64,000 bases of DNA. Origin: Jannaschia sp. CCS1. Lineage in GTDB: Bacteria > Pseudomonadota > Alphaproteobacteria > Rhodobacterales > Rhodobacteraceae. The position numbers were made by a program, and so were the translations under genes. The DNA lies in the NCBI RefSeq assembly GCF_000013565.1, contig NC_007802.1:3968001-4032000 (forward strand), in the 5' to 3' direction. The notes below the pieces were generated by a model, which saw only the letters and a list, made by a program, of their open reading frames with translations, ran no database searches and had not been told where the DNA came from. Below, one piece after another: positions 1 through 64,000 of this stretch (position 1 is the first letter of the stretch; each line of letters begins with the position of its first letter).

Positions 1-206
1 CGGCTTCGCTGATGTTTGGATGCCGGGGCGAGGCGCTATCGACAGAGATCGACATCGACCCCGTTGAAATTGAGGACGCAAAATGGGTCAGCCGATCTGA
101 AATGCTGGAGGTATTCGCGGGCAACGACGCAACGATGCTGCCCGCCCGCAAGGGTGCTATCGCGCATTTCCTGCTCCACCATTGGTTGTCAGACACGCTC
201 GATTAA
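1..206 (+). CDS. nudC: NAD(+) diphosphatase NudC, C-terminal fragment
   Basis: This is the C-terminal end of a Nudix hydrolase that cuts NAD(H) or NAD-capped RNA into NMN(H) and AMP. The open frame runs in from before base 1, so only about 67 residues are visible. What is seen is the stretch after the Nudix box: an ASLM start, then EALSTEIDIDPVEIEDAKW, the conserved acidic run typical of NudC proteins, and a short helical tail ending at the TAA. The Nudix box and zinc ribbon would lie outside the window. The family call rests on this tail only. Confidence 0.75.
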   Translation, partial: ASLMFGCRGEALSTEIDIDPVEIEDAKWVSRSEMLEVFAGNDATMLPARKGAIAHFLLHHWLSDTLD

Positions 207-299
207 CGCGATCATGGCCGCCCGCCTGCGCATAGTGGCCTTGACGCACCCGCTTTGGAGTGGACAGATCAGCGGCGCACAGAAACATGTGGGACGGGC

Positions 300-770
300 A
301 TGAAATTCAAGGTCTCTGAAGACATAGACGCGCCGGCGCAGATCACCTGGGCGCGGTTCACAGATTTCTCAGGCATAGAAGCGGACGCGAAGGGGCGCGG
401 GGCGGATATCGCGCGCGTGGGGAACTGGTCGGACCCGGCCGAGGGATGCGGTTGGCGTGGCTCCATCAAGGTACGGGGCCGGGTGCGGCCCGTGACGTCC
501 AAGATCAGCGCAATTCACCAGCCCGAGCGGTGTGAAATCGCGACGACAATCGGCGGCATGGATGCCGTCTACGAGATGGCATTCCTGTCGCTCAGGGACG
601 ACATGACCCGCGTGCAGGTGGTTCTGGACCTGTCGGCCAACACGCTGTCCGCGCGGCTTGCGATGCAAACGTTGAAACTGGCGCGGGGCCGTGTGATGCA
701 GCGCTTGCAGGGCCTGTTGGCACGCCAGGGCAACCTCGCCGAAGAGGATTATCGCCGCGCGCGCGACTAG
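300..770 (+). CDS. SRPBCC-family protein
   Basis: A 156-residue soluble protein that begins MKFKVSEDIDAP, the usual first strand of the SRPBCC (START/Bet v1-like) ligand-binding fold, and ends in a long amphipathic helix (about residues 125-150), as the fold requires. No signal peptide or membrane segment is seen. The ATG at 300 was chosen because it matches the fold's first strand; an in-frame upstream start at 255 would add a low-complexity leader that looks non-coding. The ligand is unknown and no neighbour gives a clue. It converges on the EamA transporter gene. Confidence 0.7.
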   Translation: MKFKVSEDIDAPAQITWARFTDFSGIEADAKGRGADIARVGNWSDPAEGCGWRGSIKVRGRVRPVTSKISAIHQPERCEIATTIGGMDAVYEMAFLSLRDDMTRVQVVLDLSANTLSARLAMQTLKLARGRVMQRLQGLLARQGNLAEEDYRRARD

Positions 771-820
771 CCGACAGGCCAACGTCGTCCCGATCAGTAC
801 CCCTGAAATTGATGCGGCGC

Positions 821-1750
821 TTACGGCTGCGGCGTCCCGGCCCGACGCGCGCCCCGTTTGATGCCCAACTGACGCTCCCGCCAGATGATCGCGATCCCCG
901 CGAAGACGATCAACGCTGCGCCGGTCAGCATGGGGCCAGTTGGCACCTCCGCGAACACGAAATAGCCCACACCAATGGCCAGCAGCATCGAGGTATATTC
1001 GAACGGCGCGATAAGGGACGCGTCGGCATGGCGGTAGGACGATGTCAGAAGGATTTGACCAACGCCGCCTGCAAGGCCCGCCGCGACTAGGGTCACGGCC
1101 TGTGACGTCGTGGGCCAGACCCAGCCCCAGGGCAGGGTCAGCAAGGACAGGCACGACGCGGTGATCGAGAACCAGAAGACGATGGCTGCCGTCCGTTCGG
1201 TCTGGACCAGTTTGCGCACGAAGACCTGCGCAAGCGCCGCACAGACCGCCCCCATCAAGACCAGAACCGCGCCAAGCGCCTGCGCGCTATCGGCGGTTTC
1301 CGGATCCACGACAAGGCGCGGTGACAAAACGATCAGCACGCCACCCAAGCCCAAGGCCACCATCGACAGCCGGAAAAGACGCACCTGTTCGCCCAGGAAC
1401 ATCGCGGCAAAAATCACGACCAGAATGGGCGCAGCGTAGCCGATTGCCGTGACCTCCGGCAGGGGCAATAAGCCCAATCCGGCGAAGCCAAGACCCATCG
1501 CCGTGGTTCCCACAAGTCCACGCCACAAGTGGCCCATCGGGTTCGCGGTCTCCAGGCCATGGGCGAGGTCATGTTGCATCACCAACCACACCAGAATGAC
1601 CGGGATCGCGAAGAAGGACCGGAAAAACACCGCCTGACCCGGGGGAATAACGTCCGCCGTGACTTTGATCAGCGACGCCATGGTGACGAAAACACAGACC
1701 GACGCGATTTTCAGGCCGATGCCGCGTAGGGGGTTCTGGGGTTGGGACAT
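821..1750 (-). CDS. DMT-superfamily (EamA) transporter
   Basis: A 309-residue inner-membrane protein with about ten hydrophobic segments and the two-fold EamA repeat (roughly residues 10-145 and 160-290). Family features seen are a first segment followed by a PPGQAVFFRSFFAIP turn, and a glycine/alanine-rich LLPLPEVTAIGYAAPILV helix that marks the end of repeat one. The C-terminus is short and basic, consistent with a cytoplasmic end. Related members export amino acids or other small metabolites, or take up S-adenosylmethionine; the substrate here cannot be told. It is a single gene with divergent or convergent neighbours. Confidence 0.85.
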   Translation of the reverse strand: MSQPQNPLRGIGLKIASVCVFVTMASLIKVTADVIPPGQAVFFRSFFAIPVILVWLVMQHDLAHGLETANPMGHLWRGLVGTTAMGLGFAGLGLLPLPEVTAIGYAAPILVVIFAAMFLGEQVRLFRLSMVALGLGGVLIVLSPRLVVDPETADSAQALGAVLVLMGAVCAALAQVFVRKLVQTERTAAIVFWFSITASCLSLLTLPWGWVWPTTSQAVTLVAAGLAGGVGQILLTSSYRHADASLIAPFEYTSMLLAIGVGYFVFAEVPTGPMLTGAALIVFAGIAIIWRERQLGIKRGARRAGTPQP

Positions 1751-1841
1751 GGGGCAGGATTACGTCCGCAACGAACGGTTCTGCAAGCGAAACGCGCGCA
1801 TGTCAGCTATGCGCAAGAGCTTCGGCGATGGCTGACCCGGC

Positions 1842-2696
1842 CTAGAGGCGTTGCGCGCTGAACGTATCGCAGGCGTTTGGGTCGCCGGTATTATATCCGG
1901 TCGTGAACCAGCGCTGTCTTTGCTCAGACGTGCCGTGGGTGAACGTGTGCGGGTTCACGGCGCGGCCAGCGCGCGCCTGAAGATAATCGTCGCCAATCCG
2001 TTCGGCGGCGTTCAACGCCTCGTCCAGATCACCGGGTTCCAGCAAGTCAGTAACGCGCGATGCCCAGACGCCAGAGAAGCAGTCAGCCTGCAACTCGATC
2101 ATGACCGATATCTCGTTGGACCGCGCTTGGGATGAGGCCGCACGGATACGGTTCGCCTCGCCTAAGATGCCAAGCTCATTCTGGACGTGATGGGCGACTT
2201 CGTGGGCGATGACGTAAGCGGCGGCAAAGTCACCGCCCGCGCCAAGCTCCCGTGCCATGTACGCAAAGAATTCAGTGTCGAGGTAGGCACGCTGATCGGC
2301 AGGGCAATAGAACGGACCGGTTGCGGCCTGCGCGCCGCCGCACGAAGATTGCGTTGCGCCGGAGAACAGCACGAGCGCCGGGGGATCATATTGCTCTCCG
2401 AATGCCTGCGGATAAATCTCCGTCCAGACATCCTCGGTCGTGGCAAGGACCTGAGAGGCGAAGAGACCCGCTTCTTCTTCGGCGGTCGTCAACTCTCCGG
2501 TGCGCGGTTGCTGTGTCTGGAAAGAGGCCCCTTGCTGGTTGAGAAGCGGCGTCAGATCCACGCCAAGGAAGTATCCGACCACGACTATTGCCAGGATGCC
2601 AAGCCCCCCGCCGCCAGCCGCGCGGCCTGAAATCCGGGGGCCGCCACGCCGCTGGTCTATCACGTTCCGACTGGTTCTCCGGTTTCGCAAACGCAT
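1842..2696 (-). CDS. YpfJ-type neutral zinc metallopeptidase
   Basis: A 284-residue membrane-anchored putative protease. The N-terminus is basic (MRLRNRRTSRNV), followed by a glycine-rich linker and one transmembrane helix at about residues 31-47, so the catalytic domain should face the periplasm. The zinc motif HEVAHHVQ (HExxH) is at about residues 163-170, and a later ELQADCFSGVWA stretch supplies the expected distal Glu/Asp ligand region of the YpfJ/zincin family. Length fits the family. A QACDTF-like Cys near the C-terminus is also usual. The natural substrate of this family is unknown. It is divergently placed to the SRP RNA. Confidence 0.88.
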   Translation of the reverse strand: MRLRNRRTSRNVIDQRRGGPRISGRAAGGGGLGILAIVVVGYFLGVDLTPLLNQQGASFQTQQPRTGELTTAEEEAGLFASQVLATTEDVWTEIYPQAFGEQYDPPALVLFSGATQSSCGGAQAATGPFYCPADQRAYLDTEFFAYMARELGAGGDFAAAYVIAHEVAHHVQNELGILGEANRIRAASSQARSNEISVMIELQADCFSGVWASRVTDLLEPGDLDEALNAAERIGDDYLQARAGRAVNPHTFTHGTSEQRQRWFTTGYNTGDPNACDTFSAQRL

Positions 2697-2789
2697 GGGC
2701 GCCCTCCTGCTGCTGGCACAATGATAACACGCATCGGTCTAAACGGTTCCCACAGCGACGTCTTGCGATTCTCGCGCGATGGTCCTAGA

Positions 2790-2890
2790 TACCACGTCGA
2801 GGGGTTGGCGCGGGCAAGCACTTCGCCAACCCGGTCAGATCCGGAAGGAAGCAGCCGTAACGATTCCCGCTTGGGTCGTTGTCCAGCCTC
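2790..2890 (+). ncRNA. ffs: Signal recognition particle RNA, small bacterial type
   Basis: The RNA partner of Ffh (SRP54) for co-translational membrane targeting. The nearly invariant domain IV is present: GGTCAGATCCGGAAGGAAGC at 2833-2852 followed by AGCCGTAACGA, with the GGAA tetraloop inside. A 9-bp hairpin, GGGTTGGCG paired with CGCCAACCC, precedes it at 2802-2831, and the 3' half TTGGGTCGTTGTCCAGCCTC closes the molecule. The exact 5' and 3' ends are estimates. In many alphaproteobacteria the gene lies near dnaX, and dnaX is about 4 kb downstream here. Confidence 0.88.
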
Positions 2891-2898
2891 TCACCAAA

Positions 2899-2918
2899 TC
2901 ACTTTTTCTAAAAAGTGA
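2899..2918. terminator. Perfect palindrome after the SRP RNA, probable 3' end or terminator
   Basis: A perfect 9-bp inverted repeat, TCACTTTTT and AAAAAGTGA, separated by CT, lies 9 bases after the end of the SRP RNA. The first arm carries a T5 run just after the GC-rich closing stem of the RNA, so it could serve as the U-tract of that stem. There is no T run after the second arm, so it is not a textbook intrinsic terminator on the plus strand. Confidence 0.5.
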
Positions 2919-3106
2919 CCCCATAACATCGCTTTCCCCCAGGACAGCGATCCACCCAAACGCCGGAGGTTCCATGCCGATTGCATCCTATCCCTCCGGG
3001 CCCCGTGTCTGACTGGACCACGTGTCCGACATCAGACCGCGCCCGATGAATTGACCGCGCACCTTCATGTTGCGCGACCTGTCATGATTTTTCGGGATTT
3101 CAAACA
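2919..3106. other. Intergenic region between the SRP RNA and rsgA
   Basis: About 190 bases without a credible gene. Short open frames here lack ribosome sites and family features. The stretch just before rsgA (around 3082-3105) is AT-richer and probably holds its leader; no clear promoter hexamers were recognised. Confidence 0.5.
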
Positions 3107-4150
3107 ATGACGAAGACGACGTTAGAGGAGCTCGGCTGGACCGGGCGCCATATCGCTCAACTGTCCGATCAAGATGCGGCGGCCACACCCGCGCGCGTCA
3201 ACAAGGTCTCTCGCACACGCATCACCGCGTTGAGCGCAGATGGACCGCTGCGGTTGGTCACCCAGGGTGACGAGAGCACCGGTGAGTACGTGACCGGCGA
3301 TTGGGTGCTGGCCGATGCGGCGGAAGGGCTGGTCTTGCGGCGGCTGGAGCGGGATACCCTGCTGACGCGCCGCGCGGCGGGCACCGGGCTGGAGGCGCAG
3401 TTGATCGCAGCCAATGTCGATACGCTTGGTATCGTCACCTCCTGCAACGCGGATTTCAACGTGGCGCGCCTGGAGCGGTACTTGGCCATGGCGGCCTCTG
3501 CCGGGTGCTTGCCGCTGATTATCTTGACCAAAGCGGACATGGCGGACGACCCCCGGGATTACGAGCGTCGGGCCGAGGCGCTGTCACCTCTGGCCTCTGC
3601 CATCGCGATGAACGCCAAGGCGGACAACGCCGCGGACATGCTGAAGCCTTGGAGCAAGACCGGGCAAACCTTTGCGCTGGTCGGCTCCTCCGGGGTGGGC
3701 AAGACGACGCTCGCCAATGCCCTGACCGGCGCGGAAGAGGCAACGGCAGGCATCCGGGAAGACGATGCCAAAGGCCGTCACACGACAACCTCTCGTGGGT
3801 TGGCGCGGACGATCTTTGGCGGTTGGCTGATCGACACGCCGGGCATGCGGGCGCTGCGGCTGAACGATGCCTCTGACGGGATCGGCGCAGTCTTCGCCGA
3901 TATCGAGGCGCTGACCGAGGCCTGCAAGTTCCGCGATTGCGCCCATCTGTCCGAGCCCGGATGCGCGGTACAGGCCGCCATAGCCGACGGCACGTTGGAC
4001 GAGGACCGCTTAAGGCGATTCCAGAAGCTGGTTCGCGAGGATGAGATGAACCAAGAGGCCACGCACGAGCGGCGCGCGCGGGAAAAGGACTTCAAGAAGA
4101 TGGTGAAGACAGCAATGCAGGCGTCCAAGCACAAGCGCGGAAAGAAGTAG
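3107..4150 (+). CDS. rsgA: Ribosome small-subunit-dependent GTPase RsgA
   Basis: A 347-residue circularly permuted GTPase that acts in late maturation of the 30S subunit. Order of parts: an N-terminal OB-like domain (residues about 25-95), the G4 motif LTKAD (about 140), the P-loop GSSGVGKTT (about 192-200), a switch region TTSRG, the G3 motif DTPGMR (about 243), then the zinc-binding CKFRDCAH...GC pattern (about 271-285) and a basic C-terminal tail. G4 before G1 and G3 is the signature of the permuted family. It ends in a lysine-rich stretch. A strong hairpin follows the stop codon. Confidence 0.96.
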   Translation: MTKTTLEELGWTGRHIAQLSDQDAAATPARVNKVSRTRITALSADGPLRLVTQGDESTGEYVTGDWVLADAAEGLVLRRLERDTLLTRRAAGTGLEAQLIAANVDTLGIVTSCNADFNVARLERYLAMAASAGCLPLIILTKADMADDPRDYERRAEALSPLASAIAMNAKADNAADMLKPWSKTGQTFALVGSSGVGKTTLANALTGAEEATAGIREDDAKGRHTTTSRGLARTIFGGWLIDTPGMRALRLNDASDGIGAVFADIEALTEACKFRDCAHLSEPGCAVQAAIADGTLDEDRLRRFQKLVREDEMNQEATHERRAREKDFKKMVKTAMQASKHKRGKK

Positions 4151-4156
4151 CCTGAC

Positions 4157-4195
4157 GCGCGTTCCGGGAGCCGGCCACCGGCTTTCGGAATGCGC
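4157..4195. terminator. Long hairpin between convergent genes
   Basis: An 18-bp stem (4157-4174 pairing with 4178-4195, counting three G-U pairs) closes a 3-base loop, CCA. It lies between the stop of rsgA (plus strand) and the stop of the DUF6404 gene (minus strand). The position and symmetry suggest a shared terminator or a 3'-end stabiliser, but neither strand has a long T run after the stem. Confidence 0.5.
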
Positions 4196-4207
4196 GCCCC
4201 AAAATGT

Positions 4208-4561
4208 CTACAGCTCTTCCCATTTGGTCAGCCCCGCCTGGCTGCCCGCCCATCGGTAGTAGCCTGCCATCAGCAATCCGAACAATGCACCCGCCATCAG
4301 GGATGCCGACACGACCAAGCCCAACGCAAGATCTGCCGCGCGCCACTGCACGACGTACATAAGCGCGCCCCAGAAGATCCCGAAAATTGGCCCGAGGATC
4401 AGGACGGCGCGTCCGAAACTCATGTAATGGGGTGGGCGTGGTTTCAGGCCCAGCCGCCGCGCCACGCGAAAGAGCGGGGGCGCATAGTTGAGGCTGTTGA
4501 TGCTTGAGGCCTCAAGCTCGGCCATCGCGCGGGCGATGCGGGTTTGGTAATCGTCTGCCAT
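4208..4561 (-). CDS. DUF6404-like small membrane protein
   Basis: A 117-residue protein with a soluble N-terminal helix pair (residues 1-48, with LNYAPPLFRVARRLGLKPRPPHY, the part that resembles DUF6404) followed by two hydrophobic segments at about 51-72 and 77-102. It has no signal peptide. No function is known for the family. It lies downstream of the ankyrin gene on the same strand, with a hairpin between them, and may be read with it at a reduced level. The family name is from memory of the motif and is moderately sure. Confidence 0.65.
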   Translation of the reverse strand: MADDYQTRIARAMAELEASSINSLNYAPPLFRVARRLGLKPRPPHYMSFGRAVLILGPIFGIFWGALMYVVQWRAADLALGLVVSASLMAGALFGLLMAGYYRWAGSQAGLTKWEEL

Positions 4562-4587
4562 GGTATGCTCCGGACGTTACGGGCAAT

Positions 4588-4614
4588 CTTGCAAGCCCGC
4601 CTTGGGCTTGCAAG
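4588..4614. repeat. Perfect 11-bp stem hairpin between ankyrin and DUF6404 genes
   Basis: CTTGCAAGCCC at 4588-4598 and GGGCTTGCAAG at 4604-4614 form a perfect inverted repeat around a 5-base loop. On the minus strand it lies after the ankyrin stop codon and before the DUF6404 start, where it could terminate or attenuate transcription. No T run follows it. Confidence 0.6.
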
Positions 4615-4632
4615 TGCTGCGCGCACGCCGCC

Positions 4633-6168
4633 TCAAATTGGGCCGCTCTCCACCACCTGTCCCGGATGCGCCTCGGCCCATTCGCGCAGGAAATCGGCGA
4701 TCTCCGGATCACCGACCCGGTCGGGGGCCGCTTTGGGCAAAGCCACCCCGTGCTCCAATGCAAGGCGAAGGCACGCGATGTAGTCGCGCCCCTCCCTCTC
4801 CGGATTGTTCTCGGCCCCATGCAGGATCGTCGAGAACAAGTTGCCGCCATAATCGTTGAGGTGCCCCAGATCAGGCTTCAGGCGCAACAGGTCCGCCATG
4901 ACATCGGGCAGGCCAGACCACCCTGCCCCCTGCACCGGCGTCACGCCTGATCCATCGGCAAGGTCATATTCCACACCGACAGCCGCAAGCCGTTGCAGAT
5001 GCGGCAGCTTGCCAGGCAGATGCAGGATCTCGCGGATGATGTTGCGAGCGGCGGGTGGCATCTTGGCGGGATCAACATAGCGGCCCTCTGGCACCGCGCC
5101 GTCAGCGACCTCGGCCAACAGCGCCTCCGTTTCGGACAGAGGCGTGGCATAGCCTGCGGCTTCCAGTTGCTCTGCAAGGGCCGCATTGCCGAAGATGCGG
5201 GCGTAGGCGTAAGGGGTAACGCCGTCGTAAATGCGCTGTGGGTCCGCCCCACCGTCCAGCAGCAGGGTCACCATCGCGGGCGGCGACATACGGCGGGCCG
5301 CCTGATGGAGGGCGGGAACGGTCCATGGGGCCTCTCCGCCTACCTCTTCAGCATTGAAATCATCGGCCTGTGCCCCCGCCGCAAGCAACATGCGGACGGC
5401 CTCCACATCGTGGAAATCCATCGCCCTGAGAAGCGCGTTGGTGCCCTTCGGGTCGGCCCCGTGGGCTAGCAAGAGACGTAGCCCGCCGTGGTGGCCAAGC
5501 TCGGTCGCATGATACAGCGACTCGCCATCATTGGGGTCGGCGCCGTGATCCAGCAGCCATTCAGACAAGGCCATGTTATTGGCATGTCCAAGCGCGAAAT
5601 AGAGCGTGGACAGGGCGTGATCGTCCCCATGGGACATGCCGTGGTTTGGATCGGCCCCATGGGCCAGCAACAGATCGGCAATGGCCAGCATATCCGCTTC
5701 CCGCTCCGGAAACTGATGGATTGCCTTGGATTGCGCCATTATCGTCAGAGGCGGGCTCAGCGGGCTTGGCTTGACGGCGCGGCGCGGGTCCCCGGCGATC
5801 ATCTGCGCCACGGATGTGTGGTCATACAGCAGAAGCGACAGCGCCAGATTGCCGTCGGGCAGGCTTGGGTCGGCGTCCAACATCTGGGTCACGACATGGG
5901 ACTGGCCCTGCTTTAAGGCCTGCCCCAATCGCTGCTGTCGCTGCGCACGGTCCATGCCCTGCGTCTCCACCGACACCTTCAGATGCGGCCAGGATGCAAA
6001 CCCGCGTTCCCGAGCAATAACATGGAGGAAGTCGGCGTGCTTCAGGGCCACGCCTTGGGCCCTTGGCCGGTGCGCTGCCACGCGCAAGAGGGCTTCCGGG
6101 TCTTGTCCCGCATAAGCCCTCTTGAGCACCGTGGCATCACGGCGGAGTCGGTCGATTGTCATGGTCAT
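4633..6168 (-). CDS. Ankyrin-repeat protein
   Basis: A 511-residue soluble protein. The N-terminal ~110 residues (MTMTIDRLRRDATVLKRAY, then AHRPRAQGVALKHADFLHVIA) form a helical domain. From about residue 170 to 330 there are several ankyrin repeats, recognised by LLAHGADPN, LLDHGADPND, LLAHGADPK, LLAAGAQAD and LLDGGADPQ. The C-terminal part is helical and lacks clear repeats. The ATG at 6168 was chosen because GAGGG sits 7 bases upstream; the frame stays open 56 codons further, but that part is not protein-like. Such proteins mediate protein contacts; the partner is unknown. No secretion signal is seen. Confidence 0.85.
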   Translation of the reverse strand: MTMTIDRLRRDATVLKRAYAGQDPEALLRVAAHRPRAQGVALKHADFLHVIARERGFASWPHLKVSVETQGMDRAQRQQRLGQALKQGQSHVVTQMLDADPSLPDGNLALSLLLYDHTSVAQMIAGDPRRAVKPSPLSPPLTIMAQSKAIHQFPEREADMLAIADLLLAHGADPNHGMSHGDDHALSTLYFALGHANNMALSEWLLDHGADPNDGESLYHATELGHHGGLRLLLAHGADPKGTNALLRAMDFHDVEAVRMLLAAGAQADDFNAEEVGGEAPWTVPALHQAARRMSPPAMVTLLLDGGADPQRIYDGVTPYAYARIFGNAALAEQLEAAGYATPLSETEALLAEVADGAVPEGRYVDPAKMPPAARNIIREILHLPGKLPHLQRLAAVGVEYDLADGSGVTPVQGAGWSGLPDVMADLLRLKPDLGHLNDYGGNLFSTILHGAENNPEREGRDYIACLRLALEHGVALPKAAPDRVGDPEIADFLREWAEAHPGQVVESGPI

Positions 6169-6362
6169 CGGTTCCCTCAACATCGCCCCACGATCCGCTT
6201 GGAAGGGCTGAGAGACACCGAAATCGTGTCTGTCGTGTGCTCTGAAAGGGGGGCCGAAACGGCTTTCCGCGGATCTGGTCGCTGCCCCTAGCAGCAATCT
6301 CAGTTTACGAAGTAGCGCCGATCCTTTCAAGTGCAAGTAGTGTATACAAGTATTCTGATACG

Positions 6363-6767
6363 ATGCTCGACATCCCCTTTTTCGCAGCTAGGCTAGATCG
6401 CATGGGCAGCGACAAGAACGAAATGGCCAAGGACCGCACGGATTGGGCAGAGGATCGCACGATCCTGGCCAACGAGCGGACTTTTGCGGGCTGGATGCGC
6501 ACCGGGATGGCCGCCGTCGCCATAGCCCTTGGCCTGAAAGCGGTTTTTGGTGAGTTTGAGCCGACATGGGCCGCGAAGGCGACCTCCAGCGTGTTCATCG
6601 TATTGGCCTGCTACATATTCTACGCCGCCCGCCAACAGGCCTGCGCCACGCAACAGCGGATGGAACAGCACGACGCAACGGCCAAATCTACCGGCTCGAT
6701 GACGGCAACGGCAATCATCCTGGCCATCGGCTCCATTCTGACCGGCGCGATTCTTTGGCTGCTGTAA
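6363..6767 (+). CDS. DUF202 (YidH-type) inner-membrane protein
   Basis: A 134-residue protein with a charged N-terminus (DRTDWAEDRTILANERTFAGWMRT) that leads into three hydrophobic segments at about residues 46-62, 74-90 and 113-133. The WAEDRTILANERTF lead-in and helix order are the DUF202 hallmark. Function is unknown. The start at 6363 is uncertain; a second ATG at 6402 gives a 121-residue protein that begins MGSDKNEMAKD and fits the family length better, but neither has a convincing ribosome site. Confidence 0.8.
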   Translation: MLDIPFFAARLDRMGSDKNEMAKDRTDWAEDRTILANERTFAGWMRTGMAAVAIALGLKAVFGEFEPTWAAKATSSVFIVLACYIFYAARQQACATQQRMEQHDATAKSTGSMTATAIILAIGSILTGAILWLL

Positions 6768-6826
6768 TCCGGTGGACGGCGCGGGGGCAGAGGCCTAGTT
6801 TGACCTCGGCAATTGCGTGAGGCGAC

Positions 6827-8581
6827 ATGACCGAGACCCCTGATACTGGCTACCAAGTCCTTGCGCGAAAGTACCGCCCCGCGACCTTTGCCGATCTGAT
6901 CGGGCAAGAGGCGATGGTCCGCACGCTGAAGAACGCCTTCGATGCGGATCGGATTGCCCAAGCCTTCATGCTGACGGGTATCCGGGGCACGGGCAAGACC
7001 ACGACCGCGCGGATCATCGCAAAGGGGTTGAACTGCATCGGAGCGGACGGAGAAGGCGGCCCGACGACGGACCCGTGCGGTGTATGCCAGAACTGCGTGG
7101 CGATCACCGAAGGCCGCCATGTCGACGTAATGGAGATGGACGCGGCCTCCAATACCGGCGTGCAGAACATCCGCGATGCGATCATTGAAACGGTGAGCTA
7201 CCGCGCAGCCCAGGCGCGCTACAAGATCTTCATCATCGACGAAGTTCACATGCTGTCGACGTCCGCCTTCAACGCCCTGTTGAAAACGCTGGAAGAACCG
7301 CCCGCCCACGTGAAGTTCCTGTTTGCCACGACCGAGATCCGCAAGGTTCCCGTCACGGTCCTGTCGCGCTGCCAAAGGTTTGACCTGCGCCGGATCGAGC
7401 CTGAGGTGATGATCGCCCATCTGCAACGCATCGCCGGGCTGGAAAGCGCGGAAATCGCGGAGGATGCCGTGGCGCTGATCACACGGGCCGCCGAAGGCTC
7501 CGTCCGTGATGCGATGTCGCTTCTGGATCAGGCGATTGCCCATGGTGCCGGGGAAACGACGGCCGATCAGGTGCGTGCGATGTTGGGCCTGGCGGATCGG
7601 GGCCGGGTGATGGATCTTTTTGAGGCGATCATGGCCGGCGAAGCCGCGACAGCTTTGGACGAGTTGAGTGCGCAATATGCCGATGGCGCGGATCCCGTTG
7701 CGGTCCTGCGTGACCTGGCCGAGATCACCCATTGGCTGAGCGTTATTTCCATCACGCCCGATGCGGCAGAAGACCCGACCATATCCCCTGATGAACGCAC
7801 CCGCGGGTTGGTCCTGGCCGAAAAACTGCCGATGCGCGTGCTGACGCGGATGTGGCAGATGCTGCTGAAAGCGCTGGAAGAGGTCGCCATGGCCCCCAAC
7901 GCGATGATGGCTGCAGAAATGGCCGTGATCCGCCTGACCCATGTGGCCGATCTGCCGACGCCCGGGGATCTGGTAAAGAAGCTGGCCGAGACGCCCCGCC
8001 CGGCTGGTGGTCCGCCCTCTGGCGGTGTCGGGGGCGGCGTGTCAGGTCCCGCGCCACAGGCCCGGGCTACGGGGGGCGCGCCGCTTGGTGGCGGCGGTCC
8101 TCAGGCGGCCTTGGCGCCCCAGACCGGGCCAGACCTATCGGTCTACCCAACGTTCGAATCGGTCGTGGCCTTGGTTGAAGGCGCACGCGATATCAAGCTG
8201 TTGATTGAGGTGAAGACGTGCTTGCGACTGGTCTCCTACGCGCCCGGCCGGCTGGAGGTCGAGGTGACGGACACGGCACCGCGCGATCTGATCCCGCGTT
8301 TGGGGCGGATGTTGCACACGGCAACCGGCGCGCGCTGGGGCATATCAGTCGCATCATCTGGTGGCACGACAACGATTCAAGAGCAGGAACAAGCCGCGCA
8401 GAAAGAGGCGGAAGCCGAGGTCACGCAGCATCCGCTGATGCAGGCCGTCCTGTCACGTTTCCCCAAGGCCCGCATTGCCGAGATCAGAAGCCATGCGGCG
8501 CTGGAGCAGGAGGCTGCGGCCACAGCGCTGGAAGAAATTCCGGAAGAGGCCGATGACTGGGATCCGTTCGAGGACGAGTAG
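6827..8581 (+). CDS. dnaX: DNA polymerase III subunit gamma/tau
   Basis: The 584-residue clamp-loader ATPase of the replicative polymerase. It begins with the family opening YQVLARKYRPATF, has Walker A GIRGTGKTTTAR at about residues 48-59, the four-cysteine zinc module (C-x14-C-x2-C-x2-C, ending CGVCQNC), Walker B/DExx DEVHML at about 137, and the sensor-1 region FATTEIRKVPVTVLSRCQRF. Domain III ends near residue 380; a glycine/proline-rich linker (about 385-430) leads to a tau-type C-terminal domain ending WDPFEDE. It is the first gene of dnaX-ybaB-recR. I noticed no A-AAA-AAG slippery site, so a separate gamma product is not supported. Confidence 0.96.
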   Translation: MTETPDTGYQVLARKYRPATFADLIGQEAMVRTLKNAFDADRIAQAFMLTGIRGTGKTTTARIIAKGLNCIGADGEGGPTTDPCGVCQNCVAITEGRHVDVMEMDAASNTGVQNIRDAIIETVSYRAAQARYKIFIIDEVHMLSTSAFNALLKTLEEPPAHVKFLFATTEIRKVPVTVLSRCQRFDLRRIEPEVMIAHLQRIAGLESAEIAEDAVALITRAAEGSVRDAMSLLDQAIAHGAGETTADQVRAMLGLADRGRVMDLFEAIMAGEAATALDELSAQYADGADPVAVLRDLAEITHWLSVISITPDAAEDPTISPDERTRGLVLAEKLPMRVLTRMWQMLLKALEEVAMAPNAMMAAEMAVIRLTHVADLPTPGDLVKKLAETPRPAGGPPSGGVGGGVSGPAPQARATGGAPLGGGGPQAALAPQTGPDLSVYPTFESVVALVEGARDIKLLIEVKTCLRLVSYAPGRLEVEVTDTAPRDLIPRLGRMLHTATGARWGISVASSGGTTTIQEQEQAAQKEAEAEVTQHPLMQAVLSRFPKARIAEIRSHAALEQEAAATALEEIPEEADDWDPFEDE

Positions 8582-8691
8582 GTTCTATTCCACAGGATAC
8601 AGCGCTTGGCACCGCGTGAGCGCGAGAGGCTTGCCGCAGACACCGCCACAGCCTACCTGTGAGCAAACGCAAATCGGATGGAGACGAAGAC

Positions 8692-9036
8692 ATGCTGAAG
8701 GGTTTGGGTGCCATGGGCGACATGGCCAAGATGATGAAGCAGGCGCAAGAGCTGCAGGGCAAGATGGCGGAGGTCCAGGAGGGGCTGGCCACGATGACGG
8801 TGCAGGGCGAATCCGGCGCAGGGCTGGTGAAGGCCACGGCGACGGCCAAGGGTGAGTTGACCGCGTTGGATATCGACCCGTCGATCTTCAACAAGGATGA
8901 GAAGGAAGTGGTCGAAGACCTGATCCTGGCCGCCATCAAGGATGCGCAATCCAAGGCCCAAGACAAGCACAATGAAGAGATGCAGAAGATGACCGAAGAG
9001 CTCGGCCTGCCCGCGGGCATGAAGATGCCGTTCTGA
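8692..9036 (+). CDS. ybaB: YbaB/EbfC nucleoid-associated protein
   Basis: A 114-residue DNA-binding protein of the YbaB/EbfC family, which forms dimers shaped like tweezers. Seen are the opening [22 protein letters not shown], a long first helix, the central strand-rich part with [18 protein letters not shown], and a second long helix ending [16 protein letters not shown], all standard. The ATG at 8692 was preferred because GGAGACGAAGAC precedes it and the family starts there; an upstream GTG at 8659 would add 11 charged residues. It lies between dnaX and recR, the conserved order in most Proteobacteria. Confidence 0.93.
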
Positions 9037-9056
9037 GGGACGGACGGGCGAAGGGC

Positions 9057-9656
9057 TTGGCGGACACCTCCAAAGACATCGAAGAGCTGATCGGGATTAT
9101 GGCACGCCTGCCGGGTCTTGGGCCACGGTCGGCTCGGCGTGCGGTGCTGACGCTGATCAAGAAGCGTGGCGCTTTGATGCGTCCCTTGGCCGAGACCATG
9201 GCGCGCGTCGCCGAGAGCGCGCGGGAATGTGTGAACTGCGGCAATATCGGCACGGGAGATCTCTGCGAGATCTGCATGGATGTCCGCCGCGCGACTGGAG
9301 AGATCTGCGTCGTGGAGGACGTCGCAGATCTGTGGGCGATGGAACGAGGGCAGGCGTTCAAGGGCCGCTACCACGTCCTGGGGGGAACATTATCGGCTTT
9401 GGATGATGTGGGTCCCGAGGACCTGCGCATCCCCAAACTGCGTGCGCGCATGGCCGATGAAGGGATCACCGAGGTCATCCTGGCGCTGAACGCGACGGTC
9501 GATGGCCAAACGACGGCGCATTACATCGCCGATGAGCTGGCACCGACGGGCGTAACCCTGTCGTCGCTGGCACAGGGCGTGCCCATCGGCGGAGAGTTGG
9601 ACTACCTTGACGATGGCACCATTTCCGCAGCGTTGCGCGCGCGCAAAAGCCTGTGA
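9057..9656 (+). CDS. recR: Recombination mediator RecR
   Basis: A 199-residue protein of the RecFOR pathway that helps load RecA at gaps. Seen are the helix-hairpin-helix [15 protein letters not shown] (residues about 14-28), the zinc module C-x2-C...C-x2-C ([16 protein letters not shown], about 60-75), the Toprim domain starting [15 protein letters not shown], and the C-terminal [16 protein letters not shown] strand-turn. The start is a TTG at 9057, the only start giving the usual N-terminus; a GGGCGAAGGG stretch stands upstream. It is 20 bases after ybaB, so the genes are very likely co-transcribed. Confidence 0.95.
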
Positions 9657-9668
9657 CCTAACCAAATT

Positions 9669-9702
9669 GCGCAGCAAAGCTGCATTCCATTTTTTATTTT
9701 GC
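9669..9702 (+). terminator. Probable intrinsic terminator after recR
   Basis: A short hairpin, GCAGC-AAA-GCTGC at 9671-9683, is followed by ATTCCATTTTTTATTTT. It lies 12 bases after the recR stop and fits the end of the dnaX-ybaB-recR transcript. The stem is only 5-6 bp, so the call is moderate. Confidence 0.6.
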
Positions 9703-10042
9703 GCGCGATGTGAGGGCGGGGTCATAGGTGAGCCGTGTGCGCAAACGCATCCGGCGGACCTATGTTTTGTTGGCACGATGACAGGGCAAAGGGGCGTGAA
9801 AACGTCCACCACCATCCGATGACCGGGGCTCAAATCTGGCCTGCTTCTCCACCGGACGGGGCTTTCACCTTGGATGTCGAGCAGGTCGCCACCTATCGAC
9901 ACACCGGCACAGTGTCCGATTCTGGTTAAGCGACGGTAGACGTGCTCCCTCTTTCAACTTGGCAAATACACCTCTCGGAGGGAGGGTCTTTTCCAGGGGA
10001 AGACACGCAGGGGGCAGACAGCCCCATGTGTGACGTCACGCC
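9703..10042. other. Intergenic region, 340 bases without a supported gene
   Basis: Between the recR terminator and the stop of the RNase T2 gene. Small open frames (for example 9735-9929 plus) have no ribosome site and no recognisable family. A GC-rich fold-back, GTCTTTTCC with GGGGAAGAC near 9986-10006, may form a hairpin with some G-U pairs. I cannot support an RNA gene here. Confidence 0.4.
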
Positions 10043-10675
10043 TTAACGCATTGGTGAGAAAAGCGCGTCAGGTGAGCTGCAATCGCGGATAACATCGGCA
10101 CCACAGACACGTGGTTGGAGGTCTCGCGTCAGGCAAACGCGCACTTCCTGGATCCGGTTGGCGCGGCAGGTGACCGTGAGCATGTCTGGGTCAAGCTGCG
10201 GGTTTGCTTCCAAAAAGGCCTCTTCAATCACTGATGCCGGAAGGCGCACCTCGGTCTCCAAACGGCGAAGCAAATCTGGGCGCTCAATCCCCTCGTAGGC
10301 CAGACGCGACAGGGCGTAATAGTAGCGCGCCTCCAGGCCTGAACACACCCCGTGCTTGCGCCATTGGTGCCATGCCAGGCCGGATGTCCCCATGATATCT
10401 GCCATATCCCCCGTCATGCCACGCGACGGGGCCCGCATCACCGTAGGGCAATAGGCGGGCCAACCGTCCTCAAACTGGGGCCAGAGGCCATGCAGAGTGA
10501 AGCCAAACCCCTGACCCGCGTCGCATTGCGGTGAGCCGCGGTCGTCACCCTCCAGCATGCACCAGGTTGGTGTCCAGCTGAGCGCCATCACGTAATAGTC
10601 GAATTCGCCCGCATGCTCTCCATCGGCCTGCGCCATGCCAGCGGCACAGATCAGCGCCAGTATCCATCGTTTCAT
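10043..10675 (-). CDS. Secreted ribonuclease T2 family protein
   Basis: A 210-residue exported endoribonuclease-like protein. A signal peptide spans residues 1-17 (MKRWILALICAAGMAQA). Both active-site blocks of the T2 family are seen: CAS I, LHGLWPQ at 61-67 with His62, and CAS II, HQWRKHGVC at 103-111 with His108. The Glu that usually precedes Trp in CAS II is Gln104 here. Six or more cysteines suggest disulfides in the periplasm. The ATG at 10675 was chosen because it starts a clean signal peptide and has GGAAGA upstream; the frame is open further but the extra part is not coding. It is divergent from trcR. Confidence 0.88.
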   Translation of the reverse strand: MKRWILALICAAGMAQADGEHAGEFDYYVMALSWTPTWCMLEGDDRGSPQCDAGQGFGFTLHGLWPQFEDGWPAYCPTVMRAPSRGMTGDMADIMGTSGLAWHQWRKHGVCSGLEARYYYALSRLAYEGIERPDLLRRLETEVRLPASVIEEAFLEANPQLDPDMLTVTCRANRIQEVRVCLTRDLQPRVCGADVIRDCSSPDALFSPMR

Positions 10676-10814
10676 TTGGGTCTTCCCTCGGTGCCTGATC
10701 CCGCCTATATACGCGGTGATTTTCCTGAAATCGAGGAACCGCGAGGCACCTGCCCGCAGCCGCTCCCACCGGCCCGGTTCCCCGTGGATCAAGACGCACC
10801 CGGAAGGACCCGAG
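10676..10814. promoter_or_regulatory. Divergent promoter region of RNase T2 and trcR
   Basis: 139 bases separate the starts of two divergent genes, so both promoters and leaders should lie here. The middle, around 10706-10716, reads TATATACGCGG and is the AT-richest spot, a candidate -10 region. No operator was recognised. Confidence 0.4.
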
Positions 10815-11582
10815 ATGAACAAACCAATCATGACCAAAGCCACCGCTGTTTGGCTGGTCGACAACACCACGCTGAGTTTCAAGCAAATCGGTGACTTTTG
10901 CGGCCTGCATGAGCTGGAAGTCCAGGGCATCGCCGACGGGGATGTGGCAGCGGGCGTGAAGGGCTTTGATCCCATCGTAAACAACCAGCTGACGCAGGAA
11001 GAAATCGACAAGGCCACGGCCGACCCGAACCATAAGCTGCAGTTGAAATTCTACTCCGCCGCCGTGGGTGAGGAGAAGCGCCGTGGGCCGCGGTATACGC
11101 CGCTGTCCAAGCGCCAGGATCGCCCGGCCTCCATTCTGTGGCTGGTGAAGTTCCACCCCGAACTGACCGACGGCCAGATCTCAAAGCTTGTGGGCACCAC
11201 CAAGCCCACGATCCAGGCGATCCGCGAGCGGACGCATTGGAACATCAACAACATCCAGCCGATTGATCCCGTGGCTCTTGGCCTCTGCAAACAGTCCGAA
11301 CTGGACGCCGCCGTCCAGAAGGCCAACGCCAAGAAGCTGGCCGAAGGTGGTGCGATGTCCGACGATGAGCGGCGCAAGCTGGTCTCGACCCAGACGTCGC
11401 TGGGTATGGATCCAGAGCCGCTGGTGCCGTCGTCCATTGCGGGGCTGGAAACATTCAGCTTGTCCGCCACCGATGACGACGACAAGCCGGAAGAAACGCC
11501 GGATGCCGAGACCTTCTTCAACCTGCCCGCGGGTGGCGGTGACGACGATGAAGACGGCGACGAGGATAAAGACGAAAGCTAA
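10815..11582 (+). CDS. trcR: TrcR-like cell-cycle transcriptional regulator (DUF1013)
   Basis: A 255-residue alphaproteobacterial DNA-binding protein. The N-terminal block KATAVWLVDNTTLSFKQIGDF and the following FCGLHELEVQGIADGD are the DUF1013 signature and look like a helix-turn-helix; a second such unit lies at about residues 125-150 (LTDGQISKLVGTTKPTIQAIRERTHW). The C-terminal 60 residues are acidic and low-complexity, ending DEDGDEDKDES. In Caulobacter relatives the family tunes cell-cycle transcription with CtrA-type circuits. The ATG at 10815 follows GGAAGGACCCGAG. Earlier in-frame starts are upstream of any ribosome site. Confidence 0.9.
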   Translation: MNKPIMTKATAVWLVDNTTLSFKQIGDFCGLHELEVQGIADGDVAAGVKGFDPIVNNQLTQEEIDKATADPNHKLQLKFYSAAVGEEKRRGPRYTPLSKRQDRPASILWLVKFHPELTDGQISKLVGTTKPTIQAIRERTHWNINNIQPIDPVALGLCKQSELDAAVQKANAKKLAEGGAMSDDERRKLVSTQTSLGMDPEPLVPSSIAGLETFSLSATDDDDKPEETPDAETFFNLPAGGGDDDEDGDEDKDES

Positions 11583-11588
11583 ACTGTT

Positions 11589-11945
11589 ATGATGGAACCG
11601 CGTCTGCCCGGAATTTGGTACGCCAGCGACCGGCAGACGGCGTTCTTTCAGGTTCCCGATGGGGGCGACGCCAAGGCAACGTTTCGCGCATTGTTCCAAG
11701 GGGTCTCCACGCCTCGGACGACCCAGGGCGGCGTGGTGGAAAACGGATGTTTTCTGGTCACGCCAGATGGCGACGAATTCCAAGCCATCACGTGGCACGG
11801 TCGCCGCCTGGGCGCGTGGCGGCGCGACTTTACGGACAGCACGCGAGCTCAAGGCATCATCACGGCGCGGTTCCATGGACGCCGCTTGATGGTGTCAGAC
11901 GGGCGGCGATACTGGTTTCGCGATCTCGTGGTGGAGCGGCGGTAG
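11589..11945 (+). CDS. Hypothetical protein, 118 residues
   Basis: I do not recognise this protein. It is basic, soluble and strand-rich (GIWYASDRQTAFFQV, GVVENGCFLVTPDGDEFQAITWHGRRLGAW, ending YWFRDLVVERR), with many Trp/Arg residues and no signal or membrane segment. It starts 6 bases after the trcR stop, so it is probably translated from the same mRNA. Codon use matches its neighbours, which supports it as a real gene. Confidence 0.6.
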   Translation: MMEPRLPGIWYASDRQTAFFQVPDGGDAKATFRALFQGVSTPRTTQGGVVENGCFLVTPDGDEFQAITWHGRRLGAWRRDFTDSTRAQGIITARFHGRRLMVSDGRRYWFRDLVVERR

Positions 11946-11994
11946 GCTGGCGAGACGGGCTATTTTCATCGGACTGATCTGCTACGCTGCAGCG

Positions 11995-12582
11995 ATGATC
12001 CGTATTGCTGTCTTGCTCGCCCTGACGGGCTTCACGGGCCCCGCCTCGGCCCAGAATTCATCCTTTTGCCAGGAGCTATGGCTCAGCCGCAACACGGTCA
12101 TGGACCGGGCGGGGCAGTGCTTTGGAACACCGCTGGGGCAAGCCGTCTTCGACAACTCGGATTGTGTGGAGGGCGGTCTTCGTCTTACGCCGATGGACGC
12201 GGAGATCGTACGCTTGGCGCAACAGACGGAGGATTGGGCCAATTGTCAGGTGGACACGCAGGCCGGTCAGCTATCGGGTGATGTCGAGCCCTTCCGCACC
12301 CGGCTAAGGGAGCTTGTTACGATCCCGGTTCGCGGAGATTCGGAGCATGGATGCCGTGGCTACGGCGGGCCACCTGTCGCGCTTCACGCGGGTACGTCCC
12401 CCAGCACGACCGTGATCGGCACCCTTGTCGCGGCTCAGGGATTCTCAGTCTCGCACATCACAATGCGCAGCGGGTGGGAGTACCTGGAGGTCTACGACCC
12501 AGACGGCCCCGTCGTCGCGCACGGGTGGACCCGGAATGATCTGGAAACCATGGTCGCCAGCTGCACGTTCTTTGCAGGTTAG
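11995..12582 (+). CDS. Exported protein with YARHG/DUF4453-like domain and SH3-like end
   Basis: A 195-residue protein with a signal peptide (residues 1-19, MIRIAVLLALTGFTGPASA). The N-terminal domain has the YARHG/DUF4453 pattern CQELWLSRNTVMDRAGQCF followed by NSDC at about residues 24-60. The C-terminal half (about 110-190) has GPPVALHAGTSPSTTVIGTL, a start typical of bacterial SH3 domains, and ends near a Cys. Disulfides are likely. It probably acts in the periplasm, perhaps binding cell-wall material, but function is unknown. It stands alone, converging on the SDR gene with 14 bases between. Confidence 0.65.
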   Translation: MIRIAVLLALTGFTGPASAQNSSFCQELWLSRNTVMDRAGQCFGTPLGQAVFDNSDCVEGGLRLTPMDAEIVRLAQQTEDWANCQVDTQAGQLSGDVEPFRTRLRELVTIPVRGDSEHGCRGYGGPPVALHAGTSPSTTVIGTLVAAQGFSVSHITMRSGWEYLEVYDPDGPVVAHGWTRNDLETMVASCTFFAG

Positions 12583-12596
12583 TGCGTCAGGCCCGA

Positions 12597-13406
12597 TCAG
12601 TGCGCTGCCGTCGTAACGGCATCCAAAAGCGTGCGCCCGCCATCGACGGTGATGACCTCTCCGGTCACGAAGCCTGACGCATCAGACGCAAGGAACTGCA
12701 CTGCCGCCGTCACCTCTTTCGCGGATGCGATGCGGCCCATGGGCGTGCATTCACGGATTTCTTCGCGCAGGCCATCGGTCTCGTTCAACGAATCCTTCAG
12801 GCTCGCGGACATAACGGACCCGAACGCCACGCCATTGACGCGGATGCGATTGCCCGCCAGCGCCACGGCAAGACTGCGAGTGGCCTGATCCAGGGCTGCC
12901 GTCGCGATAGAATAGCCCATCAGGTCCGGATGCGTGCGGCGAGCGGCAATGGAGGAGATGTTGACGATTGACCCAATCGGCCCATCCACATGCCCGTCGT
13001 CTTCGGCCTGGGCAATCATGCGCTTGGCCACGGACTGGGTCAGGCGCAGGGATGGGAACAGGTTCTGGTTCAGCATGCCCTCAACCGATGTGTCGGCAGC
13101 ATCCAGCGGATCAGTCGTCTGCACCTGACGCGACGCGTTCACCAGAATATCCACACGATCATAGGCGTCGATGGTTGCGGATACGAGGTTCTCAACCGTC
13201 AGACGCTCGCGCAGATCGCCCGAGAAGTAGCGGATCTTCTCGTCATCGCCCTCGGTCTCGCCGCATTCGTCTTTCAGGCGGGTCTTGTCGCGATCAGCGA
13301 ACATGACATTCGCGCCGCAGTCGATGAAATGGCGCGCAATCGCCAGGCCCACGCCGTTGGCGGCGCCGGTGACGATGGCGGTTTTGCCTTGGATGGAAAG
13401 GCCCAT
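12597..13406 (-). CDS. SDR-family protein lacking the catalytic lysine
   Basis: A 269-residue Rossmann-fold protein of the short-chain dehydrogenase/reductase family. The cofactor motif TGAANGVG is at residues 13-20, the tetrad Asn is at about 115, Ser at about 152 and Tyr at 165. The YxxxK Lys is replaced by Thr169 (YSIATAAL), and the usual NNAG turn reads VNASRQ. The C-terminal FVTGEVITVDGG is standard. Loss of Lys suggests altered or lost oxidoreductase activity. The start at 13406 has AAAGGA upstream; an ATG three codons earlier is possible. It is co-directional with the rsmC-like gene 32 bases upstream. Confidence 0.85.
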   Translation of the reverse strand: MGLSIQGKTAIVTGAANGVGLAIARHFIDCGANVMFADRDKTRLKDECGETEGDDEKIRYFSGDLRERLTVENLVSATIDAYDRVDILVNASRQVQTTDPLDAADTSVEGMLNQNLFPSLRLTQSVAKRMIAQAEDDGHVDGPIGSIVNISSIAARRTHPDLMGYSIATAALDQATRSLAVALAGNRIRVNGVAFGSVMSASLKDSLNETDGLREEIRECTPMGRIASAKEVTAAVQFLASDASGFVTGEVITVDGGRTLLDAVTTAAH

Positions 13407-13438
13407 CTGGATCATCCTTTGATGTTTGGGAAAGCGCC

Positions 13439-14449
13439 CTAGCGCTTGGGTTTGCCGACGGGTTTGGCCAAGGGCTTGCCCGCCTCATAAATCTTGTAGC
13501 CTTCCAGCTCGCCGAGCATGGAGCCGGTGCCGAAGCAGGTCTTCAGGGTATCTTCATAGGGCAAGTGGCGGTTGGCCACCATGAAAAAGCGGCCCCTTGC
13601 CGTCAGGTGACGGGATGCCGCCTGAATGAATGCGCGGCCCAGGCTGGGGTCCGCGCGTCGCCCCGTATGGAACGGCGGGTTGCAGACGATGGCGTCGTAT
13701 TGCGCCTCTGGAGTGAAGCGCGTGACGTCGGCCCAGTGGAAACTGGCACGCGGATCGTCGATGTTGTGTTGTGCGGCCTCCAGCATGGCATGATCAGCCT
13801 CGATCAGATCGAAGGTCTCGATTCCCTCCTGCTCGGCCAGGATCTCTCCGGCGATATAACCCCACCCGGCACCGAAATCGGCAACGCGCCCTTTCAACTC
13901 GGGCACCAGCGCCACGAGGATCTCGGATCCGCGATCAGGCCCCTCAACGCTGAAACCACCAGGCACGGTCATATAGCCATGCGCGCCCTCTTCCGGCGCG
14001 GCGATCCAATCGACAACCTGCGGCGGAATAACATCAGGGCGCCGCAACCACACCAGCTTGCCATGGGACTTGGAGAACACGTGATCTACCTCAAACACCA
14101 GACGGAGCTGTTTGACGATCGCCTCAATCCCCTCCTCCTTCTGGCCATCGACCATCAGGAGGCCGCCGGGCGGAATATGGCCCAACGCCTCCGCAATCGC
14201 AGACAGCGTTCCCGCCCGAGACTTGGTGATTTGCACCAGCGCGTGGGCAAAACTGCCGTCCGCACCCACCACCACAGTCACACCGCGCGCGGCAAGACGC
14301 TCGTGATCCGGCGCGAAGCCCTGCATGCAGGTGACATCGCCCAACGACGCAAAATCGCTGTCGGCGCGCGCGTACATGACAAGCACGGCACCATCAGGCA
14401 GCTCTAACGCGCCGCCATCAATCGCGAGGGTCCATCTATCGGGGGTCAT
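13439..14449 (-). CDS. RsmC-like class I methyltransferase
   Basis: A 336-residue SAM-dependent methyltransferase with the two-domain build of RsmC/RlmG enzymes, which modify guanine N2 in rRNA. Seen in the C-terminal half are motif I VADFGAGWGYIAGEIL (about residues 188-204), the acidic LIEAD (motif II) and the catalytic NPPFHTGRR (motif IV, about 258). The N-terminal half is the degenerate methyltransferase-like domain. The rRNA target (16S G1207 is the RsmC one) is inferred from the family. It lies between clpS and the SDR gene on one strand, with 31-base gaps. Confidence 0.85.
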   Translation of the reverse strand: MTPDRWTLAIDGGALELPDGAVLVMYARADSDFASLGDVTCMQGFAPDHERLAARGVTVVVGADGSFAHALVQITKSRAGTLSAIAEALGHIPPGGLLMVDGQKEEGIEAIVKQLRLVFEVDHVFSKSHGKLVWLRRPDVIPPQVVDWIAAPEEGAHGYMTVPGGFSVEGPDRGSEILVALVPELKGRVADFGAGWGYIAGEILAEQEGIETFDLIEADHAMLEAAQHNIDDPRASFHWADVTRFTPEAQYDAIVCNPPFHTGRRADPSLGRAFIQAASRHLTARGRFFMVANRHLPYEDTLKTCFGTGSMLGELEGYKIYEAGKPLAKPVGKPKR

Positions 14450-14480
14450 GGGTTTGCTTTCGGAACAGTCCGGAGGAGGC

Positions 14481-14831
14481 TTACTCCTCCTTCTCCATCG
14501 TGCATTGCAAGGGGTGTTGGTTGCGACGGGCGAAATCCATCACCTGTGCCACCTTGGTTTCCGCAATCTCGTGGCTGAACACACCCACAACGGCCAGGCC
14601 CTTCTTGTGGACGACCAGCATGATCTCAACCGCCTGGCTGTGGGTGATGCCGAAGAACCGCTCCAACACATGGACCACGAATTCCATCGGCGTATAATCG
14701 TCATTCAGCAGCATCACCTTATACATCGGCGGTCGCTGCGTCTTGGTTTTGGTCTTTGTGGCAACCGAGACGTCGCCATCTCCGCCGTCGACGTTGTCGG
14801 GCTCATCTGCCATCATCTTAGTGATCGTCAT
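14481..14831 (-). CDS. clpS: ATP-dependent Clp protease adaptor ClpS
   Basis: A 116-residue N-end-rule adaptor that hands proteins with bulky N-terminal residues to ClpAP. After an acidic, disordered N-terminus (to about residue 35) come [27 protein letters not shown], the substrate-pocket signature with the Asp-Asp pair, then [20 protein letters not shown], the ClpA-binding part. The start at 14831 ([10 protein letters not shown]) was chosen over one 26 codons earlier that falls in the promoter gap; MMADE at 14816 is also possible. The divergent HAD gene begins 79 bases away. Confidence 0.94.
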
Positions 14832-14909
14832 CAGGGTGCGTCCCGGTTCCACGTGCTGTGCTAGGACCGCACTATATAAGACTTCAAACGATTCCGAAAA
14901 GAGGGGCAA

Positions 14910-15614
14910 ATGGGCGAAGGGTTAAGCGTGATCGGCTTCGATGCCGACGATACGCTTTGGCAGAACGAAAGTTTCTTTCGACTGACCGAAGATAAGTTCG
15001 CCGAATTGCTGGCTGATTTCGCGGAAGGTGCGCATCTGCGGGAGCGGTTGCTGGCACTTGAGACGAAAAATATCGGCCATTACGGGTTTGGGATCAAAGG
15101 CTTCATGCTGTCGATGATAGAGACGGCCGTGGAGGTGACCGAGGGCCGCGTGGACGGCAGCGTCATCAGCAAGATCCTGGAGATGGGTCAAGACATGCTG
15201 CGCCATCCCATCCATCTGTTGCCCCATGTGGAAGAGACCCTTGGCACCCTTTCTGATCGATATCCCCTGGTTCTGATCACCAAGGGCGACCTGCTGCATC
15301 AGGAACAAAAACTCGCCGCCAGTGGGTTGGGTGACTTGTTTGCAGGGGTTGAGATCGTGTCCGCCAAACTCCCCAGCACATACGACACCGCATTCTCCGT
15401 CCACGGGGTGGGGCCCAAACACGCAATGATGGTGGGCAATTCGATGAAATCCGACATTCGCCCCGCTTTGGATGCGGGGGCCTTCGCGGTCTACGTGCCC
15501 CATGGGCTGACGTGGGAGCTGGAGCATACCGAAACGCCTGTGGGCCACCCACGGTATCACGAGCTGCCAGATCTTGGCGGCCTGATTGATTTGATCGAAA
15601 CCGTCACCGACTAG
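14910..15614 (+). CDS. HAD-superfamily hydrolase
   Basis: A 234-residue phosphatase-like protein. Motif I is FDADDTLW with nucleophile Asp11 and acid Asp13; motif II is LITKG at about residue 130; motif III/IV appears as [16 protein letters not shown] at about 175. A helical C1 cap lies between motif I and II. The start ATG has GAGGGGCAA upstream. The C-terminal [17 protein letters not shown] matches a group of proteobacterial HAD proteins with unknown physiological substrates. It is transcribed away from clpS. Confidence 0.85.
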
Positions 15615-15835
15615 GCCAAGAAACTGGCCGCAACCCGATAGCGGCAAGCTGAGGAGAAGACCCTGACCGCCTCTACCCGCCCCTTTCCAAACACAGCCAT
15701 CGGACAAAACGGGCGCGGTCATTTCGCGGGTCGACACGGCGCACCCGCAACGGCGTTGTTTTGGCCCGGACCCGTCCAGGTACTTCTGCACAAATGCCTG
15801 ACCATTGACACGTCGCCCCTCAACAGGCCGGTCCG

Positions 15836-17005
15836 TTGAGCCCCCCTCCCACCCCTTGGACGACCGTCCCCATCCTCGGCATCATCCAGATCCTGACCTG
15901 GGGCACCACCTTCTATCTTCTGTCCATCCTGGCAGAGCCCATCGCCTTGGACACAGGTTGGAGCGCGCTGTCCGTCACCTTCGGCATCTCGCTCGCACTG
16001 CTTGTGTCAGGCCTTTCAGCCGGCTCTGTTGGCCGCCTGATCACCCGCCACGGGGGGCGGTCTGTGATGTCCGCAGGCATTGGGGTGTTGAGCGTTGGCC
16101 TGCTGGGTCTGGCGCTTGCCCCGACCCTGCCCGCTTACCTGGCCGCCTGGGCCGTTATCGGCGCGGCCATGGCCGCCACGCTGTACGAGGCTGCCTTCTC
16201 CACCCTGGGACGTATCTTTGGCGGTGACGCCCGGCGCGCGATTACGACACTGACCCTGATCGGCGGGTTCAGCGCCACGATCTGCTGGCCTCTCTCCGCC
16301 GCATTGGTGGAGGCCGTCGGCTGGCGGGGCACCTGTACCGTCTACGGCGCGCTGCATCTGTGTGTCACGCTGCCCCTGTGTCGGTTTGGGCTACCGCCGT
16401 CACAAACGGTGCAGCCACCGGCCTCCGACCCGCAGGACGCCGTCGGTTGGAATGACATCAGGCTGCGCGCGATGGGCGTCGCGGGCATTTGTCTGGTGTT
16501 TATCTTCGTGACCCTCTCGATCCACCTGATCCCTATTCTTGTGGCCAGCGGCTACGGATTGGCCGCTGCCGTGGGATTGGGCGCATTGATTGGCCCCTCT
16601 CAGGTCAGTGCGCGGGTGTTGGAGATGTTGGGCCGCCAGCGCCACTCCCCCGTGCTGACGATGATCGCCGCAGCGCTTTGCGTGGCATCGGGTGTCCTTG
16701 GCCTTGCCGTCGGTTTGCCTGCTGCCATCTGCCTGATCACCTACGGCGCGGGCGCGGGCCTTTGGACCATCGCACGTGGCACGGTCCCCCTCGCGCTGTT
16801 CGGTCCCACCCATTACACGGCCACGATGGCGCGGCTGGCCTTGCCGATCCTCGCGACCTCGGCTCTTGCGCCCCTTCTCGGCACGTTGCTGATCCCGGCA
16901 CTTGGGCCGGTCGGAACGCTGGCGGCGTTGGGACTGGTCGCGCTGGTACCTTGCGGTGCCGCCCTGCTTCTCTGGCGGCTCCGAACCCCTCTCACGCCGC
17001 GCTGA
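15836..17005 (+). CDS. MFS transporter
   Basis: A 389-residue inner-membrane carrier with about twelve hydrophobic segments. The family loop between helices 2 and 3 appears as GRLITRHGGRSVMSAG (about residues 66-82), and a second GLW-type repeat is found in the C-terminal half. The opening ILTWGTTFYLLSIL resembles aromatic-metabolite or drug MFS carriers. The start is a TTG at 15836 with a weak ribosome site; no better start exists upstream in frame, so the N-terminus is uncertain. It may be read with the following CDP-alcohol transferase gene (49-base gap). Substrate unknown. Confidence 0.82.
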   Translation: MSPPPTPWTTVPILGIIQILTWGTTFYLLSILAEPIALDTGWSALSVTFGISLALLVSGLSAGSVGRLITRHGGRSVMSAGIGVLSVGLLGLALAPTLPAYLAAWAVIGAAMAATLYEAAFSTLGRIFGGDARRAITTLTLIGGFSATICWPLSAALVEAVGWRGTCTVYGALHLCVTLPLCRFGLPPSQTVQPPASDPQDAVGWNDIRLRAMGVAGICLVFIFVTLSIHLIPILVASGYGLAAAVGLGALIGPSQVSARVLEMLGRQRHSPVLTMIAAALCVASGVLGLAVGLPAAICLITYGAGAGLWTIARGTVPLALFGPTHYTATMARLALPILATSALAPLLGTLLIPALGPVGTLAALGLVALVPCGAALLLWRLRTPLTPR

Positions 17006-17053
17006 CGGGTCTGTGCATTGACGGGGCCACGGCTTCGGGCCAAGACGCGATCC

Positions 17054-17665
17054 ATGATTGATGCCCGCCTTTTGCCCCTTCAACGCGCCCTGATGGAGCC
17101 GCCCGCCCGATGGCTGGCGGCCTGTGGCGTGCGGGCGGATCAGATCACGCTGGTCGGGTGTGGGATCGGGCTTCTGGCTGCTTTGGCGGCAGCACTGGGG
17201 CTGTATTGGCTGGCTCTTGCGGGCCTTGCCCTGAACCGTCTCGCCGATGGGTTGGACGGTGCCGTCGCACGGCTGACGACCCCTACCGATCGCGGGGCCT
17301 TCCTCGATATCGCGTTGGATTTCGTCTTCTACGCAGTTTTCCCCATCGGCTTCATCTTCGCCGATCCGGCCTCCAACGGATTGCCCGGTGCAGTCCTGAT
17401 CGCGAGCTTCGTGTTGACGGGCACGTCGTTTCTCGCCTTTTCCATCATCGCGGAGCGGCGCGGTTTGCTGGCCGAGAACTACCCGACCAAGGGCATCTAC
17501 TACCTGGGCGGCCTGGCGGAGGGGGCTGAGACCATCGCCGTCTTCGCTGCCTTGTGCCTGTTTCCGGACGCCTTCCCGTGGATCGCTTGGGCGTTTGCAG
17601 CGATCTGCATCGTGACAGGCGCCACGCGCTACATGGCCGGATGGCAGGCTTTCGGGAAAAACTAA
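17054..17665 (+). CDS. CDP-alcohol phosphatidyltransferase family protein
   Basis: A 203-residue membrane enzyme. It carries the full CDP-OH motif D-G-x2-A-R-x8-G-x3-D-x3-D as DGLDGAVARL...GAFLDIALD at about residues 74-100, between membrane helices. This family transfers a phosphoalcohol from a CDP-alcohol to an acceptor in phospholipid synthesis. Compared with PgsA (also in this window) it is shorter and has a different acceptor side, so its product is not known. The ATG at 17054 was chosen over one 12 codons upstream. Its last 4 bases overlap the end of the oppositely oriented quinone oxidoreductase gene. Confidence 0.85.
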   Translation: MIDARLLPLQRALMEPPARWLAACGVRADQITLVGCGIGLLAALAAALGLYWLALAGLALNRLADGLDGAVARLTTPTDRGAFLDIALDFVFYAVFPIGFIFADPASNGLPGAVLIASFVLTGTSFLAFSIIAERRGLLAENYPTKGIYYLGGLAEGAETIAVFAALCLFPDAFPWIAWAFAAICIVTGATRYMAGWQAFGKN

Positions 17666-18645
17666 CTTACCTTCAGCACGATCTTCCCAATATGCGCTGA
17701 GCTCTCCATACGGGCATGAGCATCCGCCGCGTTCTCCAGCGCAAAGGTCTGGTCCATTACCGGCGCGATACGCCCGGCGCTTAGCAATGGCCAAACCTTC
17801 TCGCGCAGTTCCTGTGCAATCGCAGCCTTCGCCGCATCGGATTGGGGCCGCAGGGTCGAGCCCGAGATCGTCAGCCGTCGCACCATCAGTTGCGCAAAGT
17901 TCAGCTCCACCTTCGGGCCTTGCAGAAAGGCGATCTGTTGCAGGTGCCCGTCGTCGGCCAAAGCCTTGATGTTGCGCGGCAGATAGTCACCGCCCACCAT
18001 ATCGAGGATGACGTCCGCGCCACCGACATCCCGCATCGCCGCCACAAAATCCGCGTCGCGATAGTTGATCGCCTGCTCGGCCCCCAATTCCAGGCAGGCC
18101 GCGCACTTTTCGGCCGAACCAGCGGTTGTGAAAACCCGCGCACCCAATGCATGCGCCAGTTGGATAGCTGTCGTGCCGATCCCGCTGGAGCCGCCATGGA
18201 CAAGAAACCGCTGCCCGGCGCGCAGACCGGCCCGCATGAACACGTTGCTCCAGACTGTGAAAAACGTCTCTGGCAAGGCCGCGGCCTGGGCCATCGACAA
18301 GCCGTCTGGCACGGGCAGTGCGTGGTCCTGATGCGTCACCACATGCTCGGCATAGCCCCCGCCCGGCAAGAGCGCGCAGACCTTATCGCCCACGGACCAT
18401 CGTGTGACGCCGGGGCCGATTTCGGCCACCCGACCCGATGCTTCCAGCCCCGGCAGATCTGAGGCGCCCGGCGGCGGCGCATAGCTGCCCGCCCGTTGCA
18501 GCGCATCGGGGCGGTTTACGCCCGCATGGTCAATGGTAATCGCAATCTGCTCTGCCCCCGGCACGGGAACGGGTCGTTCGCAGGGGCGCAGAACATCAGG
18601 GCCTCCGGGCTCGGAAATCTCCACTGCGCGCATCTTGTTTTCCAT
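17662..18645 (-). CDS. NAD(P)H-quinone oxidoreductase, MDR family
   Basis: A 327-residue zinc-free medium-chain dehydrogenase/reductase of the quinone oxidoreductase (TP53I3/PIG3-like) type. The N-terminal GroES-like domain has HAGVNRPDALQRAGSYAPPPGASDLPGLEASG, the family signature, and the Rossmann domain has LVHGGSSGIGTTAIQLA at about residues 145-161. No catalytic zinc cysteines are present. The C-terminus ends IGKIVLKVS. These enzymes usually reduce small quinones or enones with NADPH. The start is the ATG at 18645. Confidence 0.9.
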   Translation of the reverse strand: MENKMRAVEISEPGGPDVLRPCERPVPVPGAEQIAITIDHAGVNRPDALQRAGSYAPPPGASDLPGLEASGRVAEIGPGVTRWSVGDKVCALLPGGGYAEHVVTHQDHALPVPDGLSMAQAAALPETFFTVWSNVFMRAGLRAGQRFLVHGGSSGIGTTAIQLAHALGARVFTTAGSAEKCAACLELGAEQAINYRDADFVAAMRDVGGADVILDMVGGDYLPRNIKALADDGHLQQIAFLQGPKVELNFAQLMVRRLTISGSTLRPQSDAAKAAIAQELREKVWPLLSAGRIAPVMDQTFALENAADAHARMESSAHIGKIVLKVS

Positions 18646-18742
18646 GTCTCATCCTCCGCCATTGCGGGTAGATCATGCACAAACCCATCCGATGACAAGC
18701 CCGAACCGCGCCGGAATGCGGCTTGAGGACGCGCGCGGGCAG

Positions 18743-19429
18743 CTACGCCGGTGGCGTCCAGCGCCCGGGCAAATCGTCCCTCGCGCCTCCTCTCGGCGCG
18801 CGCACCGAGGCCGCGAAACGGTCAAGCCCCGCCGCAAATGGTTTCAGCAACGCATTGCTGCGTACCCGCGCCTTGACGTCCTCGATCTTCATCACATCAC
18901 CGATCCGCCGATCCAGAAACGCCCAGGTCGCACTGTGCCCTTCTGACTGATCCCCCAGCCAGTAAAGCACCGTTGCCGAGTAAACGCCCGCAAGCGTCGC
19001 GCGCTTCGTATACCAGTTGAGGTCTTGCGAACTATCGCCCAACCCGCTCCAGATCACGTCCGCGGTTTCCCACACAAGTTTCGCGCCGTCAGCGGCGTAG
19101 ATGGGCAACGCAAACAACGTCGCCCCCCGGCGCACAGCTTCCTTGTCGTCTTCCACCAGATCCAGCCGGGTCTTCACCGCATGGGCCACCCTCTCGCGGA
19201 AGCGCATCGCGCCCAGATCCGTGGTTGCCAGGGCCTCTGCCAGCGCACGATCACCGCGTCGGTGAAAGGCCACGGCAAGATCCACAGCGCCCCGCGGGAA
19301 CAGAGCACGCGCGTCGGCCATCGGCACGTCTGCATCGGCCACGGCTGCGGCGAAACTCGACTCAGACCAGCCGTCAAACGGCACATGCATCCGGGCGGCA
19401 TCCAGGATCGCATCACTCATATCCGTCAT
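18743..19429 (-). CDS. COQ9-family protein
   Basis: A 228-residue lipid-binding protein related to mitochondrial COQ9, which presents ubiquinone precursors to COQ7-type hydroxylases. The N-terminus is a TetR-like helical part (WSESSFAAAVADADVPMADARALFPRGAVDLAVAFHRRGD), and the COQ9 signature lies at about residues 120-190 (DVIWSGLGDSSQDLNWYTKRATLAGVYSATVLYWLGD). A helical C-terminus follows. Its presence fits an alphaproteobacterium with ubiquinone. It is divergent from rpsU, with 105 bases between the starts. Confidence 0.92.
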   Translation of the reverse strand: MTDMSDAILDAARMHVPFDGWSESSFAAAVADADVPMADARALFPRGAVDLAVAFHRRGDRALAEALATTDLGAMRFRERVAHAVKTRLDLVEDDKEAVRRGATLFALPIYAADGAKLVWETADVIWSGLGDSSQDLNWYTKRATLAGVYSATVLYWLGDQSEGHSATWAFLDRRIGDVMKIEDVKARVRSNALLKPFAAGLDRFAASVRAPRGGARDDLPGRWTPPA

Positions 19430-19521
19430 GTCACGTCTCCTTTTGCATCTGGCTAGACAACATAGGGGCCAATTGCTATAGCGCCACTTCCTGCAGATCC
19501 TTGCAAATCTAACCTAGAAAG

Positions 19522-19534
19522 GTGGTGACACCAC
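19522..19534 (+). promoter_or_regulatory. Palindrome over the rpsU ribosome-binding site
   Basis: GTGGTG-A-CACCAC forms a perfect 6-bp inverted repeat that begins inside the Shine-Dalgarno sequence AAAGGTGGTG and ends at the base before the ATG of rpsU. In mRNA it could hide the ribosome site, a natural place for translational control of S21. Confidence 0.55.
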
Positions 19535-19741
19535 ATGCAGGTCAGTGTTCGCGACAACAATGTCGATCAAGCGCTCCGTGCCCTGAAGAAAAAACTTCAG
19601 CGCGAAGGCGTCTTTCGTGAGATGAAGCTCAAGCAGCATTACGAAAAACCCTCGGAGAAGCGCGCACGCGAGAAGGCTGAAGCCATCCGCCGTGCCCGCA
19701 AGCTGGCGCGCAAAAAGTTGCAGCGCGAAGGGATGCTCTAA
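19535..19741 (+). CDS. rpsU: 30S ribosomal protein S21
   Basis: A 68-residue basic ribosomal protein that sits near the 3' end of 16S rRNA and takes part in start-site recognition. The sequence [31 protein letters not shown], followed by basic helices with RREA-like arginine runs, is typical S21. It has a strong ribosome site (AAAGGTGG) and its own terminator, so it is probably a single-gene transcript. It is the usual neighbour of COQ9 in Rhodobacterales. Confidence 0.97.
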
Positions 19742-19816
19742 GCACCTCTCCGCCCGACAGCTTCGTCGAAACGGCGGCGCTTTAGCCGGTCGCACATGCG
19801 AATCGCTTTGAGAATT

Positions 19817-19855
19817 GAAAACCCCCGCAGGCCACGCCTCCGGGGGTTTTTCTTT
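19817..19855 (+). terminator. Strong intrinsic terminator of rpsU
   Basis: A 10-bp perfect stem, AAAACCCCCG (19818-19827) with CGGGGGTTTT (19841-19850), closes a 13-base loop and runs into TTTTTCTTT. Because the stem begins with A4, it can also work for the convergent lipoprotein gene on the minus strand. Confidence 0.92.
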
Positions 19856-19872
19856 GGTCTGACGATGTGTGG

Positions 19873-20490
19873 CTAGTTGCCCAGTTGAGCGGCCAGAACC
19901 GCATCGCTGGCATTCTCTTCATCACCGGTTGTGCCAATGATCGTGGATTGCTGAACACCGGGCAATTGCGCGAACTGCCCCATCGTGTTGATCGGGTAGA
20001 AGGTCCGCTGGATCGACGTGAACCCCGGTGTCGCACCAAGGATCTCGGTGATTGACCGGGAACAGTAGGCCGGACCCACGGCCCCGTAAGACTGCACGGC
20101 CTGGCTCAACTGCTGTGCCACAGCGGGGGAGACCTCAATTGTCTGGGTCCGCACCTCGAACACGCCATTGGACTGGAACGCCATATACAGATCAAGATAG
20201 CCCGGGCTCATGCCGAACAGGACGTCGTTGCGTTCGGGCACGCCGGGGTTGTGCCAGCTTCCTGCCGGGTCGAACAACAGGCGCTGCGCGCCGTCGATCA
20301 GCAAAGCAGAATGCGCGCCGGAATTGTTGGCCGTGTTGATCGAGGTGATCAAGGTCACAGTCGGCGGTCCGGGCGGCACAAATGTCGCCCGCGCCACGGC
20401 ATCATCCGGTGCCCAAACCTCTTCACCCATACATCCGGCCAGAGACAACACCACAAGGCCCGCAGCCAACGTCCGCAGCGCACGCATCAT
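19873..20490 (-). CDS. Lipoprotein with a possible permuted papain-like (NlpC/P60-related) domain
   Basis: A 205-residue outer-layer lipoprotein. The lipobox LSLAGC places the lipidated cysteine at residue 20. The mature part has GAHSALLIDGAQRLLFDPAGSW (His60 in a strand) and later AYCSRSITEIL (Cys143 at the start of a helix). A His strand before a Cys helix is the order seen in permuted papain-like hydrolases such as the YiiX and LRAT types, so a cysteine amidase role is possible; this is inference. The start overlaps the stop of the COX IV gene upstream (ATGA), so the two are coupled. The protein shares no other motif I recognise. Confidence 0.7.
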   Translation of the reverse strand: MMRALRTLAAGLVVLSLAGCMGEEVWAPDDAVARATFVPPGPPTVTLITSINTANNSGAHSALLIDGAQRLLFDPAGSWHNPGVPERNDVLFGMSPGYLDLYMAFQSNGVFEVRTQTIEVSPAVAQQLSQAVQSYGAVGPAYCSRSITEILGATPGFTSIQRTFYPINTMGQFAQLPGVQQSTIIGTTGDEENASDAVLAAQLGN

Positions 20491-20630
20491 GTCGCGAACA
20501 GCGCCAGGCCGACAATGATCACGATACAAGCGATCGCAACCTTGGTGGACACGCTCATAAAGCCATCAAACGCTTTCTCCTGCGCGCTGACATCCATTTC
20601 GCCGTGCTTGTAGTCGTCTTGGTCGGCCAT
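20487..20630 (-). CDS. aa3-type cytochrome c oxidase subunit IV
   Basis: A 47-residue inner-membrane subunit of the alphaproteobacterial aa3 oxidase. The protein begins MADQDDYKHGEMDVSAQEKA, which carries the family's HG-x-MD-x-S-x-QE-x-x-F pattern, and has a single transmembrane helix (about residues 28-46) ending FAT. It is too short to be seen by most gene finders. Its stop codon overlaps the start of the lipoprotein gene by 4 bases (ATGA). The other oxidase genes are not in the window. Confidence 0.88.
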   Translation of the reverse strand: MADQDDYKHGEMDVSAQEKAFDGFMSVSTKVAIACIVIIVGLALFAT

Positions 20631-20755
20631 CTCGAAAATCCTTGGATCGAATGCGGGTCATGTCTGGCGCCCGAATTAGCGCAGAATGCGCAGCGTGTCA
20701 GCCCCGACATCGCGGGCGCGTTGCAATCGCGGCATTGGGCCGCGCGGGCTGGCAC

Positions 20756-21805
20756 CTATGCGAGGCTGTAGGCCCAGGCCCCGTCGGCGCGGCGGGCACG
20801 GGTCACATATCCCAGTTGATGCATGTGGTTGAGATGCGCCACCGCCTCCACGAGCGCGAGGCCATAGGTCCCATCGTCAATTTTGCGCTTGAAGAGCGGT
20901 GGAAAGCACTCCGCCGCGCTGCACGGGCCTTGGGCGATGTGATCGCGTAACCGCGACAACGCACCGTGGTGATTGTCGATCAACTGACGCATCCGCGACG
21001 GCAGCCCGGTGAAGGGCAGCTTATGGCCGGGCAGAACCAGTTGGCTTTCGCGCGCAAAGGGTTGGAGGGCCTCGCAAGCCATCATCCACTCCCCCAACGG
21101 GTCCGCATCGGGCTCGGTCGCGTAGACGCCGATGTTTGGAGAAATCGTCGCCAGCAGCTGGTCCCCGCCGATCACAAGATCCCCATCCTGGCTCCAGAAT
21201 GTTGCGTGATCGGGCGCATGGCCGTGACCGAAGCGGGTATCCCAGATACGTCCACCCATCCGGATCGTGCGCCCTTCATGGAGGCGGGTGAACCCAAGTG
21301 GCATCGGGTACACGATGTCTGCGAAGTTGAAGGGCCGCTCCGCTTTGCGGGTCGCCAGAACCTCCGCATCCATGCCCGCGTCGATCCAGAATTGCACCTG
21401 TTCGTCGGTCGCCTCAGCCTGTTCATCCAGCGTCAACATCCGCGAAAACAACCATGCGGTACGCGTCATATGCAGCTCGGCACCGCGCGCCTGGAACCAG
21501 CCCGCAAGGCCCACATGATCGGGGTGATGGTGCGTGACGATCAAGCGCGTCACAGGCGCGCCTTGTAGTGGACCGGCGAGGATCTCTTCCCACAAGGCAA
21601 TCGTGCGGCGAGAATTCACGCCGGTATCCACAACGGTCCAGCCATCCTCATCACGCAGCGCATAGACGTTGACGTGGTCCAGCGCCATTGGCAGCGGGAC
21701 CCGCAACCAGAGGACGTTTTCGGCCACCTCGACGGCTGTCCCCCCTGTCGGTGCATCCGGGAACGGAGTGCGGATGGGATTGGTCATGGCACGATTGATG
21801 GTCAT
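20756..21805 (-). CDS. MBL-fold metallo-hydrolase
   Basis: A 349-residue metallo-beta-lactamase-fold hydrolase. The metal motif THHHPDHVG gives H92-x-H94-x-D96-H97; a third histidine lies in the FGHGHAPDH loop and an Asp in VIGGDQLL at about residue 212. The C-terminal helical part (LSRLRDHIAQGP..., HLNHMHQLGYVTRARRADG) resembles the LACTB2-like or glyoxalase-II-like winged-helix end. It probably hydrolyses a thioester or a similar ester. The acyl-CoA dehydrogenase gene ends 9 bases upstream on the same strand, so they are probably co-transcribed; the pair suggests acyl-CoA metabolism. Confidence 0.88.
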   Translation of the reverse strand: MTINRAMTNPIRTPFPDAPTGGTAVEVAENVLWLRVPLPMALDHVNVYALRDEDGWTVVDTGVNSRRTIALWEEILAGPLQGAPVTRLIVTHHHPDHVGLAGWFQARGAELHMTRTAWLFSRMLTLDEQAEATDEQVQFWIDAGMDAEVLATRKAERPFNFADIVYPMPLGFTRLHEGRTIRMGGRIWDTRFGHGHAPDHATFWSQDGDLVIGGDQLLATISPNIGVYATEPDADPLGEWMMACEALQPFARESQLVLPGHKLPFTGLPSRMRQLIDNHHGALSRLRDHIAQGPCSAAECFPPLFKRKIDDGTYGLALVEAVAHLNHMHQLGYVTRARRADGAWAYSLA

Positions 21806-21814
21806 GTCAGCGAC

Positions 21815-23491
21815 CTATGCCGCCAGCTCGTCCGGGGACAGATCGTAGAGCCCCCCGGACCCGCAGCGCGCCTGCGCCATCATCGCATGAGCCTCGGGCA
21901 GGAGACGGGTGATATGGAAATGCGCCAGGCTTTGGCGGGTCTTATCACCAGCGCCGGCAGCCTTCAGGTGGTAATATGCGCCGAGCACGCGGGCGAAGGC
22001 CATCAGGAAGGGCACCGCGCCCCCGAAACGATCATTCATGTCGAGCGCCAGGACATCCTCGGTCGTCTTGCGCAGGGCCTGCGCCATGGGGGTGAGGACG
22101 GGGTCAGCCAAAGCCTCCACCTCGTCCAGCAGCGCAAACGCAGCCGCGCCGCCATCCATCAGTTTACGCCCCACGAGGTCCATCGCTTGAATACCCGTGG
22201 TCCCCTCATAGATCGTCGTCACACGGACATCACGGACGAACTGGGCCGCGCCCGTTTCTTCGATGACCCCCATGCCACCATGGATCTGGATACCCATATT
22301 GGCCAGCTTTACGCCCGTATCCGTCCCATAAACTTTGGCGATGGGTGTCAGGAAGGCCGCACGGCTCGCGGCCTGTGCGTCGCCAGTCTTTTCAAGGTCC
22401 AGCGATACAGCGAGGTCCAGCGCCATGGCGCGAACAGAGAAGATCTCGGCCTTCATCTCCATCAGCATCCGGCGCACGTCCGCATGGTCGAGGATCGTGC
22501 CGGTGCCATTCTCAATCAGGCTGCGGCCCTGCTTGCGGTCAGTCGCAAACGCCAGCGCCTGTTGATAGGCCCGCTCCGCCACGGACAGACCTTGGACGGC
22601 CACACCTAGACGGGCGTTGTTCATCATCGTGAACATCGCGGCCATCCCCTTGTTTTCCTCGCCAATCAGCCAGCCCCGTGCGCCATCATATTGCATCACG
22701 CAGGTGGGGGAGCCGTGCAGCCCGATCTTGTGTTCGATGCTGACGACCTGCAGGCTATTGGCGACGCCGGGGTTGCCATCGGCGTCCGGAATTTTCTTGG
22801 GCACAAGGAAAAGGCTGATGCCTTTGGTCCCCTTGGGCGCGCCGGGCAGGCGGGCGAGGACGAGGTGGCAGATGTTGTCCGCCATATCGTGATCACCCCA
22901 GGAGATGTAGATTTTCTGACCGCTGATCGCATATGTGCCGTCGCCCTGAGGCTCGGCTTTGGTGGTCAGTGCGCCCACGTCTGATCCGGCCTGGGGCTCT
23001 GTCAAATTCATCGTGCCGCACCATTCGCCGGAGGTCAGCTTGGGCAGGTACACCTCTTTGATGGCATCGCTGGCGTGATGCTCCAGCGCCTCGATCTGGC
23101 CCTGGGTCATGAGGGGGTTCAATTCCAGCGACAGACACGCGCTGCCAATCATCTCGTTGACGGCCGTTGTGACGGTCAGGGGCAGACCCATTCCGCCATA
23201 GTCAGGATCGGCAGAGATCGCGACAAAGCCCGCCTCGGCAATCGCCCGGTAGCCGTCTGCATATCCGGGGGACGTGCGCACCACGCCGTTCTCCAGCGCG
23301 GCGGGCGTCTCGTCGCCTGCGCGGTTGAGAGGTGCGATCACCTCTTCACAGATGCGGCCGGCCTCCGTCAGGATCGCCTGAACGACATCCGGGGTGGCCT
23401 CTTCAAATGTGGGGGAGGCCTGAACCCGGTCAAAGCCCACGACGTGGTCGAGGCAAAATGTGATGTCGGAGACGGGCGCGCGGTAGGACAT
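21815..23491 (-). CDS. Acyl-CoA dehydrogenase, DmdC-like
   Basis: A 558-residue FAD enzyme of the long acyl-CoA dehydrogenase type with a C-terminal extension. It opens MSYRAPVSDITFCLDHV, as in DmdC-like proteins that oxidise 3-methylmercaptopropionyl-CoA in DMSP degradation. FAD-site motifs are seen: NLTEPQAGSDVGAL at about residue 160 and IYISWGDHDMADNI. The region IHGGMGVIEETGAAQFVRDVR...YEGTTGIQAMDLVGRK at about 410-450 holds the catalytic base area. The start at 23491 has GGGAG upstream; earlier in-frame starts lie in the promoter region. DmdC is a possible but unproven role, since broader acyl-CoA dehydrogenases share this build. Confidence 0.85.
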   Translation of the reverse strand: MSYRAPVSDITFCLDHVVGFDRVQASPTFEEATPDVVQAILTEAGRICEEVIAPLNRAGDETPAALENGVVRTSPGYADGYRAIAEAGFVAISADPDYGGMGLPLTVTTAVNEMIGSACLSLELNPLMTQGQIEALEHHASDAIKEVYLPKLTSGEWCGTMNLTEPQAGSDVGALTTKAEPQGDGTYAISGQKIYISWGDHDMADNICHLVLARLPGAPKGTKGISLFLVPKKIPDADGNPGVANSLQVVSIEHKIGLHGSPTCVMQYDGARGWLIGEENKGMAAMFTMMNNARLGVAVQGLSVAERAYQQALAFATDRKQGRSLIENGTGTILDHADVRRMLMEMKAEIFSVRAMALDLAVSLDLEKTGDAQAASRAAFLTPIAKVYGTDTGVKLANMGIQIHGGMGVIEETGAAQFVRDVRVTTIYEGTTGIQAMDLVGRKLMDGGAAAFALLDEVEALADPVLTPMAQALRKTTEDVLALDMNDRFGGAVPFLMAFARVLGAYYHLKAAGAGDKTRQSLAHFHITRLLPEAHAMMAQARCGSGGLYDLSPDELAA

Positions 23492-23613
23492 GTGATCTCT
23501 CCCAAGGCTGGCCGATTTGCGCGGGCGGTCGTTTCGCGCTAGGGCCGTGATCGTGTTGGGGCGCATCATGGGGCCCCGGTAAATGGTTCAGCAACTTCAA
23601 CGTTACGTCACAG

Positions 23614-24558
23614 ATGCCACGTCCTCAGCCAGAAATGTTGCACAATGATGTCGCGGGGATCGCCCGCGCGGCCGAGGTTTTGCGAGATGGCGGGCTGTTA
23701 GCCCTGCCGACGGAGACCGTCTATGGCCTCGCCGCCGATGCAAGGAACGGCGCGGCGGTGGCCCGGATCTTTGCGGCAAAGGGGCGACCCACGTTCAACC
23801 CGCTGATTGTGCATGTTGTGTCGCTGGAGACGGCGGAAGAGTTGGTCGAGGTCAACGCGCAAGCCCACGCGCTGGCGAAGGCCTTCTGGCCCGGTCCGAT
23901 GACGCTGGTCCTGCCCTCGAAAGGTCGGGTGGCGGATCTGATCTCGGGCGGATTGGACACGCTGGCGGTCCGCGTGCCCGCCCACCCCTTGGCCCGCGCT
24001 GTGCTGGGTGCGTTCGGAGGCCCGGTGGCCGCCCCCTCGGCCAATCCGTCCGGGCAGATCAGCCCGACAATGGCCGCGCATGTCGTGGCTGGCCTTGGCA
24101 GCGCCGTGGAAGCAGTGCTCGACGGCGGGGCCTGTGGCGTGGGATTGGAGTCAACAATCCTTGCGCCCTCGGAAGGAGGCGTGCGGTTGTTGCGCGAAGG
24201 TGGCGTGTCGCGCGAGGCGGTGGAGGCCGTCGTTGGCCCGGTCGTTGCGGACCTGACGCCGGGGCGGATCGAAGCTCCGGGCCAGATGGAGCGGCACTAC
24301 GCGCCGCGCACGCAGGTGGTTCTGGGAAGTGTTGCCACGCCGGGCGATGTGATGATCGGGTTCGGAGCTGTGGGCGGTGATTTCACGCTCTCCGAGCGGG
24401 GCGACCTCGTTGAGGCCGCCGAGCGGCTGTTCGCTACGCTCCACGCCGCGGACACTTTGGCTTTGACGCGGGGGGCGCAGGTGATCCGTGTGGCAGAGGT
24501 GCCGGAGGTGGGTCTGGGCCGGGCCATCAATGACCGTTTGCGGCGCGCGGCGCGCTAG
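23614..24558 (+). CDS. L-threonylcarbamoyladenylate synthase (Sua5 type)
   Basis: A 314-residue enzyme that makes threonylcarbamoyl-AMP for the tRNA t6A modification. The N-terminal YrdC domain has LPTETVYGLAADA and KGRPTFNPLIVHV (the Lys/Arg binding site), then VRVPAHPLA and APSANPSG. The extra C-terminal domain (about residues 210-314, with GQMERHYAPRT) marks the longer Sua5 form rather than the short TsaC. It converges on the yqgE gene, with 10 bases between the stops. Confidence 0.95.
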   Translation: MPRPQPEMLHNDVAGIARAAEVLRDGGLLALPTETVYGLAADARNGAAVARIFAAKGRPTFNPLIVHVVSLETAEELVEVNAQAHALAKAFWPGPMTLVLPSKGRVADLISGGLDTLAVRVPAHPLARAVLGAFGGPVAAPSANPSGQISPTMAAHVVAGLGSAVEAVLDGGACGVGLESTILAPSEGGVRLLREGGVSREAVEAVVGPVVADLTPGRIEAPGQMERHYAPRTQVVLGSVATPGDVMIGFGAVGGDFTLSERGDLVEAAERLFATLHAADTLALTRGAQVIRVAEVPEVGLGRAINDRLRRAAR

Positions 24559-24568
24559 GCATGATCGC

Positions 24569-25147
24569 CTAAGCGTGTCCGGCCTCCGATGAGAGCATCA
24601 GCGGATCGAAGCCAAGGCTTTGCACGGCGGCGTCCCATTTCCGCTCCATCTTGTGGTCAAAGACCAGCTCGGGCGTTGCATCGGCGGTGAGCCAGTCGTT
24701 GCGGGCAATCTCGGCCTCCAGCTGGCCCTCCCCCCATCCGGCATACCCAAGCGCCAGCAGCGAGCGCTTTGGCCCCCGCCCGGCTGCGATATCCTCCAGA
24801 ATGTCCAGCGTCCCCGTCATGGCAAAGCGATGATCGATGCGCAGCGCTTCCTCCCCCCGTGGGGCATAATCAGGCGAATGCAGCACAAAACCGCGCCGCA
24901 TATCGACCGGACCGCCGAAGCATACCGGCACCTGGGGCGTTGAACCGCGTTTGGGGATATCCAGCTGCTCCATCAACTCGGTAAAGGTAATCTCCTCCAT
25001 CGGTTTGTTGATGATCAGCCCCATCGCCTGCCCAGGGGAATGCACGCACAGGAAGATCACGGCCCCGGCAAACCTTGGATCTTCCATCCCCGGCATCGCG
25101 ATCAGCAGTTTTCCAGTCAGGTCGTGGGTCAGGTCTGGCATGGCCAT
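24569..25147 (-). CDS. YqgE/AlgH-family protein (UPF0301)
   Basis: A 192-residue soluble protein. Family marks are LTGKLLIAMPGMEDPRFAGAVIFLCVHSPGQAMGLIINKP at residues 11-49 and the later PVCFGGPV and GYAGWGEGQLEAEIARNDWL. The biochemical role is unknown; AlgH has been tied to transcriptional control of alginate in Pseudomonas. The start is either 25147 or 25141, which cannot be separated by ribosome sites. It lies alone between convergent and divergent neighbours. Confidence 0.93.
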   Translation of the reverse strand: MAMPDLTHDLTGKLLIAMPGMEDPRFAGAVIFLCVHSPGQAMGLIINKPMEEITFTELMEQLDIPKRGSTPQVPVCFGGPVDMRRGFVLHSPDYAPRGEEALRIDHRFAMTGTLDILEDIAAGRGPKRSLLALGYAGWGEGQLEAEIARNDWLTADATPELVFDHKMERKWDAAVQSLGFDPLMLSSEAGHA

Positions 25148-25254
25148 CCGCTCAGCATGGGCCTGTTGCGCAAATCAATCAATCGCCATTCGTTGGGACC
25201 CGGTTCGCGCATTCGTGACTTTTCATTTCGTCTGCAACTTCCTACGCCAATCCC

Positions 25255-26064
25255 ATGACTTATCTAACGCGATTCCTGACTGCTGTTGTGCTGAGCCTTG
25301 CGACAGCCCTCCCCGCCTCGGCCCAGTTCTTCTCGGTGGATGAGGTGGTGGAGGTCAGCCTGATGCCCGGCTACCGTCTGGACGGCGACCGGCATATGGC
25401 AGCGATCCGCATCCGGTTGGCGCCGGGATGGAAAACCTACTGGCGCGCGCCCGGTGAAGGCGGCGTGCCGACGGTTCTGAACCTCACGCGCGCCGAAGGG
25501 GTAACCGGCATGGCCATCCATTGGCCGCGCCCGCAGGTGTTTTTCAGCAACGGGCTGCGGTCTATCGGGTATGATGGCGACGTGATCTTGCCGGTGGAGT
25601 TTGCCTTGAACGCGAACGGCGCGGCGCAGATTGCGGGGCATTTGGACCTGGGCGTGTGTCAGGATGTATGTATGCCGATCTCCGTTGATCTGTCCGGGGT
25701 GTTGCCGAACCAAGCCACCCGGGACGGCGCGATTGCGGCAGCGCTCTCGGACCGGCCGTTCACGGCGTCAGAGGCGGGCGCAGGCACTGCGACCTGCACC
25801 ATCGAGCCGATCCCGGACGGGCTGCGCGTCAGCGTGCGGGCACAGGTGCCGGACACCGGCAATGATGAGACATTGGTGGTTGAACATCGCGATCCGATGA
25901 TCTGGGTGTCGGAGGCGGTCACCCAACGCGATGGGTCTTGGATTACGGGCGTCGCGGACGTCGTGCCCTCAGACCACGGACCGTTCGCGATGAACCGAGG
26001 GGACTTGCGGATCACGGTGATTGGCAGCCAGATGGCGGTGGAATTGAGCCGCTGCACCGGGTAA
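25255..26064 (+). CDS. Periplasmic DsbD-alpha/ScsB-like thiol domain protein
   Basis: A 269-residue exported protein. A signal peptide spans residues 1-23 (ending ALPASAQ). The rest is a DsbD N-terminal-like immunoglobulin domain with APGWKTYWRAPGEGGVPT at about 62 and a CQDVC motif at about residue 137. DsbD-alpha proteins pass electrons through a Cys pair to periplasmic partners. The membrane domain and thioredoxin domain of full DsbD are absent, so this is a stand-alone version that would need a partner elsewhere. It is convergent with the RND pump gene. Confidence 0.8.
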   Translation: MTYLTRFLTAVVLSLATALPASAQFFSVDEVVEVSLMPGYRLDGDRHMAAIRIRLAPGWKTYWRAPGEGGVPTVLNLTRAEGVTGMAIHWPRPQVFFSNGLRSIGYDGDVILPVEFALNANGAAQIAGHLDLGVCQDVCMPISVDLSGVLPNQATRDGAIAAALSDRPFTASEAGAGTATCTIEPIPDGLRVSVRAQVPDTGNDETLVVEHRDPMIWVSEAVTQRDGSWITGVADVVPSDHGPFAMNRGDLRITVIGSQMAVELSRCTG

Positions 26065-26109
26065 GCGGGTGGGCCAGCAATCTCACTCACACATGTGCGA
26101 GCGGGTTGC

Positions 26110-29100
26110 CTAGGCTGAGGCGCTTGACCGGCCCGGTCGGTTAAGTACCGAGGCAATCAGCCCCGCACCCAGCCCGACCAGACAAATCACCGCCGTTCCT
26201 GCGACGAACGCAACCAGCGCCAAGAGGCTGCTGTCACCGAGGCGCGCGAACGGCCCCCACATCGCCCCTTGGATGATGAAAACACCCAAAGTTGCGACAA
26301 ACAGCGCGAGCGTGGCCAGGGTCAATGCCCCCACCCCCAGGGTGATTGCCGGACTGTGGTCCTTTGCCGTGAGCGCGCGCCGGAAGCCCCGCATCTGCTG
26401 GCCGAAATCCTGACCGATAGCCAGAAGCGCAGGCACCACCAAAAGCACGATGACCATTCCGAAGCCCAAGCCATAGACCAGCGTGATCACGGTCGGTTTC
26501 AGGAATTGGGCATCCTGGGACGTCTCGTAAAGCAGCGGCATGAGGCCAAGGACAGTGGTGAGCGTCGTCAGAAGCACCGGGCGCAGACGGTCACAGGTGG
26601 CATCGATGATGGCGGGGAACAGCCCCCGGCTTTCGGCGTATTCATCGACGGTTGTGACCAAAACGATGGAATCGTTGATGATGATCCCGGTCATCCCGAT
26701 CAGACCCACGACCGTAAACATCGATAGCGGCACATCCCAAGCGACATGGCCAAAGATCGTGCCCACAAGGCCGAAGGGGATGATCGCCATGACAACCATG
26801 GGCCGCGCCCAGGAGGCGAAGATCCAGGCCAGGACCAGATAGATACCGATGAGGCAGAGGATAAAGCCCGTGGCGGCATCGGTCAGGAACGCCTCTTCCT
26901 CCTCCGCCAGGCCGGACAGGCGGGTGGCAACGCCAAAGGTCTCCTCAAGCTGCGGAATGATCACCTCGCGCAGTTCGGTCATGACGGCCTCTGCGCGTTG
27001 CGGATCATCCTCGGACAGATCACCCGAGACGGCGATGAGACGCACACCGTTTTCGCGCTGGATGGTTGAGAAGCCCTGACGGGAGGCGACGGTCACGATA
27101 TCGGCCAACGGCACATATTGACCACTGTCGGCGCGCAGCAACGTGCGGTCGAGGAAATCCGCCGTCAACTCGCCCTCCGGCAGCTCCACCCGGATGGAGG
27201 CCGTGCGTGGACCGTCGGGGAAGGTCGCGGCTTCGATGCCGCCCAGACGGTTCCGCAACGTGCTGCCAAGGTCCGCGATCTGAAAGCCCAACGCCTCCCC
27301 CTGCGCGGTCAGTTCAAGCGACAGTTCCTCGCGGTCATAGGCCATGGAATCTTCCAGACCAGAGACCTCGGGATAAACGGATAGCGCTGTCTGAAGCGCC
27401 TCGGACGCCGCTTTCAGAATGTCTGTCGATGCGCCAAAGATCTGCACGTCTATGGCATCTCCGCCCGGTCCGCCACGCCACCCCCGGAAGCTGAGTGTCT
27501 CCGTCAGGGGCAGTTGGCGCACCTCATCTTGCAGGGCGCTCGCGAAGGCGAAACTGGAATAGGGGCGCAGATCGGCACTGATCAGCTCGATGGAAAGCGC
27601 GCCCAGAAGATCCGTGTTCTTGTTCTCCGTCCCGCCCAGGGGACGGCCAGAGTTACCGCCAACCTCAGCCAGAATGTAGGCCAGCGGGTTCACGCCATGC
27701 TCGGCCTCAAACTCTGCACCCACGGTCACTGCGGCGCGCTGCATCTCGGCCATTTGTGCCAGGCTGTCTTCGCGGGATGCCCCATCGACCATAGCGAAAT
27801 TGGCCGTGACGCTCCCCGTCTCGGGCGCGTTGAAGAAGCGAAAGACGACATCGCCGCGAATGAATTGCGCGGTCTGGCTGGCGAGGACGGCGAGGACGAC
27901 GGCAATCACCGGATAGCGCGCCCAAACCACGAACCGCATCAAAGGCCGGAAGAGCGTGCGATTGACCCAGTCAAACCCCGCGTTCACAACCCGCGACGGC
28001 AGATCGTACCAATGGGTCTTGGCGGAATGGGCCAGGGCATGGGCCATGTGATTGGGCAGGATCAGAAAGCATTCCACAAGGCTCGCGATCAGGACCACGC
28101 TGACGGTGAAAGGAATGTCGGCGATCAGATTTCCGAAAGTGCCGCCTACAGCCACGAGACCCGAAAAGGCCAGCACCGTGGTGATGGTGGAGGAGAACAC
28201 CGGCGCGGCCATGCGTTTGGCCGCGTTTTCCGCGGCGATCACAGGGGGTTCGCCCAAATGGCGGGCGCGGTAGTCGGCGTGTTCACCCACAACGATGGCG
28301 TCATCCACCACGATACCCAATGTGATGATCAGCGCGAAAAGCGAGATCATGTTGATGGTGATGCCCGCCAGGAACATCAGTGCAATCGCCGCCGTCATGG
28401 CGACCGGAATGCCCATCGCCACCCAGAACGCGGTGCGCGCATTGAGGAACAGGAACAACAGCGCAACAACAAGGCCAAGGCCAAGCAGCGCGTTGTCGAG
28501 CAGGATGTTGAGGCGGCCTGAAATCGCTTCGGCCCGCGTATTGATCAGGTCGATCCGCGTGCCTTCAGGTAGTGTGGCTTCCAGCGCGGCGGCGACGCGT
28601 TCAACATCTTCCTGAATGGCGAGCGCGTCGCCATCCTCAGAGCGGTCAACACGGATCACAATCGCCGGGTCTTCGCCGACGAAATAGGCGCGGTCCCGGT
28701 CGATACCGTTAACCTCAATCTGTGCCACGTCGCCGATGGTCAGGGCCGATCCGTCAGCGTTGATGCGCAGGGTCAGCCCCGAGATCTCCTCAGCCGTGCG
28801 CGATTCCGACCCCGTCCTTATCCGCGCATTCGCCGCGTCCACATCACCCGCAGGCGCGGTATCGGCAGCATCTGCAATGACGCTGGCGATTTCAGCCATG
28901 GAGATGTCATAACGGATCAGACTGGCGGAGGGCACGATCACCACTGTTTCCGGCGCCGCTATCCCGCGAATGGTGGTGTTCGTCACGCCCGCCTCAAACA
29001 GGCGCGTGACAAATTCATCGGCGAATCGTCCGATCTGTTGCGTCGCGACAGGCCCGGTGATGACAACGTCCGTCACCCGGTCAAACCAATTGCCACGCCG

Positions 29101-29505
29101 GACCGATCCTTCTTCGGCCTCATCAGGCAGGTCTGTTACGGCATCCAGTGCCTGCTGCACCTCATCCGAGGCGCGTGACATGTCCCAGCCGGGGTCGAAC
29201 TCCAACGTGATCGAGGCGCGCCCCTCACGCGAGGACGCCTCCGAGGAGGCCACCCCAGGTACGAGCAACAGCGCGGGTTCCAGGACGGCGACGATGCCCG
29301 TGTCGACATCCTCCGCACCCGCACCCTCCCACGTCATCACAACGGTGATATCGTCGGACACGACATCGGGGAAAAACTGGGCCCGCATTTGCGGGAAGGC
29401 TGCAAGGCCCGTGACGATCATCACCACCAGAAGCAGATTGGCCGCCGTCCGGTGGCGGGTGAAGTAGCTTAAGATGCCACCAGCGGAAGGGGCGAGGGTG
29501 CGCAT
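26110..29505 (-). CDS. RND-family efflux pump permease with extra C-terminal helices
   Basis: A 1131-residue inner-membrane proton-driven exporter of the hydrophobe/amphiphile type. Twelve main transmembrane segments and two large periplasmic loops are seen. The proton-relay Asp pair is in ITLGIVVDDAIVVGEH, and the second half has FTVVGLIGMTGIIINDSIVLV, the mirror motif. After the usual last helix (TLVYGLGFGMVIVLLVVPALLAI) come about 90 residues with two more hydrophobic stretches, which makes it longer than AcrB-type proteins of about 1050. The adaptor gene ends one base before its start, so they form a two-gene unit. Substrates are unknown. Confidence 0.93.
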   Translation of the reverse strand: MRTLAPSAGGILSYFTRHRTAANLLLVVMIVTGLAAFPQMRAQFFPDVVSDDITVVMTWEGAGAEDVDTGIVAVLEPALLLVPGVASSEASSREGRASITLEFDPGWDMSRASDEVQQALDAVTDLPDEAEEGSVRRGNWFDRVTDVVITGPVATQQIGRFADEFVTRLFEAGVTNTTIRGIAAPETVVIVPSASLIRYDISMAEIASVIADAADTAPAGDVDAANARIRTGSESRTAEEISGLTLRINADGSALTIGDVAQIEVNGIDRDRAYFVGEDPAIVIRVDRSEDGDALAIQEDVERVAAALEATLPEGTRIDLINTRAEAISGRLNILLDNALLGLGLVVALLFLFLNARTAFWVAMGIPVAMTAAIALMFLAGITINMISLFALIITLGIVVDDAIVVGEHADYRARHLGEPPVIAAENAAKRMAAPVFSSTITTVLAFSGLVAVGGTFGNLIADIPFTVSVVLIASLVECFLILPNHMAHALAHSAKTHWYDLPSRVVNAGFDWVNRTLFRPLMRFVVWARYPVIAVVLAVLASQTAQFIRGDVVFRFFNAPETGSVTANFAMVDGASREDSLAQMAEMQRAAVTVGAEFEAEHGVNPLAYILAEVGGNSGRPLGGTENKNTDLLGALSIELISADLRPYSSFAFASALQDEVRQLPLTETLSFRGWRGGPGGDAIDVQIFGASTDILKAASEALQTALSVYPEVSGLEDSMAYDREELSLELTAQGEALGFQIADLGSTLRNRLGGIEAATFPDGPRTASIRVELPEGELTADFLDRTLLRADSGQYVPLADIVTVASRQGFSTIQRENGVRLIAVSGDLSEDDPQRAEAVMTELREVIIPQLEETFGVATRLSGLAEEEEAFLTDAATGFILCLIGIYLVLAWIFASWARPMVVMAIIPFGLVGTIFGHVAWDVPLSMFTVVGLIGMTGIIINDSIVLVTTVDEYAESRGLFPAIIDATCDRLRPVLLTTLTTVLGLMPLLYETSQDAQFLKPTVITLVYGLGFGMVIVLLVVPALLAIGQDFGQQMRGFRRALTAKDHSPAITLGVGALTLATLALFVATLGVFIIQGAMWGPFARLGDSSLLALVAFVAGTAVICLVGLGAGLIASVLNRPGRSSASA

Positions 29506-29506
29506 C

Positions 29507-30964
29507 TCAGCTGCCCATCCGCGCTTCGAGACGGTTGACCATGCGGGCGGGCACCTCGTCCTCGTTCAACTGACGCAGCATTCGTTCCCGAACGTCCGCC
29601 GGGATAAAGCCGTTGCCTTCCACAAAGGCGATCAGCCGCGCGCGGCGGTCGGGATCCAGGGCAATGGTATCGGGTTCCGCCGCCTCGTCGCCGGTCTGGG
29701 GGCGGATCGGATTGACGCGGATGCCGTCCCCCAGAACCGGCGTGCGCGCGAGAACGACATCACGATCCTGAACACCGCGGGCACGGATCAGGACGTCATC
29801 CCCCTGGCGGCTCATCAACTCGACATCGACGGCTTCCAGCACGTCTTCCTCCCCGAGAAGAAGAATTTGCCCATCAGACCCAAGCGCGGCAGATGGCAGG
29901 CGCGCCACGAACGGCAGGGTCGGCTCGTCGACTTCGAGGCGCACGAAATCACCGACGCGCAAACCGCGCACCTCATCAAGGCGCGCAAACAAAAGGCGGC
30001 CCGATTGTCCCTCCTCCACCGCACCGCTCTCGCGGGTCAATGTTGCCTGTGCCTGCACATCGAGGCCGAAGACATCGAGGATCACCCGCACGGGCCGTTG
30101 CGGCAAGGCGCCATCCTGATCCAACAGGCGGACGTATTGCGCGGTGGAGATGCGGAACGCGACCTCCAGCGCATCGGCATCAATCAGCGACGCGAGGCGT
30201 TCATTGCGGGATACAAGGCGACCGGCAGCGGCGTCCACCTCCGTCAGCACACCACTGAATTCGGCGCGCAGCTCCGTCTGAGCCAAGCGCCGCTCGGCCT
30301 CGGCAAGGGCAATGCGGCGGCGGTCGAGCGCTGTGCCCGCGCTGTCCACCCGGGCCTCTGCCTGCGCCAGCGCGCGGCGTTGCGACAGGATTTGCTGATT
30401 GGCGGTCGCCTCCGCCAGCTCTGCCGTTTCCACAGCGGCCGTCGATCCCACGCCGCGCTCCAGCAAATCGCGCGCACGGATCAAGGCGCGGCTGCGGATT
30501 TCCGCCTGATTGCGCGCGGCGGTGACTTCTTCCTCGGCCAGCTCCAGCGCGCGCGTGGCCTCCGCCAGCTCATTCTCCGCATCGCGCAGGTCCGCACTTG
30601 CGGTATCACGCGCTGATTGCGCTTCTGCAGGGTCGACACGCAACAACAATTGGCCAGCCGTAACAGCGCCGCCATCCTCAAACCCATCGGCCAGCTCGAT
30701 CACCGTGCCCTCGGACGGGGCCCGTAACTCCAGCGTGCGGCGGGATCGAATTTCACCAAAGGCCGTCAGAACCGGCGTCTCTTCCCCAAACACAAGCGGG
30801 GCCACTTCCGCCGCGAAGACACGCTCGCGCGATGGTAGTGCGCGGCCCTCATCGGCCCAGGACGCTTGCAACGCATCATAGGTCAGGTAGCCCGCAACCG
30901 TGAGCATCCCAAACGTACAGGCCGTCAGAAAAAGACCGATCAGAGCGCGTCCTAAGAACCGCAT
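29507..30964 (-). CDS. RND efflux periplasmic adaptor subunit
   Basis: A 485-residue membrane-fusion protein of the HlyD/AcrA class. One N-terminal hydrophobic anchor (residues 6-30) and no lipobox are seen. A biotinyl-lipoyl-like strand set (GTVIELADGFEDGGAVTAGQLLLRVDP at about 80-105) precedes a long alpha-helical hairpin (about 108-205), then beta-barrel and membrane-proximal domains. Ala/Glu-rich heptads in the hairpin fit coiled coils. It links the permease to an outer-membrane channel, whose gene is not in the window. It is the upstream gene of the pump operon. Confidence 0.9.
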   Translation of the reverse strand: MRFLGRALIGLFLTACTFGMLTVAGYLTYDALQASWADEGRALPSRERVFAAEVAPLVFGEETPVLTAFGEIRSRRTLELRAPSEGTVIELADGFEDGGAVTAGQLLLRVDPAEAQSARDTASADLRDAENELAEATRALELAEEEVTAARNQAEIRSRALIRARDLLERGVGSTAAVETAELAEATANQQILSQRRALAQAEARVDSAGTALDRRRIALAEAERRLAQTELRAEFSGVLTEVDAAAGRLVSRNERLASLIDADALEVAFRISTAQYVRLLDQDGALPQRPVRVILDVFGLDVQAQATLTRESGAVEEGQSGRLLFARLDEVRGLRVGDFVRLEVDEPTLPFVARLPSAALGSDGQILLLGEEDVLEAVDVELMSRQGDDVLIRARGVQDRDVVLARTPVLGDGIRVNPIRPQTGDEAAEPDTIALDPDRRARLIAFVEGNGFIPADVRERMLRQLNEDEVPARMVNRLEARMGS

Positions 30965-31044
30965 TGGGTGTCCCTGGGGTTGTTGAAACGATGCTTAATA
31001 CATAGCGGCACGGGGGCGCACGTAAAGTGACACGCGCGCGGGCG

Positions 31045-31587
31045 TCATTTCCGTCGCTTGTGTTCGTCCAGGCGCGGCATGATCTCCACAAAATTGCAGG
31101 GACGGTGCCGATAATCGAGCTGTTTGCACAGGATTTCGTCCCAGGCGTCCTTGCACGCACCCGATGATCCCGGCAGGGCGAACAGGTAGGTGCCGTTGGC
31201 CACGCCCCCCGTGGCGCGGGACTGCACGGCGGAAGTCCCGATTTTCGCCATGGAGACGTGGGTGAAAACCGTTCCGAACGCCTCAATCTCTTTCTCATAC
31301 ACATCCCTGTGGGCTTCCACCGTCACGTCGCGGCCCGTCAGGCCGGTGCCTCCGGTGGTCAGGATGACATCGACCTCCGGGTCCTCGCTCCATATCCGCA
31401 ATTGCTCAGCAATCTGTGCGCGGTCATCGCGAAGGATGTGTCGCGCGGCGAGGATATGGCCCGCCTCTGTCAGCCGTTGCTCCAGAACATCGCCAGAGGT
31501 GTCCTCGGCCAGCGTTCGGGTGTCGCTGACGGCAAGGACTGCGATACGGCAGGCGATGAACGCGCGGGAGGGGTCCAGACTGCTCAT
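31045..31587 (-). CDS. moaB: Molybdenum cofactor biosynthesis protein MoaB
   Basis: A 180-residue molybdopterin adenylyltransferase-type protein. The opening IAVLAVSDTRTLAEDTSG and the MPT-binding TTGGTGLTGRDVTVE (about residues 95-110) are the MoaB/MogA signature; LFALPGSSGACKDAWDEIL closes the site. It begins about 75 bases after the uracil-DNA glycosylase gene on the same strand. moaD and moaE are in the window but 14 kb away. Confidence 0.94.
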   Translation of the reverse strand: MSSLDPSRAFIACRIAVLAVSDTRTLAEDTSGDVLEQRLTEAGHILAARHILRDDRAQIAEQLRIWSEDPEVDVILTTGGTGLTGRDVTVEAHRDVYEKEIEAFGTVFTHVSMAKIGTSAVQSRATGGVANGTYLFALPGSSGACKDAWDEILCKQLDYRHRPCNFVEIMPRLDEHKRRK

Positions 31588-31608
31588 CGGATCATCTCTC
31601 CATGAGGC

Positions 31609-31662
31609 ACGGCGAAGCTGCGAGGAGGCCTAGGGATAGGCCGAGGAGGCGCGCGAAGCGCG
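31609..31662. repeat. REP-like intergenic element, copy 1
   Basis: Right after the stop of the uracil-DNA glycosylase gene. Read on the minus strand it has a CGCGC-TTC-GCGCG hairpin followed by CC and TCCTCGGCCTA, then a second palindrome, GGCCTA-TCCC-TAGGCC. A related arrangement is found at 45477-45500. Confidence 0.55.
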
Positions 31663-32472
31663 TCACGCCAACCGCGCCTTGATCGACAGAAGATCTGCCC
31701 AGGCCTCTCGCTTGGCCGCCGGATTGCGCAGCAAATAGGCGGGGTGGCACATCGGCATCGTGGGTCGTCCGTTCACGTCTTCCCATGTGCCCCGCATCCG
31801 TGTGATCCCACGTCGCCCCAACAACCCCGCACAGGCGTGGTTGCCCATCAGCACCAAGACCTCCGGGTCCACCAGGTCGATGTGACGCTGCACGAACGGG
31901 GCCATCATCGCCAGCTCCTCAGCTTTCGGATCCCGGTTCTGCGGCGGACGCCAGGGCAGCATATTGGTGATATAGAGACCCTCGCCTCCCTCCACGGCGC
32001 GATCCAGACCGATCGCCGCAAACATACGGTCCAGTAGCTGCCCGGCCCGGCCCACGAAGGGTTTGCCCTGACTGTCTTCCTCCCGGCCCGGGGCCTCCCC
32101 CACGATCATCACGCGCGCGTCCGGTGTCCCATCATGGAAGACGAAATTCCGTGCGCCCCGCCTGAGCTCGCAATGCTCGAACCCTTCCATCGCGGAGCTC
32201 AGCGCTTCCAACGACCCCGCCGCCTCCGCCAATTGTCGCGCAATTGCAACGGCATCGACCTGAGGCAGCGTGGCAGGTCGTGTCGAATTGACAGGAGCCG
32301 CCGCCCTTGAAGGGCCGACAGGACCCGCCGCGGGGGGCGCTTTGGGCATCGCCACGGGCGCCGGCAGATCGAAACGATCCAGCGGTGCATCCAGCATCGC
32401 CTCATCCGCGCCCAACTCCACCTGCCACTCCAAGGCGGCCAGCGCGTCCCAATATCCCAGGTCATCCAACAT
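31663..32472 (-). CDS. Uracil-DNA glycosylase, family-4-like without the Fe-S cysteine set
   Basis: A 269-residue base-excision repair enzyme. Motif A is GEAPGREEDSQGKPFVGRAGQLLDRM at about residues 125-150 and the C-terminal motif is MCHPAYLLRNP at 241-251. Family 4 enzymes hold a 4Fe-4S cluster through four cysteines beginning with C-x2-C; here only Cys101, Cys214 and Cys242 are seen, so a cluster is unlikely. The N-terminal 95 residues are a low-complexity Pro/Ala-rich extension after a short helix. The start at 32472 matches relatives (MLDDLGYWDALAALEWQ) but lacks a good ribosome site. It is divergent from the gene at 32576. Confidence 0.85.
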   Translation of the reverse strand: MLDDLGYWDALAALEWQVELGADEAMLDAPLDRFDLPAPVAMPKAPPAAGPVGPSRAAAPVNSTRPATLPQVDAVAIARQLAEAAGSLEALSSAMEGFEHCELRRGARNFVFHDGTPDARVMIVGEAPGREEDSQGKPFVGRAGQLLDRMFAAIGLDRAVEGGEGLYITNMLPWRPPQNRDPKAEELAMMAPFVQRHIDLVDPEVLVLMGNHACAGLLGRRGITRMRGTWEDVNGRPTMPMCHPAYLLRNPAAKREAWADLLSIKARLA

Positions 32473-32575
32473 GTCTTTAAAGGTAGGCCCAATCGGCAAC
32501 GCCGGAAAGGGCACTTCAACACGGATGCACTCAATTTGTTGCCGAGTGGCCCGTCGACCTGCCATCCAACGCCCC

Positions 32576-33034
32576 ATGCAAACCGCCCGCGTCCTCACCG
32601 TTTCTGCCCATTACCCGCGCGATGCGGACACGGTCTTTGCCGAAGCCATAGATATTACCGCCATGATCCGCGCCACCCACGGCCTCGCCACGTATCAGGG
32701 CCTGCCGGACGGCGCGTTTGAGACTGGCAAAAGCTACCAGACCTACGTCACGGTCTGGGGATGGATGCACAATCCCGAATACAAGATCCATGTTGAACGC
32801 CTCGACCCTGCCGAGCGGTTGATGCAATCGCGCGAACAGGGGCGTGCGATCCGGCAATGGGATCACACGCTGACCGTAACCCCATCCGACCACGGCGCGA
32901 TCTGGAGCGACCGGATCACCGTCGATAGCGGTCTGCTGACCGGGTATATGGTCCGGGTCGGGCGATATCTGTACAAGTACCGGCACCGGATGCGCGATGC
33001 CTCGCAGATCACCGCGACGATCACGCGACCCTAG
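32576..33034 (+). CDS. SRPBCC-like hypothetical protein
   Basis: A 152-residue soluble protein that I cannot assign firmly. The pattern of alternating strands ([53 protein letters not shown]) and a final helix with YKYRHRMRD suggests an SRPBCC/START-like fold. It has no signal peptide. It lies 71 bases before pyrB on the same strand, but the gap argues for separate regulation. Its name remains tentative. Confidence 0.6.
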
Positions 33035-33105
33035 GGTTGGGGTCCAAACGCTTGCCGCGTCGCCCACACGCCCCCTATAAGCGGGCAAACCACGGGGACC
33101 GCATC

Positions 33106-34050
33106 ATGACATTCAACCAGCACCATCTCCTTGGCATCGAAGAGCTGTCCCAGACAGAGATCACAACGCTGCTGGATCGCGCCAACGTCCATGCCGAGGC
33201 CGAGCGCGGCTCGCGCGACCATGGGCATCCGCTGCGGGGTCTCACCCAGATCAACATGTTTTTTGAGAACTCAACCCGAACCCAGGCGAGTTTCGAGATT
33301 GCAGGGAAACGCCTTGGCGCAGATGTGATGAACATGGCGATGCAGACCTCTTCGGTGAAAAAGGGCGAAACACTGATCGACACGGCCCTGACCCTCAACG
33401 CCATGCACCCCGACCTTCTGGTTGTGCGCCATCCCCATTCCGGTGCGGTGAAGCTGCTGGCCGACAAGGTGAACTGCGCCGTGTTGAACGCAGGTGACGG
33501 GCGGCACGAACACCCCACGCAGGCGCTTCTCGACGCGCTTACCATTCGCCGCGCCAAAGGGCGCCTGCATCGGTTGAACGTCGCGATCTGCGGCGACATT
33601 GCCCATTCCCGTGTGGCGCGGTCGAACATCCTGCTTCTGGGCAAGATGGAAAACCGCATCCGCCTGATCGGCACGCCTACGCTGATGCCCTCAGGCGTCG
33701 CGGATTGGGGGGTGGAAGTCTACGACAACATGGCCGAGGGTCTGGCGGACTGCGACGTGGTCATGATGCTCCGCCTCCAGAAAGAACGCATGGACGGCGC
33801 GTTCATCCCGTCCGAGCGGGAATATTACCACCGCTTTGGTCTGGATGCCGCCAAGCTAAGCGTCGCCAAAGACGACGCCATCATCATGCACCCCGGCCCG
33901 ATGAACCGCGGGGTCGAAATCGACGGTCTGCTGGCCGACGACATCAACCGTAGCGTCATTCAGGAACAGGTCGAAATGGGTGTGGCGGTAAGGATGGCCG
34001 TGATGGAGCTTCTGGCCGAAAACCTACGCGACCGGCGGGCGGCGGCGTGA
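33106..34050 (+). CDS. pyrB: Aspartate carbamoyltransferase catalytic subunit
   Basis: A 314-residue enzyme that joins carbamoyl phosphate and L-aspartate in the second step of pyrimidine synthesis. The carbamoyl-phosphate loop [15 protein letters not shown] is at about residues 48-62, the [11 protein letters not shown] helix at about 131, and the 240s loop [10 protein letters not shown] at about 222, all canonical. The start ATG at 33106 has CGGGGAC upstream. Its stop overlaps the GTG start of the next gene (GTGA). No regulatory subunit gene pyrI is near, and a PyrC'-like partner is two genes downstream. Confidence 0.96.
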
Positions 34051-34661
34051 GCGGCGACTACGACTGGACACCACACTTGCAGGAGGGCGAGGAGGTCCTT
34101 TGGCAAGGGCGGCCCCATCAACGTTTCAGGCTCTTTCTGCGCAACGCGGATTATTTGCTTGTCCCCTTTTCGGGCCTCTTCTTTGTTGCGGGTCTGCTCT
34201 CTGGCTTGGTCTTCTTGGCATCGGTCCAGGTTGGCGCTGACCCAGAAGACGGCTTGGCACCGTTTGCTTTCATCAGTCTGAGCATTTCGTCATACGTGGT
34301 TTTCTTCCGCCCTATCCGGGACCAACGGCGCAGACGAGCAACTCGATACGCGATCACCAACATGCGTGTCTTACTGGCCAATGCTCTGGCCGGACATCTC
34401 CGTCGATTTGAAGTCACGGGCGGTATGTGGATAGATGTAACGTTGGGGCGTTATTCCACCATACGGGTCGCATCGAAGCCGCAACCCTATGCTATTAATG
34501 GATCGCCTGTAAACCGATGGGGCGTTAACCCCATGTTGTTTGAAGCCATGGTCTTTGGCTACGTCGAAAGCGGGTATGAGCTGCGGAGCATACCGGACGG
34601 CAAAGATGTGGCACGTTTGCTGAAATCTCTTAGATCCCAAGCTTCCGAGGCGACGCCATGA
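34047..34661 (+). CDS. PH-domain-like membrane protein, lower GC than its neighbours
   Basis: A 204-residue protein with two transmembrane helices (about residues 36-55 and 70-88) between an N-terminal [14 protein letters not shown] and a C-terminal strand domain starting [14 protein letters not shown]. These two marks are shared by bacterial PH-like (DUF304/bPH_2) proteins. The GTG start overlaps the pyrB stop. Its DNA is visibly less GC-rich (near 50-55 percent in several lines) than pyrB or the gene after it, which suggests acquisition from elsewhere. Function unknown. Confidence 0.65.
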
Positions 34662-35167
34662 CCAACCTCCAAATCTTTGCGCTCAACGAGCCCATTGATG
34701 TCTCCCATACCAACCTCACCCGTCAGACCGGCGAAACACCCGAACTACCGCCCCTTGCAGAGTGGCTCGGCGTAGATACGCTCGACACCGATCAGATCGA
34801 GCTGTTCCCAATCAAGGACCTCAGCGATATGCCGTTGAGCGAATATATTCGCCTCGCCTTCGCCCCGGAGGAGCAGATTGCACCCGCCGACATAACCCGG
34901 CTCGATGCGCTCTCGGGTGCGGTTCTTCTTGTCCCCGAAACGGCGCTCTCTGCCGCTCCCAGACCCGGTTCGCAGGCGACGCTGATCGCCTCCGTTCCAC
35001 TGGCACAGGCGGACAACTCGGGTTCATTGCCCAAAGCAGATGTCGCGCCCGTGCCCTCAGCCGCGCCTGCCCCGGCGGAGCCTGAAGCCCCACCGCCCAT
35101 CGCCCTCTACGCGTTGATTGGCATGGCGATCCTGGCCGCCCTGATCTTCTTTGTGGGGTGGCGCTAG
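34658..35167 (+). CDS. Hypothetical tail-anchored protein
   Basis: A 169-residue protein. The N-terminal 100 residues are acidic and hydrophilic (LAEWLGVDTLDTDQIELFPIKDLSDMPLSEYI), then a Pro/Ala-rich linker (about 125-145) and one C-terminal membrane helix (about 147-166, ALYALIGMAILAALIFFVGWR), so the body should face the cytoplasm. It overlaps the previous gene by 4 bases (ATGA). I recognise no family. Its fixed place between pyrB and the PyrC'-like gene hints at a link to pyrimidine synthesis, but this is only position. Confidence 0.65.
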   Translation: MTNLQIFALNEPIDVSHTNLTRQTGETPELPPLAEWLGVDTLDTDQIELFPIKDLSDMPLSEYIRLAFAPEEQIAPADITRLDALSGAVLLVPETALSAAPRPGSQATLIASVPLAQADNSGSLPKADVAPVPSAAPAPAEPEAPPPIALYALIGMAILAALIFFVGWR

Positions 35168-35213
35168 TGCCTGTGCCCTTGCAATCATCTGCCCCACGCG
35201 GCAGGCACGCGCC

Positions 35214-36482
35214 ATGACCAACGCGCTGCTCCACAATGCCCGGCTGATTGACCCAGAGGCCGGAACAGAGACCCTCGGCTGGGTGCGGATTGAGGCCGGT
35301 CTGATCGCCGAAGTGGGCGACGGTCCGCGCGCGGGCGGCCTTGATTGCGGTGGGCTGTGCCTTGCGCCCGGTATCGTTGATGTGGGCGTAAAGGTGGGCG
35401 AACCCGGCGAGCGTCACAAGGAAAGTTTCCGTACCGCTGGCCGCGCAGCGGCAGCCGGTGGCGTGACGACCATGGTGACCCGCCCCGACACCACGACGCC
35501 GATTGATACGCCCGAAGTGCTGGATTTCGTGACCCGCCGGGGGCGCGATCATTCTGCCGTGCGTGTGGCGCCCATGGCCGCCCTGACCCGGGCCCGCGAA
35601 GGGCGTGAAATGGTGGAGATCGGGTTCCTGCGCGACGCGGGCGCGGTGGCGTTTTCCGACGGCGATCAGGTCGTCACCAACACGAAGGTGCTGTCGCGCT
35701 GCATGACCTATGCGCGGTCTCTGGGTGCGTTGATCGTGGGCCACCCGCAGGAACCGATCTTGAGCGACGGGGCTGCCGTGACGTCTGGCAAATTCGCCTC
35801 GCTGCGTGGCCTGCCCGCCGCCTCGCCCATGGCCGAGCGGATGGGGTTGGAGCGGGATCTGGCGCTGGTGGAGATGACGGGCGTGGCCTACCATGCCGAC
35901 CAGATCTCCACCACCAATGCCCTGCCCGCACTGGCGCGCGCAAAGGCGGCGCTGGATGTGACCGCCGGGGTCTCCATCCATCACCTGACGTTGAACGAAT
36001 TTGACGTGGCGGACTACCGGACCTTCTTCAAGCTGAAACCGCCACTCCGATCCGAGGATGACCGAAGCGCGATGGTCGAGGCCGTGCGCGATGGCACCAT
36101 CGACATCATCTGCTCCATGCACACGCCCCAGGATGAGGAAAGCAAACGCCTGCCGTTTGAAGTCGCCGCCTCCGGTGCCGTGGGCCTGGAGACGCTGCTG
36201 CCCGCCGCGATGCGCTTGGTGCATTCCGGCCAACTGACCCTGCCGGAGCTGTTCCGGGCACTGTCCCTGAACCCCGCGCGCCGGTTCGGCCAGCCCTCCG
36301 GTCGGCTCAGCGCGGGTGCCCCGGCAGACTTGATCCTGTTTGACCCGGACAAGCCGTTTCAACTGGACCGTGCGACGTTGCGGTCAAAATCCAAGAATAC
36401 GCCATTCGACGGGGCCCGTATGCAAGGCCGCGTGATGCGCACCTGGGTCGGCGGAAACACCGTATTTGAGGCAGCTCCGTGA
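35214..36482 (+). CDS. Dihydroorotase-like protein with a degenerate active site (PyrC')
   Basis: A 422-residue amidohydrolase-fold protein of the PyrC class. In active dihydroorotases the metal motif is HxH; here the strand reads IVDVGVKVGEPG, so the two positions are Gly58 and Lys60. The catalytic Asp of the ATDHAPH motif is also lost (ICSMHTPQDEESK, Met at about 302). The rest of the fold and the LREP-like, ADQISTTNALP and DLILFDP parts remain. Pseudomonas PyrC' shares these losses and is needed as a structural partner of its neighbour PyrB, so the same role is likely here. A true dihydroorotase should be elsewhere in the genome. The start ATG at 35214 gives the family N-terminus. Confidence 0.85.
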   Translation: MTNALLHNARLIDPEAGTETLGWVRIEAGLIAEVGDGPRAGGLDCGGLCLAPGIVDVGVKVGEPGERHKESFRTAGRAAAAGGVTTMVTRPDTTTPIDTPEVLDFVTRRGRDHSAVRVAPMAALTRAREGREMVEIGFLRDAGAVAFSDGDQVVTNTKVLSRCMTYARSLGALIVGHPQEPILSDGAAVTSGKFASLRGLPAASPMAERMGLERDLALVEMTGVAYHADQISTTNALPALARAKAALDVTAGVSIHHLTLNEFDVADYRTFFKLKPPLRSEDDRSAMVEAVRDGTIDIICSMHTPQDEESKRLPFEVAASGAVGLETLLPAAMRLVHSGQLTLPELFRALSLNPARRFGQPSGRLSAGAPADLILFDPDKPFQLDRATLRSKSKNTPFDGARMQGRVMRTWVGGNTVFEAAP

Positions 36483-37090
36483 TCCCACTGATTGAAACCT
36501 CCGCACTTCTTCTGGGGCTGACGGCGCTGCTGGCCTATCTGCTTGGGTCCGTGCCGTTTGGCATCATGATGGCACGTCTCTTTGGGTTGGGGGATCTGCG
36601 CAGCGTCGGCTCGGGCAACATCGGGGCCACGAATGTTTTGCGCACCGGCAACAAGCTGGCGGCATTTCTGACCTTGGTGCTGGATGCCGGAAAAGGCGCG
36701 ATCGCGGTATTTTTGGCGCGCGCGCTGTTGGGCGAAGATGCCGCACAACTTGCGGGCTTCGCGGCGTTTCTGGGCCACTGCTTCCCCGTGTTTCTGGGCT
36801 TTAAAGGCGGCAAAGGTGTGGCAACGTTCCTTGGCACGCTCTTGGCGCTCGCCTGGCCAATTGGGCTGGCCGCTTGTGCGATCTGGGCGATAACCGCGGC
36901 GGTCTTCCGGATGTCATCCCTCGCGGCTCTGGTCGCGGCGGCACTCAGCCCCTTGGCCGCGTTTACCCTGGGTCTGCCCTCGGCGGTGGTCTTCTGCGCC
37001 GCGCTGGCCACGCTGATCTTCCTTCGCCACAGGGGGAACATTTCCCGCATCGCCAAGGGCCAGGAACCCAAGATTGGCAAGACATCCTGA
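36479..37090 (+). CDS. plsY: Glycerol-3-phosphate acyltransferase PlsY
   Basis: A 203-residue inner-membrane enzyme that uses acyl phosphate to make lysophosphatidate, the first step of phospholipid synthesis. The three signature loops are present: GSVPFGIMM (about 23-31), GSGNIGATNVLRTGNK (about 43-58) and FKGGKGVAT (about 103-111). About five membrane segments are seen. The GTG start overlaps the stop of the PyrC'-like gene (GTGA), so the lipid gene is coupled to the pyr cluster, an arrangement common in Rhodobacterales. Confidence 0.95.
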   Translation: MIPLIETSALLLGLTALLAYLLGSVPFGIMMARLFGLGDLRSVGSGNIGATNVLRTGNKLAAFLTLVLDAGKGAIAVFLARALLGEDAAQLAGFAAFLGHCFPVFLGFKGGKGVATFLGTLLALAWPIGLAACAIWAITAAVFRMSSLAALVAAALSPLAAFTLGLPSAVVFCAALATLIFLRHRGNISRIAKGQEPKIGKTS

Positions 37091-37243
37091 GGCCTACGGG
37101 TTTCCTTACTCGGGCATTTATTCCGTTGATTTTGCAAAGACCTTCACGCAATTGTGCGCTGGAACGGGGGCCTCAGGCGCGGTCAAGCGCACCCAGCGAG
37201 CCTCTGTCGCAAGATTAGAACGGACCCCAAAAGGAAATACCCC

Positions 37244-37627
37244 ATGGATTTTATGACCGCAGTCAAACACGTGCTGAACAATTACGCCAACTTCTCGGGC
37301 CGCGCGCGGCGTTCCGAGTATTGGTGGTGGACATTGGCCACGATCATCTTTCAGGTGGCGGCCCAAGTTGTCGTCGGAGCGGTCGCCGCCACGGGATCAG
37401 GCCTTCTGACAGCGATCATCGGCATCCCGGTATTGCTCGCCTATCTCGCCATCATCATTCCATCCATCGCGGTAGCCATCCGCCGGATGCATGATGTTGG
37501 TCGTTCGGGTTGGTGGTTGCTGATCGGCTTTGTCCCGGTCGTCGGCTTCTTCGTACTTCTGTACTGGTTTGTGCAGCGCGGCACCGTCGGCTCCAACGCC
37601 TGGGGCGCTGATCCCTACGACGCGTAA
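37244..37627 (+). CDS. DUF805 membrane protein
   Basis: A 127-residue protein with four hydrophobic segments. The family pattern is seen at both ends: the N-terminal YANFSGRARRSEYWWW (residues about 13-28) and IRRMHDVGRSGWW at about 78-90. The C-terminus reads GTVGSNAWGADP. Function unknown. AAAAGGAAATACCCC precedes the ATG at 37244, which fixes the start. A terminator hairpin follows, and a second DUF805 gene lies downstream, so the two are probably paralogues. Confidence 0.9.
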   Translation: MDFMTAVKHVLNNYANFSGRARRSEYWWWTLATIIFQVAAQVVVGAVAATGSGLLTAIIGIPVLLAYLAIIIPSIAVAIRRMHDVGRSGWWLLIGFVPVVGFFVLLYWFVQRGTVGSNAWGADPYDA

Positions 37628-37652
37628 GCCACGCACGCCCAATGCCTTGCAG

Positions 37653-37676
37653 CGGCCCGCCCTCACCGGCGGGCCG
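37653..37676 (+). terminator. GC-rich hairpin after the first DUF805 gene
   Basis: CGGCCCGCC (37653-37661) pairs perfectly with GGCGGGCCG (37668-37676) around the 6-base loop CTCACC. It lies 26 bases after the stop codon. The trailing TATTGCGTT is a weak T-tract, so termination may be partial. Confidence 0.65.
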
Positions 37677-37790
37677 TATTGCGTTCAGGCCACAATTCCC
37701 CAAACATCGTCCCGCTCTCGCCCCATCATCGGCACAATTCGCCAAGACAACAATCTGTGCAGGACATCAGAGGTAGTCGAGGGCACGGGT

Positions 37791-38372
37791 ATGGGTTTCG
37801 GAGCGGCAGTCGTTCAGTGTTACGGAAACATGTTGAATTTTTCCGGGCGCGCCCGGCGGGCGGAATATTGGTGGTTCGTGCTGTGGACCATTCTGGCCGG
37901 CGCCGCGATGGGCGGAGCAATCGGCTACTACCTTTTTTCCAACCCTGACTTCCTTGGCCAGTTCAGCGCCCCCAAGGGCGGGGCTGCACCCGACATCAAT
38001 ATCGACGCGCAGTTGCGCACCTATGGCGGCTATTATTTCGCGGCGAACCTGGTGCTGTTCTGGCTCCCCGGCCTCGCCGTCACCATCCGCAGACTTCATG
38101 ATACCGACCGCTCCGGTGCGTGGTATTTCATTCAGCTGGTCCCCCTCATCGGCTTTATCTGGTTCCTGGTGCTGATGTGTCTTCCCGGCACCTACGGCAC
38201 CAACCGTTTTGGCGGCGACAGCGCGCCAGATCGCAAGCAACCCACGCCCGCCCATCCCGCATTCGCCGCCCAACTTCACGGCGAGGAACGGGACCGCGCC
38301 GAACTCGCGCGGCGGGCAGCGGCACAGGATTACTACAAGCGCCGCGTTCTGCCTTCGATCCAGAAGGTCTGA
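37791..38372 (+). CDS. DUF805 membrane protein with C-terminal extension
   Basis: A 193-residue paralogue of the previous gene. It begins MGFGAAVVQCYGNMLNFSGRARRAEYWW and has IRRLHDTDRSGAWYF at about residue 103, with about four hydrophobic segments. Unlike its neighbour it has an insertion of about 25 residues between helices 1 and 2 (FSAPKGGAAPDINIDAQLRT) and a charged C-terminal tail of about 50 residues (DRKQPTPAHPAFAAQLHGEERDRAEL). The start ATG at 37791 is the first with the family N-terminus. It converges on gshA. Confidence 0.88.
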   Translation: MGFGAAVVQCYGNMLNFSGRARRAEYWWFVLWTILAGAAMGGAIGYYLFSNPDFLGQFSAPKGGAAPDINIDAQLRTYGGYYFAANLVLFWLPGLAVTIRRLHDTDRSGAWYFIQLVPLIGFIWFLVLMCLPGTYGTNRFGGDSAPDRKQPTPAHPAFAAQLHGEERDRAELARRAAAQDYYKRRVLPSIQKV

Positions 38373-38452
38373 CTCCACCTCCCCTTGCTCAAGGCCGGTC
38401 GCGGGGTGGGACCGCTCAGGTCGCCAGAAGGACAGTCGCGTGGCAATGACCG

Positions 38453-39823
38453 CTAGTAGGAATATTCCGCGTAGATCCGCGTCAGGTCCCGGGCCCATTC
38501 GCCGGAATACTTCTCCAGCAACTCGTCTGCTGGCACCTGCCCCGTCTCTACCGAATCCTTCAGGGCGTTCAGGAAATGTGTCTCATCCGGGACCAGGCCA
38601 CCGGCGCCCGGCATGGCACGGGCGGCCAGACCGACCTCGGAAATCGCCAACACTTCGCGGGCAAGATCGTGCATCTTGATGCCACCGGCCTCAGCCGCCA
38701 ACCCATGAACGGACGCCTGAACGCGCATCTCGTCGCGCGTTTCGGCATCGAACCCTTTGCACAAGTCCCACGCCGCATCCAATGCACTCTGGTCATAGGT
38801 CAGCCCGACCCAGAACGCGGGCAACGCACACAAACGCCGCCACGGGCCACCATCGGCACCGCGCATCTCGATGAATTTCTTAACGCGCGCCTCGGGGAAC
38901 AACGTTGTCAGGTGATCCGCCCAGTCCGACAGTGTAGGTTTCTCGCCAGGCAAGGCGGGCAATTCCCCTTTCAGGAAATCCCGAAACGACATGCCTAAAG
39001 CGTCAATATACTGACCATCGCGGTAGACAAAATACATCGGCACATCGAGCGCGTATTCCACCCAGGCCTCAAACCCGAACCCGTCCTCGAAGATGAACGG
39101 CACCGTGCCCGTTCGGTCCGGGTCCAGGTCGCGCCACACGCGGGACCGCCATGATTTGTGCCCGTTGGGGTTGCCATCGAGGAACGGAGAGTTTGCGAAA
39201 AGCGCCGTCGCCACGGGCTGCAACGCCACGGCCACGCGCATCTTCTGCACCATGTCCGCCTCTGAGCTGAAGTCGAGGTTCACCTGCACTGTGCACGTCC
39301 GGCGCATCATGGTCCGGCCCATGGTCCCGACCTTCTGCATGTAGCCGTCCATCAGCTTGTAGCGGCCCTTGGGCATCAGCGGCATATCTTCGTGCCGCCA
39401 GATCGGGGCCGCGCCGAGGCCGATGAAATCTACGCCGATGATATCCGCCACTTCGCGGACCTGCCGCAGGTGGTCGTTCACCTCATCACAGGTTTGGTGC
39501 ACCGTCTCAAGCGGCGCGCCGGACAGTTCCAGTTGCCCGCCGGGTTCCAGGGACACATTGGCGCCGTCCTTCTCCAACCCGATGATATGGCCACCCTCCA
39601 TCACAGGGGTCCAGTCGAAGCGGTCCCGAAGGCCCTCCAACACGGCCCGGACCGAGCGCGCACCCTCATAGGGGATCGGCTGGAGCGTGTCGCGACAGAA
39701 GCCAAACTTCTCATGCTCGGTCCCGATGCGCCAATCGGCCTTGGGCTTGCACCCGTCTGAGAGGTATTCGGCAAGCTGCGAATGATGCTCGATGGGACCG
39801 CCACCGGATTGAGGGATGGACAT
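38453..39823 (-). CDS. gshA: Glutamate-cysteine ligase, plant type
   Basis: A 456-residue enzyme for the first step of glutathione synthesis. It belongs to the plant/alphaproteobacterial class, with the opening WRIGTEHEKFGF (metal/ATP site) at about residue 31, GLEKDGANVSLEPGGQLELSGAPL at about 83, and RRTCTVQVNLDF at about 175. A strong ribosome site, AGGAGG, sits 9 bases before the ATG at 39823. Two conserved cysteines may form the redox switch known for plant enzymes, but I cannot confirm pairing. A single gene; it converges on the DUF805 gene. Confidence 0.94.
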   Translation of the reverse strand: MSIPQSGGGPIEHHSQLAEYLSDGCKPKADWRIGTEHEKFGFCRDTLQPIPYEGARSVRAVLEGLRDRFDWTPVMEGGHIIGLEKDGANVSLEPGGQLELSGAPLETVHQTCDEVNDHLRQVREVADIIGVDFIGLGAAPIWRHEDMPLMPKGRYKLMDGYMQKVGTMGRTMMRRTCTVQVNLDFSSEADMVQKMRVAVALQPVATALFANSPFLDGNPNGHKSWRSRVWRDLDPDRTGTVPFIFEDGFGFEAWVEYALDVPMYFVYRDGQYIDALGMSFRDFLKGELPALPGEKPTLSDWADHLTTLFPEARVKKFIEMRGADGGPWRRLCALPAFWVGLTYDQSALDAAWDLCKGFDAETRDEMRVQASVHGLAAEAGGIKMHDLAREVLAISEVGLAARAMPGAGGLVPDETHFLNALKDSVETGQVPADELLEKYSGEWARDLTRIYAEYSY

Positions 39824-39889
39824 GGGCTCGCCTCCTGAAACGTCGCCCCACCGGGCGCGGTCGACCACTCTAGCCGTCGCCCGTGGGGC

Positions 39890-40426
39890 TTACCGTGTCA
39901 AGGCCGCGCGAGACTGTCCGGGGCGGTCTCTTGCCCACAGGCGTGTGGACCCTTGTGTGCGGCTTTGCACAGCCGCGATCAGCTTGTCGACATGGAGGCC
40001 CGGCAAGGCGGCGAAGGCATCAAACAGCGCGTCTGCGCCGGACGCATCGACCGGGATCACAAGAAGTTGCGTGGTGTCTGCCAGAACCCAGGCGCTTTTT
40101 CCGTCGCGCGTGCGGCGCACGGACAGGATGCTCAGATCGTCCAGCGCCATGGCCCCGCCCGTCTCCGGCCCCATGAACAGGATCCGTCCCTCATCAATCT
40201 GAACGACGCCCGGTCCCTGCCCCCCGGTGATAAACCGCGCTCGCCGGACCGCAGGCACCATCGCCACGGCCCCCAACCCGATCAGGACATAGCCGAAGCC
40301 AGTGACGATCATCCCAGCGGGCTTGGCGGCGATCCAAACTCCAACGGCGATGATGATGGCAGCGACTAGAACTTCCCGCCAACGCACCAGCGCGGCTTTG
40401 GCCTCGGGCCGGAAGAAGCCGTTCAT
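39890..40426 (-). CDS. Hypothetical membrane protein, 178 residues
   Basis: Two N-terminal hydrophobic helices (about residues 18-37 and 40-60) precede a strand-rich cytoplasmic domain with ILFMGPETGGAMALDDLSILSVRR and an Arg-rich tail. I recognise no family. Its ATG overlaps the stop of the gene before it by 4 bases (ATGA), and it is the last gene of the rsmE transcript. Function unknown. Confidence 0.7.
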   Translation of the reverse strand: MNGFFRPEAKAALVRWREVLVAAIIIAVGVWIAAKPAGMIVTGFGYVLIGLGAVAMVPAVRRARFITGGQGPGVVQIDEGRILFMGPETGGAMALDDLSILSVRRTRDGKSAWVLADTTQLLVIPVDASGADALFDAFAALPGLHVDKLIAAVQSRTQGSTRLWARDRPGQSRAALTR

Positions 40427-41205
40427 GCCGATATTCCTTCATAGGGGGCCTTTTGCGGCTCAAACGTCATGTCCGTAAGGTCGCAGATCAGGTCCGGTGT
40501 CCCGGGGGCGTCCTCACGAACGGGCACGTGCCACAATCCACCCTGCCGGGCGATCTGCACTCCCTCGGACCAAGGCTCCGCCCATTCCCAATCTGTGGCG
40601 ATCTCCGTCGCGCCCCGGCACATCGTGTATTGGGTCGAAATCAGTCCCCGGTTCGTTGCACCCTGCGCTACCGTTTGCCTCAGGGTCCAATCGAAGGCGA
40701 TCGGTTTTTCCAACACCATGTCGTAGCCCTGGCCTCCACAATCGTGCCATCCGCGCAAGACCATTCGGGCGGCGTAAAGACCGCCCATATGGAACCCATC
40801 GGTCCCATGGGGGAACGCCGCATCATTCGCGGCTTGCAATCCGTCCGGCAGCGTTTTCGGGCCATGACCTCCGTTGAAAAAGACCCGCCCGTCCGCGTCG
40901 AACGCACCGCCACCATGCCAGGTGTGGTCTTGCGGCAGGTATGTCAGCGCCGTCAGAAAAGGTGCCCGGCTTATCGCGGTCCACCACTTACGGCCGTTGC
41001 CTGCAAACACGATCATGTGTTTCCCATCCGGGGACAGGTCGCAGCGAAACTCATATATCCGGCCGTTCAACCATTGCCCCAAGCGCAGTTCGCCCCCGCG
41101 CCGGTCCCATAGGAGGCTGGCAACCTGCCGCGACGGCCCACGCCGCAGCACAAGCGCCAGATCACAACCAGTGGCGGGGATCACGTGCAGGCGCGGCGCA
41201 CTCAT
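40423..41205 (-). CDS. Hypothetical protein, 260 residues, perhaps a beta-propeller
   Basis: A soluble protein with several Trp-rich strand units (VASLLWDRRGGELRLGQW, YEFRCDLSPDGKHMIVFAGNGRKWWTAISRAPFLTALTYLPQ, AFDADGRVFFNGG). This spacing suggests a beta-propeller or similar all-beta fold; the SPDGKHM block resembles WD40/PD40-type repeats. No signal peptide. The start at 41205 overlaps the rsmE stop (ATGA), so translation is coupled. It has no known function and is downstream of the rRNA methyltransferase. Confidence 0.7.
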   Translation of the reverse strand: MSAPRLHVIPATGCDLALVLRRGPSRQVASLLWDRRGGELRLGQWLNGRIYEFRCDLSPDGKHMIVFAGNGRKWWTAISRAPFLTALTYLPQDHTWHGGGAFDADGRVFFNGGHGPKTLPDGLQAANDAAFPHGTDGFHMGGLYAARMVLRGWHDCGGQGYDMVLEKPIAFDWTLRQTVAQGATNRGLISTQYTMCRGATEIATDWEWAEPWSEGVQIARQGGLWHVPVREDAPGTPDLICDLTDMTFEPQKAPYEGISA

Positions 41206-41939
41206 CTCCAATCCCCGACATGTTCCTGCCAGAGGGTCAATGCCGCGACAGCGGCGGTATCGGCGCGCAGGATACGAGGACCGAGCGACAGCACATGCAC
41301 GTTGGGCATTGCGCGCAAGCGCGCGCGCTCTGCGTCCGAGAAACCACCCTCCGGGCCGATCAGGATAGCCGCCGGAGGCGGGGCCGCGGCGAGGACAGCC
41401 GCCAGGCTGGAGGAGCGTCCGGCCTCCGCCTCATCTGCAAAGACAAGGGCGCGGCGATCGTCCCACCCGTCCAGCACCTTCTCCAACGATCTGATGTCTT
41501 CAACCGGCGGCACGTAGGTCCCGCCGCATTGCTCTGCCGCCTCCATCGCATGGGCCTGCAACTTGTCCTGCCGGATCCGCTCAGCGTTCGTGCGCTCCGT
41601 CCGCACCGGACATACACGCGCCACCCCCAGCTCCGCCGCCTTCTCCACGATGAAATCCGTGCGCGCCTTCTTGATCGGCGCGAACAACAGCCACATATCG
41701 GGCGGCATCACCTGTGGTGCCGTTTGTTCCTTGCAAACAAGCACCCCTCCGCGTTTGCCCTTCGCGGCCACCTCTGCCCGCCATTCCCCATCCGTGCCGT
41801 TAAACAGCGCCACGCCCGCGCCCGCATCAAGACGCATCACGTTGAACAGGTAGTTCGCATGGTCCCGCGACACGGGAACGCTTTGCGCCTCCCCCAGGGG
41901 GTGATCTACAAAGAGGCGGATCTTGGGACGCTGTGACAT
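41202..41939 (-). CDS. rsmE: 16S rRNA (uracil1498-N3)-methyltransferase RsmE
   Basis: A 245-residue SPOUT-fold enzyme that methylates U1498 of 16S rRNA. The N-terminal PUA-like part starts PKIRLFVDH and has NYLFNVMRLDAGAGVALFNGTDGEW. The SPOUT knot signature is seen: LIGPEGGFSDAERARL at about residue 195 and LSLGPRILRADTAAVAAL at about 222. The ATG at 41939 was chosen because the frame's long upstream extension lies over the ubiA gene and is not coding. It diverges from ubiA, with only 12 bases between the starts. Confidence 0.95.
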   Translation of the reverse strand: MSQRPKIRLFVDHPLGEAQSVPVSRDHANYLFNVMRLDAGAGVALFNGTDGEWRAEVAAKGKRGGVLVCKEQTAPQVMPPDMWLLFAPIKKARTDFIVEKAAELGVARVCPVRTERTNAERIRQDKLQAHAMEAAEQCGGTYVPPVEDIRSLEKVLDGWDDRRALVFADEAEAGRSSSLAAVLAAAPPPAAILIGPEGGFSDAERARLRAMPNVHVLSLGPRILRADTAAVAALTLWQEHVGDWR

Positions 41940-41951
41940 GGAAAGATACGT

Positions 41952-42908
41952 ATGACCGCGCAGGGAAATGGACAAGTCGCAGATGCCGTTCGCGGCAACT
42001 GGGTGGATACATTGGCGCCCGAGGCCACACGACCCTACCTGCGCCTCAGCCGGGCGGATCGACCCATTGGAACGTGGCTGTTGCTCCTCCCCTGTTGGTG
42101 GGGCCTGATGCTGGCGATTGCCAGCACGCCCGCCACGGCCACGCTGTTTGATGCCTGGATTTTCGTGGGCTGTGCCATCGGGGCCTTCCTGATGCGTGGC
42201 GCAGGGTGCACCTGGAATGACATCACGGACCGGGACCTCGACGGAGCCGTCACCCGCACCGCCTCGCGGCCCATCCCGTCGGGCCAGGTCAGCGTCCAAG
42301 GCGCGATCATCTGGATGGTCGCCCAGGCGCTCATCTCTCTATTGATCCTTTTGACGTTCAACTGGACCGCCATCGCTCTTGGCGTGGCCTCCTGCGCGCT
42401 GGTCTGCATCTACCCGTTTGCCAAGCGCTTCACCTGGTGGCCGCAGGTCTTCCTGGGCCTGGCGTTCAACTGGGGCGCGTTGCTTGCCTGGACCGCCCAT
42501 ACCGGAAGCCTCTCCCTCGCGCCTGTTCTGCTCTATCTCGGCGGTATCTCCTGGACGCTCTTCTACGACACGATCTACGCCCATCAGGACCGCGAGGACG
42601 ATGCGATGATCGGCATCAAATCCACCGCACGGCTGTTTGGCGAGAACACGCGCGTATGGCTGCGCGGGTTCCTGATCCTCACCCTGTGCCTCATGGGCGC
42701 GGGTGTCGCTGTCGCGCTTGTGCCCACAGGGAATTTTCTGGCGCTTGTGGTTGCGATCCTGGGCGTCTGGGCCATGGGTTGGCACCTGACTTGGCAACTC
42801 ATGCAGCTGGACATCGACGACGGCGACGCCTGCCTGAGGCTGTTCCGCTCCAACCGCAACGCGGGCCTGCTGCCCACGCTGTTTTTCGCCGTCGCCGCAC
42901 TCGTTTGA
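41952..42908 (+). CDS. ubiA: 4-hydroxybenzoate polyprenyltransferase UbiA
   Basis: A 318-residue inner-membrane enzyme that attaches the polyprenyl tail in ubiquinone synthesis. The first Asp-rich motif NDITDRDLDGAVTRTASRP is at about residues 86-104, and the second, DTIYAHQDREDDAMIGIKST, at about 198-217; both bind Mg-diphosphate. About eight membrane segments follow. The start is the ATG at 41952. The next gene starts 78 bases downstream and is likely a separate unit. Confidence 0.95.
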   Translation: MTAQGNGQVADAVRGNWVDTLAPEATRPYLRLSRADRPIGTWLLLLPCWWGLMLAIASTPATATLFDAWIFVGCAIGAFLMRGAGCTWNDITDRDLDGAVTRTASRPIPSGQVSVQGAIIWMVAQALISLLILLTFNWTAIALGVASCALVCIYPFAKRFTWWPQVFLGLAFNWGALLAWTAHTGSLSLAPVLLYLGGISWTLFYDTIYAHQDREDDAMIGIKSTARLFGENTRVWLRGFLILTLCLMGAGVAVALVPTGNFLALVVAILGVWAMGWHLTWQLMQLDIDDGDACLRLFRSNRNAGLLPTLFFAVAALV

Positions 42909-42985
42909 TTGAAAGCGTCTGCGGGACGGGTTACTGAGCTACCATATATAGGCCCCCGAGCAGGGATTTTGCGTAACATCGCCCC

Positions 42986-44962
42986 ATGATAGTTCCCAGT
43001 CCGAACAAAGACCGCATATCCGCATTGGTCGGGCCTGCCTGCTTCGTGGTGGCGGGCGGACTGGCTGTGGCGACGGCCATCGTGGCCGCTCTCGCGATTG
43101 AGCGGCGCTCCACTGAAGACATCCTGACCGCGCTGGAAGCCGACGGCATTCAATGGGTCGATGTTTCGGCCAATGGCCTTCAGGTGTTCTTGGATGGCAC
43201 AGCGCCGGATGAGGCGTTGCGCTTCCGCGCTCAGACCGGTGCCAGCGCCATTGTGGATTCCGACCGGGTGATCAACCGACTGGATGTGGCCGCGCTTGGC
43301 ACGGCGGCCCCGCCGCGCTTCTCCCTCGACATGCTGCGCAATGGCGATGGCATCCAGCTGATCGGCCTGATCCCCGGCCCCGAAGGCGATGAAGCCTTCG
43401 CCGTGGCCGAGACCATCGCTGATATTGCCGGATCGGCCGACGTCGTGAATATGGTGGAGATGGCGGACCTTGAAGCCCCGGAGAATTGGGACGAGGCGCT
43501 CGCCTACGGGTTGCGTGCGCTGGCGGCTCTGCCTCGGTCCAAGGTGACCGTTCTGGCAAACAGGGTCGAGGTTGAAGCGGTTGGCGAAACCCGCGAGGAA
43601 CGCGCCGAATTCATCGCGCGATTGCAACAGAACCAACCGGCCGGGGTCGAGATTGTTCTCGACATATCTGCCCCCCGCCCGGTGATCACGCCCTTCTCTC
43701 TGCGGTTTGTGCGCGACGACAGCGGCGCGCGGTTTGAAACCTGTACCGCCGACACCCAAGCTGCCCATGACCAGATCGTGGCGGCTGGCCAAGCTGCTGG
43801 CACCACCGGCAACACACCCTGCACCATCGGTCTTGGCGTGCCGTCCCCAAGCTGGGGCAACGCGGTCGCCACATCACTGGAAGCCCTGACGGAACTGGGC
43901 AACGGCAGTGTGACGCTGTCTGATGCTGATGTGACCCTGATCGCCGCCCAAGGCACCTCTCAGGAGCTGTTCGATACGGTTGTGGGCGAATTGGACGCGG
44001 ACTTGCCCGCCGTCTTCTCGCTCCAGGCGATCCTGCCAGAACCGGAGCTTGAGGCCGCAGCCGCCGGCCCCGCGCGGTTCACTGCCACCTTTGACCAAGC
44101 CCAGGGCGTGCGCCTGCGCGGGCGGCTGCCGGGCGGCGCGATTGGCCAATCCGTGCAGGCCTTTGCCGCGGCCACCTTCGGGGCGGGCACGACGGACATT
44201 GCAACGCGTGAAGTCGCCGATCTGCCGCAAGGCTGGTCGATCCGCGTCATGGCGGGCCTCACGGCCTTGTCGCAACTGGAAGATGGCGTCCTGACGATTG
44301 AGCCCGATACCCTGCGCCTGTCGGGCCGAACGGGCGACAGCGAGTTGATCTCTGCCCTTACCCGCCAGATCGCCGAAGATCTGGGCCCGGGTGCCATTTT
44401 CGACATGAATGTGGCCTATGATGAGGCGCTGGATCCCGTCGCATCCCAACCCACCCCTCAGGAATGTGAAGCGCGCATTCGCGACATCCAGGACGAGACG
44501 AAGATTACCTTCGACCCCGGCTCGACCGAGATCAACCGCGCGGCCGGCGAGGTGCTGGACGAGATCGCCGAGATTTTGCCCGATTGCATGCATGTGAGCA
44601 TGGAGATCGGGGGGCATACCGATGCCCAGGGCGGGGAGACCATGAACCTCAACCTCAGCCAGTCCCGCGCCAATGCGGTCCTGAACGGCCTTCTGGCCCG
44701 CGGCGTGCTGGTCAGCAACCTTGCCGCCCAAGGCTATGGCGAAAGCCAGCCCATTGCCGACAACGAGACGGAAGACGGGCGCGAACAGAACCGTCGCATC
44801 GAGTTCCGCCTGCTTGCCGACGCCGAAGTCGCGGGTCTGGCCGCCGACGTCGATGACCAGCCACGCACCCGCGCAGGCATTCTGGCGGAGGGCGCAATTG
44901 CCGATTGGCCGTTTGAGCTGCGGCCCCTTCCCCGCCCGGAGCCGCCCATCGATGACGAGTAA
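42986..44962 (+). CDS. OmpA-family protein with N-terminal membrane anchor
   Basis: A 658-residue cell-envelope protein. It starts with one membrane helix at about residues 12-34 rather than a cleavable signal, then several repeated BON-like alpha/beta units across residues 40-480, many with a DxxVxNxLxV pattern (DRVINRLDVAA). The C-terminal OmpA domain (about 508-605) has TFDPGSTEINRAA, GGHTDAQGGETMNLNLSQSRANAVLNGL and YGESQPIADNETEDGREQNRRIEF, the peptidoglycan-binding signature. The tail is proline-rich. It likely spans from inner membrane to cell wall. The small gene 48 bases downstream may be co-transcribed. Confidence 0.88.
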   Translation: MIVPSPNKDRISALVGPACFVVAGGLAVATAIVAALAIERRSTEDILTALEADGIQWVDVSANGLQVFLDGTAPDEALRFRAQTGASAIVDSDRVINRLDVAALGTAAPPRFSLDMLRNGDGIQLIGLIPGPEGDEAFAVAETIADIAGSADVVNMVEMADLEAPENWDEALAYGLRALAALPRSKVTVLANRVEVEAVGETREERAEFIARLQQNQPAGVEIVLDISAPRPVITPFSLRFVRDDSGARFETCTADTQAAHDQIVAAGQAAGTTGNTPCTIGLGVPSPSWGNAVATSLEALTELGNGSVTLSDADVTLIAAQGTSQELFDTVVGELDADLPAVFSLQAILPEPELEAAAAGPARFTATFDQAQGVRLRGRLPGGAIGQSVQAFAAATFGAGTTDIATREVADLPQGWSIRVMAGLTALSQLEDGVLTIEPDTLRLSGRTGDSELISALTRQIAEDLGPGAIFDMNVAYDEALDPVASQPTPQECEARIRDIQDETKITFDPGSTEINRAAGEVLDEIAEILPDCMHVSMEIGGHTDAQGGETMNLNLSQSRANAVLNGLLARGVLVSNLAAQGYGESQPIADNETEDGREQNRRIEFRLLADAEVAGLAADVDDQPRTRAGILAEGAIADWPFELRPLPRPEPPIDDE

Positions 44963-45010
44963 CTCAAATTCAGGGCGCGTGTTGCCCGCCCAACAGAAAG
45001 CGAAGGCCCC

Positions 45011-45340
45011 ATGAACCGGCTGGAATTCATCATTGCCATCGCGATTATCCTGTTCGTGGCCTTTGCGCTTGGCTGGCTCGCCCATTGGCTGGTGACGCGG
45101 TTCAACCAGGTTTCCTCCGCCGACCTGGGTGAGATGGAGAACCTCGCCCGCGCGCTGCACGATGCGGAAGAAACCCGAGATCAGGCGATTGCGTATCTAC
45201 AGCAGCGCGAAGGGGAGCTGACCAACCAGCTGAGCCAGACAGAAGCGGAGTTGCGCGCGGCCATGGAGGGTTTGAGAGAGGCCCGTACCGAAGCTGAAGA
45301 GCTACGGAACTACGTCGAAAGTGTAAATCAGGGCAACTGA
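45011..45340 (+). CDS. Small membrane-anchored coiled-coil protein
   Basis: A 109-residue protein with one N-terminal membrane helix (about residues 6-27, FIIAIAIILFVAFALGWLAHWLV) followed by a long Glu/Ala/Leu-rich helix (residues 40-105) with heptad spacing, a coiled coil. Function unknown. It starts 48 bases after the OmpA gene on the same strand, and a link with cell-envelope structure is plausible from context alone. Confidence 0.75.
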   Translation: MNRLEFIIAIAIILFVAFALGWLAHWLVTRFNQVSSADLGEMENLARALHDAEETRDQAIAYLQQREGELTNQLSQTEAELRAAMEGLREARTEAEELRNYVESVNQGN

Positions 45341-45374
45341 CCGGAGCTTTCGGCGTCAGTGCTTGCCACGATTG

Positions 45375-45460
45375 GCGCTGCCTGCGGCATCATTTTCTTT
45401 ATTTGATTGCGCTGCCTGTGGCATCGCGGATGTCATAGGATTTGCGCTGCCTGCGGCATC
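45375..45460. repeat. Three near-identical 17-bp repeats at 34-35-bp spacing
   Basis: GCGCTGCCTGCGGCATC occurs at 45375-45391, 45409-45425 (with one C to T change) and 45444-45460. Starts are 34 and 35 bases apart. The AT-rich spacers differ. Each unit holds a small inverted repeat, TGCC and GGCA, around the variable base. It fills the gap between the coiled-coil gene and moaE. It is not a CRISPR: the spacers are about 18 bases and there are only three units. Confidence 0.75.
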
Positions 45461-45476
45461 GCCGGGGGGCCTCCTC

Positions 45477-45500
45477 CGCGCAGAGCGCGTCCTCGGCCTA
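45477..45500. repeat. REP-like intergenic element, copy 2
   Basis: CGCGC-AGA-GCGCG followed by TCCTCGGCCTA, the same pattern as the minus-strand reading of 31637-31662. It overlaps the moaE stop codon by 3 bases. Both copies lie at the 3' end of a minus-strand gene, in opposite orientation. Confidence 0.55.
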
Positions 45501-45941
45501 CCAGCGCTCCAACGCCTCCTCATCGGCGTCCTTTGCGGCCACCCAGTCAGAGCCGCGTTGCGTGACCTCCCGTTTCCAGAACGGTGCGCGAGACTTGAGG
45601 TAGTCCATCAGGAACTCCGCCCCTTGAAAGGCGTCGGCCCGGTGGCGGGATGCCGTGGCCACCATCATGATAACGTCCCCCGGGGCGAGGCGTCCGTATC
45701 GGTGGATGATCATGGCATTGGACAGACTGAACCGCTCCATCGCGTCCGAGCGGATCTCGGTCAGCGCGCGCTCGGTCATGCCCGGATAATGCTCGATCTC
45801 CATGGCGATCATATCCCCCTCCGCCACATCCCGTGTGACACCGGTGAAGCTGACGATCGCCCCTACACCCCTGGCACTCTCTGAAAAGGCATTCAGCGCG
45901 GCGCCCTGATCAAACGGCTCTGCGCGGACCTGGACGGACAT
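45498..45941 (-). CDS. moaE: Molybdopterin synthase catalytic subunit MoaE
   Basis: A 147-residue enzyme that puts sulfur onto precursor Z with MoaD. Family marks are GAIVSFTGVTRD (about residues 27-38), IEHYPGM at about 49, and ASRHRADAFQGAEFLMDYLKSRAPFWKREV at about 97-126, which holds the conserved Lys-rich site. The gene starts 5 bases after moaD, so both are on one transcript. Confidence 0.95.
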   Translation of the reverse strand: MSVQVRAEPFDQGAALNAFSESARGVGAIVSFTGVTRDVAEGDMIAMEIEHYPGMTERALTEIRSDAMERFSLSNAMIIHRYGRLAPGDVIMMVATASRHRADAFQGAEFLMDYLKSRAPFWKREVTQRGSDWVAAKDADEEALERW

Positions 45942-45946
45942 CGGCC

Positions 45947-46192
45947 TCAGCCCCCTGTCATCGGCGGGAACAGTGCCACTTCGCGCGCATCTTTCAGCGG
46001 CGTGTCGAAATCAACCAACGTCTGGTCCACCGCCGCCCGCACGGCCTTCAGATCTGACAAGGCATAGGCGTGGGCGTCCGAGCGCCCCTTCAGCTCTTCG
46101 ATCAACTCGGCCACGGTCGTGGCGTCCGTCTCGACCACCTCATGGGCCGTTCCGATCCGCTCGCGCAGCCAGGCAAAATATCGCAGATCCAT
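45947..46192 (-). CDS. moaD: Molybdopterin synthase sulfur carrier subunit MoaD
   Basis: An 81-residue ubiquitin-like sulfur carrier. It ends VALFPPMTGG, with the Gly-Gly tail that forms the thiocarboxylate. The opening DLRYFAWLRERIG is typical. Its ATG overlaps the pgsA stop by one base (TGATG), so it is coupled to pgsA and read with moaE downstream. Confidence 0.95.
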   Translation of the reverse strand: MDLRYFAWLRERIGTAHEVVETDATTVAELIEELKGRSDAHAYALSDLKAVRAAVDQTLVDFDTPLKDAREVALFPPMTGG

Positions 46193-46869
46193 CAGCTGTC
46201 CTCCTGCAAAAAGGGCCGTGCTTTCATGTAGTAGTCAAACCCTGTGATCGCCGTCAGAAGGGCCGCAACCCACAGGAGCACTTGCCCTACGACACCGCTC
46301 CAGAAGAAGCCGAACTCGATCCAGATCAAGCCGAATTCATCGGGGATGTCGCCCGACATGATCCCGTCAATCAACGCCGCGTCCATGCCGAAGGTCAACG
46401 CCCAGAAATAATGAGTGAAAAGACCCCAGCAAAACAGCAGGCCAATGGCCACCATCTGCAACGTCGTCTTCCATTTCGCCAGCTTGGTGACCTGCAACGT
46501 GCCCGCATGCGCGCCCAGAAATTCACGCAGGCCAGAGACGAATATCTCCCGGAACAGGATGACGATGACTGGCACCAGGATCAAGGCCGACCACCCGTGG
46601 TCCAGGCTCATGATCACCAGCAGAACCGCCAGCGCGATCACCACCATGGCCTTATCGGCAATCGGGTCCAGCATCGCGCCAAAGCGGCTTTCCTGCCCCC
46701 ATTTGCGCGCCAGAAGACCGTCCAGATAGTCGGTCATTGACGCCGCCATGAAAAGAAACAGCGCCACCCAATCGGCGAAAGGACGTGGCAGAAGCAGGAA
46801 CACAAACCCCACCATAGGCGCCGCGATCAGGCGCACGAGGGTGAGGATATTGGGCACGTTCCACTGCAT
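46192..46869 (-). CDS. pgsA: CDP-diacylglycerol-glycerol-3-phosphate 3-phosphatidyltransferase PgsA
   Basis: A 225-residue inner-membrane enzyme that commits CDP-diacylglycerol to phosphatidylglycerol. It opens MQWNVPNILTLVRLIAAP and carries the CDP-OH motif D-G-x2-A-R-x8-G-x3-D-x3-D (DYLDGLLARKW...GAMLDPIADK) at about residues 46-72. Four to five membrane segments follow. It lies downstream of uvrC (94-base gap), the same order as in many Proteobacteria, and upstream of moaD. Confidence 0.94.
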   Translation of the reverse strand: MQWNVPNILTLVRLIAAPMVGFVFLLLPRPFADWVALFLFMAASMTDYLDGLLARKWGQESRFGAMLDPIADKAMVVIALAVLLVIMSLDHGWSALILVPVIVILFREIFVSGLREFLGAHAGTLQVTKLAKWKTTLQMVAIGLLFCWGLFTHYFWALTFGMDAALIDGIMSGDIPDEFGLIWIEFGFFWSGVVGQVLLWVAALLTAITGFDYYMKARPFLQEDS

Positions 46870-46963
46870 GGGCCAGAGGTAGCGCGTTCACCGGCGGGGC
46901 GGAAGGGCAATCAACGCGCGCACCCAGATCCTTGCAAGGGATTTGCAGCGTTGGAGGCAGGCG

Positions 46964-48859
46964 TCACGCCTGATCGTGGAAGAAGTCGTAGATCTTCTGG
47001 GCCAAACCCTCGCTGACGCCATCCACCGCCGTCAGATCCGACAGATTGGCGCGCGCGACCGCCTTTGCACTACCAAAATGCGCCAACAGCGCCCGTTTGC
47101 GCCCCGCGCCAACGCCCGGCACATCATCCAGCGGCGTGGCCGACACGGCCTTGGATCGCTTCGCCCGGTGGGCCCCGATAGCGAACCGGTGCGCCTCATC
47201 GCGCATCCGCTGCACGAAATACAGGACCGGATCGTTGCGCTTCAACGCAAAGACGGGCTGGCCGGGGCGGTAGAATTCTTCCTTGCCCTGATCGCGGTCG
47301 ATGCCCTTGGCGACGCCAATGAACGGCACGTCGTCGACGCCCAGATCGTCCATGATTTCCTTCACCGCTGAGATTTGACCCGCGCCGCCGTCAATCAACA
47401 GCAGGTCCGGCCAGGCCTCGGTCTCCCGGTCCGGGTCTTCCTTCAAAAGGCGCGCGAACCGGCGTGTCAGCACCTCTTTCATCATCCCGAAATCATCGCC
47501 CGGGGTCAGGCTGCCGCCCTTGATGTTGAACTTGCGGTACTGGCTCTTCAGATACCCCTCCGGCCCCGCGACGATCATCGCGCCCACCGCATGGGCCCCT
47601 TGGATGTGGGAGTTGTCGTAGACCTCAACGCGCTTCGGCGGGCCGTCCAGCCCGAAGGCCCCGGCCAGCCCATCCAGAAGTTTGCCCTGGGCCTGCGTCT
47701 CCGCCATCTTGCGGCCCAGACTTTCGCGCGCATTGCGCCGCGCGCCGTCCACAAGCTCTGCCTTCTCGCCGCGCTGCGGCACCAGGATTTCGACCTTGGT
47801 GCCGCGTTTGCCGGACAACGCGTCCACCATCAGGTCCATGCTTTCCACGGGATGGGACAAAAGAAGCTGCTTTGGCGGTTCTTTCTGGTCATAGAACTGG
47901 CCCAGGAACGCCTCCAGCACCTCAGGCTCCTCGATGTCTGCGCCAACGCGCGGGTAGAAATCGCGGTTGCCCCAATTCTGGTTGGCGCGGATGAAGAAGA
48001 CCTGCACGCAGGCCTGTCCGCCTTCCATATGCAGGGCAATCACGTCGGCCTCTTTCACGCCTTGCGGGTTGATGCCTTGGGCGCTTTGCACGTTGGTCAG
48101 CGCACGGATGCGGTCGCGCAGGGCCGCGGCGCGTTCAAACTCCATCGCCTCGGACGCCGCCGCCATACCGTCGGCCAGCTGCCGTTGAAGATCGGTGCTG
48201 TCGCCCTTCAAAAACCGCACGGCATCTTTGACCGACGCCCCGTAATCCTCTTCGCTGATGTGGCCCACGCAGGGCCCACTGCACCGCTTGATCTGATACA
48301 GCAGACAGGGCCGCGTGCGGGACTCGAACACCGCATCCGTGCAATTTCGCAGCAGAAATACCTTTTGCAACTGGTTCAGGGTGCGGTTCACTGCGCCTGC
48401 GCTGGCGAAGGGACCGAAGTAGCTTCCCTTCTCTTTCTTCGATCCGCGATGCTTCTTGATCTGGGGAAAGGCGTGTTCGTCGCTGACCAGAATATTCGGG
48501 AAGCTCTTGTCATCACGCAGCAGCACATTGAACTTGGGCTTAAGCTGCTTGATCAGGTTCTGCTCCAGCAGAAGCGCCTCGGTTTCCGTCCGCGTGGTCA
48601 GGAACATCATCGAGGCGGTGTCGCGGATCATCCGAGCGATCCGGGGGCTGTGACCGCTTGGTTTCGCATAGCTCGCAACCCGGCGTTTCAACGCGCGCGC
48701 CTTGCCAACGTAGAGCACCCGGCTCTGGCTATCGAGCATGCGGTAGACCCCGGGGCTCATGTCGAGCGTCCGGACATAATCCGCGATCACCTCATGCCCC
48801 GGCTTCACGGGACCCGTTTTGGGCGGCTGATCTGCGACGGCTTCGGTCTCATTTTTCAT
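46964..48859 (-). CDS. uvrC: Excinuclease ABC subunit C
   Basis: A 631-residue endonuclease of nucleotide excision repair. The N-terminal GIY-YIG nuclease domain (about residues 30-110) reads [21 protein letters not shown]; a Cys-rich middle part has [15 protein letters not shown]; the UVR motif is near residue 215; the RNase-H-like nuclease has the [10 protein letters not shown] and [10 protein letters not shown] blocks; and two helix-hairpin-helix repeats close the protein ([19 protein letters not shown] and [19 protein letters not shown]). The start is MKNETEAV at 48859. No SOS box was recognised upstream. Confidence 0.97.
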
Positions 48860-49151
48860 CGACTATGACAGTTTTGTGATTCTCTGATTTGCTGCAATGC
48901 GGCAAGACCCTTGGCAAGCCCCTAGCTTTCCACCGCTTCTGTGGATAACCCTGCGGAGAACTCTTTGGCATCCCGATTTTTCCTTTACTTTTGGCAGGGT
49001 TCTACGGATTGCCTCTTTTTTAGGCGTTTCTATAAGTCTTTGTTTTGGATGAACAAAAACATGACTTTAATATTTGAAACGATTTGATTAACCAAATCTT
49101 CATCAAGCTTACCGGCATTTGGGCTGCGGTGGAGAATACTGGTACACCGGA
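48860..49151. other. AT-rich intergenic region with one DnaA-box-like 9-mer
   Basis: 292 bases between the uvrC start and the stop of the FolM-like gene. Around 48960-49110 the sequence is AT-rich, unlike the rest of the window, with runs such as TCTTTTTTAGG. A perfect DnaA-box match, TGTGGATAA, is at 48940-48948 in the GC-rich part. A small inverted repeat, GATTTG and CAAATC, is at 49081-49098. It likely holds the uvrC promoter and the end of the upstream transcript. One box does not make an origin. Confidence 0.5.
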
Positions 49152-49925
49152 TCACTCCACTCCCAAAACGTCCGGTGTTTCCCAGACCAGATGTTGGCCC
49201 CCGTCCACGCACAAAAGCTGCCCCGTGACCGCCTTTGCCGATAGAAAGTATCGCAGCGCCTCCACAATCTCCTGCGGGCCGGCGCCGCGTTCCAAAACCG
49301 TGGCCGCGCGCTGTGCAGCGAAGTGCTCTGCCGACTGGCGCGCGCCCTGCATTGTGGGACCCGGGCCGATGGCGTTGACGCGACAGCGCGGCGCGAGACC
49401 CTGGGCGGCGGTCTGCGTAAAAGCCCACAGACCCATTTTGGCAATCGTGTAGGTCATGAACTCTGGTGTCAGCTTGCGCACCCTTTGGTCGACCATATTC
49501 ACCACAAGGCCGCGTGCGACAGGCTCTCCGCCCGCGTCGATGTCCGGGTCGGGCAATTGCGCGGCCAGCGCCTGGGTCAGCACAAAGGGCGCGCGCAGGT
49601 TGGACATCATGTGGGCGTCCCATGTCGCGCGCGTCGCCGATGCGATGTTGTCGTAGTCAAAGACCGAGGCACTGTTGACCAGCACCTCCACCGGTCCCAG
49701 CGCCTCAATGACACGGGGCATCAGGCCCTGCACGGCGTCCTCGTCCAACAGGTCCGCTTGCAGGGCGATGGCGTTCACACCCAGGGCACGGGCCTCCTCC
49801 GCCGTGGCCTCCGCCGCATCGGCACTGCCATTGTAATGGATCGCCACGTCATGACCTTGCGCGGCCAGTTCCAGCGCCATCGCGCGACCAAGCCGTTTGG
49901 CGGCCCCTGTTACCAATGCTGCCAT
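49152..49925 (-). CDS. SDR-family pteridine-reductase-like protein (FolM type)
   Basis: A 257-residue Rossmann-fold reductase. The opening VTGAAKRLGRAMALELAAQG has the TGxxxRxG form typical of pteridine reductases and FolM, rather than the plain TGxxxGxG. The Ser/Tyr/Lys triad is complete, with YTIAKMGL at about residue 159. The long insert after the fifth strand (PDPDIDAGGEPVARG) is also seen in PTR-type enzymes. It may reduce dihydromonapterin or another pteridine. It starts 13 bases after the Ca/Na antiporter gene, the last gene of that transcript. Confidence 0.8.
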   Translation of the reverse strand: MAALVTGAAKRLGRAMALELAAQGHDVAIHYNGSADAAEATAEEARALGVNAIALQADLLDEDAVQGLMPRVIEALGPVEVLVNSASVFDYDNIASATRATWDAHMMSNLRAPFVLTQALAAQLPDPDIDAGGEPVARGLVVNMVDQRVRKLTPEFMTYTIAKMGLWAFTQTAAQGLAPRCRVNAIGPGPTMQGARQSAEHFAAQRAATVLERGAGPQEIVEALRYFLSAKAVTGQLLCVDGGQHLVWETPDVLGVE

Positions 49926-49938
49926 GCTCAGCCGCTCC

Positions 49939-50889
49939 CTACATCAAGAGGAGCATCATATAGCCCACATACAGGCCAGTAAAAGCCAGACCGACGAGAC
50001 GCCCCATACCCCAGCGGAAGAACACGAAGGGCGCCAACACGACGGAGGCCGCCAGCATCACCCACAAGTCGAACCGCAGGATATCCGGGTCGACGGGGAT
50101 GGGCCCCACGAAGACCGCGATGCCGATGATCGCCAGAAGGTTGAAGACGTTTGAGCCGATGACGTTCCCAATCGCGACATCCGCCTGGCGACGGAACGCG
50201 GCCATGACGGTGGTCGCAAGTTCCGGCAGTGACGTGCCCACGGCCACCAGCGTCAGGCCAATGACCGCATCCGAGATACCGTATTCCGTCGCAATCGCCG
50301 TGGCGCTGTCAATCAACAGGCTCGCCCCCAGGGGCAGGCCCACAAGGCCCAACGCAAGGTAGACGCCGATCTTCCACCAGCGCATGTCGGGATCGGCCTC
50401 TTCCAGATCATCCAGATCGTCATCGCCGTTGTCGGATTTGCGGTGCGCGCGGGCTTTGCGCACGGCATCGCCCAGCACGAACCCCAGACCGATCAGCAGG
50501 ATCACCCCGTGCCACCACGTCAATGGCCCAAGGAAACACAGGCCAATGAACAGAAGCGTGCCCACCATCATGAACGTGTATTCACGCCGCGTGTCGCTGG
50601 TGGCCGCCAGACCCGCCAGCAGGGCAGGCACCCCCAGCACCAGCAGCACATTTGCCGTGTTTGAGCCCACGACGTTCCCAAGGGCGAGGCCCGGAACCCC
50701 ATCAAGGATCGACTGGACGGAAATCAACAGCTCAGGCGCGGAGGTCCCAAACGCCACGATCGTCAGCGACACGATCAACGCCGGGATGCCCAGCCGCAGG
50801 GCCAGGTTCACCGCGCCCTTCACCAGCACGTCACCGGCCAGGAGCAGGATCACCAGCCCCAGGATCGCGAAGCCAAATTGGTCAGCCAT
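49939..50889 (-). CDS. Calcium/sodium antiporter, CaCA superfamily
   Basis: A 316-residue inner-membrane exchanger. Two inverted repeats carry the ion-binding signatures GTSAPELLIS (about residues 49-58) and GTSLPELATT (about 217-226). About ten membrane helices are seen, with an acidic cytoplasmic loop between halves (SDNGDDDLDDLEEADPD at about 152). It resembles YrbG. The ATG at 50889 was chosen over an upstream one because it starts the first helix; it overlaps the end of the zinc-ribbon gene by 8 bases. Confidence 0.93.
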   Translation of the reverse strand: MADQFGFAILGLVILLLAGDVLVKGAVNLALRLGIPALIVSLTIVAFGTSAPELLISVQSILDGVPGLALGNVVGSNTANVLLVLGVPALLAGLAATSDTRREYTFMMVGTLLFIGLCFLGPLTWWHGVILLIGLGFVLGDAVRKARAHRKSDNGDDDLDDLEEADPDMRWWKIGVYLALGLVGLPLGASLLIDSATAIATEYGISDAVIGLTLVAVGTSLPELATTVMAAFRRQADVAIGNVIGSNVFNLLAIIGIAVFVGPIPVDPDILRFDLWVMLAASVVLAPFVFFRWGMGRLVGLAFTGLYVGYMMLLLM

Positions 50890-51082
50890 TGTCGCCCTCT
50901 CGGCAGACACGGCATTTGCCACCGCGCAGGTTCATGCGACCGCAGTCCGGGCAGGTGCGCGGGCGCGGCAAGGGGTCGTTATCCTTGTTGCGGCCAAGGC
51001 GTTTGATGCCAAGCCAGTGCAGCTTGCCGAACATCGCCAGCACCGCCATGCCGATCAGGAAGAAGGTGACGATCTTGATCAT
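50882..51082 (-). CDS. Small membrane protein with C-terminal zinc ribbon
   Basis: A 66-residue protein: one N-terminal membrane helix (residues 4-20), a basic stretch, then a C-x2-C...C-x2-C pair (CPDCGRMNLRGGKCRVC) that should bind zinc. Translation is coupled at both ends: its ATG shares a base with the upstream stop (TGATG), and its end overlaps the antiporter start. Function unknown; possibly an accessory to the peptidase or antiporter. Confidence 0.8.
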   Translation of the reverse strand: MIKIVTFFLIGMAVLAMFGKLHWLGIKRLGRNKDNDPLPRPRTCPDCGRMNLRGGKCRVCREGDNG

Positions 51083-51882
51083 CACGTCAGCCCATACCGG
51101 GCGTAGAGCGCGCGTTCCTCAACGCTCTGGTCCAGATCGGCCAGCACTTGCGCGCCCAGACGCGGGATCAGCGGTTTCTTCGGGCCATGGACGGTGAATG
51201 TCACCTTGTCGCCATAGACCTCTTTCATCTTCGGCACCAGATGCGCGATGCCGTCTGCCAGGCCCAGCTCCACGCCGCGCGTTCCAGTCCAGAAGGCGCC
51301 GGTGAACATCTCCGGGTGATCTTTCAGGCGATCCCCACGGCGGGTCTTCACATGGTCGATGAACGACGCGTGGATATCGGTTTGCAGTGATTTCAGGCGC
51401 TCAACGTCCTCGTCCTTCTCAGGCGAGAAGGGATCGAGGATGCTTTTGTTCTCGCCCGCGGTGTGCACGCGGCGCTCCACCCCCAGCTTGCCCAACGCCT
51501 CCACAAACCCAAAACCCGCCGAGACCACACCGATGGAGCCGACGATGGAACTCGGATCCACCCAGATGTCGTCAGCAGCGCAGGCCAGCCAATAGCCGCC
51601 GGAGGCTGCCACATCCTCCACGAAGGCATGGACGGGGATGTCTTTTTCTTCCGCCAACCGCCGGATGCGGGCTGCAACCAACGCGGATTGAACCGGCGAT
51701 CCACCGGGCGAATTCATGACCAAAGCCACCGCCTTGGGCTTGCCCTTGGCGAAGGCCTTCTCAATCACCGGCGCGAAGGTCGCATCATTGATGCCCCCGC
51801 GCGTGCCGGACGCAATCGCGCCCTGCAACCGGATGACCGAGACGCGGGGATCGGACGACATAAAGGGGATAAAACGTTTCAT
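51082..51882 (-). CDS. S49-family peptidase (SppA/SohB-like)
   Basis: A 266-residue serine protease of the signal-peptide-peptidase class. It begins MKRFIPFMSSDPRVSVIRLQGAI. The substrate-binding LVMNSPGGSPVQSA is at about residue 57, the nucleophile Ser lies in DVAASGGYWLACAAD at about 92, and the general-base Lys in GENKSILDPF at about 147. No strong membrane anchor is seen, so it may act at the inner face of the membrane. It is first in a coupled set with the zinc-ribbon, antiporter and FolM genes. Confidence 0.92.
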   Translation of the reverse strand: MKRFIPFMSSDPRVSVIRLQGAIASGTRGGINDATFAPVIEKAFAKGKPKAVALVMNSPGGSPVQSALVAARIRRLAEEKDIPVHAFVEDVAASGGYWLACAADDIWVDPSSIVGSIGVVSAGFGFVEALGKLGVERRVHTAGENKSILDPFSPEKDEDVERLKSLQTDIHASFIDHVKTRRGDRLKDHPEMFTGAFWTGTRGVELGLADGIAHLVPKMKEVYGDKVTFTVHGPKKPLIPRLGAQVLADLDQSVEERALYARYGLT

Positions 51883-51954
51883 TCCATGCGATGTAGGCGG
51901 CGGGGCCCTTGGCAGCAAGGCGAAGACCCATGTTTTCACCTCACGTGTTGCGGA

Positions 51955-52773
51955 TCAGGACGCCACGACTGGCAGCCGCTGCTCTCCCAAGCCGTCAATG
52001 CCCAGATGCATCTCTTGCCCCGCGCGCAGAAAGACCTGGGGTCGCCGGCCAAGGCCCACACCGGGCGGCGTGCCGGTGAAGATGATGTCACCGGGCTCCA
52101 GCGTCATGAAGCGGCTGATGTATTCGACGATGAAATCGGGCTTGAAGATCATCGTATCGGTATTGCCGTCTTGCATCCGCTCTCCGTCCACATCCAGCCA
52201 GATGGAGCGTCCTGTGGGATCGCCCAATTCATCGGCCGTCACCAGCCAGGGGCCAAGCGGCGCGAAGGTGTCGTGGGACTTGCCCTTGGTCCATTGGCCG
52301 CCGTGCTCTTGCTGCCAGGCCCGTTCCGACACGTCATTGCCAAGACAATAGCCCGCGATATGCGCGGCCCCGTCCGTCGTATTCTTCGCGTGCGTGCCGA
52401 TGACGATGACCAACTCCACCTCCCAATCCGTCTTCTCGCTGCCGGGTGGCAGGATCACCGGGTCGTTGGGGCCGGAAATGGCGGTGACAGCCTTCATGAA
52501 CAGCACCGGTTCGGTCGGGACATCCCACCCGCCTTCTGCGGCATGGTCCGCATAGTTGAGGCCCACGCAGACCAGCTTGCCGACGTTGCCGACGCAAGGA
52601 CCAAGGCGCGGGTTGCCCACAAGGGGCAGGTCTTCCGGCGTGATCTCGGGCATCGCCGCCAGGGACGTGCCATCGATATCGGCAACAACACCGCTCAGGT
52701 CACGCACCCCGCCATCTGCATCTAGCACGCCGGGCTTTTCCGCGCCCGCCTCCCCCCATCTGACAAATTTCAT
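51955..52773 (-). CDS. Fumarylacetoacetate-hydrolase-family protein
   Basis: A 272-residue metal-dependent hydrolase or lyase. The N-terminal cap reads MKFVRWGEAGAEKPGVLDADG; the catalytic FAH domain begins VCVGLNYADHAAEGG (about residue 67) and the metal-binding Glu set lies in DWEVELVIVIG (about 116) with GTPPGVGLGRRP near the C-terminus. Related enzymes are ureidoglycolate lyase and 2,4-diketo-3-deoxy sugar-acid hydrolases, and the substrate is not clear here. A strong GGGAGGGG ribosome site precedes the ATG at 52773. Confidence 0.92.
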   Translation of the reverse strand: MKFVRWGEAGAEKPGVLDADGGVRDLSGVVADIDGTSLAAMPEITPEDLPLVGNPRLGPCVGNVGKLVCVGLNYADHAAEGGWDVPTEPVLFMKAVTAISGPNDPVILPPGSEKTDWEVELVIVIGTHAKNTTDGAAHIAGYCLGNDVSERAWQQEHGGQWTKGKSHDTFAPLGPWLVTADELGDPTGRSIWLDVDGERMQDGNTDTMIFKPDFIVEYISRFMTLEPGDIIFTGTPPGVGLGRRPQVFLRAGQEMHLGIDGLGEQRLPVVAS

Positions 52774-52887
52774 CGGCTGCCCCTCCCTTAGATTGATCGC
52801 AGCCACCATGCGTCGCTGGGATCGGAACTCCAAGGGGGCATACGTGTCATCATTCTGGATGGTCTCGTCACCGATGCCACCGCGTGC

Positions 52888-53811
52888 TCAGGTCGCGGCC
52901 GTGCCGTCCTCTGCATCCAGCGACGTCTCTACATCCCTGATGTAGGCGTTCAACTCATCGCGAAACTTGGACGGCATCTTCTCGATCAGCGTGTCGCGCA
53001 AAGCGGGCCATTGCGGTGCCTGATAGAGGAACCGCATTCGGTGATAATGCAGGATCGTGGCATCGGGGGTCCGGGAATAATCGCCCCGGTGCGACAGTGA
53101 GTAATTGTGCATCTCATCCAGCACTCGCACCTTGTACCCGAACCGCTTCATCGTCAGCGGCAGGGTGATCTGGTCCAGCCATGGACGCTTTTGCGCGATC
53201 TTACAATTGCGATCAAAGTCCAGCGCCGTGTCCAGCCAATGGTCGCCAAACCGGCGTCCATCGGCCTGCCTGGCCTCTGGGAACGCCACGAAACCCGCAT
53301 TGTAGTAGGGCGGGTAGTCAACCTTTGACCCACGCAGAAGCGTCACCCGCTCTTCCGGTACGTCCATGTCAAAATGCGCATAGGCCCGTTCCCACCGATC
53401 ATTGGTCTCCCCCCAGGTCGGGCGGCCCTCGGGGGCGGCGGCACAGGTGTCTGCGGGCAACGCCATGAACTCCGCCAGAGATGTCGTGCAGGCCATGTCG
53501 GTATCCAGAAAGATCGAATGGCTCGTGCCGCGATCATCGCAGGCGGCGACAATCTTGTTGCCGTGGGGGTAGTCTTTCTTCCACTTCGGCGGATCGTTCA
53601 GCGTGCGCAGTTCAACGCCGCACACCTCGAATATGGCATGTGTGATATCGCGGATGTCCGGCCGGAAGGCGGCGCTGGCATAGGCGAATTGTCTGATACG
53701 CGTATCCCCCTCATGGGCCTCGGCGAGGGAGGCCGCCAGGAGCCAGGATTGCTTCTCCAGCCGAATGCCGTCGGCCACGTAGAAAAGGGCGAGGGAGGTG
53801 GTGTCGCTCAT
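52888..53811 (-). CDS. Putative GT-A-fold glycosyltransferase-like protein
   Basis: A 307-residue soluble protein that I do not recognise as a named family. A DTDM sequence preceded by hydrophobic strand residues (SIFLDTDMACTTSL at about residue 110) looks like the DxD site of nucleotide-sugar enzymes, and the early strand-helix pattern fits a GT-A fold. A later PPYYNAGFVAFPEARQ stretch matches the acceptor side of such folds. The C-terminal tail is acidic. The start at 53811 was chosen over an ATG 11 codons upstream. No neighbour gives a substrate. Confidence 0.6.
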   Translation of the reverse strand: MSDTTSLALFYVADGIRLEKQSWLLAASLAEAHEGDTRIRQFAYASAAFRPDIRDITHAIFEVCGVELRTLNDPPKWKKDYPHGNKIVAACDDRGTSHSIFLDTDMACTTSLAEFMALPADTCAAAPEGRPTWGETNDRWERAYAHFDMDVPEERVTLLRGSKVDYPPYYNAGFVAFPEARQADGRRFGDHWLDTALDFDRNCKIAQKRPWLDQITLPLTMKRFGYKVRVLDEMHNYSLSHRGDYSRTPDATILHYHRMRFLYQAPQWPALRDTLIEKMPSKFRDELNAYIRDVETSLDAEDGTAAT

Positions 53812-53874
53812 GGCGGGTGTCCGCATTGTCTGCTCGGGCCTCACAATGCCCGCAAACCGGGTATCGCGCCAGCC

Positions 53875-54183
53875 TCAGACCTCCAGATCAACCACTAAGA
53901 TCCCGTCCGCGCCATTCCTGCAGGACGCGACCAACATGCCGCCTGCGCGCTGGTGGGTGGGGTGGACCGCATAGGCATCAAGCGCGGCTTTATCCGTGAA
54001 GGTGCACAGGAAGCCATAGGGATAGCGTTCGGACTTCTGCTCAAAATCGCGGTTGGGGCCGTGGCGGAACTCCGTGAGGCCGGGCAACTCGGGCGCGAGA
54101 CCGTCCAGGATCGCCATCGCCTCCATGATCCGGTCCATCGCGCCCTCGCCTTCAGGCTCCAACATCACCAAGTGATATAGCAT
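53875..54183 (-). CDS. Dabb-family stress-response A/B barrel protein
   Basis: A 102-residue small protein. The dimeric alpha/beta barrel pattern is clear: MLYHLVMLEPEGEG at the start, GLTEFRHGPNRDFEQKSERYPYGFLCTFTDKAALDAY in the middle, HPTHQR and the closing GILVVDLEV strand. Relatives have roles from stress response to polyketide cyclase or dye-decolourising functions. It lies 19 bases after the glycerate kinase gene and may be the last gene of the catabolic transcript. Confidence 0.88.
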   Translation of the reverse strand: MLYHLVMLEPEGEGAMDRIMEAMAILDGLAPELPGLTEFRHGPNRDFEQKSERYPYGFLCTFTDKAALDAYAVHPTHQRAGGMLVASCRNGADGILVVDLEV

Positions 54184-54202
54184 TGATATACCCCCCCAGG
54201 GT

Positions 54203-55426
54203 CTACGTGATCAAAATCGCGCGGAAATCGTTAACGTTTGTCAGCGTCGGACCGGTAACAACCTGATCGCCGATTGACGCGAAAAAGCTGTGGGCGTCGT
54301 TGGTGGCCAGCGCATGGTCGGGCGTCAGCGTTGTGGCTTTTGCCAGCGTATCGGGGCCGATGACCGCGCCCGCGACCTCTGCCGCGCCATCCACGCCGTC
54401 TGTATCACAGGCGATGGCGTGGATATTATCCTTGCCTTTCAGGGCGATGGCCAGTGCCAGGGCGTATTCGGCATTGGGCCCGCCGATACCGTTTCCACGG
54501 CGGGTCACAGTCAGTTCGCCACCTGAAAGAATGACCGTGCCGGGGGCCGCCTTCAACGCACGGGCGGCATGGTCCGCAGCCACCTCTCTGGCCTCTCCTT
54601 CAATGGAATCTCCCAGCATTTCAACCGTGTAGCCTTCCGCGCGCGCGCTCTCAGCCGCGGCCGCGAGCGACTGCGACGGGGCCGCGTAGATCACGTTGTC
54701 CGTCCGCGCGAGGCGCGGATCATCGGGCAAGACCGGATTGCCACCTTTTTCCAGGTAGTTCTGGATCGACGGCGCTGGGGTCACGCCCCATTTATCCAAT
54801 TCTTCCAATGTCCTAGCCGCGCTGCCCCCGTGGCCGACGGTCGGACCGCTGGCAATGTCGCCCGGGTCGTCGCCGGGCACGTCGGAGATCATAAGCGCCA
54901 ACATTCGCGCCGGGTAGGCGGCTGCCGCCAAACGCCCACCCTTGACGGCAGAAACCTCTTTCCGGATGCCGTTGATCGTGCCAATCGGCGCACCAGACGC
55001 CAGAAGACCCGCCGTAAGCTCTTGTTTCTCCTGCAAACTCACGCCATCGACCGGTGCGCATAACAGCGCCGACCCGCCGCCGGAGATCAGCGCGAGGACG
55101 AAATCCCCCTCCCCCACCGTGTCCAGCAGGGCCAGCAGCCGTTTGGTCGCCAAGACCCCCGCCCTGTCGGGCACGGGATGGGATGCTTCAACGATTTCAA
55201 TGCCCTGACAGGGGCGCCCGTAGCCATAGCGTGTGATCACCAGCCCCTCGCACGGGCCCCATTCAGCCTCCACCGCCTCTGCCATCCGCGCACTGGCCTT
55301 GCCCGCGCCGATGACCACCACGCGGCCCTCGGGCTTGGGCGGCAAGGCGCGTGCGAGCGATTGCATCGGGTCCGCCACGCGGACGGCGCAATCGAAGAGG
55401 CCCCGCAGAAAATCGTTTGGCGTCAT
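54203..55426 (-). CDS. Glycerate 2-kinase (MOFRL-domain)
   Basis: A 407-residue kinase of the DUF4147/MOFRL family, which makes 2-phosphoglycerate from glycerate. The N-terminal domain has VVVIGAGKASARMAEAVEAEWG at about residues 35-56 and ALISGGGSALL at about 113. The MOFRL end has ILSGGELTVTRRGNGIGGPNAEYALALAIAL at about 300-330. The ATG at 55426 overlaps the lacI stop (ATGA), so translation is coupled. Older annotations call this family hydroxypyruvate reductase TtuD. It links the locus to glycerate or tartronate metabolism. Confidence 0.88.
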   Translation of the reverse strand: MTPNDFLRGLFDCAVRVADPMQSLARALPPKPEGRVVVIGAGKASARMAEAVEAEWGPCEGLVITRYGYGRPCQGIEIVEASHPVPDRAGVLATKRLLALLDTVGEGDFVLALISGGGSALLCAPVDGVSLQEKQELTAGLLASGAPIGTINGIRKEVSAVKGGRLAAAAYPARMLALMISDVPGDDPGDIASGPTVGHGGSAARTLEELDKWGVTPAPSIQNYLEKGGNPVLPDDPRLARTDNVIYAAPSQSLAAAAESARAEGYTVEMLGDSIEGEAREVAADHAARALKAAPGTVILSGGELTVTRRGNGIGGPNAEYALALAIALKGKDNIHAIACDTDGVDGAAEVAGAVIGPDTLAKATTLTPDHALATNDAHSFFASIGDQVVTGPTLTNVNDFRAILIT

Positions 55427-56427
55427 GGGTTTCGTCCGGTGCTGGAGGTGCGGGCGACAAGGTGAACCGGGGCTCGATGCTCGGGCGGTGGGGTCACGCC
55501 GTCCTGCATCCAGGCCAACAATCCGTCGGCGATGCCCTGCGCAAAGCCCGAGATGTCGCACGCGACGGAGGAAACCTGCGGCCAGACCTGTGCGCAATCC
55601 TCAATATCGTCAAAGCCTACAAGGCGGAAATCCCGGCCCAGTTCCACCCCTTCCCGGGCAAAGCCGGACAGCATGCCCAAGGCGACCAAGTCGTTGAAAC
55701 ATATGGCCGCATCGACATCCATCGGCAGAGCCATTGCCGCCTCCAGCCCGAAGGCGCGGGAACTGCGGCCATGCAGCACAAAGGGCTCCGCACCCGCGCG
55801 CTTGATCTCTGCCAGGTAGCCGGACTTGCGTTCTTCGGTGATCGCGCGCCCCTCCATGCCGCCGACAAACGCGATGCGGGTCGCGCCCTGGTTCATCAGG
55901 TGCCGGGTGGCCTTGGCCGACCCCGATGCATAGTCGAAGGACGCGAACGGAAACAGGCCAGTCCGCGGGTCGGTTTTGCGCAGAACCTGCATGGCCGGAA
56001 TGCCCGCGCGCTCCACCTGATCAAAGGCGTCGCCACCGTCGTCATAGGCCGGGGACACGACCAGCGCGGACACGCCATGCTCGATCATCGAGCCCATCAA
56101 TTTTGCTTGCAAATCAGCATCTTCGTCAGAATTCGCAATGACCGTCGCATAGCCTTTGGCGGCCAAAGTCATCTGCAACACGGTCGCAAATTCGGTGAAG
56201 AACGGGTTGCGCAGGTCGTTGATCACCAGCCCCACCAACCCCGCCGATTGCGACCGCATCTGCGCCGCCGCACGGTTGTAGACGTAGCCGATATCCGCCA
56301 TTGCGGCGCGCACAGCCTCGCGGGTTTCCGCCTTCACCTGTTTGGAGTTCTGCAACACCAGCGACACGGTTGATTTCGACACGCCCGCGCGGGCTGCGAC
56401 GTCCAGAATGGTGGGGCGACGGGTCAT
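55423..56427 (-). CDS. LacI-family transcriptional repressor
   Basis: A 334-residue DNA-binding regulator. The helix-turn-helix lies at residues 5-24 (PTILDVAARAGVSKSTVSL), the hinge with YVYNRAAAQMRSQ follows, and the periplasmic-binding-like domain covers the rest (GLVGLVINDLRNPFF onward). Such repressors bind CG-centred palindromes and are released by a sugar. It lies within the sugar-catabolic cluster, 8 bases after the DUF993 gene, and a matching palindrome is found at 61395-61406. The start ATG at 56427 was chosen over a Met-Pro start two codons earlier. Confidence 0.92.
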   Translation of the reverse strand: MTRRPTILDVAARAGVSKSTVSLVLQNSKQVKAETREAVRAAMADIGYVYNRAAAQMRSQSAGLVGLVINDLRNPFFTEFATVLQMTLAAKGYATVIANSDEDADLQAKLMGSMIEHGVSALVVSPAYDDGGDAFDQVERAGIPAMQVLRKTDPRTGLFPFASFDYASGSAKATRHLMNQGATRIAFVGGMEGRAITEERKSGYLAEIKRAGAEPFVLHGRSSRAFGLEAAMALPMDVDAAICFNDLVALGMLSGFAREGVELGRDFRLVGFDDIEDCAQVWPQVSSVACDISGFAQGIADGLLAWMQDGVTPPPEHRAPVHLVARTSSTGRNP

Positions 56428-56435
56428 GGGCAACG

Positions 56436-57599
56436 CTAACCCTCGATCCCGTGAAGCGCCAGAAGGTTGCCCATTTTCCGCATGGCTTGGTCCGGGTCCG
56501 TCAGTAGCCGCGCTTGGTCGGCAAGGCGGAACACCTCCGCGAAGTGACTGATATCGCGGGAGGATTGGAACCCGCCCGGCATGATGAAATGCGACTGCGC
56601 GCCGTTGAGCCAGGCCAGAAACGCAATGCCCGCCTTGTAATATTGCGTGGGCGCTTTGAAGATCTCGCGGCTCAGCGGGACCGTCGGCGCGAGCAGCCCG
56701 TGATACGCACCGGCATCGCCCTGCGCCAGGGCCTCCAACGCCTGGGACGCGGCGGGGGCAATGGCCGCGAAGATCCCCAGAAGTGCGTGGGAGTAATGCG
56801 CGCCGTCGCCCTCAATCAAACTGGCGTAGTTGAAATCGTCGCCTGTGTAGAGGCGAACGCCATCGGGTAGGCGTTTACGGAACGCTTCCTCATGGGACTG
56901 ATCCAGAAGGGAAATCTTGATGCCGTCGATCTTGGGCGCGGTGCGCGCGATCAGATCGTGGACGACATCATTGGCCTGATCCACGTCGTCGCTGCCCCAA
57001 TAGCCCCGCAGGCCGGGATCAAACATGTCGCCCAACCAATGAAGGATCACGGGCGCTTCGGCCTGCGTGATGAGATCATCGTAGAGGCGGGCATAATCCT
57101 CCGGCCCCGCCCCAATTGCGGGCAGGGCGCGGGTGGCCATCAGGATCAGCCGCCCGCCGGCGGCCTCGATCGCGTCCATCTGGTGCATGTAGGCGTCGCG
57201 GATGCTGCCCAGGTTGGTTAACGCCTCCGCAGCCACGTGATCCGTGCCCGCGCCACAGGCCACGCGGGGACGGGCGGGATGCGCTTTCGCGGCAGCCATT
57301 GTCCGCTCAATCAACTCACGCGCGGTGGCCCAATCCACGCCCATGCCCCGCTGCGCGGTATCCATGGCCTCGGCAAGGTGAAGCCCCTGATCCCAAAGCC
57401 CCTCCCGAAACCTCAGCGTCGCCTCCCAATCCACGGCGGGGCGGCCTTGCCAGGGGTCCCGTTCGGCCAAAGGATCGCTGATCACATGGGCCGCGGCAAA
57501 GGCGGTACGGGTCAGCGGCACATAAGGTGCGCGCGGGGTCAAAGGCTCCCCAACTAGCGTGTAGTCTTCAAGCATCCCTGCGTAGGTGGGCAATTTCAT
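56436..57599 (-). CDS. DUF993 protein, DHDPS-like TIM barrel
   Basis: A 387-residue soluble protein resembling DUF993, a branch near the dihydrodipicolinate synthase/aldolase barrels. Visible blocks are PRVACGAGTDHVAAEALTNLGSIRDAYMHQ (about 112-142), APVILHWLGDMFDPGLRGYWGSDD (about 191-214), KIDGIKISLLDQSHEEAFRKRLP with a lysine at the right place for a Schiff-base aldolase, and GAQSHFIMPGGFQSSRD. Function is unknown. Its setting among oxidoreductases, a sugar importer and a glycerate kinase suggests it cleaves an oxidised sugar acid, which is inference. Confidence 0.82.
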   Translation of the reverse strand: MKLPTYAGMLEDYTLVGEPLTPRAPYVPLTRTAFAAAHVISDPLAERDPWQGRPAVDWEATLRFREGLWDQGLHLAEAMDTAQRGMGVDWATARELIERTMAAAKAHPARPRVACGAGTDHVAAEALTNLGSIRDAYMHQMDAIEAAGGRLILMATRALPAIGAGPEDYARLYDDLITQAEAPVILHWLGDMFDPGLRGYWGSDDVDQANDVVHDLIARTAPKIDGIKISLLDQSHEEAFRKRLPDGVRLYTGDDFNYASLIEGDGAHYSHALLGIFAAIAPAASQALEALAQGDAGAYHGLLAPTVPLSREIFKAPTQYYKAGIAFLAWLNGAQSHFIMPGGFQSSRDISHFAEVFRLADQARLLTDPDQAMRKMGNLLALHGIEG

Positions 57600-57602
57600 C
57601 GG

Positions 57603-59189
57603 TTAAATTCCCTGGTCTTCGCGGATCATATCGGCGGCTTTTTCACCGATCATGATCGTGGGCGCGTTGGTGTTGGAGGACACGACACGCGGCATGATGG
57701 AGGCATCGGCGACGCGGAGGCCATCTATTCCGTTGAATGTCAGGCGGGGCGTCACGACGGCGCTGTCGCCCGGTCCCATGGCGCAGGTCCCGGCACAATG
57801 GTGGGAGGTTTTGGAATGCTGGCAGATGAAGTTGAAGTAATCCTCATCGTTGCGGACGCCCTCGCCGGGCAGGTGCTCAACCTTGAGCATTTGGCTAAGC
57901 GCCTGTTGTGAAAGTATTTTCTGAGTCAGCTTTAATCCGCGAATGGACATCTCGCGGTCCAGCGGGTCGGCGCAATAATTGGGGTCGATCAACGGCGCGC
58001 GGGCCGGATCGGCGCTGGCCAGCCGGACGGTTCCACGCGAGCGGGGGCGCAGATAACACGAATTCAGCGTCACGCCGCCCTCGGGCATGGCGACAACGCC
58101 CGCCTCGATCCCCGTGCCCAGACCCAGATGGAATTGCAGGTCCGGCGAACGCGCGGCGGGGTCGGCGTACCAGAAGCCGCCGGTCTCAAACAGGCTGCTC
58201 GCCACCGGGCCTGTCTTCGTCAGCAAATATTGCAGCCCGGCCAGCACGCTCAGATGCGGCTTGGCGAAGCGGTCATAGGTGTGGGGGCCGGAGACCTCGG
58301 CGATGCAATACAGGTCCAGATGATCCTGCAAGTTGCTGCCCACTTGCGGCTGGTCCAGCACCACATCAATCCCAAGCTCGCGCAAGTGATCCGCCGGACC
58401 AATGCCGGACAGTTGCAATAGCCTCGGCGAACCGATGGCCCCGCTGGTCAGGATCACCTCGCGGCGCGCAGTGATGCGGGTGCCGTCCAGCATCTCCACA
58501 CCCACGGCACGGCCACCGTCCACCACGATGCGTCGCACATGGGCGCGCAGCTTCACATTCAGGTTCACGCGGTGCCTGTTGGGGTGCAGGAATGCCATCG
58601 CCGCCGACGACCGGCGGGCGTTCTTCTGGGTCAGCTGATAATAGGCCGCGCCCTCCTGCACCGCTCCGGTGACATCGTCGTTGAAGGGAATGCCGAGGGC
58701 CTTTGCGGCCTCAAAATACGCCTCACAAATCGGCAGGGGCGCGGCGGGTTTCGACACGCCCAAAGGGCCGTCCTGACCGTGATACCGCCCGCCAAAACTA
58801 TCGTTGCCCTCGGACTTGCGGAAGTAGGGCAACACGTCCTCATAACTCCAGCCGTCACAGCCCAACTGCCGCCATTCGTCGTAATCCAGCGGGTGCCCGC
58901 GCGTGTAGATCTGCGCGTTGATCGCTGACCCGCCGCCGATCACCTTGGCCTGCGTATAGGTGAAGACCTTGCCCTGCATGTGGACCTGCGGCACCGTGCT
59001 CCAGCCCCAGGACGCGATGCCCTTGGTCATCTTCGCAAAGCCCGCGGGCAGATGAAAAAACGGGTGGCGGTCCGACCTTCCGGCCTCCAGCACACAAACG
59101 GTCACATCGGGGTTTTCGGACAATCGCGCGGCGATGACGGACCCCGCCGAGCCGCCGCCGATGATGATGAAATCGTATGCCTCAGCCAT
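57603..59189 (-). CDS. GMC oxidoreductase, choline-dehydrogenase-like
   Basis: A 528-residue FAD enzyme of the glucose-methanol-choline family. The dinucleotide-binding motif is FIIIGGGSAGSVIAARL (about residues 6-22); the GMC signature 1 is VIGGGSAINAQIYTRGHPLDYDEW (about 81-105); the C-terminal catalytic pair lies in HHCAGTCAMG and SSNTNAPTIMIGEKAADMI. The overall match is to BetA-type alcohol dehydrogenases. No signal peptide is seen, so it acts in the cytoplasm or at the membrane. It starts 9 bases after the SDR and ends 3 bases before the DUF993 gene. Confidence 0.9.
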   Translation of the reverse strand: MAEAYDFIIIGGGSAGSVIAARLSENPDVTVCVLEAGRSDRHPFFHLPAGFAKMTKGIASWGWSTVPQVHMQGKVFTYTQAKVIGGGSAINAQIYTRGHPLDYDEWRQLGCDGWSYEDVLPYFRKSEGNDSFGGRYHGQDGPLGVSKPAAPLPICEAYFEAAKALGIPFNDDVTGAVQEGAAYYQLTQKNARRSSAAMAFLHPNRHRVNLNVKLRAHVRRIVVDGGRAVGVEMLDGTRITARREVILTSGAIGSPRLLQLSGIGPADHLRELGIDVVLDQPQVGSNLQDHLDLYCIAEVSGPHTYDRFAKPHLSVLAGLQYLLTKTGPVASSLFETGGFWYADPAARSPDLQFHLGLGTGIEAGVVAMPEGGVTLNSCYLRPRSRGTVRLASADPARAPLIDPNYCADPLDREMSIRGLKLTQKILSQQALSQMLKVEHLPGEGVRNDEDYFNFICQHSKTSHHCAGTCAMGPGDSAVVTPRLTFNGIDGLRVADASIMPRVVSSNTNAPTIMIGEKAADMIREDQGI

Positions 59190-59198
59190 GGGGATGCC

Positions 59199-59909
59199 TC
59201 AAAACGTCTGGATCGTCAGGCCGCCATCCACGGGGATCTGCGCCCCGGTGGCGAAGGCAAAATCCCCGCGCGCCAGCGGCACGACGACATCCGCGATGTC
59301 CCGCGGTGTGCCCCAGCGGCCAGCGGGGACGGTATCGGGGATCGTGGTGTCGTAGCGGTCGGCCACCGGCGCGGTCATCGGCGACTGGATGATGCCGGGG
59401 CGGATGTCGAAGACGCCGATGTTCTCGGGGGCAAGCCGTTCTGCGAAGGCCTTGGCCGCCATGGCCGTGGCTGTCTTCGAGATACAATATTCCACGCGAT
59501 TGGGGCTGAGGACGGCGGCATTGACGGAGGTGATGAAGGTGATGGAGCGGTAGGGATCACCGGGCATGTCCAGCATTCGCCGCGCCACCTGCTGCGCTAG
59601 AAACACCGCGCCGCGTGTGTTGACGGCAAGGCAGCGGTCAAAACTTTCGGGTGTCATATCAAGGACATCACCGCGCCTGATCGCACCGACGCCTGCGTTG
59701 GAGATCAGCGTGGTGATCGGTCCCGTGGCGTCGAGCAACGCGGGAATGGCCTCAATATCGCACACATCGTGCTGATGATATGTGGCCTCGAACGGTATGT
59801 CGGCAGTGGCCTGTTCAGACGCCACCGCAATCTCCCACCCCGCCGCGTGCAGCGCCTGCGCGATGCCAAGGCCGATGCCCTGTTGGCCGCCGGTGATAAG
59901 CGCTTTCAT
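59199..59909 (-). CDS. SDR-family oxidoreductase
   Basis: A 236-residue NAD(P)-dependent short-chain reductase. The cofactor motif is ALITGGQQGIGLGIAQAL at about residues 3-20. The Ser/Tyr/Lys triad is complete (FITSVNAAVLSPNRVEYCISKTATAM; Tyr and Lys in YCISK). The C-terminal DFAFATGAQIPVDGGLTIQ is usual for sugar- or polyol-oxidising SDRs. Its start overlaps the stop of the upstream GMC gene (ATGA), so it is coupled to it. The substrate is unknown but is likely an intermediate of the locus. Confidence 0.9.
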   Translation of the reverse strand: MKALITGGQQGIGLGIAQALHAAGWEIAVASEQATADIPFEATYHQHDVCDIEAIPALLDATGPITTLISNAGVGAIRRGDVLDMTPESFDRCLAVNTRGAVFLAQQVARRMLDMPGDPYRSITFITSVNAAVLSPNRVEYCISKTATAMAAKAFAERLAPENIGVFDIRPGIIQSPMTAPVADRYDTTIPDTVPAGRWGTPRDIADVVVPLARGDFAFATGAQIPVDGGLTIQTF

Positions 59910-61375
59910 GTGGTCTCCAATAGATGGTCTGCCTGGCGCAGGGCCAAAGCGGCGATGGTGAGCGAGGGGTTCACGGCAGCCGATGTCGGCAGCAGCGACG
60001 CGTCGCAGATAAACAGGTTCGGGTGGTCGTGGGTGCGCCCAAACGGGTCACACACTGACGTCGCGGGATTGTCTCCGACCCGCGCGGTGCCACATTGGTG
60101 GGACGGCGTGCGGCGATCGAACGCTTTGGACAGGACCACCGGGAAGCCCGCGCGTTTGAGCGTCGCCGTCAGCTTTGCCACCAGCGCCAGATGCGCGTCC
60201 CAGTTGGAGCGTTTCCAGTCCAACACGATGTCATCGCCCGTCACCGTCACGCGGCTGTCCGGGTCCGGCAAATCCTCGGACATGGCGTAGAAATCAATCG
60301 CCCGGCCCGCGATGGCTCTGGCTGCGACCATCGGCATCCCCGTTTGGGCCGCAAGGATGGGCGCAGAGACGCGGCCCAAAAGCTGCACATTGCCCAAAGG
60401 CGTGCCGTCCAGGCCGCCGGACAGATACCAATCGTTGATCTGGAGCGTCTTTTGATAGACGGAGCGGTTGCGCCGCGGGCTGAGCGCCAACACGGCGCTG
60501 GTGTTGTGGTTCATGAAGTTGCGCCCGACCTGATCGGAGCGGTTGGCCAGGCCGTTTGGATGCGCCTCATCCTTTGAGCGCAACAAAAGCGCCGCCGTAT
60601 GCACGGCCCCCGCCGCCAGGACGATCCGGGGTGCAGTCAGCCGCCCGGCGGAGGTCAGCAAACCGGTCACTTGGCCGCCTTCAACCTCGATCTTACGCAC
60701 CTCAACCCCGGTGCGCAGCGTCACATTCGGATGCGCCAACGCCTGCACCATTGCGGCGCTTTCGGCATCCAGCTTGCCGCCGTTTGTATCCGGGAAGGCG
60801 TCCCACGGGGTCTTGGCCCGGCTGAGCCACCGCTCCAGATCGACGGCCAGCGGCAGGGGCGACGGGGTCAGCCCGGCCCGTTTCAGGCGCAGGGCGAGGT
60901 CAATGATGTCCGGCTCGTGGGGGACAGGCGGGAAGGTGTAGTCGCCGCGAGGCGGTTCCGTCGGGTCCAGCGTGCCGTCGCCGCGCACCTGGTAGAGCGC
61001 TTCGGCGCGGGCGTAGAACGGCGCGAGGGTTGCGTAGTCGATGGGCCAGCCGGGGGTGGTGCCGCCGAGGTGGCGGATCGGGGCGAAGTCCGCTTCCCGG
61101 TAGCGGAGCATGACCGCACCGTAGAACTTGGAATTGCCGCCGACGCAGGCGTAATTGCCGGGGTTGAAGCGGGTGCCATCGGGGGTCAGCCAGGTCTCGT
61201 CCGGGCGAAAGTGGCCGTCTTTGAAGATCGCCTCCGGGTCGCGGGCTTCCGGGCAATCATGGAGCAGCTGCCCGCGTTCCAGAACGAGCACCCGCAGGCC
61301 CGAGGGCGCCAGCCCGGCGGCCAGTGTCGCGCCCCCCATCCCGGAGCCGACGATGATGATATCCGCGTCTGACAT
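59906..61375 (-). CDS. GMC oxidoreductase, second type in the locus
   Basis: A 489-residue FAD enzyme. The Rossmann motif is IIIVGSGMGGATLAAGLA at about residues 5-22; the GMC pattern includes NYACVGGNSKFYGAVMLRYREAD (about 70-93); and the C-terminal HQCGTARVGDNPATSVCDPFGRTHDHPNLFICDASLLPTSAAVNPSLTI carries the catalytic His/Asn. This shape resembles the large subunits of sugar/gluconate dehydrogenases, unlike the BetA-like paralogue downstream, so the two probably oxidise different substrates. It is the first gene after the LacI-like operator, on a promoter that would start in the 61376-61488 gap. Confidence 0.9.
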   Translation of the reverse strand: MSDADIIIVGSGMGGATLAAGLAPSGLRVLVLERGQLLHDCPEARDPEAIFKDGHFRPDETWLTPDGTRFNPGNYACVGGNSKFYGAVMLRYREADFAPIRHLGGTTPGWPIDYATLAPFYARAEALYQVRGDGTLDPTEPPRGDYTFPPVPHEPDIIDLALRLKRAGLTPSPLPLAVDLERWLSRAKTPWDAFPDTNGGKLDAESAAMVQALAHPNVTLRTGVEVRKIEVEGGQVTGLLTSAGRLTAPRIVLAAGAVHTAALLLRSKDEAHPNGLANRSDQVGRNFMNHNTSAVLALSPRRNRSVYQKTLQINDWYLSGGLDGTPLGNVQLLGRVSAPILAAQTGMPMVAARAIAGRAIDFYAMSEDLPDPDSRVTVTGDDIVLDWKRSNWDAHLALVAKLTATLKRAGFPVVLSKAFDRRTPSHQCGTARVGDNPATSVCDPFGRTHDHPNLFICDASLLPTSAAVNPSLTIAALALRQADHLLETT

Positions 61376-61394
61376 TGCCCGGCCTTGATACTTC

Positions 61395-61406
61395 TGGAAC
61401 GTTCCA
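61395..61406. promoter_or_regulatory. LacI-type operator candidate
   Basis: A perfect 12-bp palindrome, TGGAACGTTCCA, with the central CG typical of LacI-family sites. It lies about 20 bases upstream of the ATG of the first GMC gene, in the 113-base gap after the ABC ATPase gene. A LacI-family gene is encoded 5 kb downstream in the same cluster, which makes it the natural partner. The AT-rich TTAAAAGTGAAAA at 61414-61426 could be part of a promoter. Confidence 0.65.
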
Positions 61407-61488
61407 ATTCCAAGTTAAAAGTGAAAATCGGGGCCAAACCGTAAGACACGTGTAGTTACGGAAAAACTACAGGAAAACTACGGATAAA

Positions 61489-62604
61489 TTATGCGATCCG
61501 CGCCTCGGTTTTAGGGTCGAACAGAACCGCCTTGTCCATGTTCACCGCAAACTCGAACGGTTGACTGGCGTGGACATCGGCGTCCGCCCGCATCCGCGCA
61601 ATGCAGTCTTTTCCCGCGAGCGTGGTGCTGACAAACGTATCCGCACCAGCCGGTTCCGTGACGCTGACGGTGTTCGTCATCATCTGGATGTTGCGGGCGT
61701 TGCGGTCCGCGCCTTCCGGGTCCGTGATCGCCTCAGGACGGATGCCCAGCATCACGCGTTTGCCGATATAGTCGCCGTATGCCTCGGGCGCGTCTTCAAT
61801 CCGCAGATTGATATCCGCCCCTTCCGCACCAGAGAATTTTGCGTGAAGCGCGCCGTTCATCTCAACCAGTTCCGCATCCAGCACGTTCATCGCGGGCGAG
61901 CCCATGAAGGTCGCCACAAAGAGGTTGGCAGGGTCGTCGTAGATCTCTTTCGGGGTGCCGAGTTGCTGCACGTAGCCATCGTACATCACGGCAATGCGTG
62001 TGGATAAAGTCATCGCCTCGATCTGGTCGTGGGTGACGTAGACGATGGTGGTGCCCAGGTTCTGGTGCAGCTTCTTGATCTCGGTCCGCATGTCGACGCG
62101 CAGCTTGGCATCGAGGTTGGACAGCGGCTCATCAAACAGGAACACGTCCGGGTCCCGCACCAGCGCACGGCCCATAGCAACACGCTGACGTTGCCCGCCC
62201 GAGAGCTGGCCGGGCTTACGATCCAGCAGGTTTTCGATCTGCAACAGGCTTGCGACTTCGGACATGGCTTTGTCACGTTCGGGTTTCGGGGTGCCCTGCA
62301 TTTCCAAGCCAAAGGTGATGTTCTGGCCCACGGTCATGTTGGGGTAGAGCGCGTAGGACTGGAACACCATCGCGATGTTGCGCTTGGACGGCGTGACGTC
62401 GTTGACGACGCGGTCCTTGATGGCGATCTCTCCGCTGGAAATCCCCTCCAGCCCCGCGATCATATTGAGCAATGTGGATTTGCCGCAGCCGGACGGGCCG
62501 ACAAGCACAAGAAACTCCCCCTCCTGCACCTGAATGTCGACCTTATGCAGGACCTCCACCGCGCCGTAGGATTTGGTGACGTTGTTGATGTCTAGAAAAC
62601 CCAT
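61489..62604 (-). CDS. Sugar ABC transporter ATP-binding protein (MalK/UgpC type)
   Basis: A 371-residue nucleotide-binding subunit. Walker A is GPSGCGKST at residues 36-44, the Q-loop [12 protein letters not shown], the signature LSGGQRQR at about 134, Walker [17 protein letters not shown] at about 155, and the switch His in [13 protein letters not shown]. The C-terminal MalK-like regulatory domain (about 240-371) includes MLGIRPEAI and a closing [12 protein letters not shown]. It serves the two permeases encoded upstream. The solute-binding protein must be beyond the window. A 52-bp nested palindrome separates it from the upstream permease gene. Confidence 0.94.
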
Positions 62605-62630
62605 GGGTCAGCTCCTTTCAGTTCCGTTGC

Positions 62631-62682
62631 GCGCCCAGAGTTTTGCAAAACTCTGTACAAACTCTTGCAAGAGTTTGGGCGC
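62631..62682. repeat. Nested 52-bp palindrome between ABC permease and ATPase
   Basis: Two perfect 18-bp palindromes, AGAGTTTTGCAAAACTCT (62637-62654) and AAACTCTTGCAAGAGTTT (62659-62676), stand 4 bases apart and are flanked by GCGCCCA and TGGGCGC, so the whole block is nearly self-complementary. It lies 2 bases after the permease stop, within the transcript. A role as a mRNA stabiliser or partial terminator that sets the ATPase level is likely; a protein-binding site is also possible. Confidence 0.75.
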
Positions 62683-62684
62683 GG

Positions 62685-63566
62685 TCATCCTTTTACGCTG
62701 CCTGCCATCAGGCCACGGACGAAGTATCGACCAGCCACGATGTAGACGAGAAGTGTGGGGCCGGCGGCCATGATCGCCCCGGCGAAATGGACGTTGTAGG
62801 GGCGTTCACCCGTCGATGAATTCACCAGATTGTTCAGCGCCACGGTCATCGGCGCGGCATCCCCGGACGCAAACGACGCGCCGAACAGGAAGTCATTCCA
62901 GATGTTGGTGAACTGCCAGATGCAGCAGACCGCGATGATCGGCCCCGACGACGGCAACATGATCCGCCAGAAGATCTGGAAGAACCCCGCGCCGTCGATC
63001 TGGGCGGCGCGCACCAGCTCTGTCGGGAAGGCCGCATAGTAGTTGCGGAAATAGAGCGTGGAAAACCCGATACCGTAGACCACGTGGACCAGGATCAGCC
63101 CGTAGGTGGTGCCCGAGATATTCAGGATCCCCAGGATCCGCGCCATCGGGATCAGGACGATCTGGAACGGAATGAAGCAGGAGAACAACAGCAGGCCGAA
63201 GATCCAGGTCGCACCCCGGAAGTGCCATTTCGTCAGGACGTAGCCATTCAAAGCCCCCGCAATGGTCGAGATAGCGACCGCAGGCACCGCCATGGCGATG
63301 GAGTTGATGAAATAGGGGCGCAGGCCCGTCGGCTCCACCCCGATCTGGGCAGTGGACCAGGCAGACAGCCAGGGCTGGATCGTCCATTCGTTGGGCAGCG
63401 CGATCATGCCGCCTTCGGTGATTTCCGACAGCGGTTTCAGAGAGTTCACCACCATGATGAACAGCGGCAGCAGATAGAACAGCGCGAACAGCAGCAGGAC
63501 CAGATAAATCAGCGTCCGGGTCCAGTTCGACGAGCGGATGGCGGTGTCAGACGAGGCTATGGCCAT
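62685..63566 (-). CDS. Carbohydrate ABC transporter permease (MalG type)
   Basis: A 293-residue inner-membrane subunit with six membrane helices. The EAA loop that contacts the ATPase reads ELVRAAQIDGAGFFQIFWRIMLPSSGP at about residues 193-219. It begins with a long N-terminal cytoplasmic and first-helix part (TLIYLVLLLFALFYLLPLFIMVVNSLK), typical of the MalG side. Its ATG overlaps the stop of the partner permease (TAATG), so both are made in step. Confidence 0.94.
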   Translation of the reverse strand: MAIASSDTAIRSSNWTRTLIYLVLLLFALFYLLPLFIMVVNSLKPLSEITEGGMIALPNEWTIQPWLSAWSTAQIGVEPTGLRPYFINSIAMAVPAVAISTIAGALNGYVLTKWHFRGATWIFGLLLFSCFIPFQIVLIPMARILGILNISGTTYGLILVHVVYGIGFSTLYFRNYYAAFPTELVRAAQIDGAGFFQIFWRIMLPSSGPIIAVCCIWQFTNIWNDFLFGASFASGDAAPMTVALNNLVNSSTGERPYNVHFAGAIMAAGPTLLVYIVAGRYFVRGLMAGSVKG

Positions 63567-64000
63567 TACTTCTGCTCCCGCAATTCGGCGTAGAGATAGG
63601 GCACCATGATCGCGGCGATGGTCATCAGCATGATCACGGCGGAGGCCGCGCCGATCCCCATCTGGTTCCGCGTGAAAGTGTATTCATACATGAACAGCGC
63701 AGGCAGCCAGGTGGACGTGCCGGGGCCGCCATCGGTCATCGCGACCACAAGGTCGTAGGATTTAATCGCCAGGTGCGACAGGATCACGAAGGCGCTGAGG
63801 AACGCAGGCCGAAGCTGCGGCAGGATGATCCGGCGATACATCTGAAAGTTCGACGCACCGTCCATTTGTGCGGCCTTGAGGATTTCATTGTCGATCCCGC
63901 GCAGGCCCGCGAGGAACATCGCCATCACGAAGCCCGAGGATTGCCAGACCGCGGCGATGACGATGGTGTAGATCGCCATGTCGCTGTCCTTGATCCAGTC
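63566..64000 (-). CDS. Sugar ABC transporter permease (MalF type), C-terminal part
   Basis: A partial membrane subunit: about 144 residues from the C-terminal half are visible and the frame runs out of the window at base 64000. Its EAA loop reads EILKAAQMDGASNFQMYRRIILPQLRPA, and the last helix ends AAIMVPYLYAELREQK. It forms a heterodimer with the downstream permease. An internal Met at 63979 should not be taken as the start, since the family has about 150 more residues upstream. Confidence 0.92.
   Translation of the reverse strand, partial: DWIKDSDMAIYTIVIAAVWQSSGFVMAMFLAGLRGIDNEILKAAQMDGASNFQMYRRIILPQLRPAFLSAFVILSHLAIKSYDLVVAMTDGGPGTSTWLPALFMYEYTFTRNQMGIGAASAVIMLMTIAAIMVPYLYAELREQK

Follow-up and report, generated by a model that had tools for sequence, protein, structure and literature searches.

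A putatively LacI-controlled sugar locus of Jannaschia sp. CCS1 as a candidate for 1,5-anhydrohexose catabolism and a possible job for the DUF993 family

The end of the 64 000-nucleotide stretch of Jannaschia sp. CCS1 DNA analysed here (the window) carries a set of sugar import and oxidation genes that, judged from their homologies, may serve the breakdown of a 1,5-anhydrohexose (the 1,5-anhydro-D-fructose, anhydroglucitol or anhydromannitol class) under LacI control, a tentative reading that we hold at somewhat less than even confidence. A 1,5-anhydrohexose is a glucose-like ring without an aldehyde, and algae and fungi make anhydrosugars out of starch and glycogen. The locus suggests a job for the widespread DUF993 family: linking DUF993 to a defined sugar would give a function to a family with a solved structure (PDB 4dnh), and would help explain the consumption of anhydrosugars.

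Gene content and packing

Profile scans found all of the expected families on the minus strand (kinase, LacI, DUF993, two GMC enzymes, SDR, ATPase and two permeases), confirming the gene list of the first-pass annotation, i.e. a sugar ABC importer, two GMC enzymes, an SDR, a DUF993 protein, a LacI regulator and a glycerate 2-kinase. The features are as follows.

53875..54183, minus strand: Dabb family protein (dimeric alpha/beta barrel; PF07876, 49 bits), with DUF993 nearby in 16 of the 25 close relatives
54203..55426, minus strand: glycerate 2-kinase (DUF4147 and MOFRL domain matches), likely ATG at 55426
55423..56433, minus strand: LacI-family regulator 1, with TTGGAACGWTCCAA as its proposed DNA target
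56436..57599, minus strand: DUF993 protein, DHDPS-fold (PF06187, 586 bits), proposed Schiff-base lyase (K228)
57603..59189, minus strand: GMC1, choline-dehydrogenase-like flavoenzyme (HHCAG and NTNAPT motifs), proposed to oxidise a primary alcohol
59199..59909, minus strand: SDR dehydrogenase of PRK12745 type (301 bits, cut-off 250; YCISK present)
59906..61375, minus strand: GMC2, kin of FAD glucose/fructose dehydrogenases (6a2u, E 1.3e-29)
61394..61407, no strand assigned: putative motif 1 operator CTGGAACGTTCCAA upstream of GMC2, with one mismatch to the motif derived from relatives
61489..62604, minus strand: ABC importer ATPase of UgpC/MalK type (460 bits, cut-off 432)
62685..63566, minus strand: ABC importer permease 2 (PF00528)
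63566..64000, minus strand: ABC importer permease 1, truncated at the window end (whole gene to 64489; L002 13567-14490)

The earlier statement that most neighbours overlap or lie within about 20 bases holds from GMC2 to the glycerate kinase: GMC2 and the SDR gene overlap by 4 bases, gaps of 9, 3 and 2 bases separate SDR from GMC1, GMC1 from DUF993 and DUF993 from LacI, and LacI overlaps the kinase gene by 4 bases, the likely ATG of the kinase being at 55426. It does not extend to the importer genes, as the ATPase gene lies 113 bases from GMC2 and 80 bases from the permease gene, the former gap containing a predicted LacI-type operator, and the locus is therefore not a single unbroken run. The Dabb gene lies 19 bases downstream of the glycerate kinase and is part of the set in relatives. 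About 8 kb more of the locus lies past the window edge, encoding a sugar-binding protein (SBP), a divergent second LacI regulator, an aldehyde dehydrogenase (ALDH), a crotonase, a CoA-transferase and an oxidoreductase of the 1,5-anhydro-D-fructose reductase (AFR) type. The import, oxidation, cleavage and kinase route suggested in the first-pass annotation is supported in so far as the genes form a conserved functional set, but it is incomplete, half of the locus, including the CoA chemistry and the AFR homologue, lying outside the window.

Conservation of the gene set

Close relatives were taken as the 25 loci with a DUF993 protein at least 65% identical. Near DUF993 we found GMC1 in 23 of them, LacI in 22, the ATPase in 21, SBP in 20, GMC2 in 18, SDR in 17, Dabb in 16 and the glycerate kinase in only 11, counts which show that the grouping is not due to chance. 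The low kinase count weakens both the anhydrohexose reading and the earlier idea of glycerate recovery, of which the glycerate 2-kinase domains stand (DUF4147, 253 bits; MOFRL, 112 bits; both above cut-off, with the protein below both glycerate 2-kinase equivalog cut-offs). Context was counted within flanks of up to 10 kb (12–14 kb for plasmid records) on open reading frames chosen by the analyst, so that a gene scored absent may lie farther out, as with GMC2, which in R. daejeonense, Microvirga and S. meliloti sits at the limit of the flank or past it. In these three the enzymes and importer all recur in shuffled order, and one gene of the same set in S. meliloti Ak57 bears the annotation 1,5-anhydro-D-fructose reductase.

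A pentose route like the oxidative D-xylose pathway that Mihasan et al. reportedly described in 2013 on plasmid pAO1 of Arthrobacter nicotinovorans appears very unlikely. The pAO1 cluster does combine a sugar ABC importer, a GMC enzyme, an aldehyde dehydrogenase, a Gfo/Idh protein, DUF993 and a glycerate kinase, but the DUF993 partner to which its Gfo/Idh is 57–59% identical comes from a different context class, and that Gfo/Idh family was found near none of the 25 close relatives and not seen in the extended locus; moreover, its GMC is only 28% identical to GMC2, and the binding protein here is of glucose type.

AFR homologue and family survey

The locus oxidoreductase is, to judge by its sequence, an AFR homologue, since its nearest solved relatives (4koa, 1.7e-114; 2glx, 1.2e-109), both 1,5-anhydro-D-fructose reductases by PDB molecule name, are far ahead of the next other family (5.8e-23). 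Among 120 sampled genomes of the family, DUF993 was present in 27 and AFR in 12, all 12 of the latter also encoding GMC2 (p 6e-11), and AFR occurred in nine of the ten genomes with GMC2 and DUF993 together, own genome counted. Against the anhydrohexose reading, 10 of the 22 GMC2 genomes were without AFR at the cut-off used and 12 were without DUF993. The nearest solved relative of the SBP model is 4r2b (61% identity), whose title reads 'with bound glucose', so a glucose-like ring sugar is favoured over the polyol that the first-pass annotation had allowed for. AFR also reduces 2-keto aldoses, and hence the substrate may be another sugar.

Twelve genomes have GMC2 without DUF993, and from nine of them the sister locus was fetched. 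All nine lack both SDR and DUF993, with a flavoprotein in their place in seven, and ALDH is present in eight. A gene like that of a KDG-type (2-keto-3-deoxygluconate) kinase lies near in four, a point in favour of the anhydrohexose reading, although this is a minority of the nine and the two of the four that were scanned (261 and 230) fall under the curated cut-off of 400.

Across 90 DUF993 loci, an enolase-like gene was found in 28, CoA genes in 28 and both in none, the exclusion expected if each removes the hydroxyl next to an acid; in a quick tree such exclusions track clades and are not independent events. DUF993 was also seen without CoA genes within the flanks in other lineages, a point against the anhydrohexose reading.

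Operator motifs

LacI regulator 1 is proposed, on sequence grounds, to bind TTGGAACGWTCCAA. Sites of a LacI-type motif (motif 1) are predicted upstream of both enzyme units, with one site in front of GMC2 and two in front of the AFR gene. Allowing one mismatch at most, motif 1 occurs at four places genome-wide, three of them in this locus; the fourth (G000:C2, 1404366) lies inside an unrelated fumarylacetoacetase-like gene (named by eye) and was rejected as an extra regulon member. With up to two mismatches there is no enrichment (41 matches, 44 for the reversed control), so only position and the one-mismatch sites carry weight. Across 43 loci including our own, motif 1 was found before DUF993 (14/43), LacI (16/37), GMC2 (3/19), AFR/Gfo28 (3/12), CoA-transferase (2/23) and SBP (1/35), the reversed control giving 0 for each, counts that are not independent of the motif, since it was derived from loci of the same set. 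A second motif, at up to four mismatches, preceded SBP in 14/35 (control 0), DUF993 in 9/43 and LacI in 6/37 (control 1 each). Scans for promoters and terminators gave little more than chance would (5 where 2.2 were expected, and 8 where 7.1 were) and were left unused, and a PADLOC scan gave no hit.

Fold and active site of DUF993

PF06187 matches the protein over its full length (586 bits, cut-off 24, residues 1–385). Foldseek searches with its AlphaFold model (pLDDT 93.6) returned 4dnh first, followed by members of the DHDPS/NAL superfamily (best E 2e-9), which share the TIM-barrel (E 2e-9 to 1.3e-7 and TMt 0.64–0.83 in the rows shown) but are shorter (about 295 residues, against 387 in DUF993). 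Residue K228 is invariant in 19 and in 36 DUF993 sequences (overlapping sets; alignment A2 comprised the window and 35 of 80 loci, L087 being left out for a stop in the stretch used). It lies in model strand 224–230, barrel strand 6, the place of the Schiff-base lysine, and opposite the DHDPS lysine in hhalign, though at a probability of 0.3%. As modelled, DUF993 folds like the class I aldolases (DHDPS/NAL), and its invariant lysine occupies the position of their Schiff-base lysine.

At that hhalign probability there is no profile link between DUF993 and DHDPS, and Pfam scans of the protein matched PF06187 only, without PF00701, for which a genome-wide search lists five other places. In DHDPS the GTTGE motif after strand 2 binds the 2-keto acid and strand 5 carries a Tyr, whereas neither was seen in DUF993: by the analyst's reading of the model strand order, MDTAQR, and no GTTGE-type carboxylate motif, follows strand 74–77, and strand 184–189 (VILHWL) has no catalytic Tyr. 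The hhalign block misses the GTTGE region and pairs the DHDPS Tyr with D191 at a point where the alignment is gapped. MDTAQR and the Tyr-less strand 5 speak against a plain 2-keto-acid aldolase and, together with the missing profile link, weigh on the anhydrohexose reading. The fold and lysine fit the earlier view of DUF993 as an aldolase, but with both 2-keto-acid-binding features of DHDPS not seen, a simple keto-deoxy-acid aldolase is unsupported.

These observations bear on three alternatives. A route of the non-phosphorylative Entner-Doudoroff type, in which an aldohexose would pass through the aldonate to 2-keto-3-deoxygluconate, DUF993 as a simple class I KDG aldolase would release pyruvate and glyceraldehyde, and ALDH and glycerate 2-kinase would recover the rest, seems unlikely to us. 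It is consistent with the DUF993 fold and lysine, the glucose-type binding protein, the kinase and aldehyde dehydrogenase of the locus and the KDG-kinase-like gene of four sister loci, but it conflicts with the missing carboxylate motif and leaves AFR, two GMC enzymes, SDR and the CoA genes unexplained; in addition ALDH, found in eight of nine sister loci without DUF993, is not specific to the DUF993 branch. Of the enzymes that such a pathway uses (sugar dehydrogenase, aldonate dehydratase, KDG aldolase, aldehyde dehydrogenase, glycerate kinase), the scanned locus genes showed no classical dehydratase. Improbable to the same degree is a 2-keto aldose (osone) or 3-keto glucose-type substrate, with the AFR homologue as osone reductase and DUF993 as a DHA-type retro-aldolase acting on a ketone far from the carboxylate (e.g. 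5-ketoaldonate to dihydroxyacetone and tartronate semialdehyde, then glycerate). AFR does act on osones, the lost carboxylate motif suits a ketone without an adjoining acid and glycerate kinase commonly follows tartronate semialdehyde, but the CoA-transferase and crotonase would be unaccounted for. Finally, it is rather doubtful that DUF993 is a dehydratase, isomerase or C–C hydrolase on a Schiff-base fold and not an aldolase, even though the DHDPS superfamily includes dehydratases. In Route III pathways (PMC6336799) an SDR step is indeed followed by hydrolytic cleavage of a diketo acid, but the known hydrolase belongs to the FAH family.

The DUF993 protein SMc04132 of S. meliloti (PDB 4dnh) is 56% identical and has the same fold, its structure being without assigned function. 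Since SMc04130, whose structure is solved, is homologous to the isomerase known from other DUF993 loci, and SMc04133 carries the label putative oxidoreductase, SMc04132 probably sits in a different context class from this locus. In the portion of PMC12542648 drawn on here, a regulator mutant gives negative log2 changes for SMc04132 and SMc04390-04392, and no substrate is given. A search of one literature library by the DUF993 family name found no paper.

Proposed pathway

For the anhydrohexose reading we infer the substrate, the order of steps and each chemical step. The sugar would (1) enter by ABC import through the glucose-type binding protein; (2) GMC2 would oxidise a ring hydroxyl and the AFR homologue would reduce the 2-ketone, epimerising C2; (3) GMC1 and the aldehyde dehydrogenase would convert C6 to the acid; (4) the CoA-transferase would form a thioester from which the crotonase would remove the C4 hydroxyl, and the enol ether would hydrate and open to 2-keto-3-deoxyhexonate; (5) the SDR would oxidise this product, forming the ketone that DUF993 is proposed to use, and DUF993 would split it into C3 units through a Schiff base at K228, one unit becoming glycerate for phosphorylation by glycerate 2-kinase. 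A 2,4-diketone made by the SDR would, however, imply hydrolytic cleavage instead of a retro-aldol split.

Several observations argue for this reading, namely the AFR homology and AFR–GMC2 co-occurrence, the glucose-type SBP, the set recurring rearranged, the motif 1 sites, the relatives of the crotonase and CoA-transferase, the DUF993 fold and lysine, the KDG-kinase-like gene of sister loci and the enolase-like/CoA exclusion. The nearest solved relative of the crotonase is a 3-hydroxypropionyl-CoA dehydratase, which, with AcrC-like acyl-CoA dehydrogenases of another context class, had prompted the idea that the CoA genes serve 3-hydroxypropionate/acryloyl-CoA metabolism; this was rejected, an AcrC-like acyl-CoA dehydrogenase being near none of the 25 close relatives.

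Taken further, the locus would embody a new catabolic logic for sugars whose ring is unable to open, a wider claim that we consider doubtful: C6 oxidation, CoA loading, crotonase elimination of the C4 hydroxyl, enol-ether hydration and opening to a 2-keto-3-deoxy acid, SDR oxidation and a split by DUF993, which would be a Schiff-base lyase of a new class whose active site has been rebuilt. Different bacteria would perform the same elimination either with the crotonase/CoA pair or, interchangeably, with an enolase-superfamily protein.

Comparison with known systems

Kuehn et al. are said to have described in 2006 how Sinorhizobium, with its AFR, catabolises anhydrofructose, by a route ending with anhydromannitol turned to mannose; it has an AFR homologue in common with this locus, but the GMC, CoA and DUF993 steps are not known to belong to it. 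A cluster described in the part of PMC9608346 used here was set aside as unrelated to this locus.

The oxidative deoxyribonate pathway of Klebsiella michiganensis runs via acyl-CoA intermediates and, in the sections of PMC6365646 on which we draw, resembles the proposed pathway in its sugar acid carried as a CoA ester, hydroxyacyl-CoA dehydrogenase, CoA-transferase and glycerate kinase, while differing in its CoA-synthetase and thiolase. It was rejected as an exact match and serves as an analogy only, because those sections place a thiolase in the cluster and name no DUF993-type protein; neither 'DUF' nor 'dihydrodipicolinate' occurs anywhere in its main text. The Route III pentose pathway of Herbaspirillum huttiense uses an FAH-type hydrolase for cleavage, not DUF993, and is without a CoA step in section 10 of PMC6336799, but it shares with the proposed pathway, within the part considered, the SDR oxidation of a 2-keto-3-deoxy acid ahead of C–C cleavage.

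Gene content and extent of the locus

The minus-strand gene set claimed in the first-pass annotation stands, with all members present: in order of transcription, two permeases, an ATPase, a GMC flavoenzyme (GMC2), an SDR, a second, unlike GMC flavoenzyme (GMC1), the DUF993 protein, a LacI regulator (LacI-1), a glycerate 2-kinase and a Dabb protein. Gaps are small from GMC2 to LacI-1 (-4, 9, 3 and 2 bases), the glycerate 2-kinase overlaps LacI-1 by 4 bases, and 113 bases, with an operator inside, separate the ATPase from GMC2. GMC1, GMC2 and the SDR contain the expected active-site motifs, the roles of which are assumed here. The Dabb barrel protein (window positions 53875-54183) recurs in these loci and has no evident role.

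The locus extends beyond the window. Past its end (fetched loci L002 and L142) lie the remainder of permease 1, the sugar-binding protein (SBP) of the importer and a divergent LacI (LacI-2), and then, on the minus strand again and counted from the promoter, a homologue of 1,5-anhydro-D-fructose reductase (AFR), a CoA-transferase, a crotonase and an aldehyde dehydrogenase. Judged by eye, the ORFs at L142:4042-9081, outside the window and immediately upstream of the AFR homologue, form a second CUT1-type sugar ABC importer, in which a permease ORF of 478 residues is long for its kind.

Conservation and co-occurrence

Gene content and order are almost identical in Peteryoungia; Rhizobium daejeonense contains the whole set rearranged, with DUF993 separate and divergent. 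Every enzyme and the importer are present in Sinorhizobium meliloti and Microvirga; in the stretches examined, no second LacI is annotated in either and no Dabb in S. meliloti. Because the set is kept despite rearrangement at DUF993 identities to the window's protein of 54% (R. daejeonense) and 56% (Microvirga), it is very probably a functional unit. In S. meliloti Ak57, leuB and the full locus (L114, L165) lie on a 3.7 Mb record labelled pSymB (CP090106.1); we would expect both to be chromosomal, and the label or the assembly may be odd.

At the cut-offs used, 120 genomes of the organism's own family contained DUF993 in 27, GMC2 in 22, GMC1 in 32 and AFR in 12. DUF993 co-occurred with GMC1 in 20 of its 27 genomes (p 2.8e-9) and with GMC2 in 10 (p 0.009); GMC1 accompanied GMC2 in 22/22, and AFR was restricted to GMC2 genomes (12/12, p 6e-11; 11/11, p 3e-10, with the own genome left out). 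Across the phylum, 36 of 398 genomes encoded DUF993. Counting against a tight bond, DUF993 is absent from 12 of the 22 GMC2 genomes, and only 11 of 25 close relatives have a glycerate kinase near DUF993.

Sister loci (L149-L157) were fetched from nine of the 12 genomes that have GMC2 but not DUF993, and eight of them combine aldehyde dehydrogenase, GMC2, GMC1, Dabb and LacI; none of the nine has a gene labelled as an SDR of this family. Beside LacI, counted by eye, are a flavoprotein of ~695 residues (7/9; SdhA/NadB-like in the two scanned), a second Gfo/Idh protein (at least 5/9; levoglucosan-dehydrogenase-like, below cut-off, in the one scanned) and a PfkB kinase (4/9; top model 2-dehydro-3-deoxygluconokinase, below cut-off, in the two scanned). 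This gene swap points, though no more than suggestively, to an intermediate at the level of 2-keto-3-deoxyhexonate at the branch point. The flavoprotein recurs in sugar loci lacking both SDR and DUF993 (L149-L153, L155 and L156).

Regulation

Two motifs were found among palindromes near these genes in relatives: motif 1, TTGGAACGWTCCAA, by LacI-1, DUF993, AFR and GMC2, and motif 2, ATTTAWAACGTTWTAAAT, between SBP and LacI-2. Motif 1 (≤1 mismatch) occurs at four places in the own genome, before GMC2, twice just before AFR and once inside an unrelated gene, and motif 2 (≤3 mismatches) only before SBP. Across 43 loci, the same loci from which the motifs were derived, motif 1 precedes DUF993 in 14/43 and LacI in 16/37, and motif 2 precedes SBP in 14/35, reversed-pattern controls giving 0 in each case. 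With motif 1 before both enzyme units and motif 2 before SBP, we therefore infer that one LacI probably binds at both enzyme units and that a separate LacI controls the importer.

Proposed substrate and route

Among solved structures, the modelled SBP of a relative (L032) matches 4r2b best, at 61% identity; the title of that entry gives Oant_3817 with bound glucose, and glucose and galactose binders come next. 4r2b also ranks first for the own SBP (7e-165). The AFR homologue has its best matches in two chains that carry the name 1,5-anhydro-D-fructose reductase, and no glycosidase was found among the locus genes scanned. These three grounds speak for a glucose-like monosaccharide acceptable to AFR, putatively 1,5-anhydro-D-fructose or the corresponding glucitol and mannitol, with which it interconverts; the main alternative is an osone. 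AFR was reportedly found in Sinorhizobium grown on anhydrofructose, the published further route leading to mannose. The anhydrosugar proposal originates in this analysis, and no priority is claimed for it. The literature covered was open-licence and concerned DUF993, related structures and loci, pAO1, the enzymes and deoxyribonate; absence from it is weak evidence.

For an anhydrosugar, we infer on chemical grounds, rather than as a result, that C6 of a 1,5-anhydrohexitol would be oxidized to the acid, making C5 the alpha carbon and leaving the beta hydroxyl on C4. Thioester formation and the crotonase would then remove this hydroxyl, so that a double bond joins C4 to C5 and the ring oxygen sits on C5. 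Water would open this ring, and the resulting C5 ketone beside the acid makes the product a 2-keto-3-deoxyhexonate read from the other end. If true, this would account for GMC1, the aldehyde dehydrogenase, the CoA-transferase, the crotonase and the 2-keto-3-deoxygluconate-type kinase of some sister loci, and also for the cleavage and glycerate-kinase genes of the own locus.

Other DUF993 contexts

Context classes of 90 DUF993 loci track the DUF993 tree, five labels needing 12 changes on a quick tree versus 45.5 in shuffles. One class comprises Gfo/Idh, an isomerase, often an enolase-superfamily protein (MR_MLE_C), and Tct or other transporters; another comprises CoA-transferase, SDR, isomerase and acyl-CoA dehydrogenase, and some of its loci also have ETF genes; pAO1 carries GMC, aldehyde dehydrogenase, Gfo/Idh, DUF993 and glycerate kinase. 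This Gfo/Idh family and SDR (38 and 24 of 90 loci) never share a locus, and enolase-like genes (28 of 90) are likewise never found with CoA genes (28 of 90), although these exclusions are not independent events, the classes being clades and the flanks limited. The CoA-transferases share 38-65% identity with the Peteryoungia enzyme, and GMC1 of the other class shares 51-52% with the window's.

Divergent enolase-superfamily proteins accompany DUF993 and Gfo/Idh in Tct-transporter loci (L125:11335-12732 and L127:9408-10841, the latter a modest Pfam match to MR_MLE_C, 45 bits). In Raoultella planticola (L093) and Dryocola boscaweniae (L106), DUF993 adjoins acyl-CoA dehydrogenase, aldehyde dehydrogenase, GMC, isomerase and, by eye, three proteins resembling the subunits of ETF and its quinone oxidoreductase; electron transfer in this sugar-type locus would be of the fatty-acid style. 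DUF993 of Frankia sp. RB7 (L068) falls inside a Bradyrhizobium clade on a very short branch; the record is likely mislabelled or contaminated.

DUF993 compared with DHDPS/NAL enzymes

The suggestion that DUF993 acts as an aldolase is partly supported. Its structure model (pLDDT 93.6) matched first 4dnh (named SMc04132; 56% identity) in Foldseek and next enzymes of the dihydrodipicolinate synthase/N-acetylneuraminate lyase (DHDPS/NAL) group. K228 is invariant in sets of 19 and 36 DUF993 sequences, as are H187-W188-L189-G190, D80-T81, Q83-R84-G85, D254-D255 and N257-Y258. We take K228 as the counterpart of the DHDPS lysine because of the fold match; hhalign also sets the two opposite each other, with a poor probability (0.3%). 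Against a plain 2-keto-acid aldolase, strand order in the model shows MDTAQR where DHDPS has its carboxylate motif GTTGE, and no tyrosine on strand 5; in our reading, H187 would stand at the tyrosine's place. By fold and lysine, the protein is predicted to work like a class I lyase; we do not class it within the DHDPS family.
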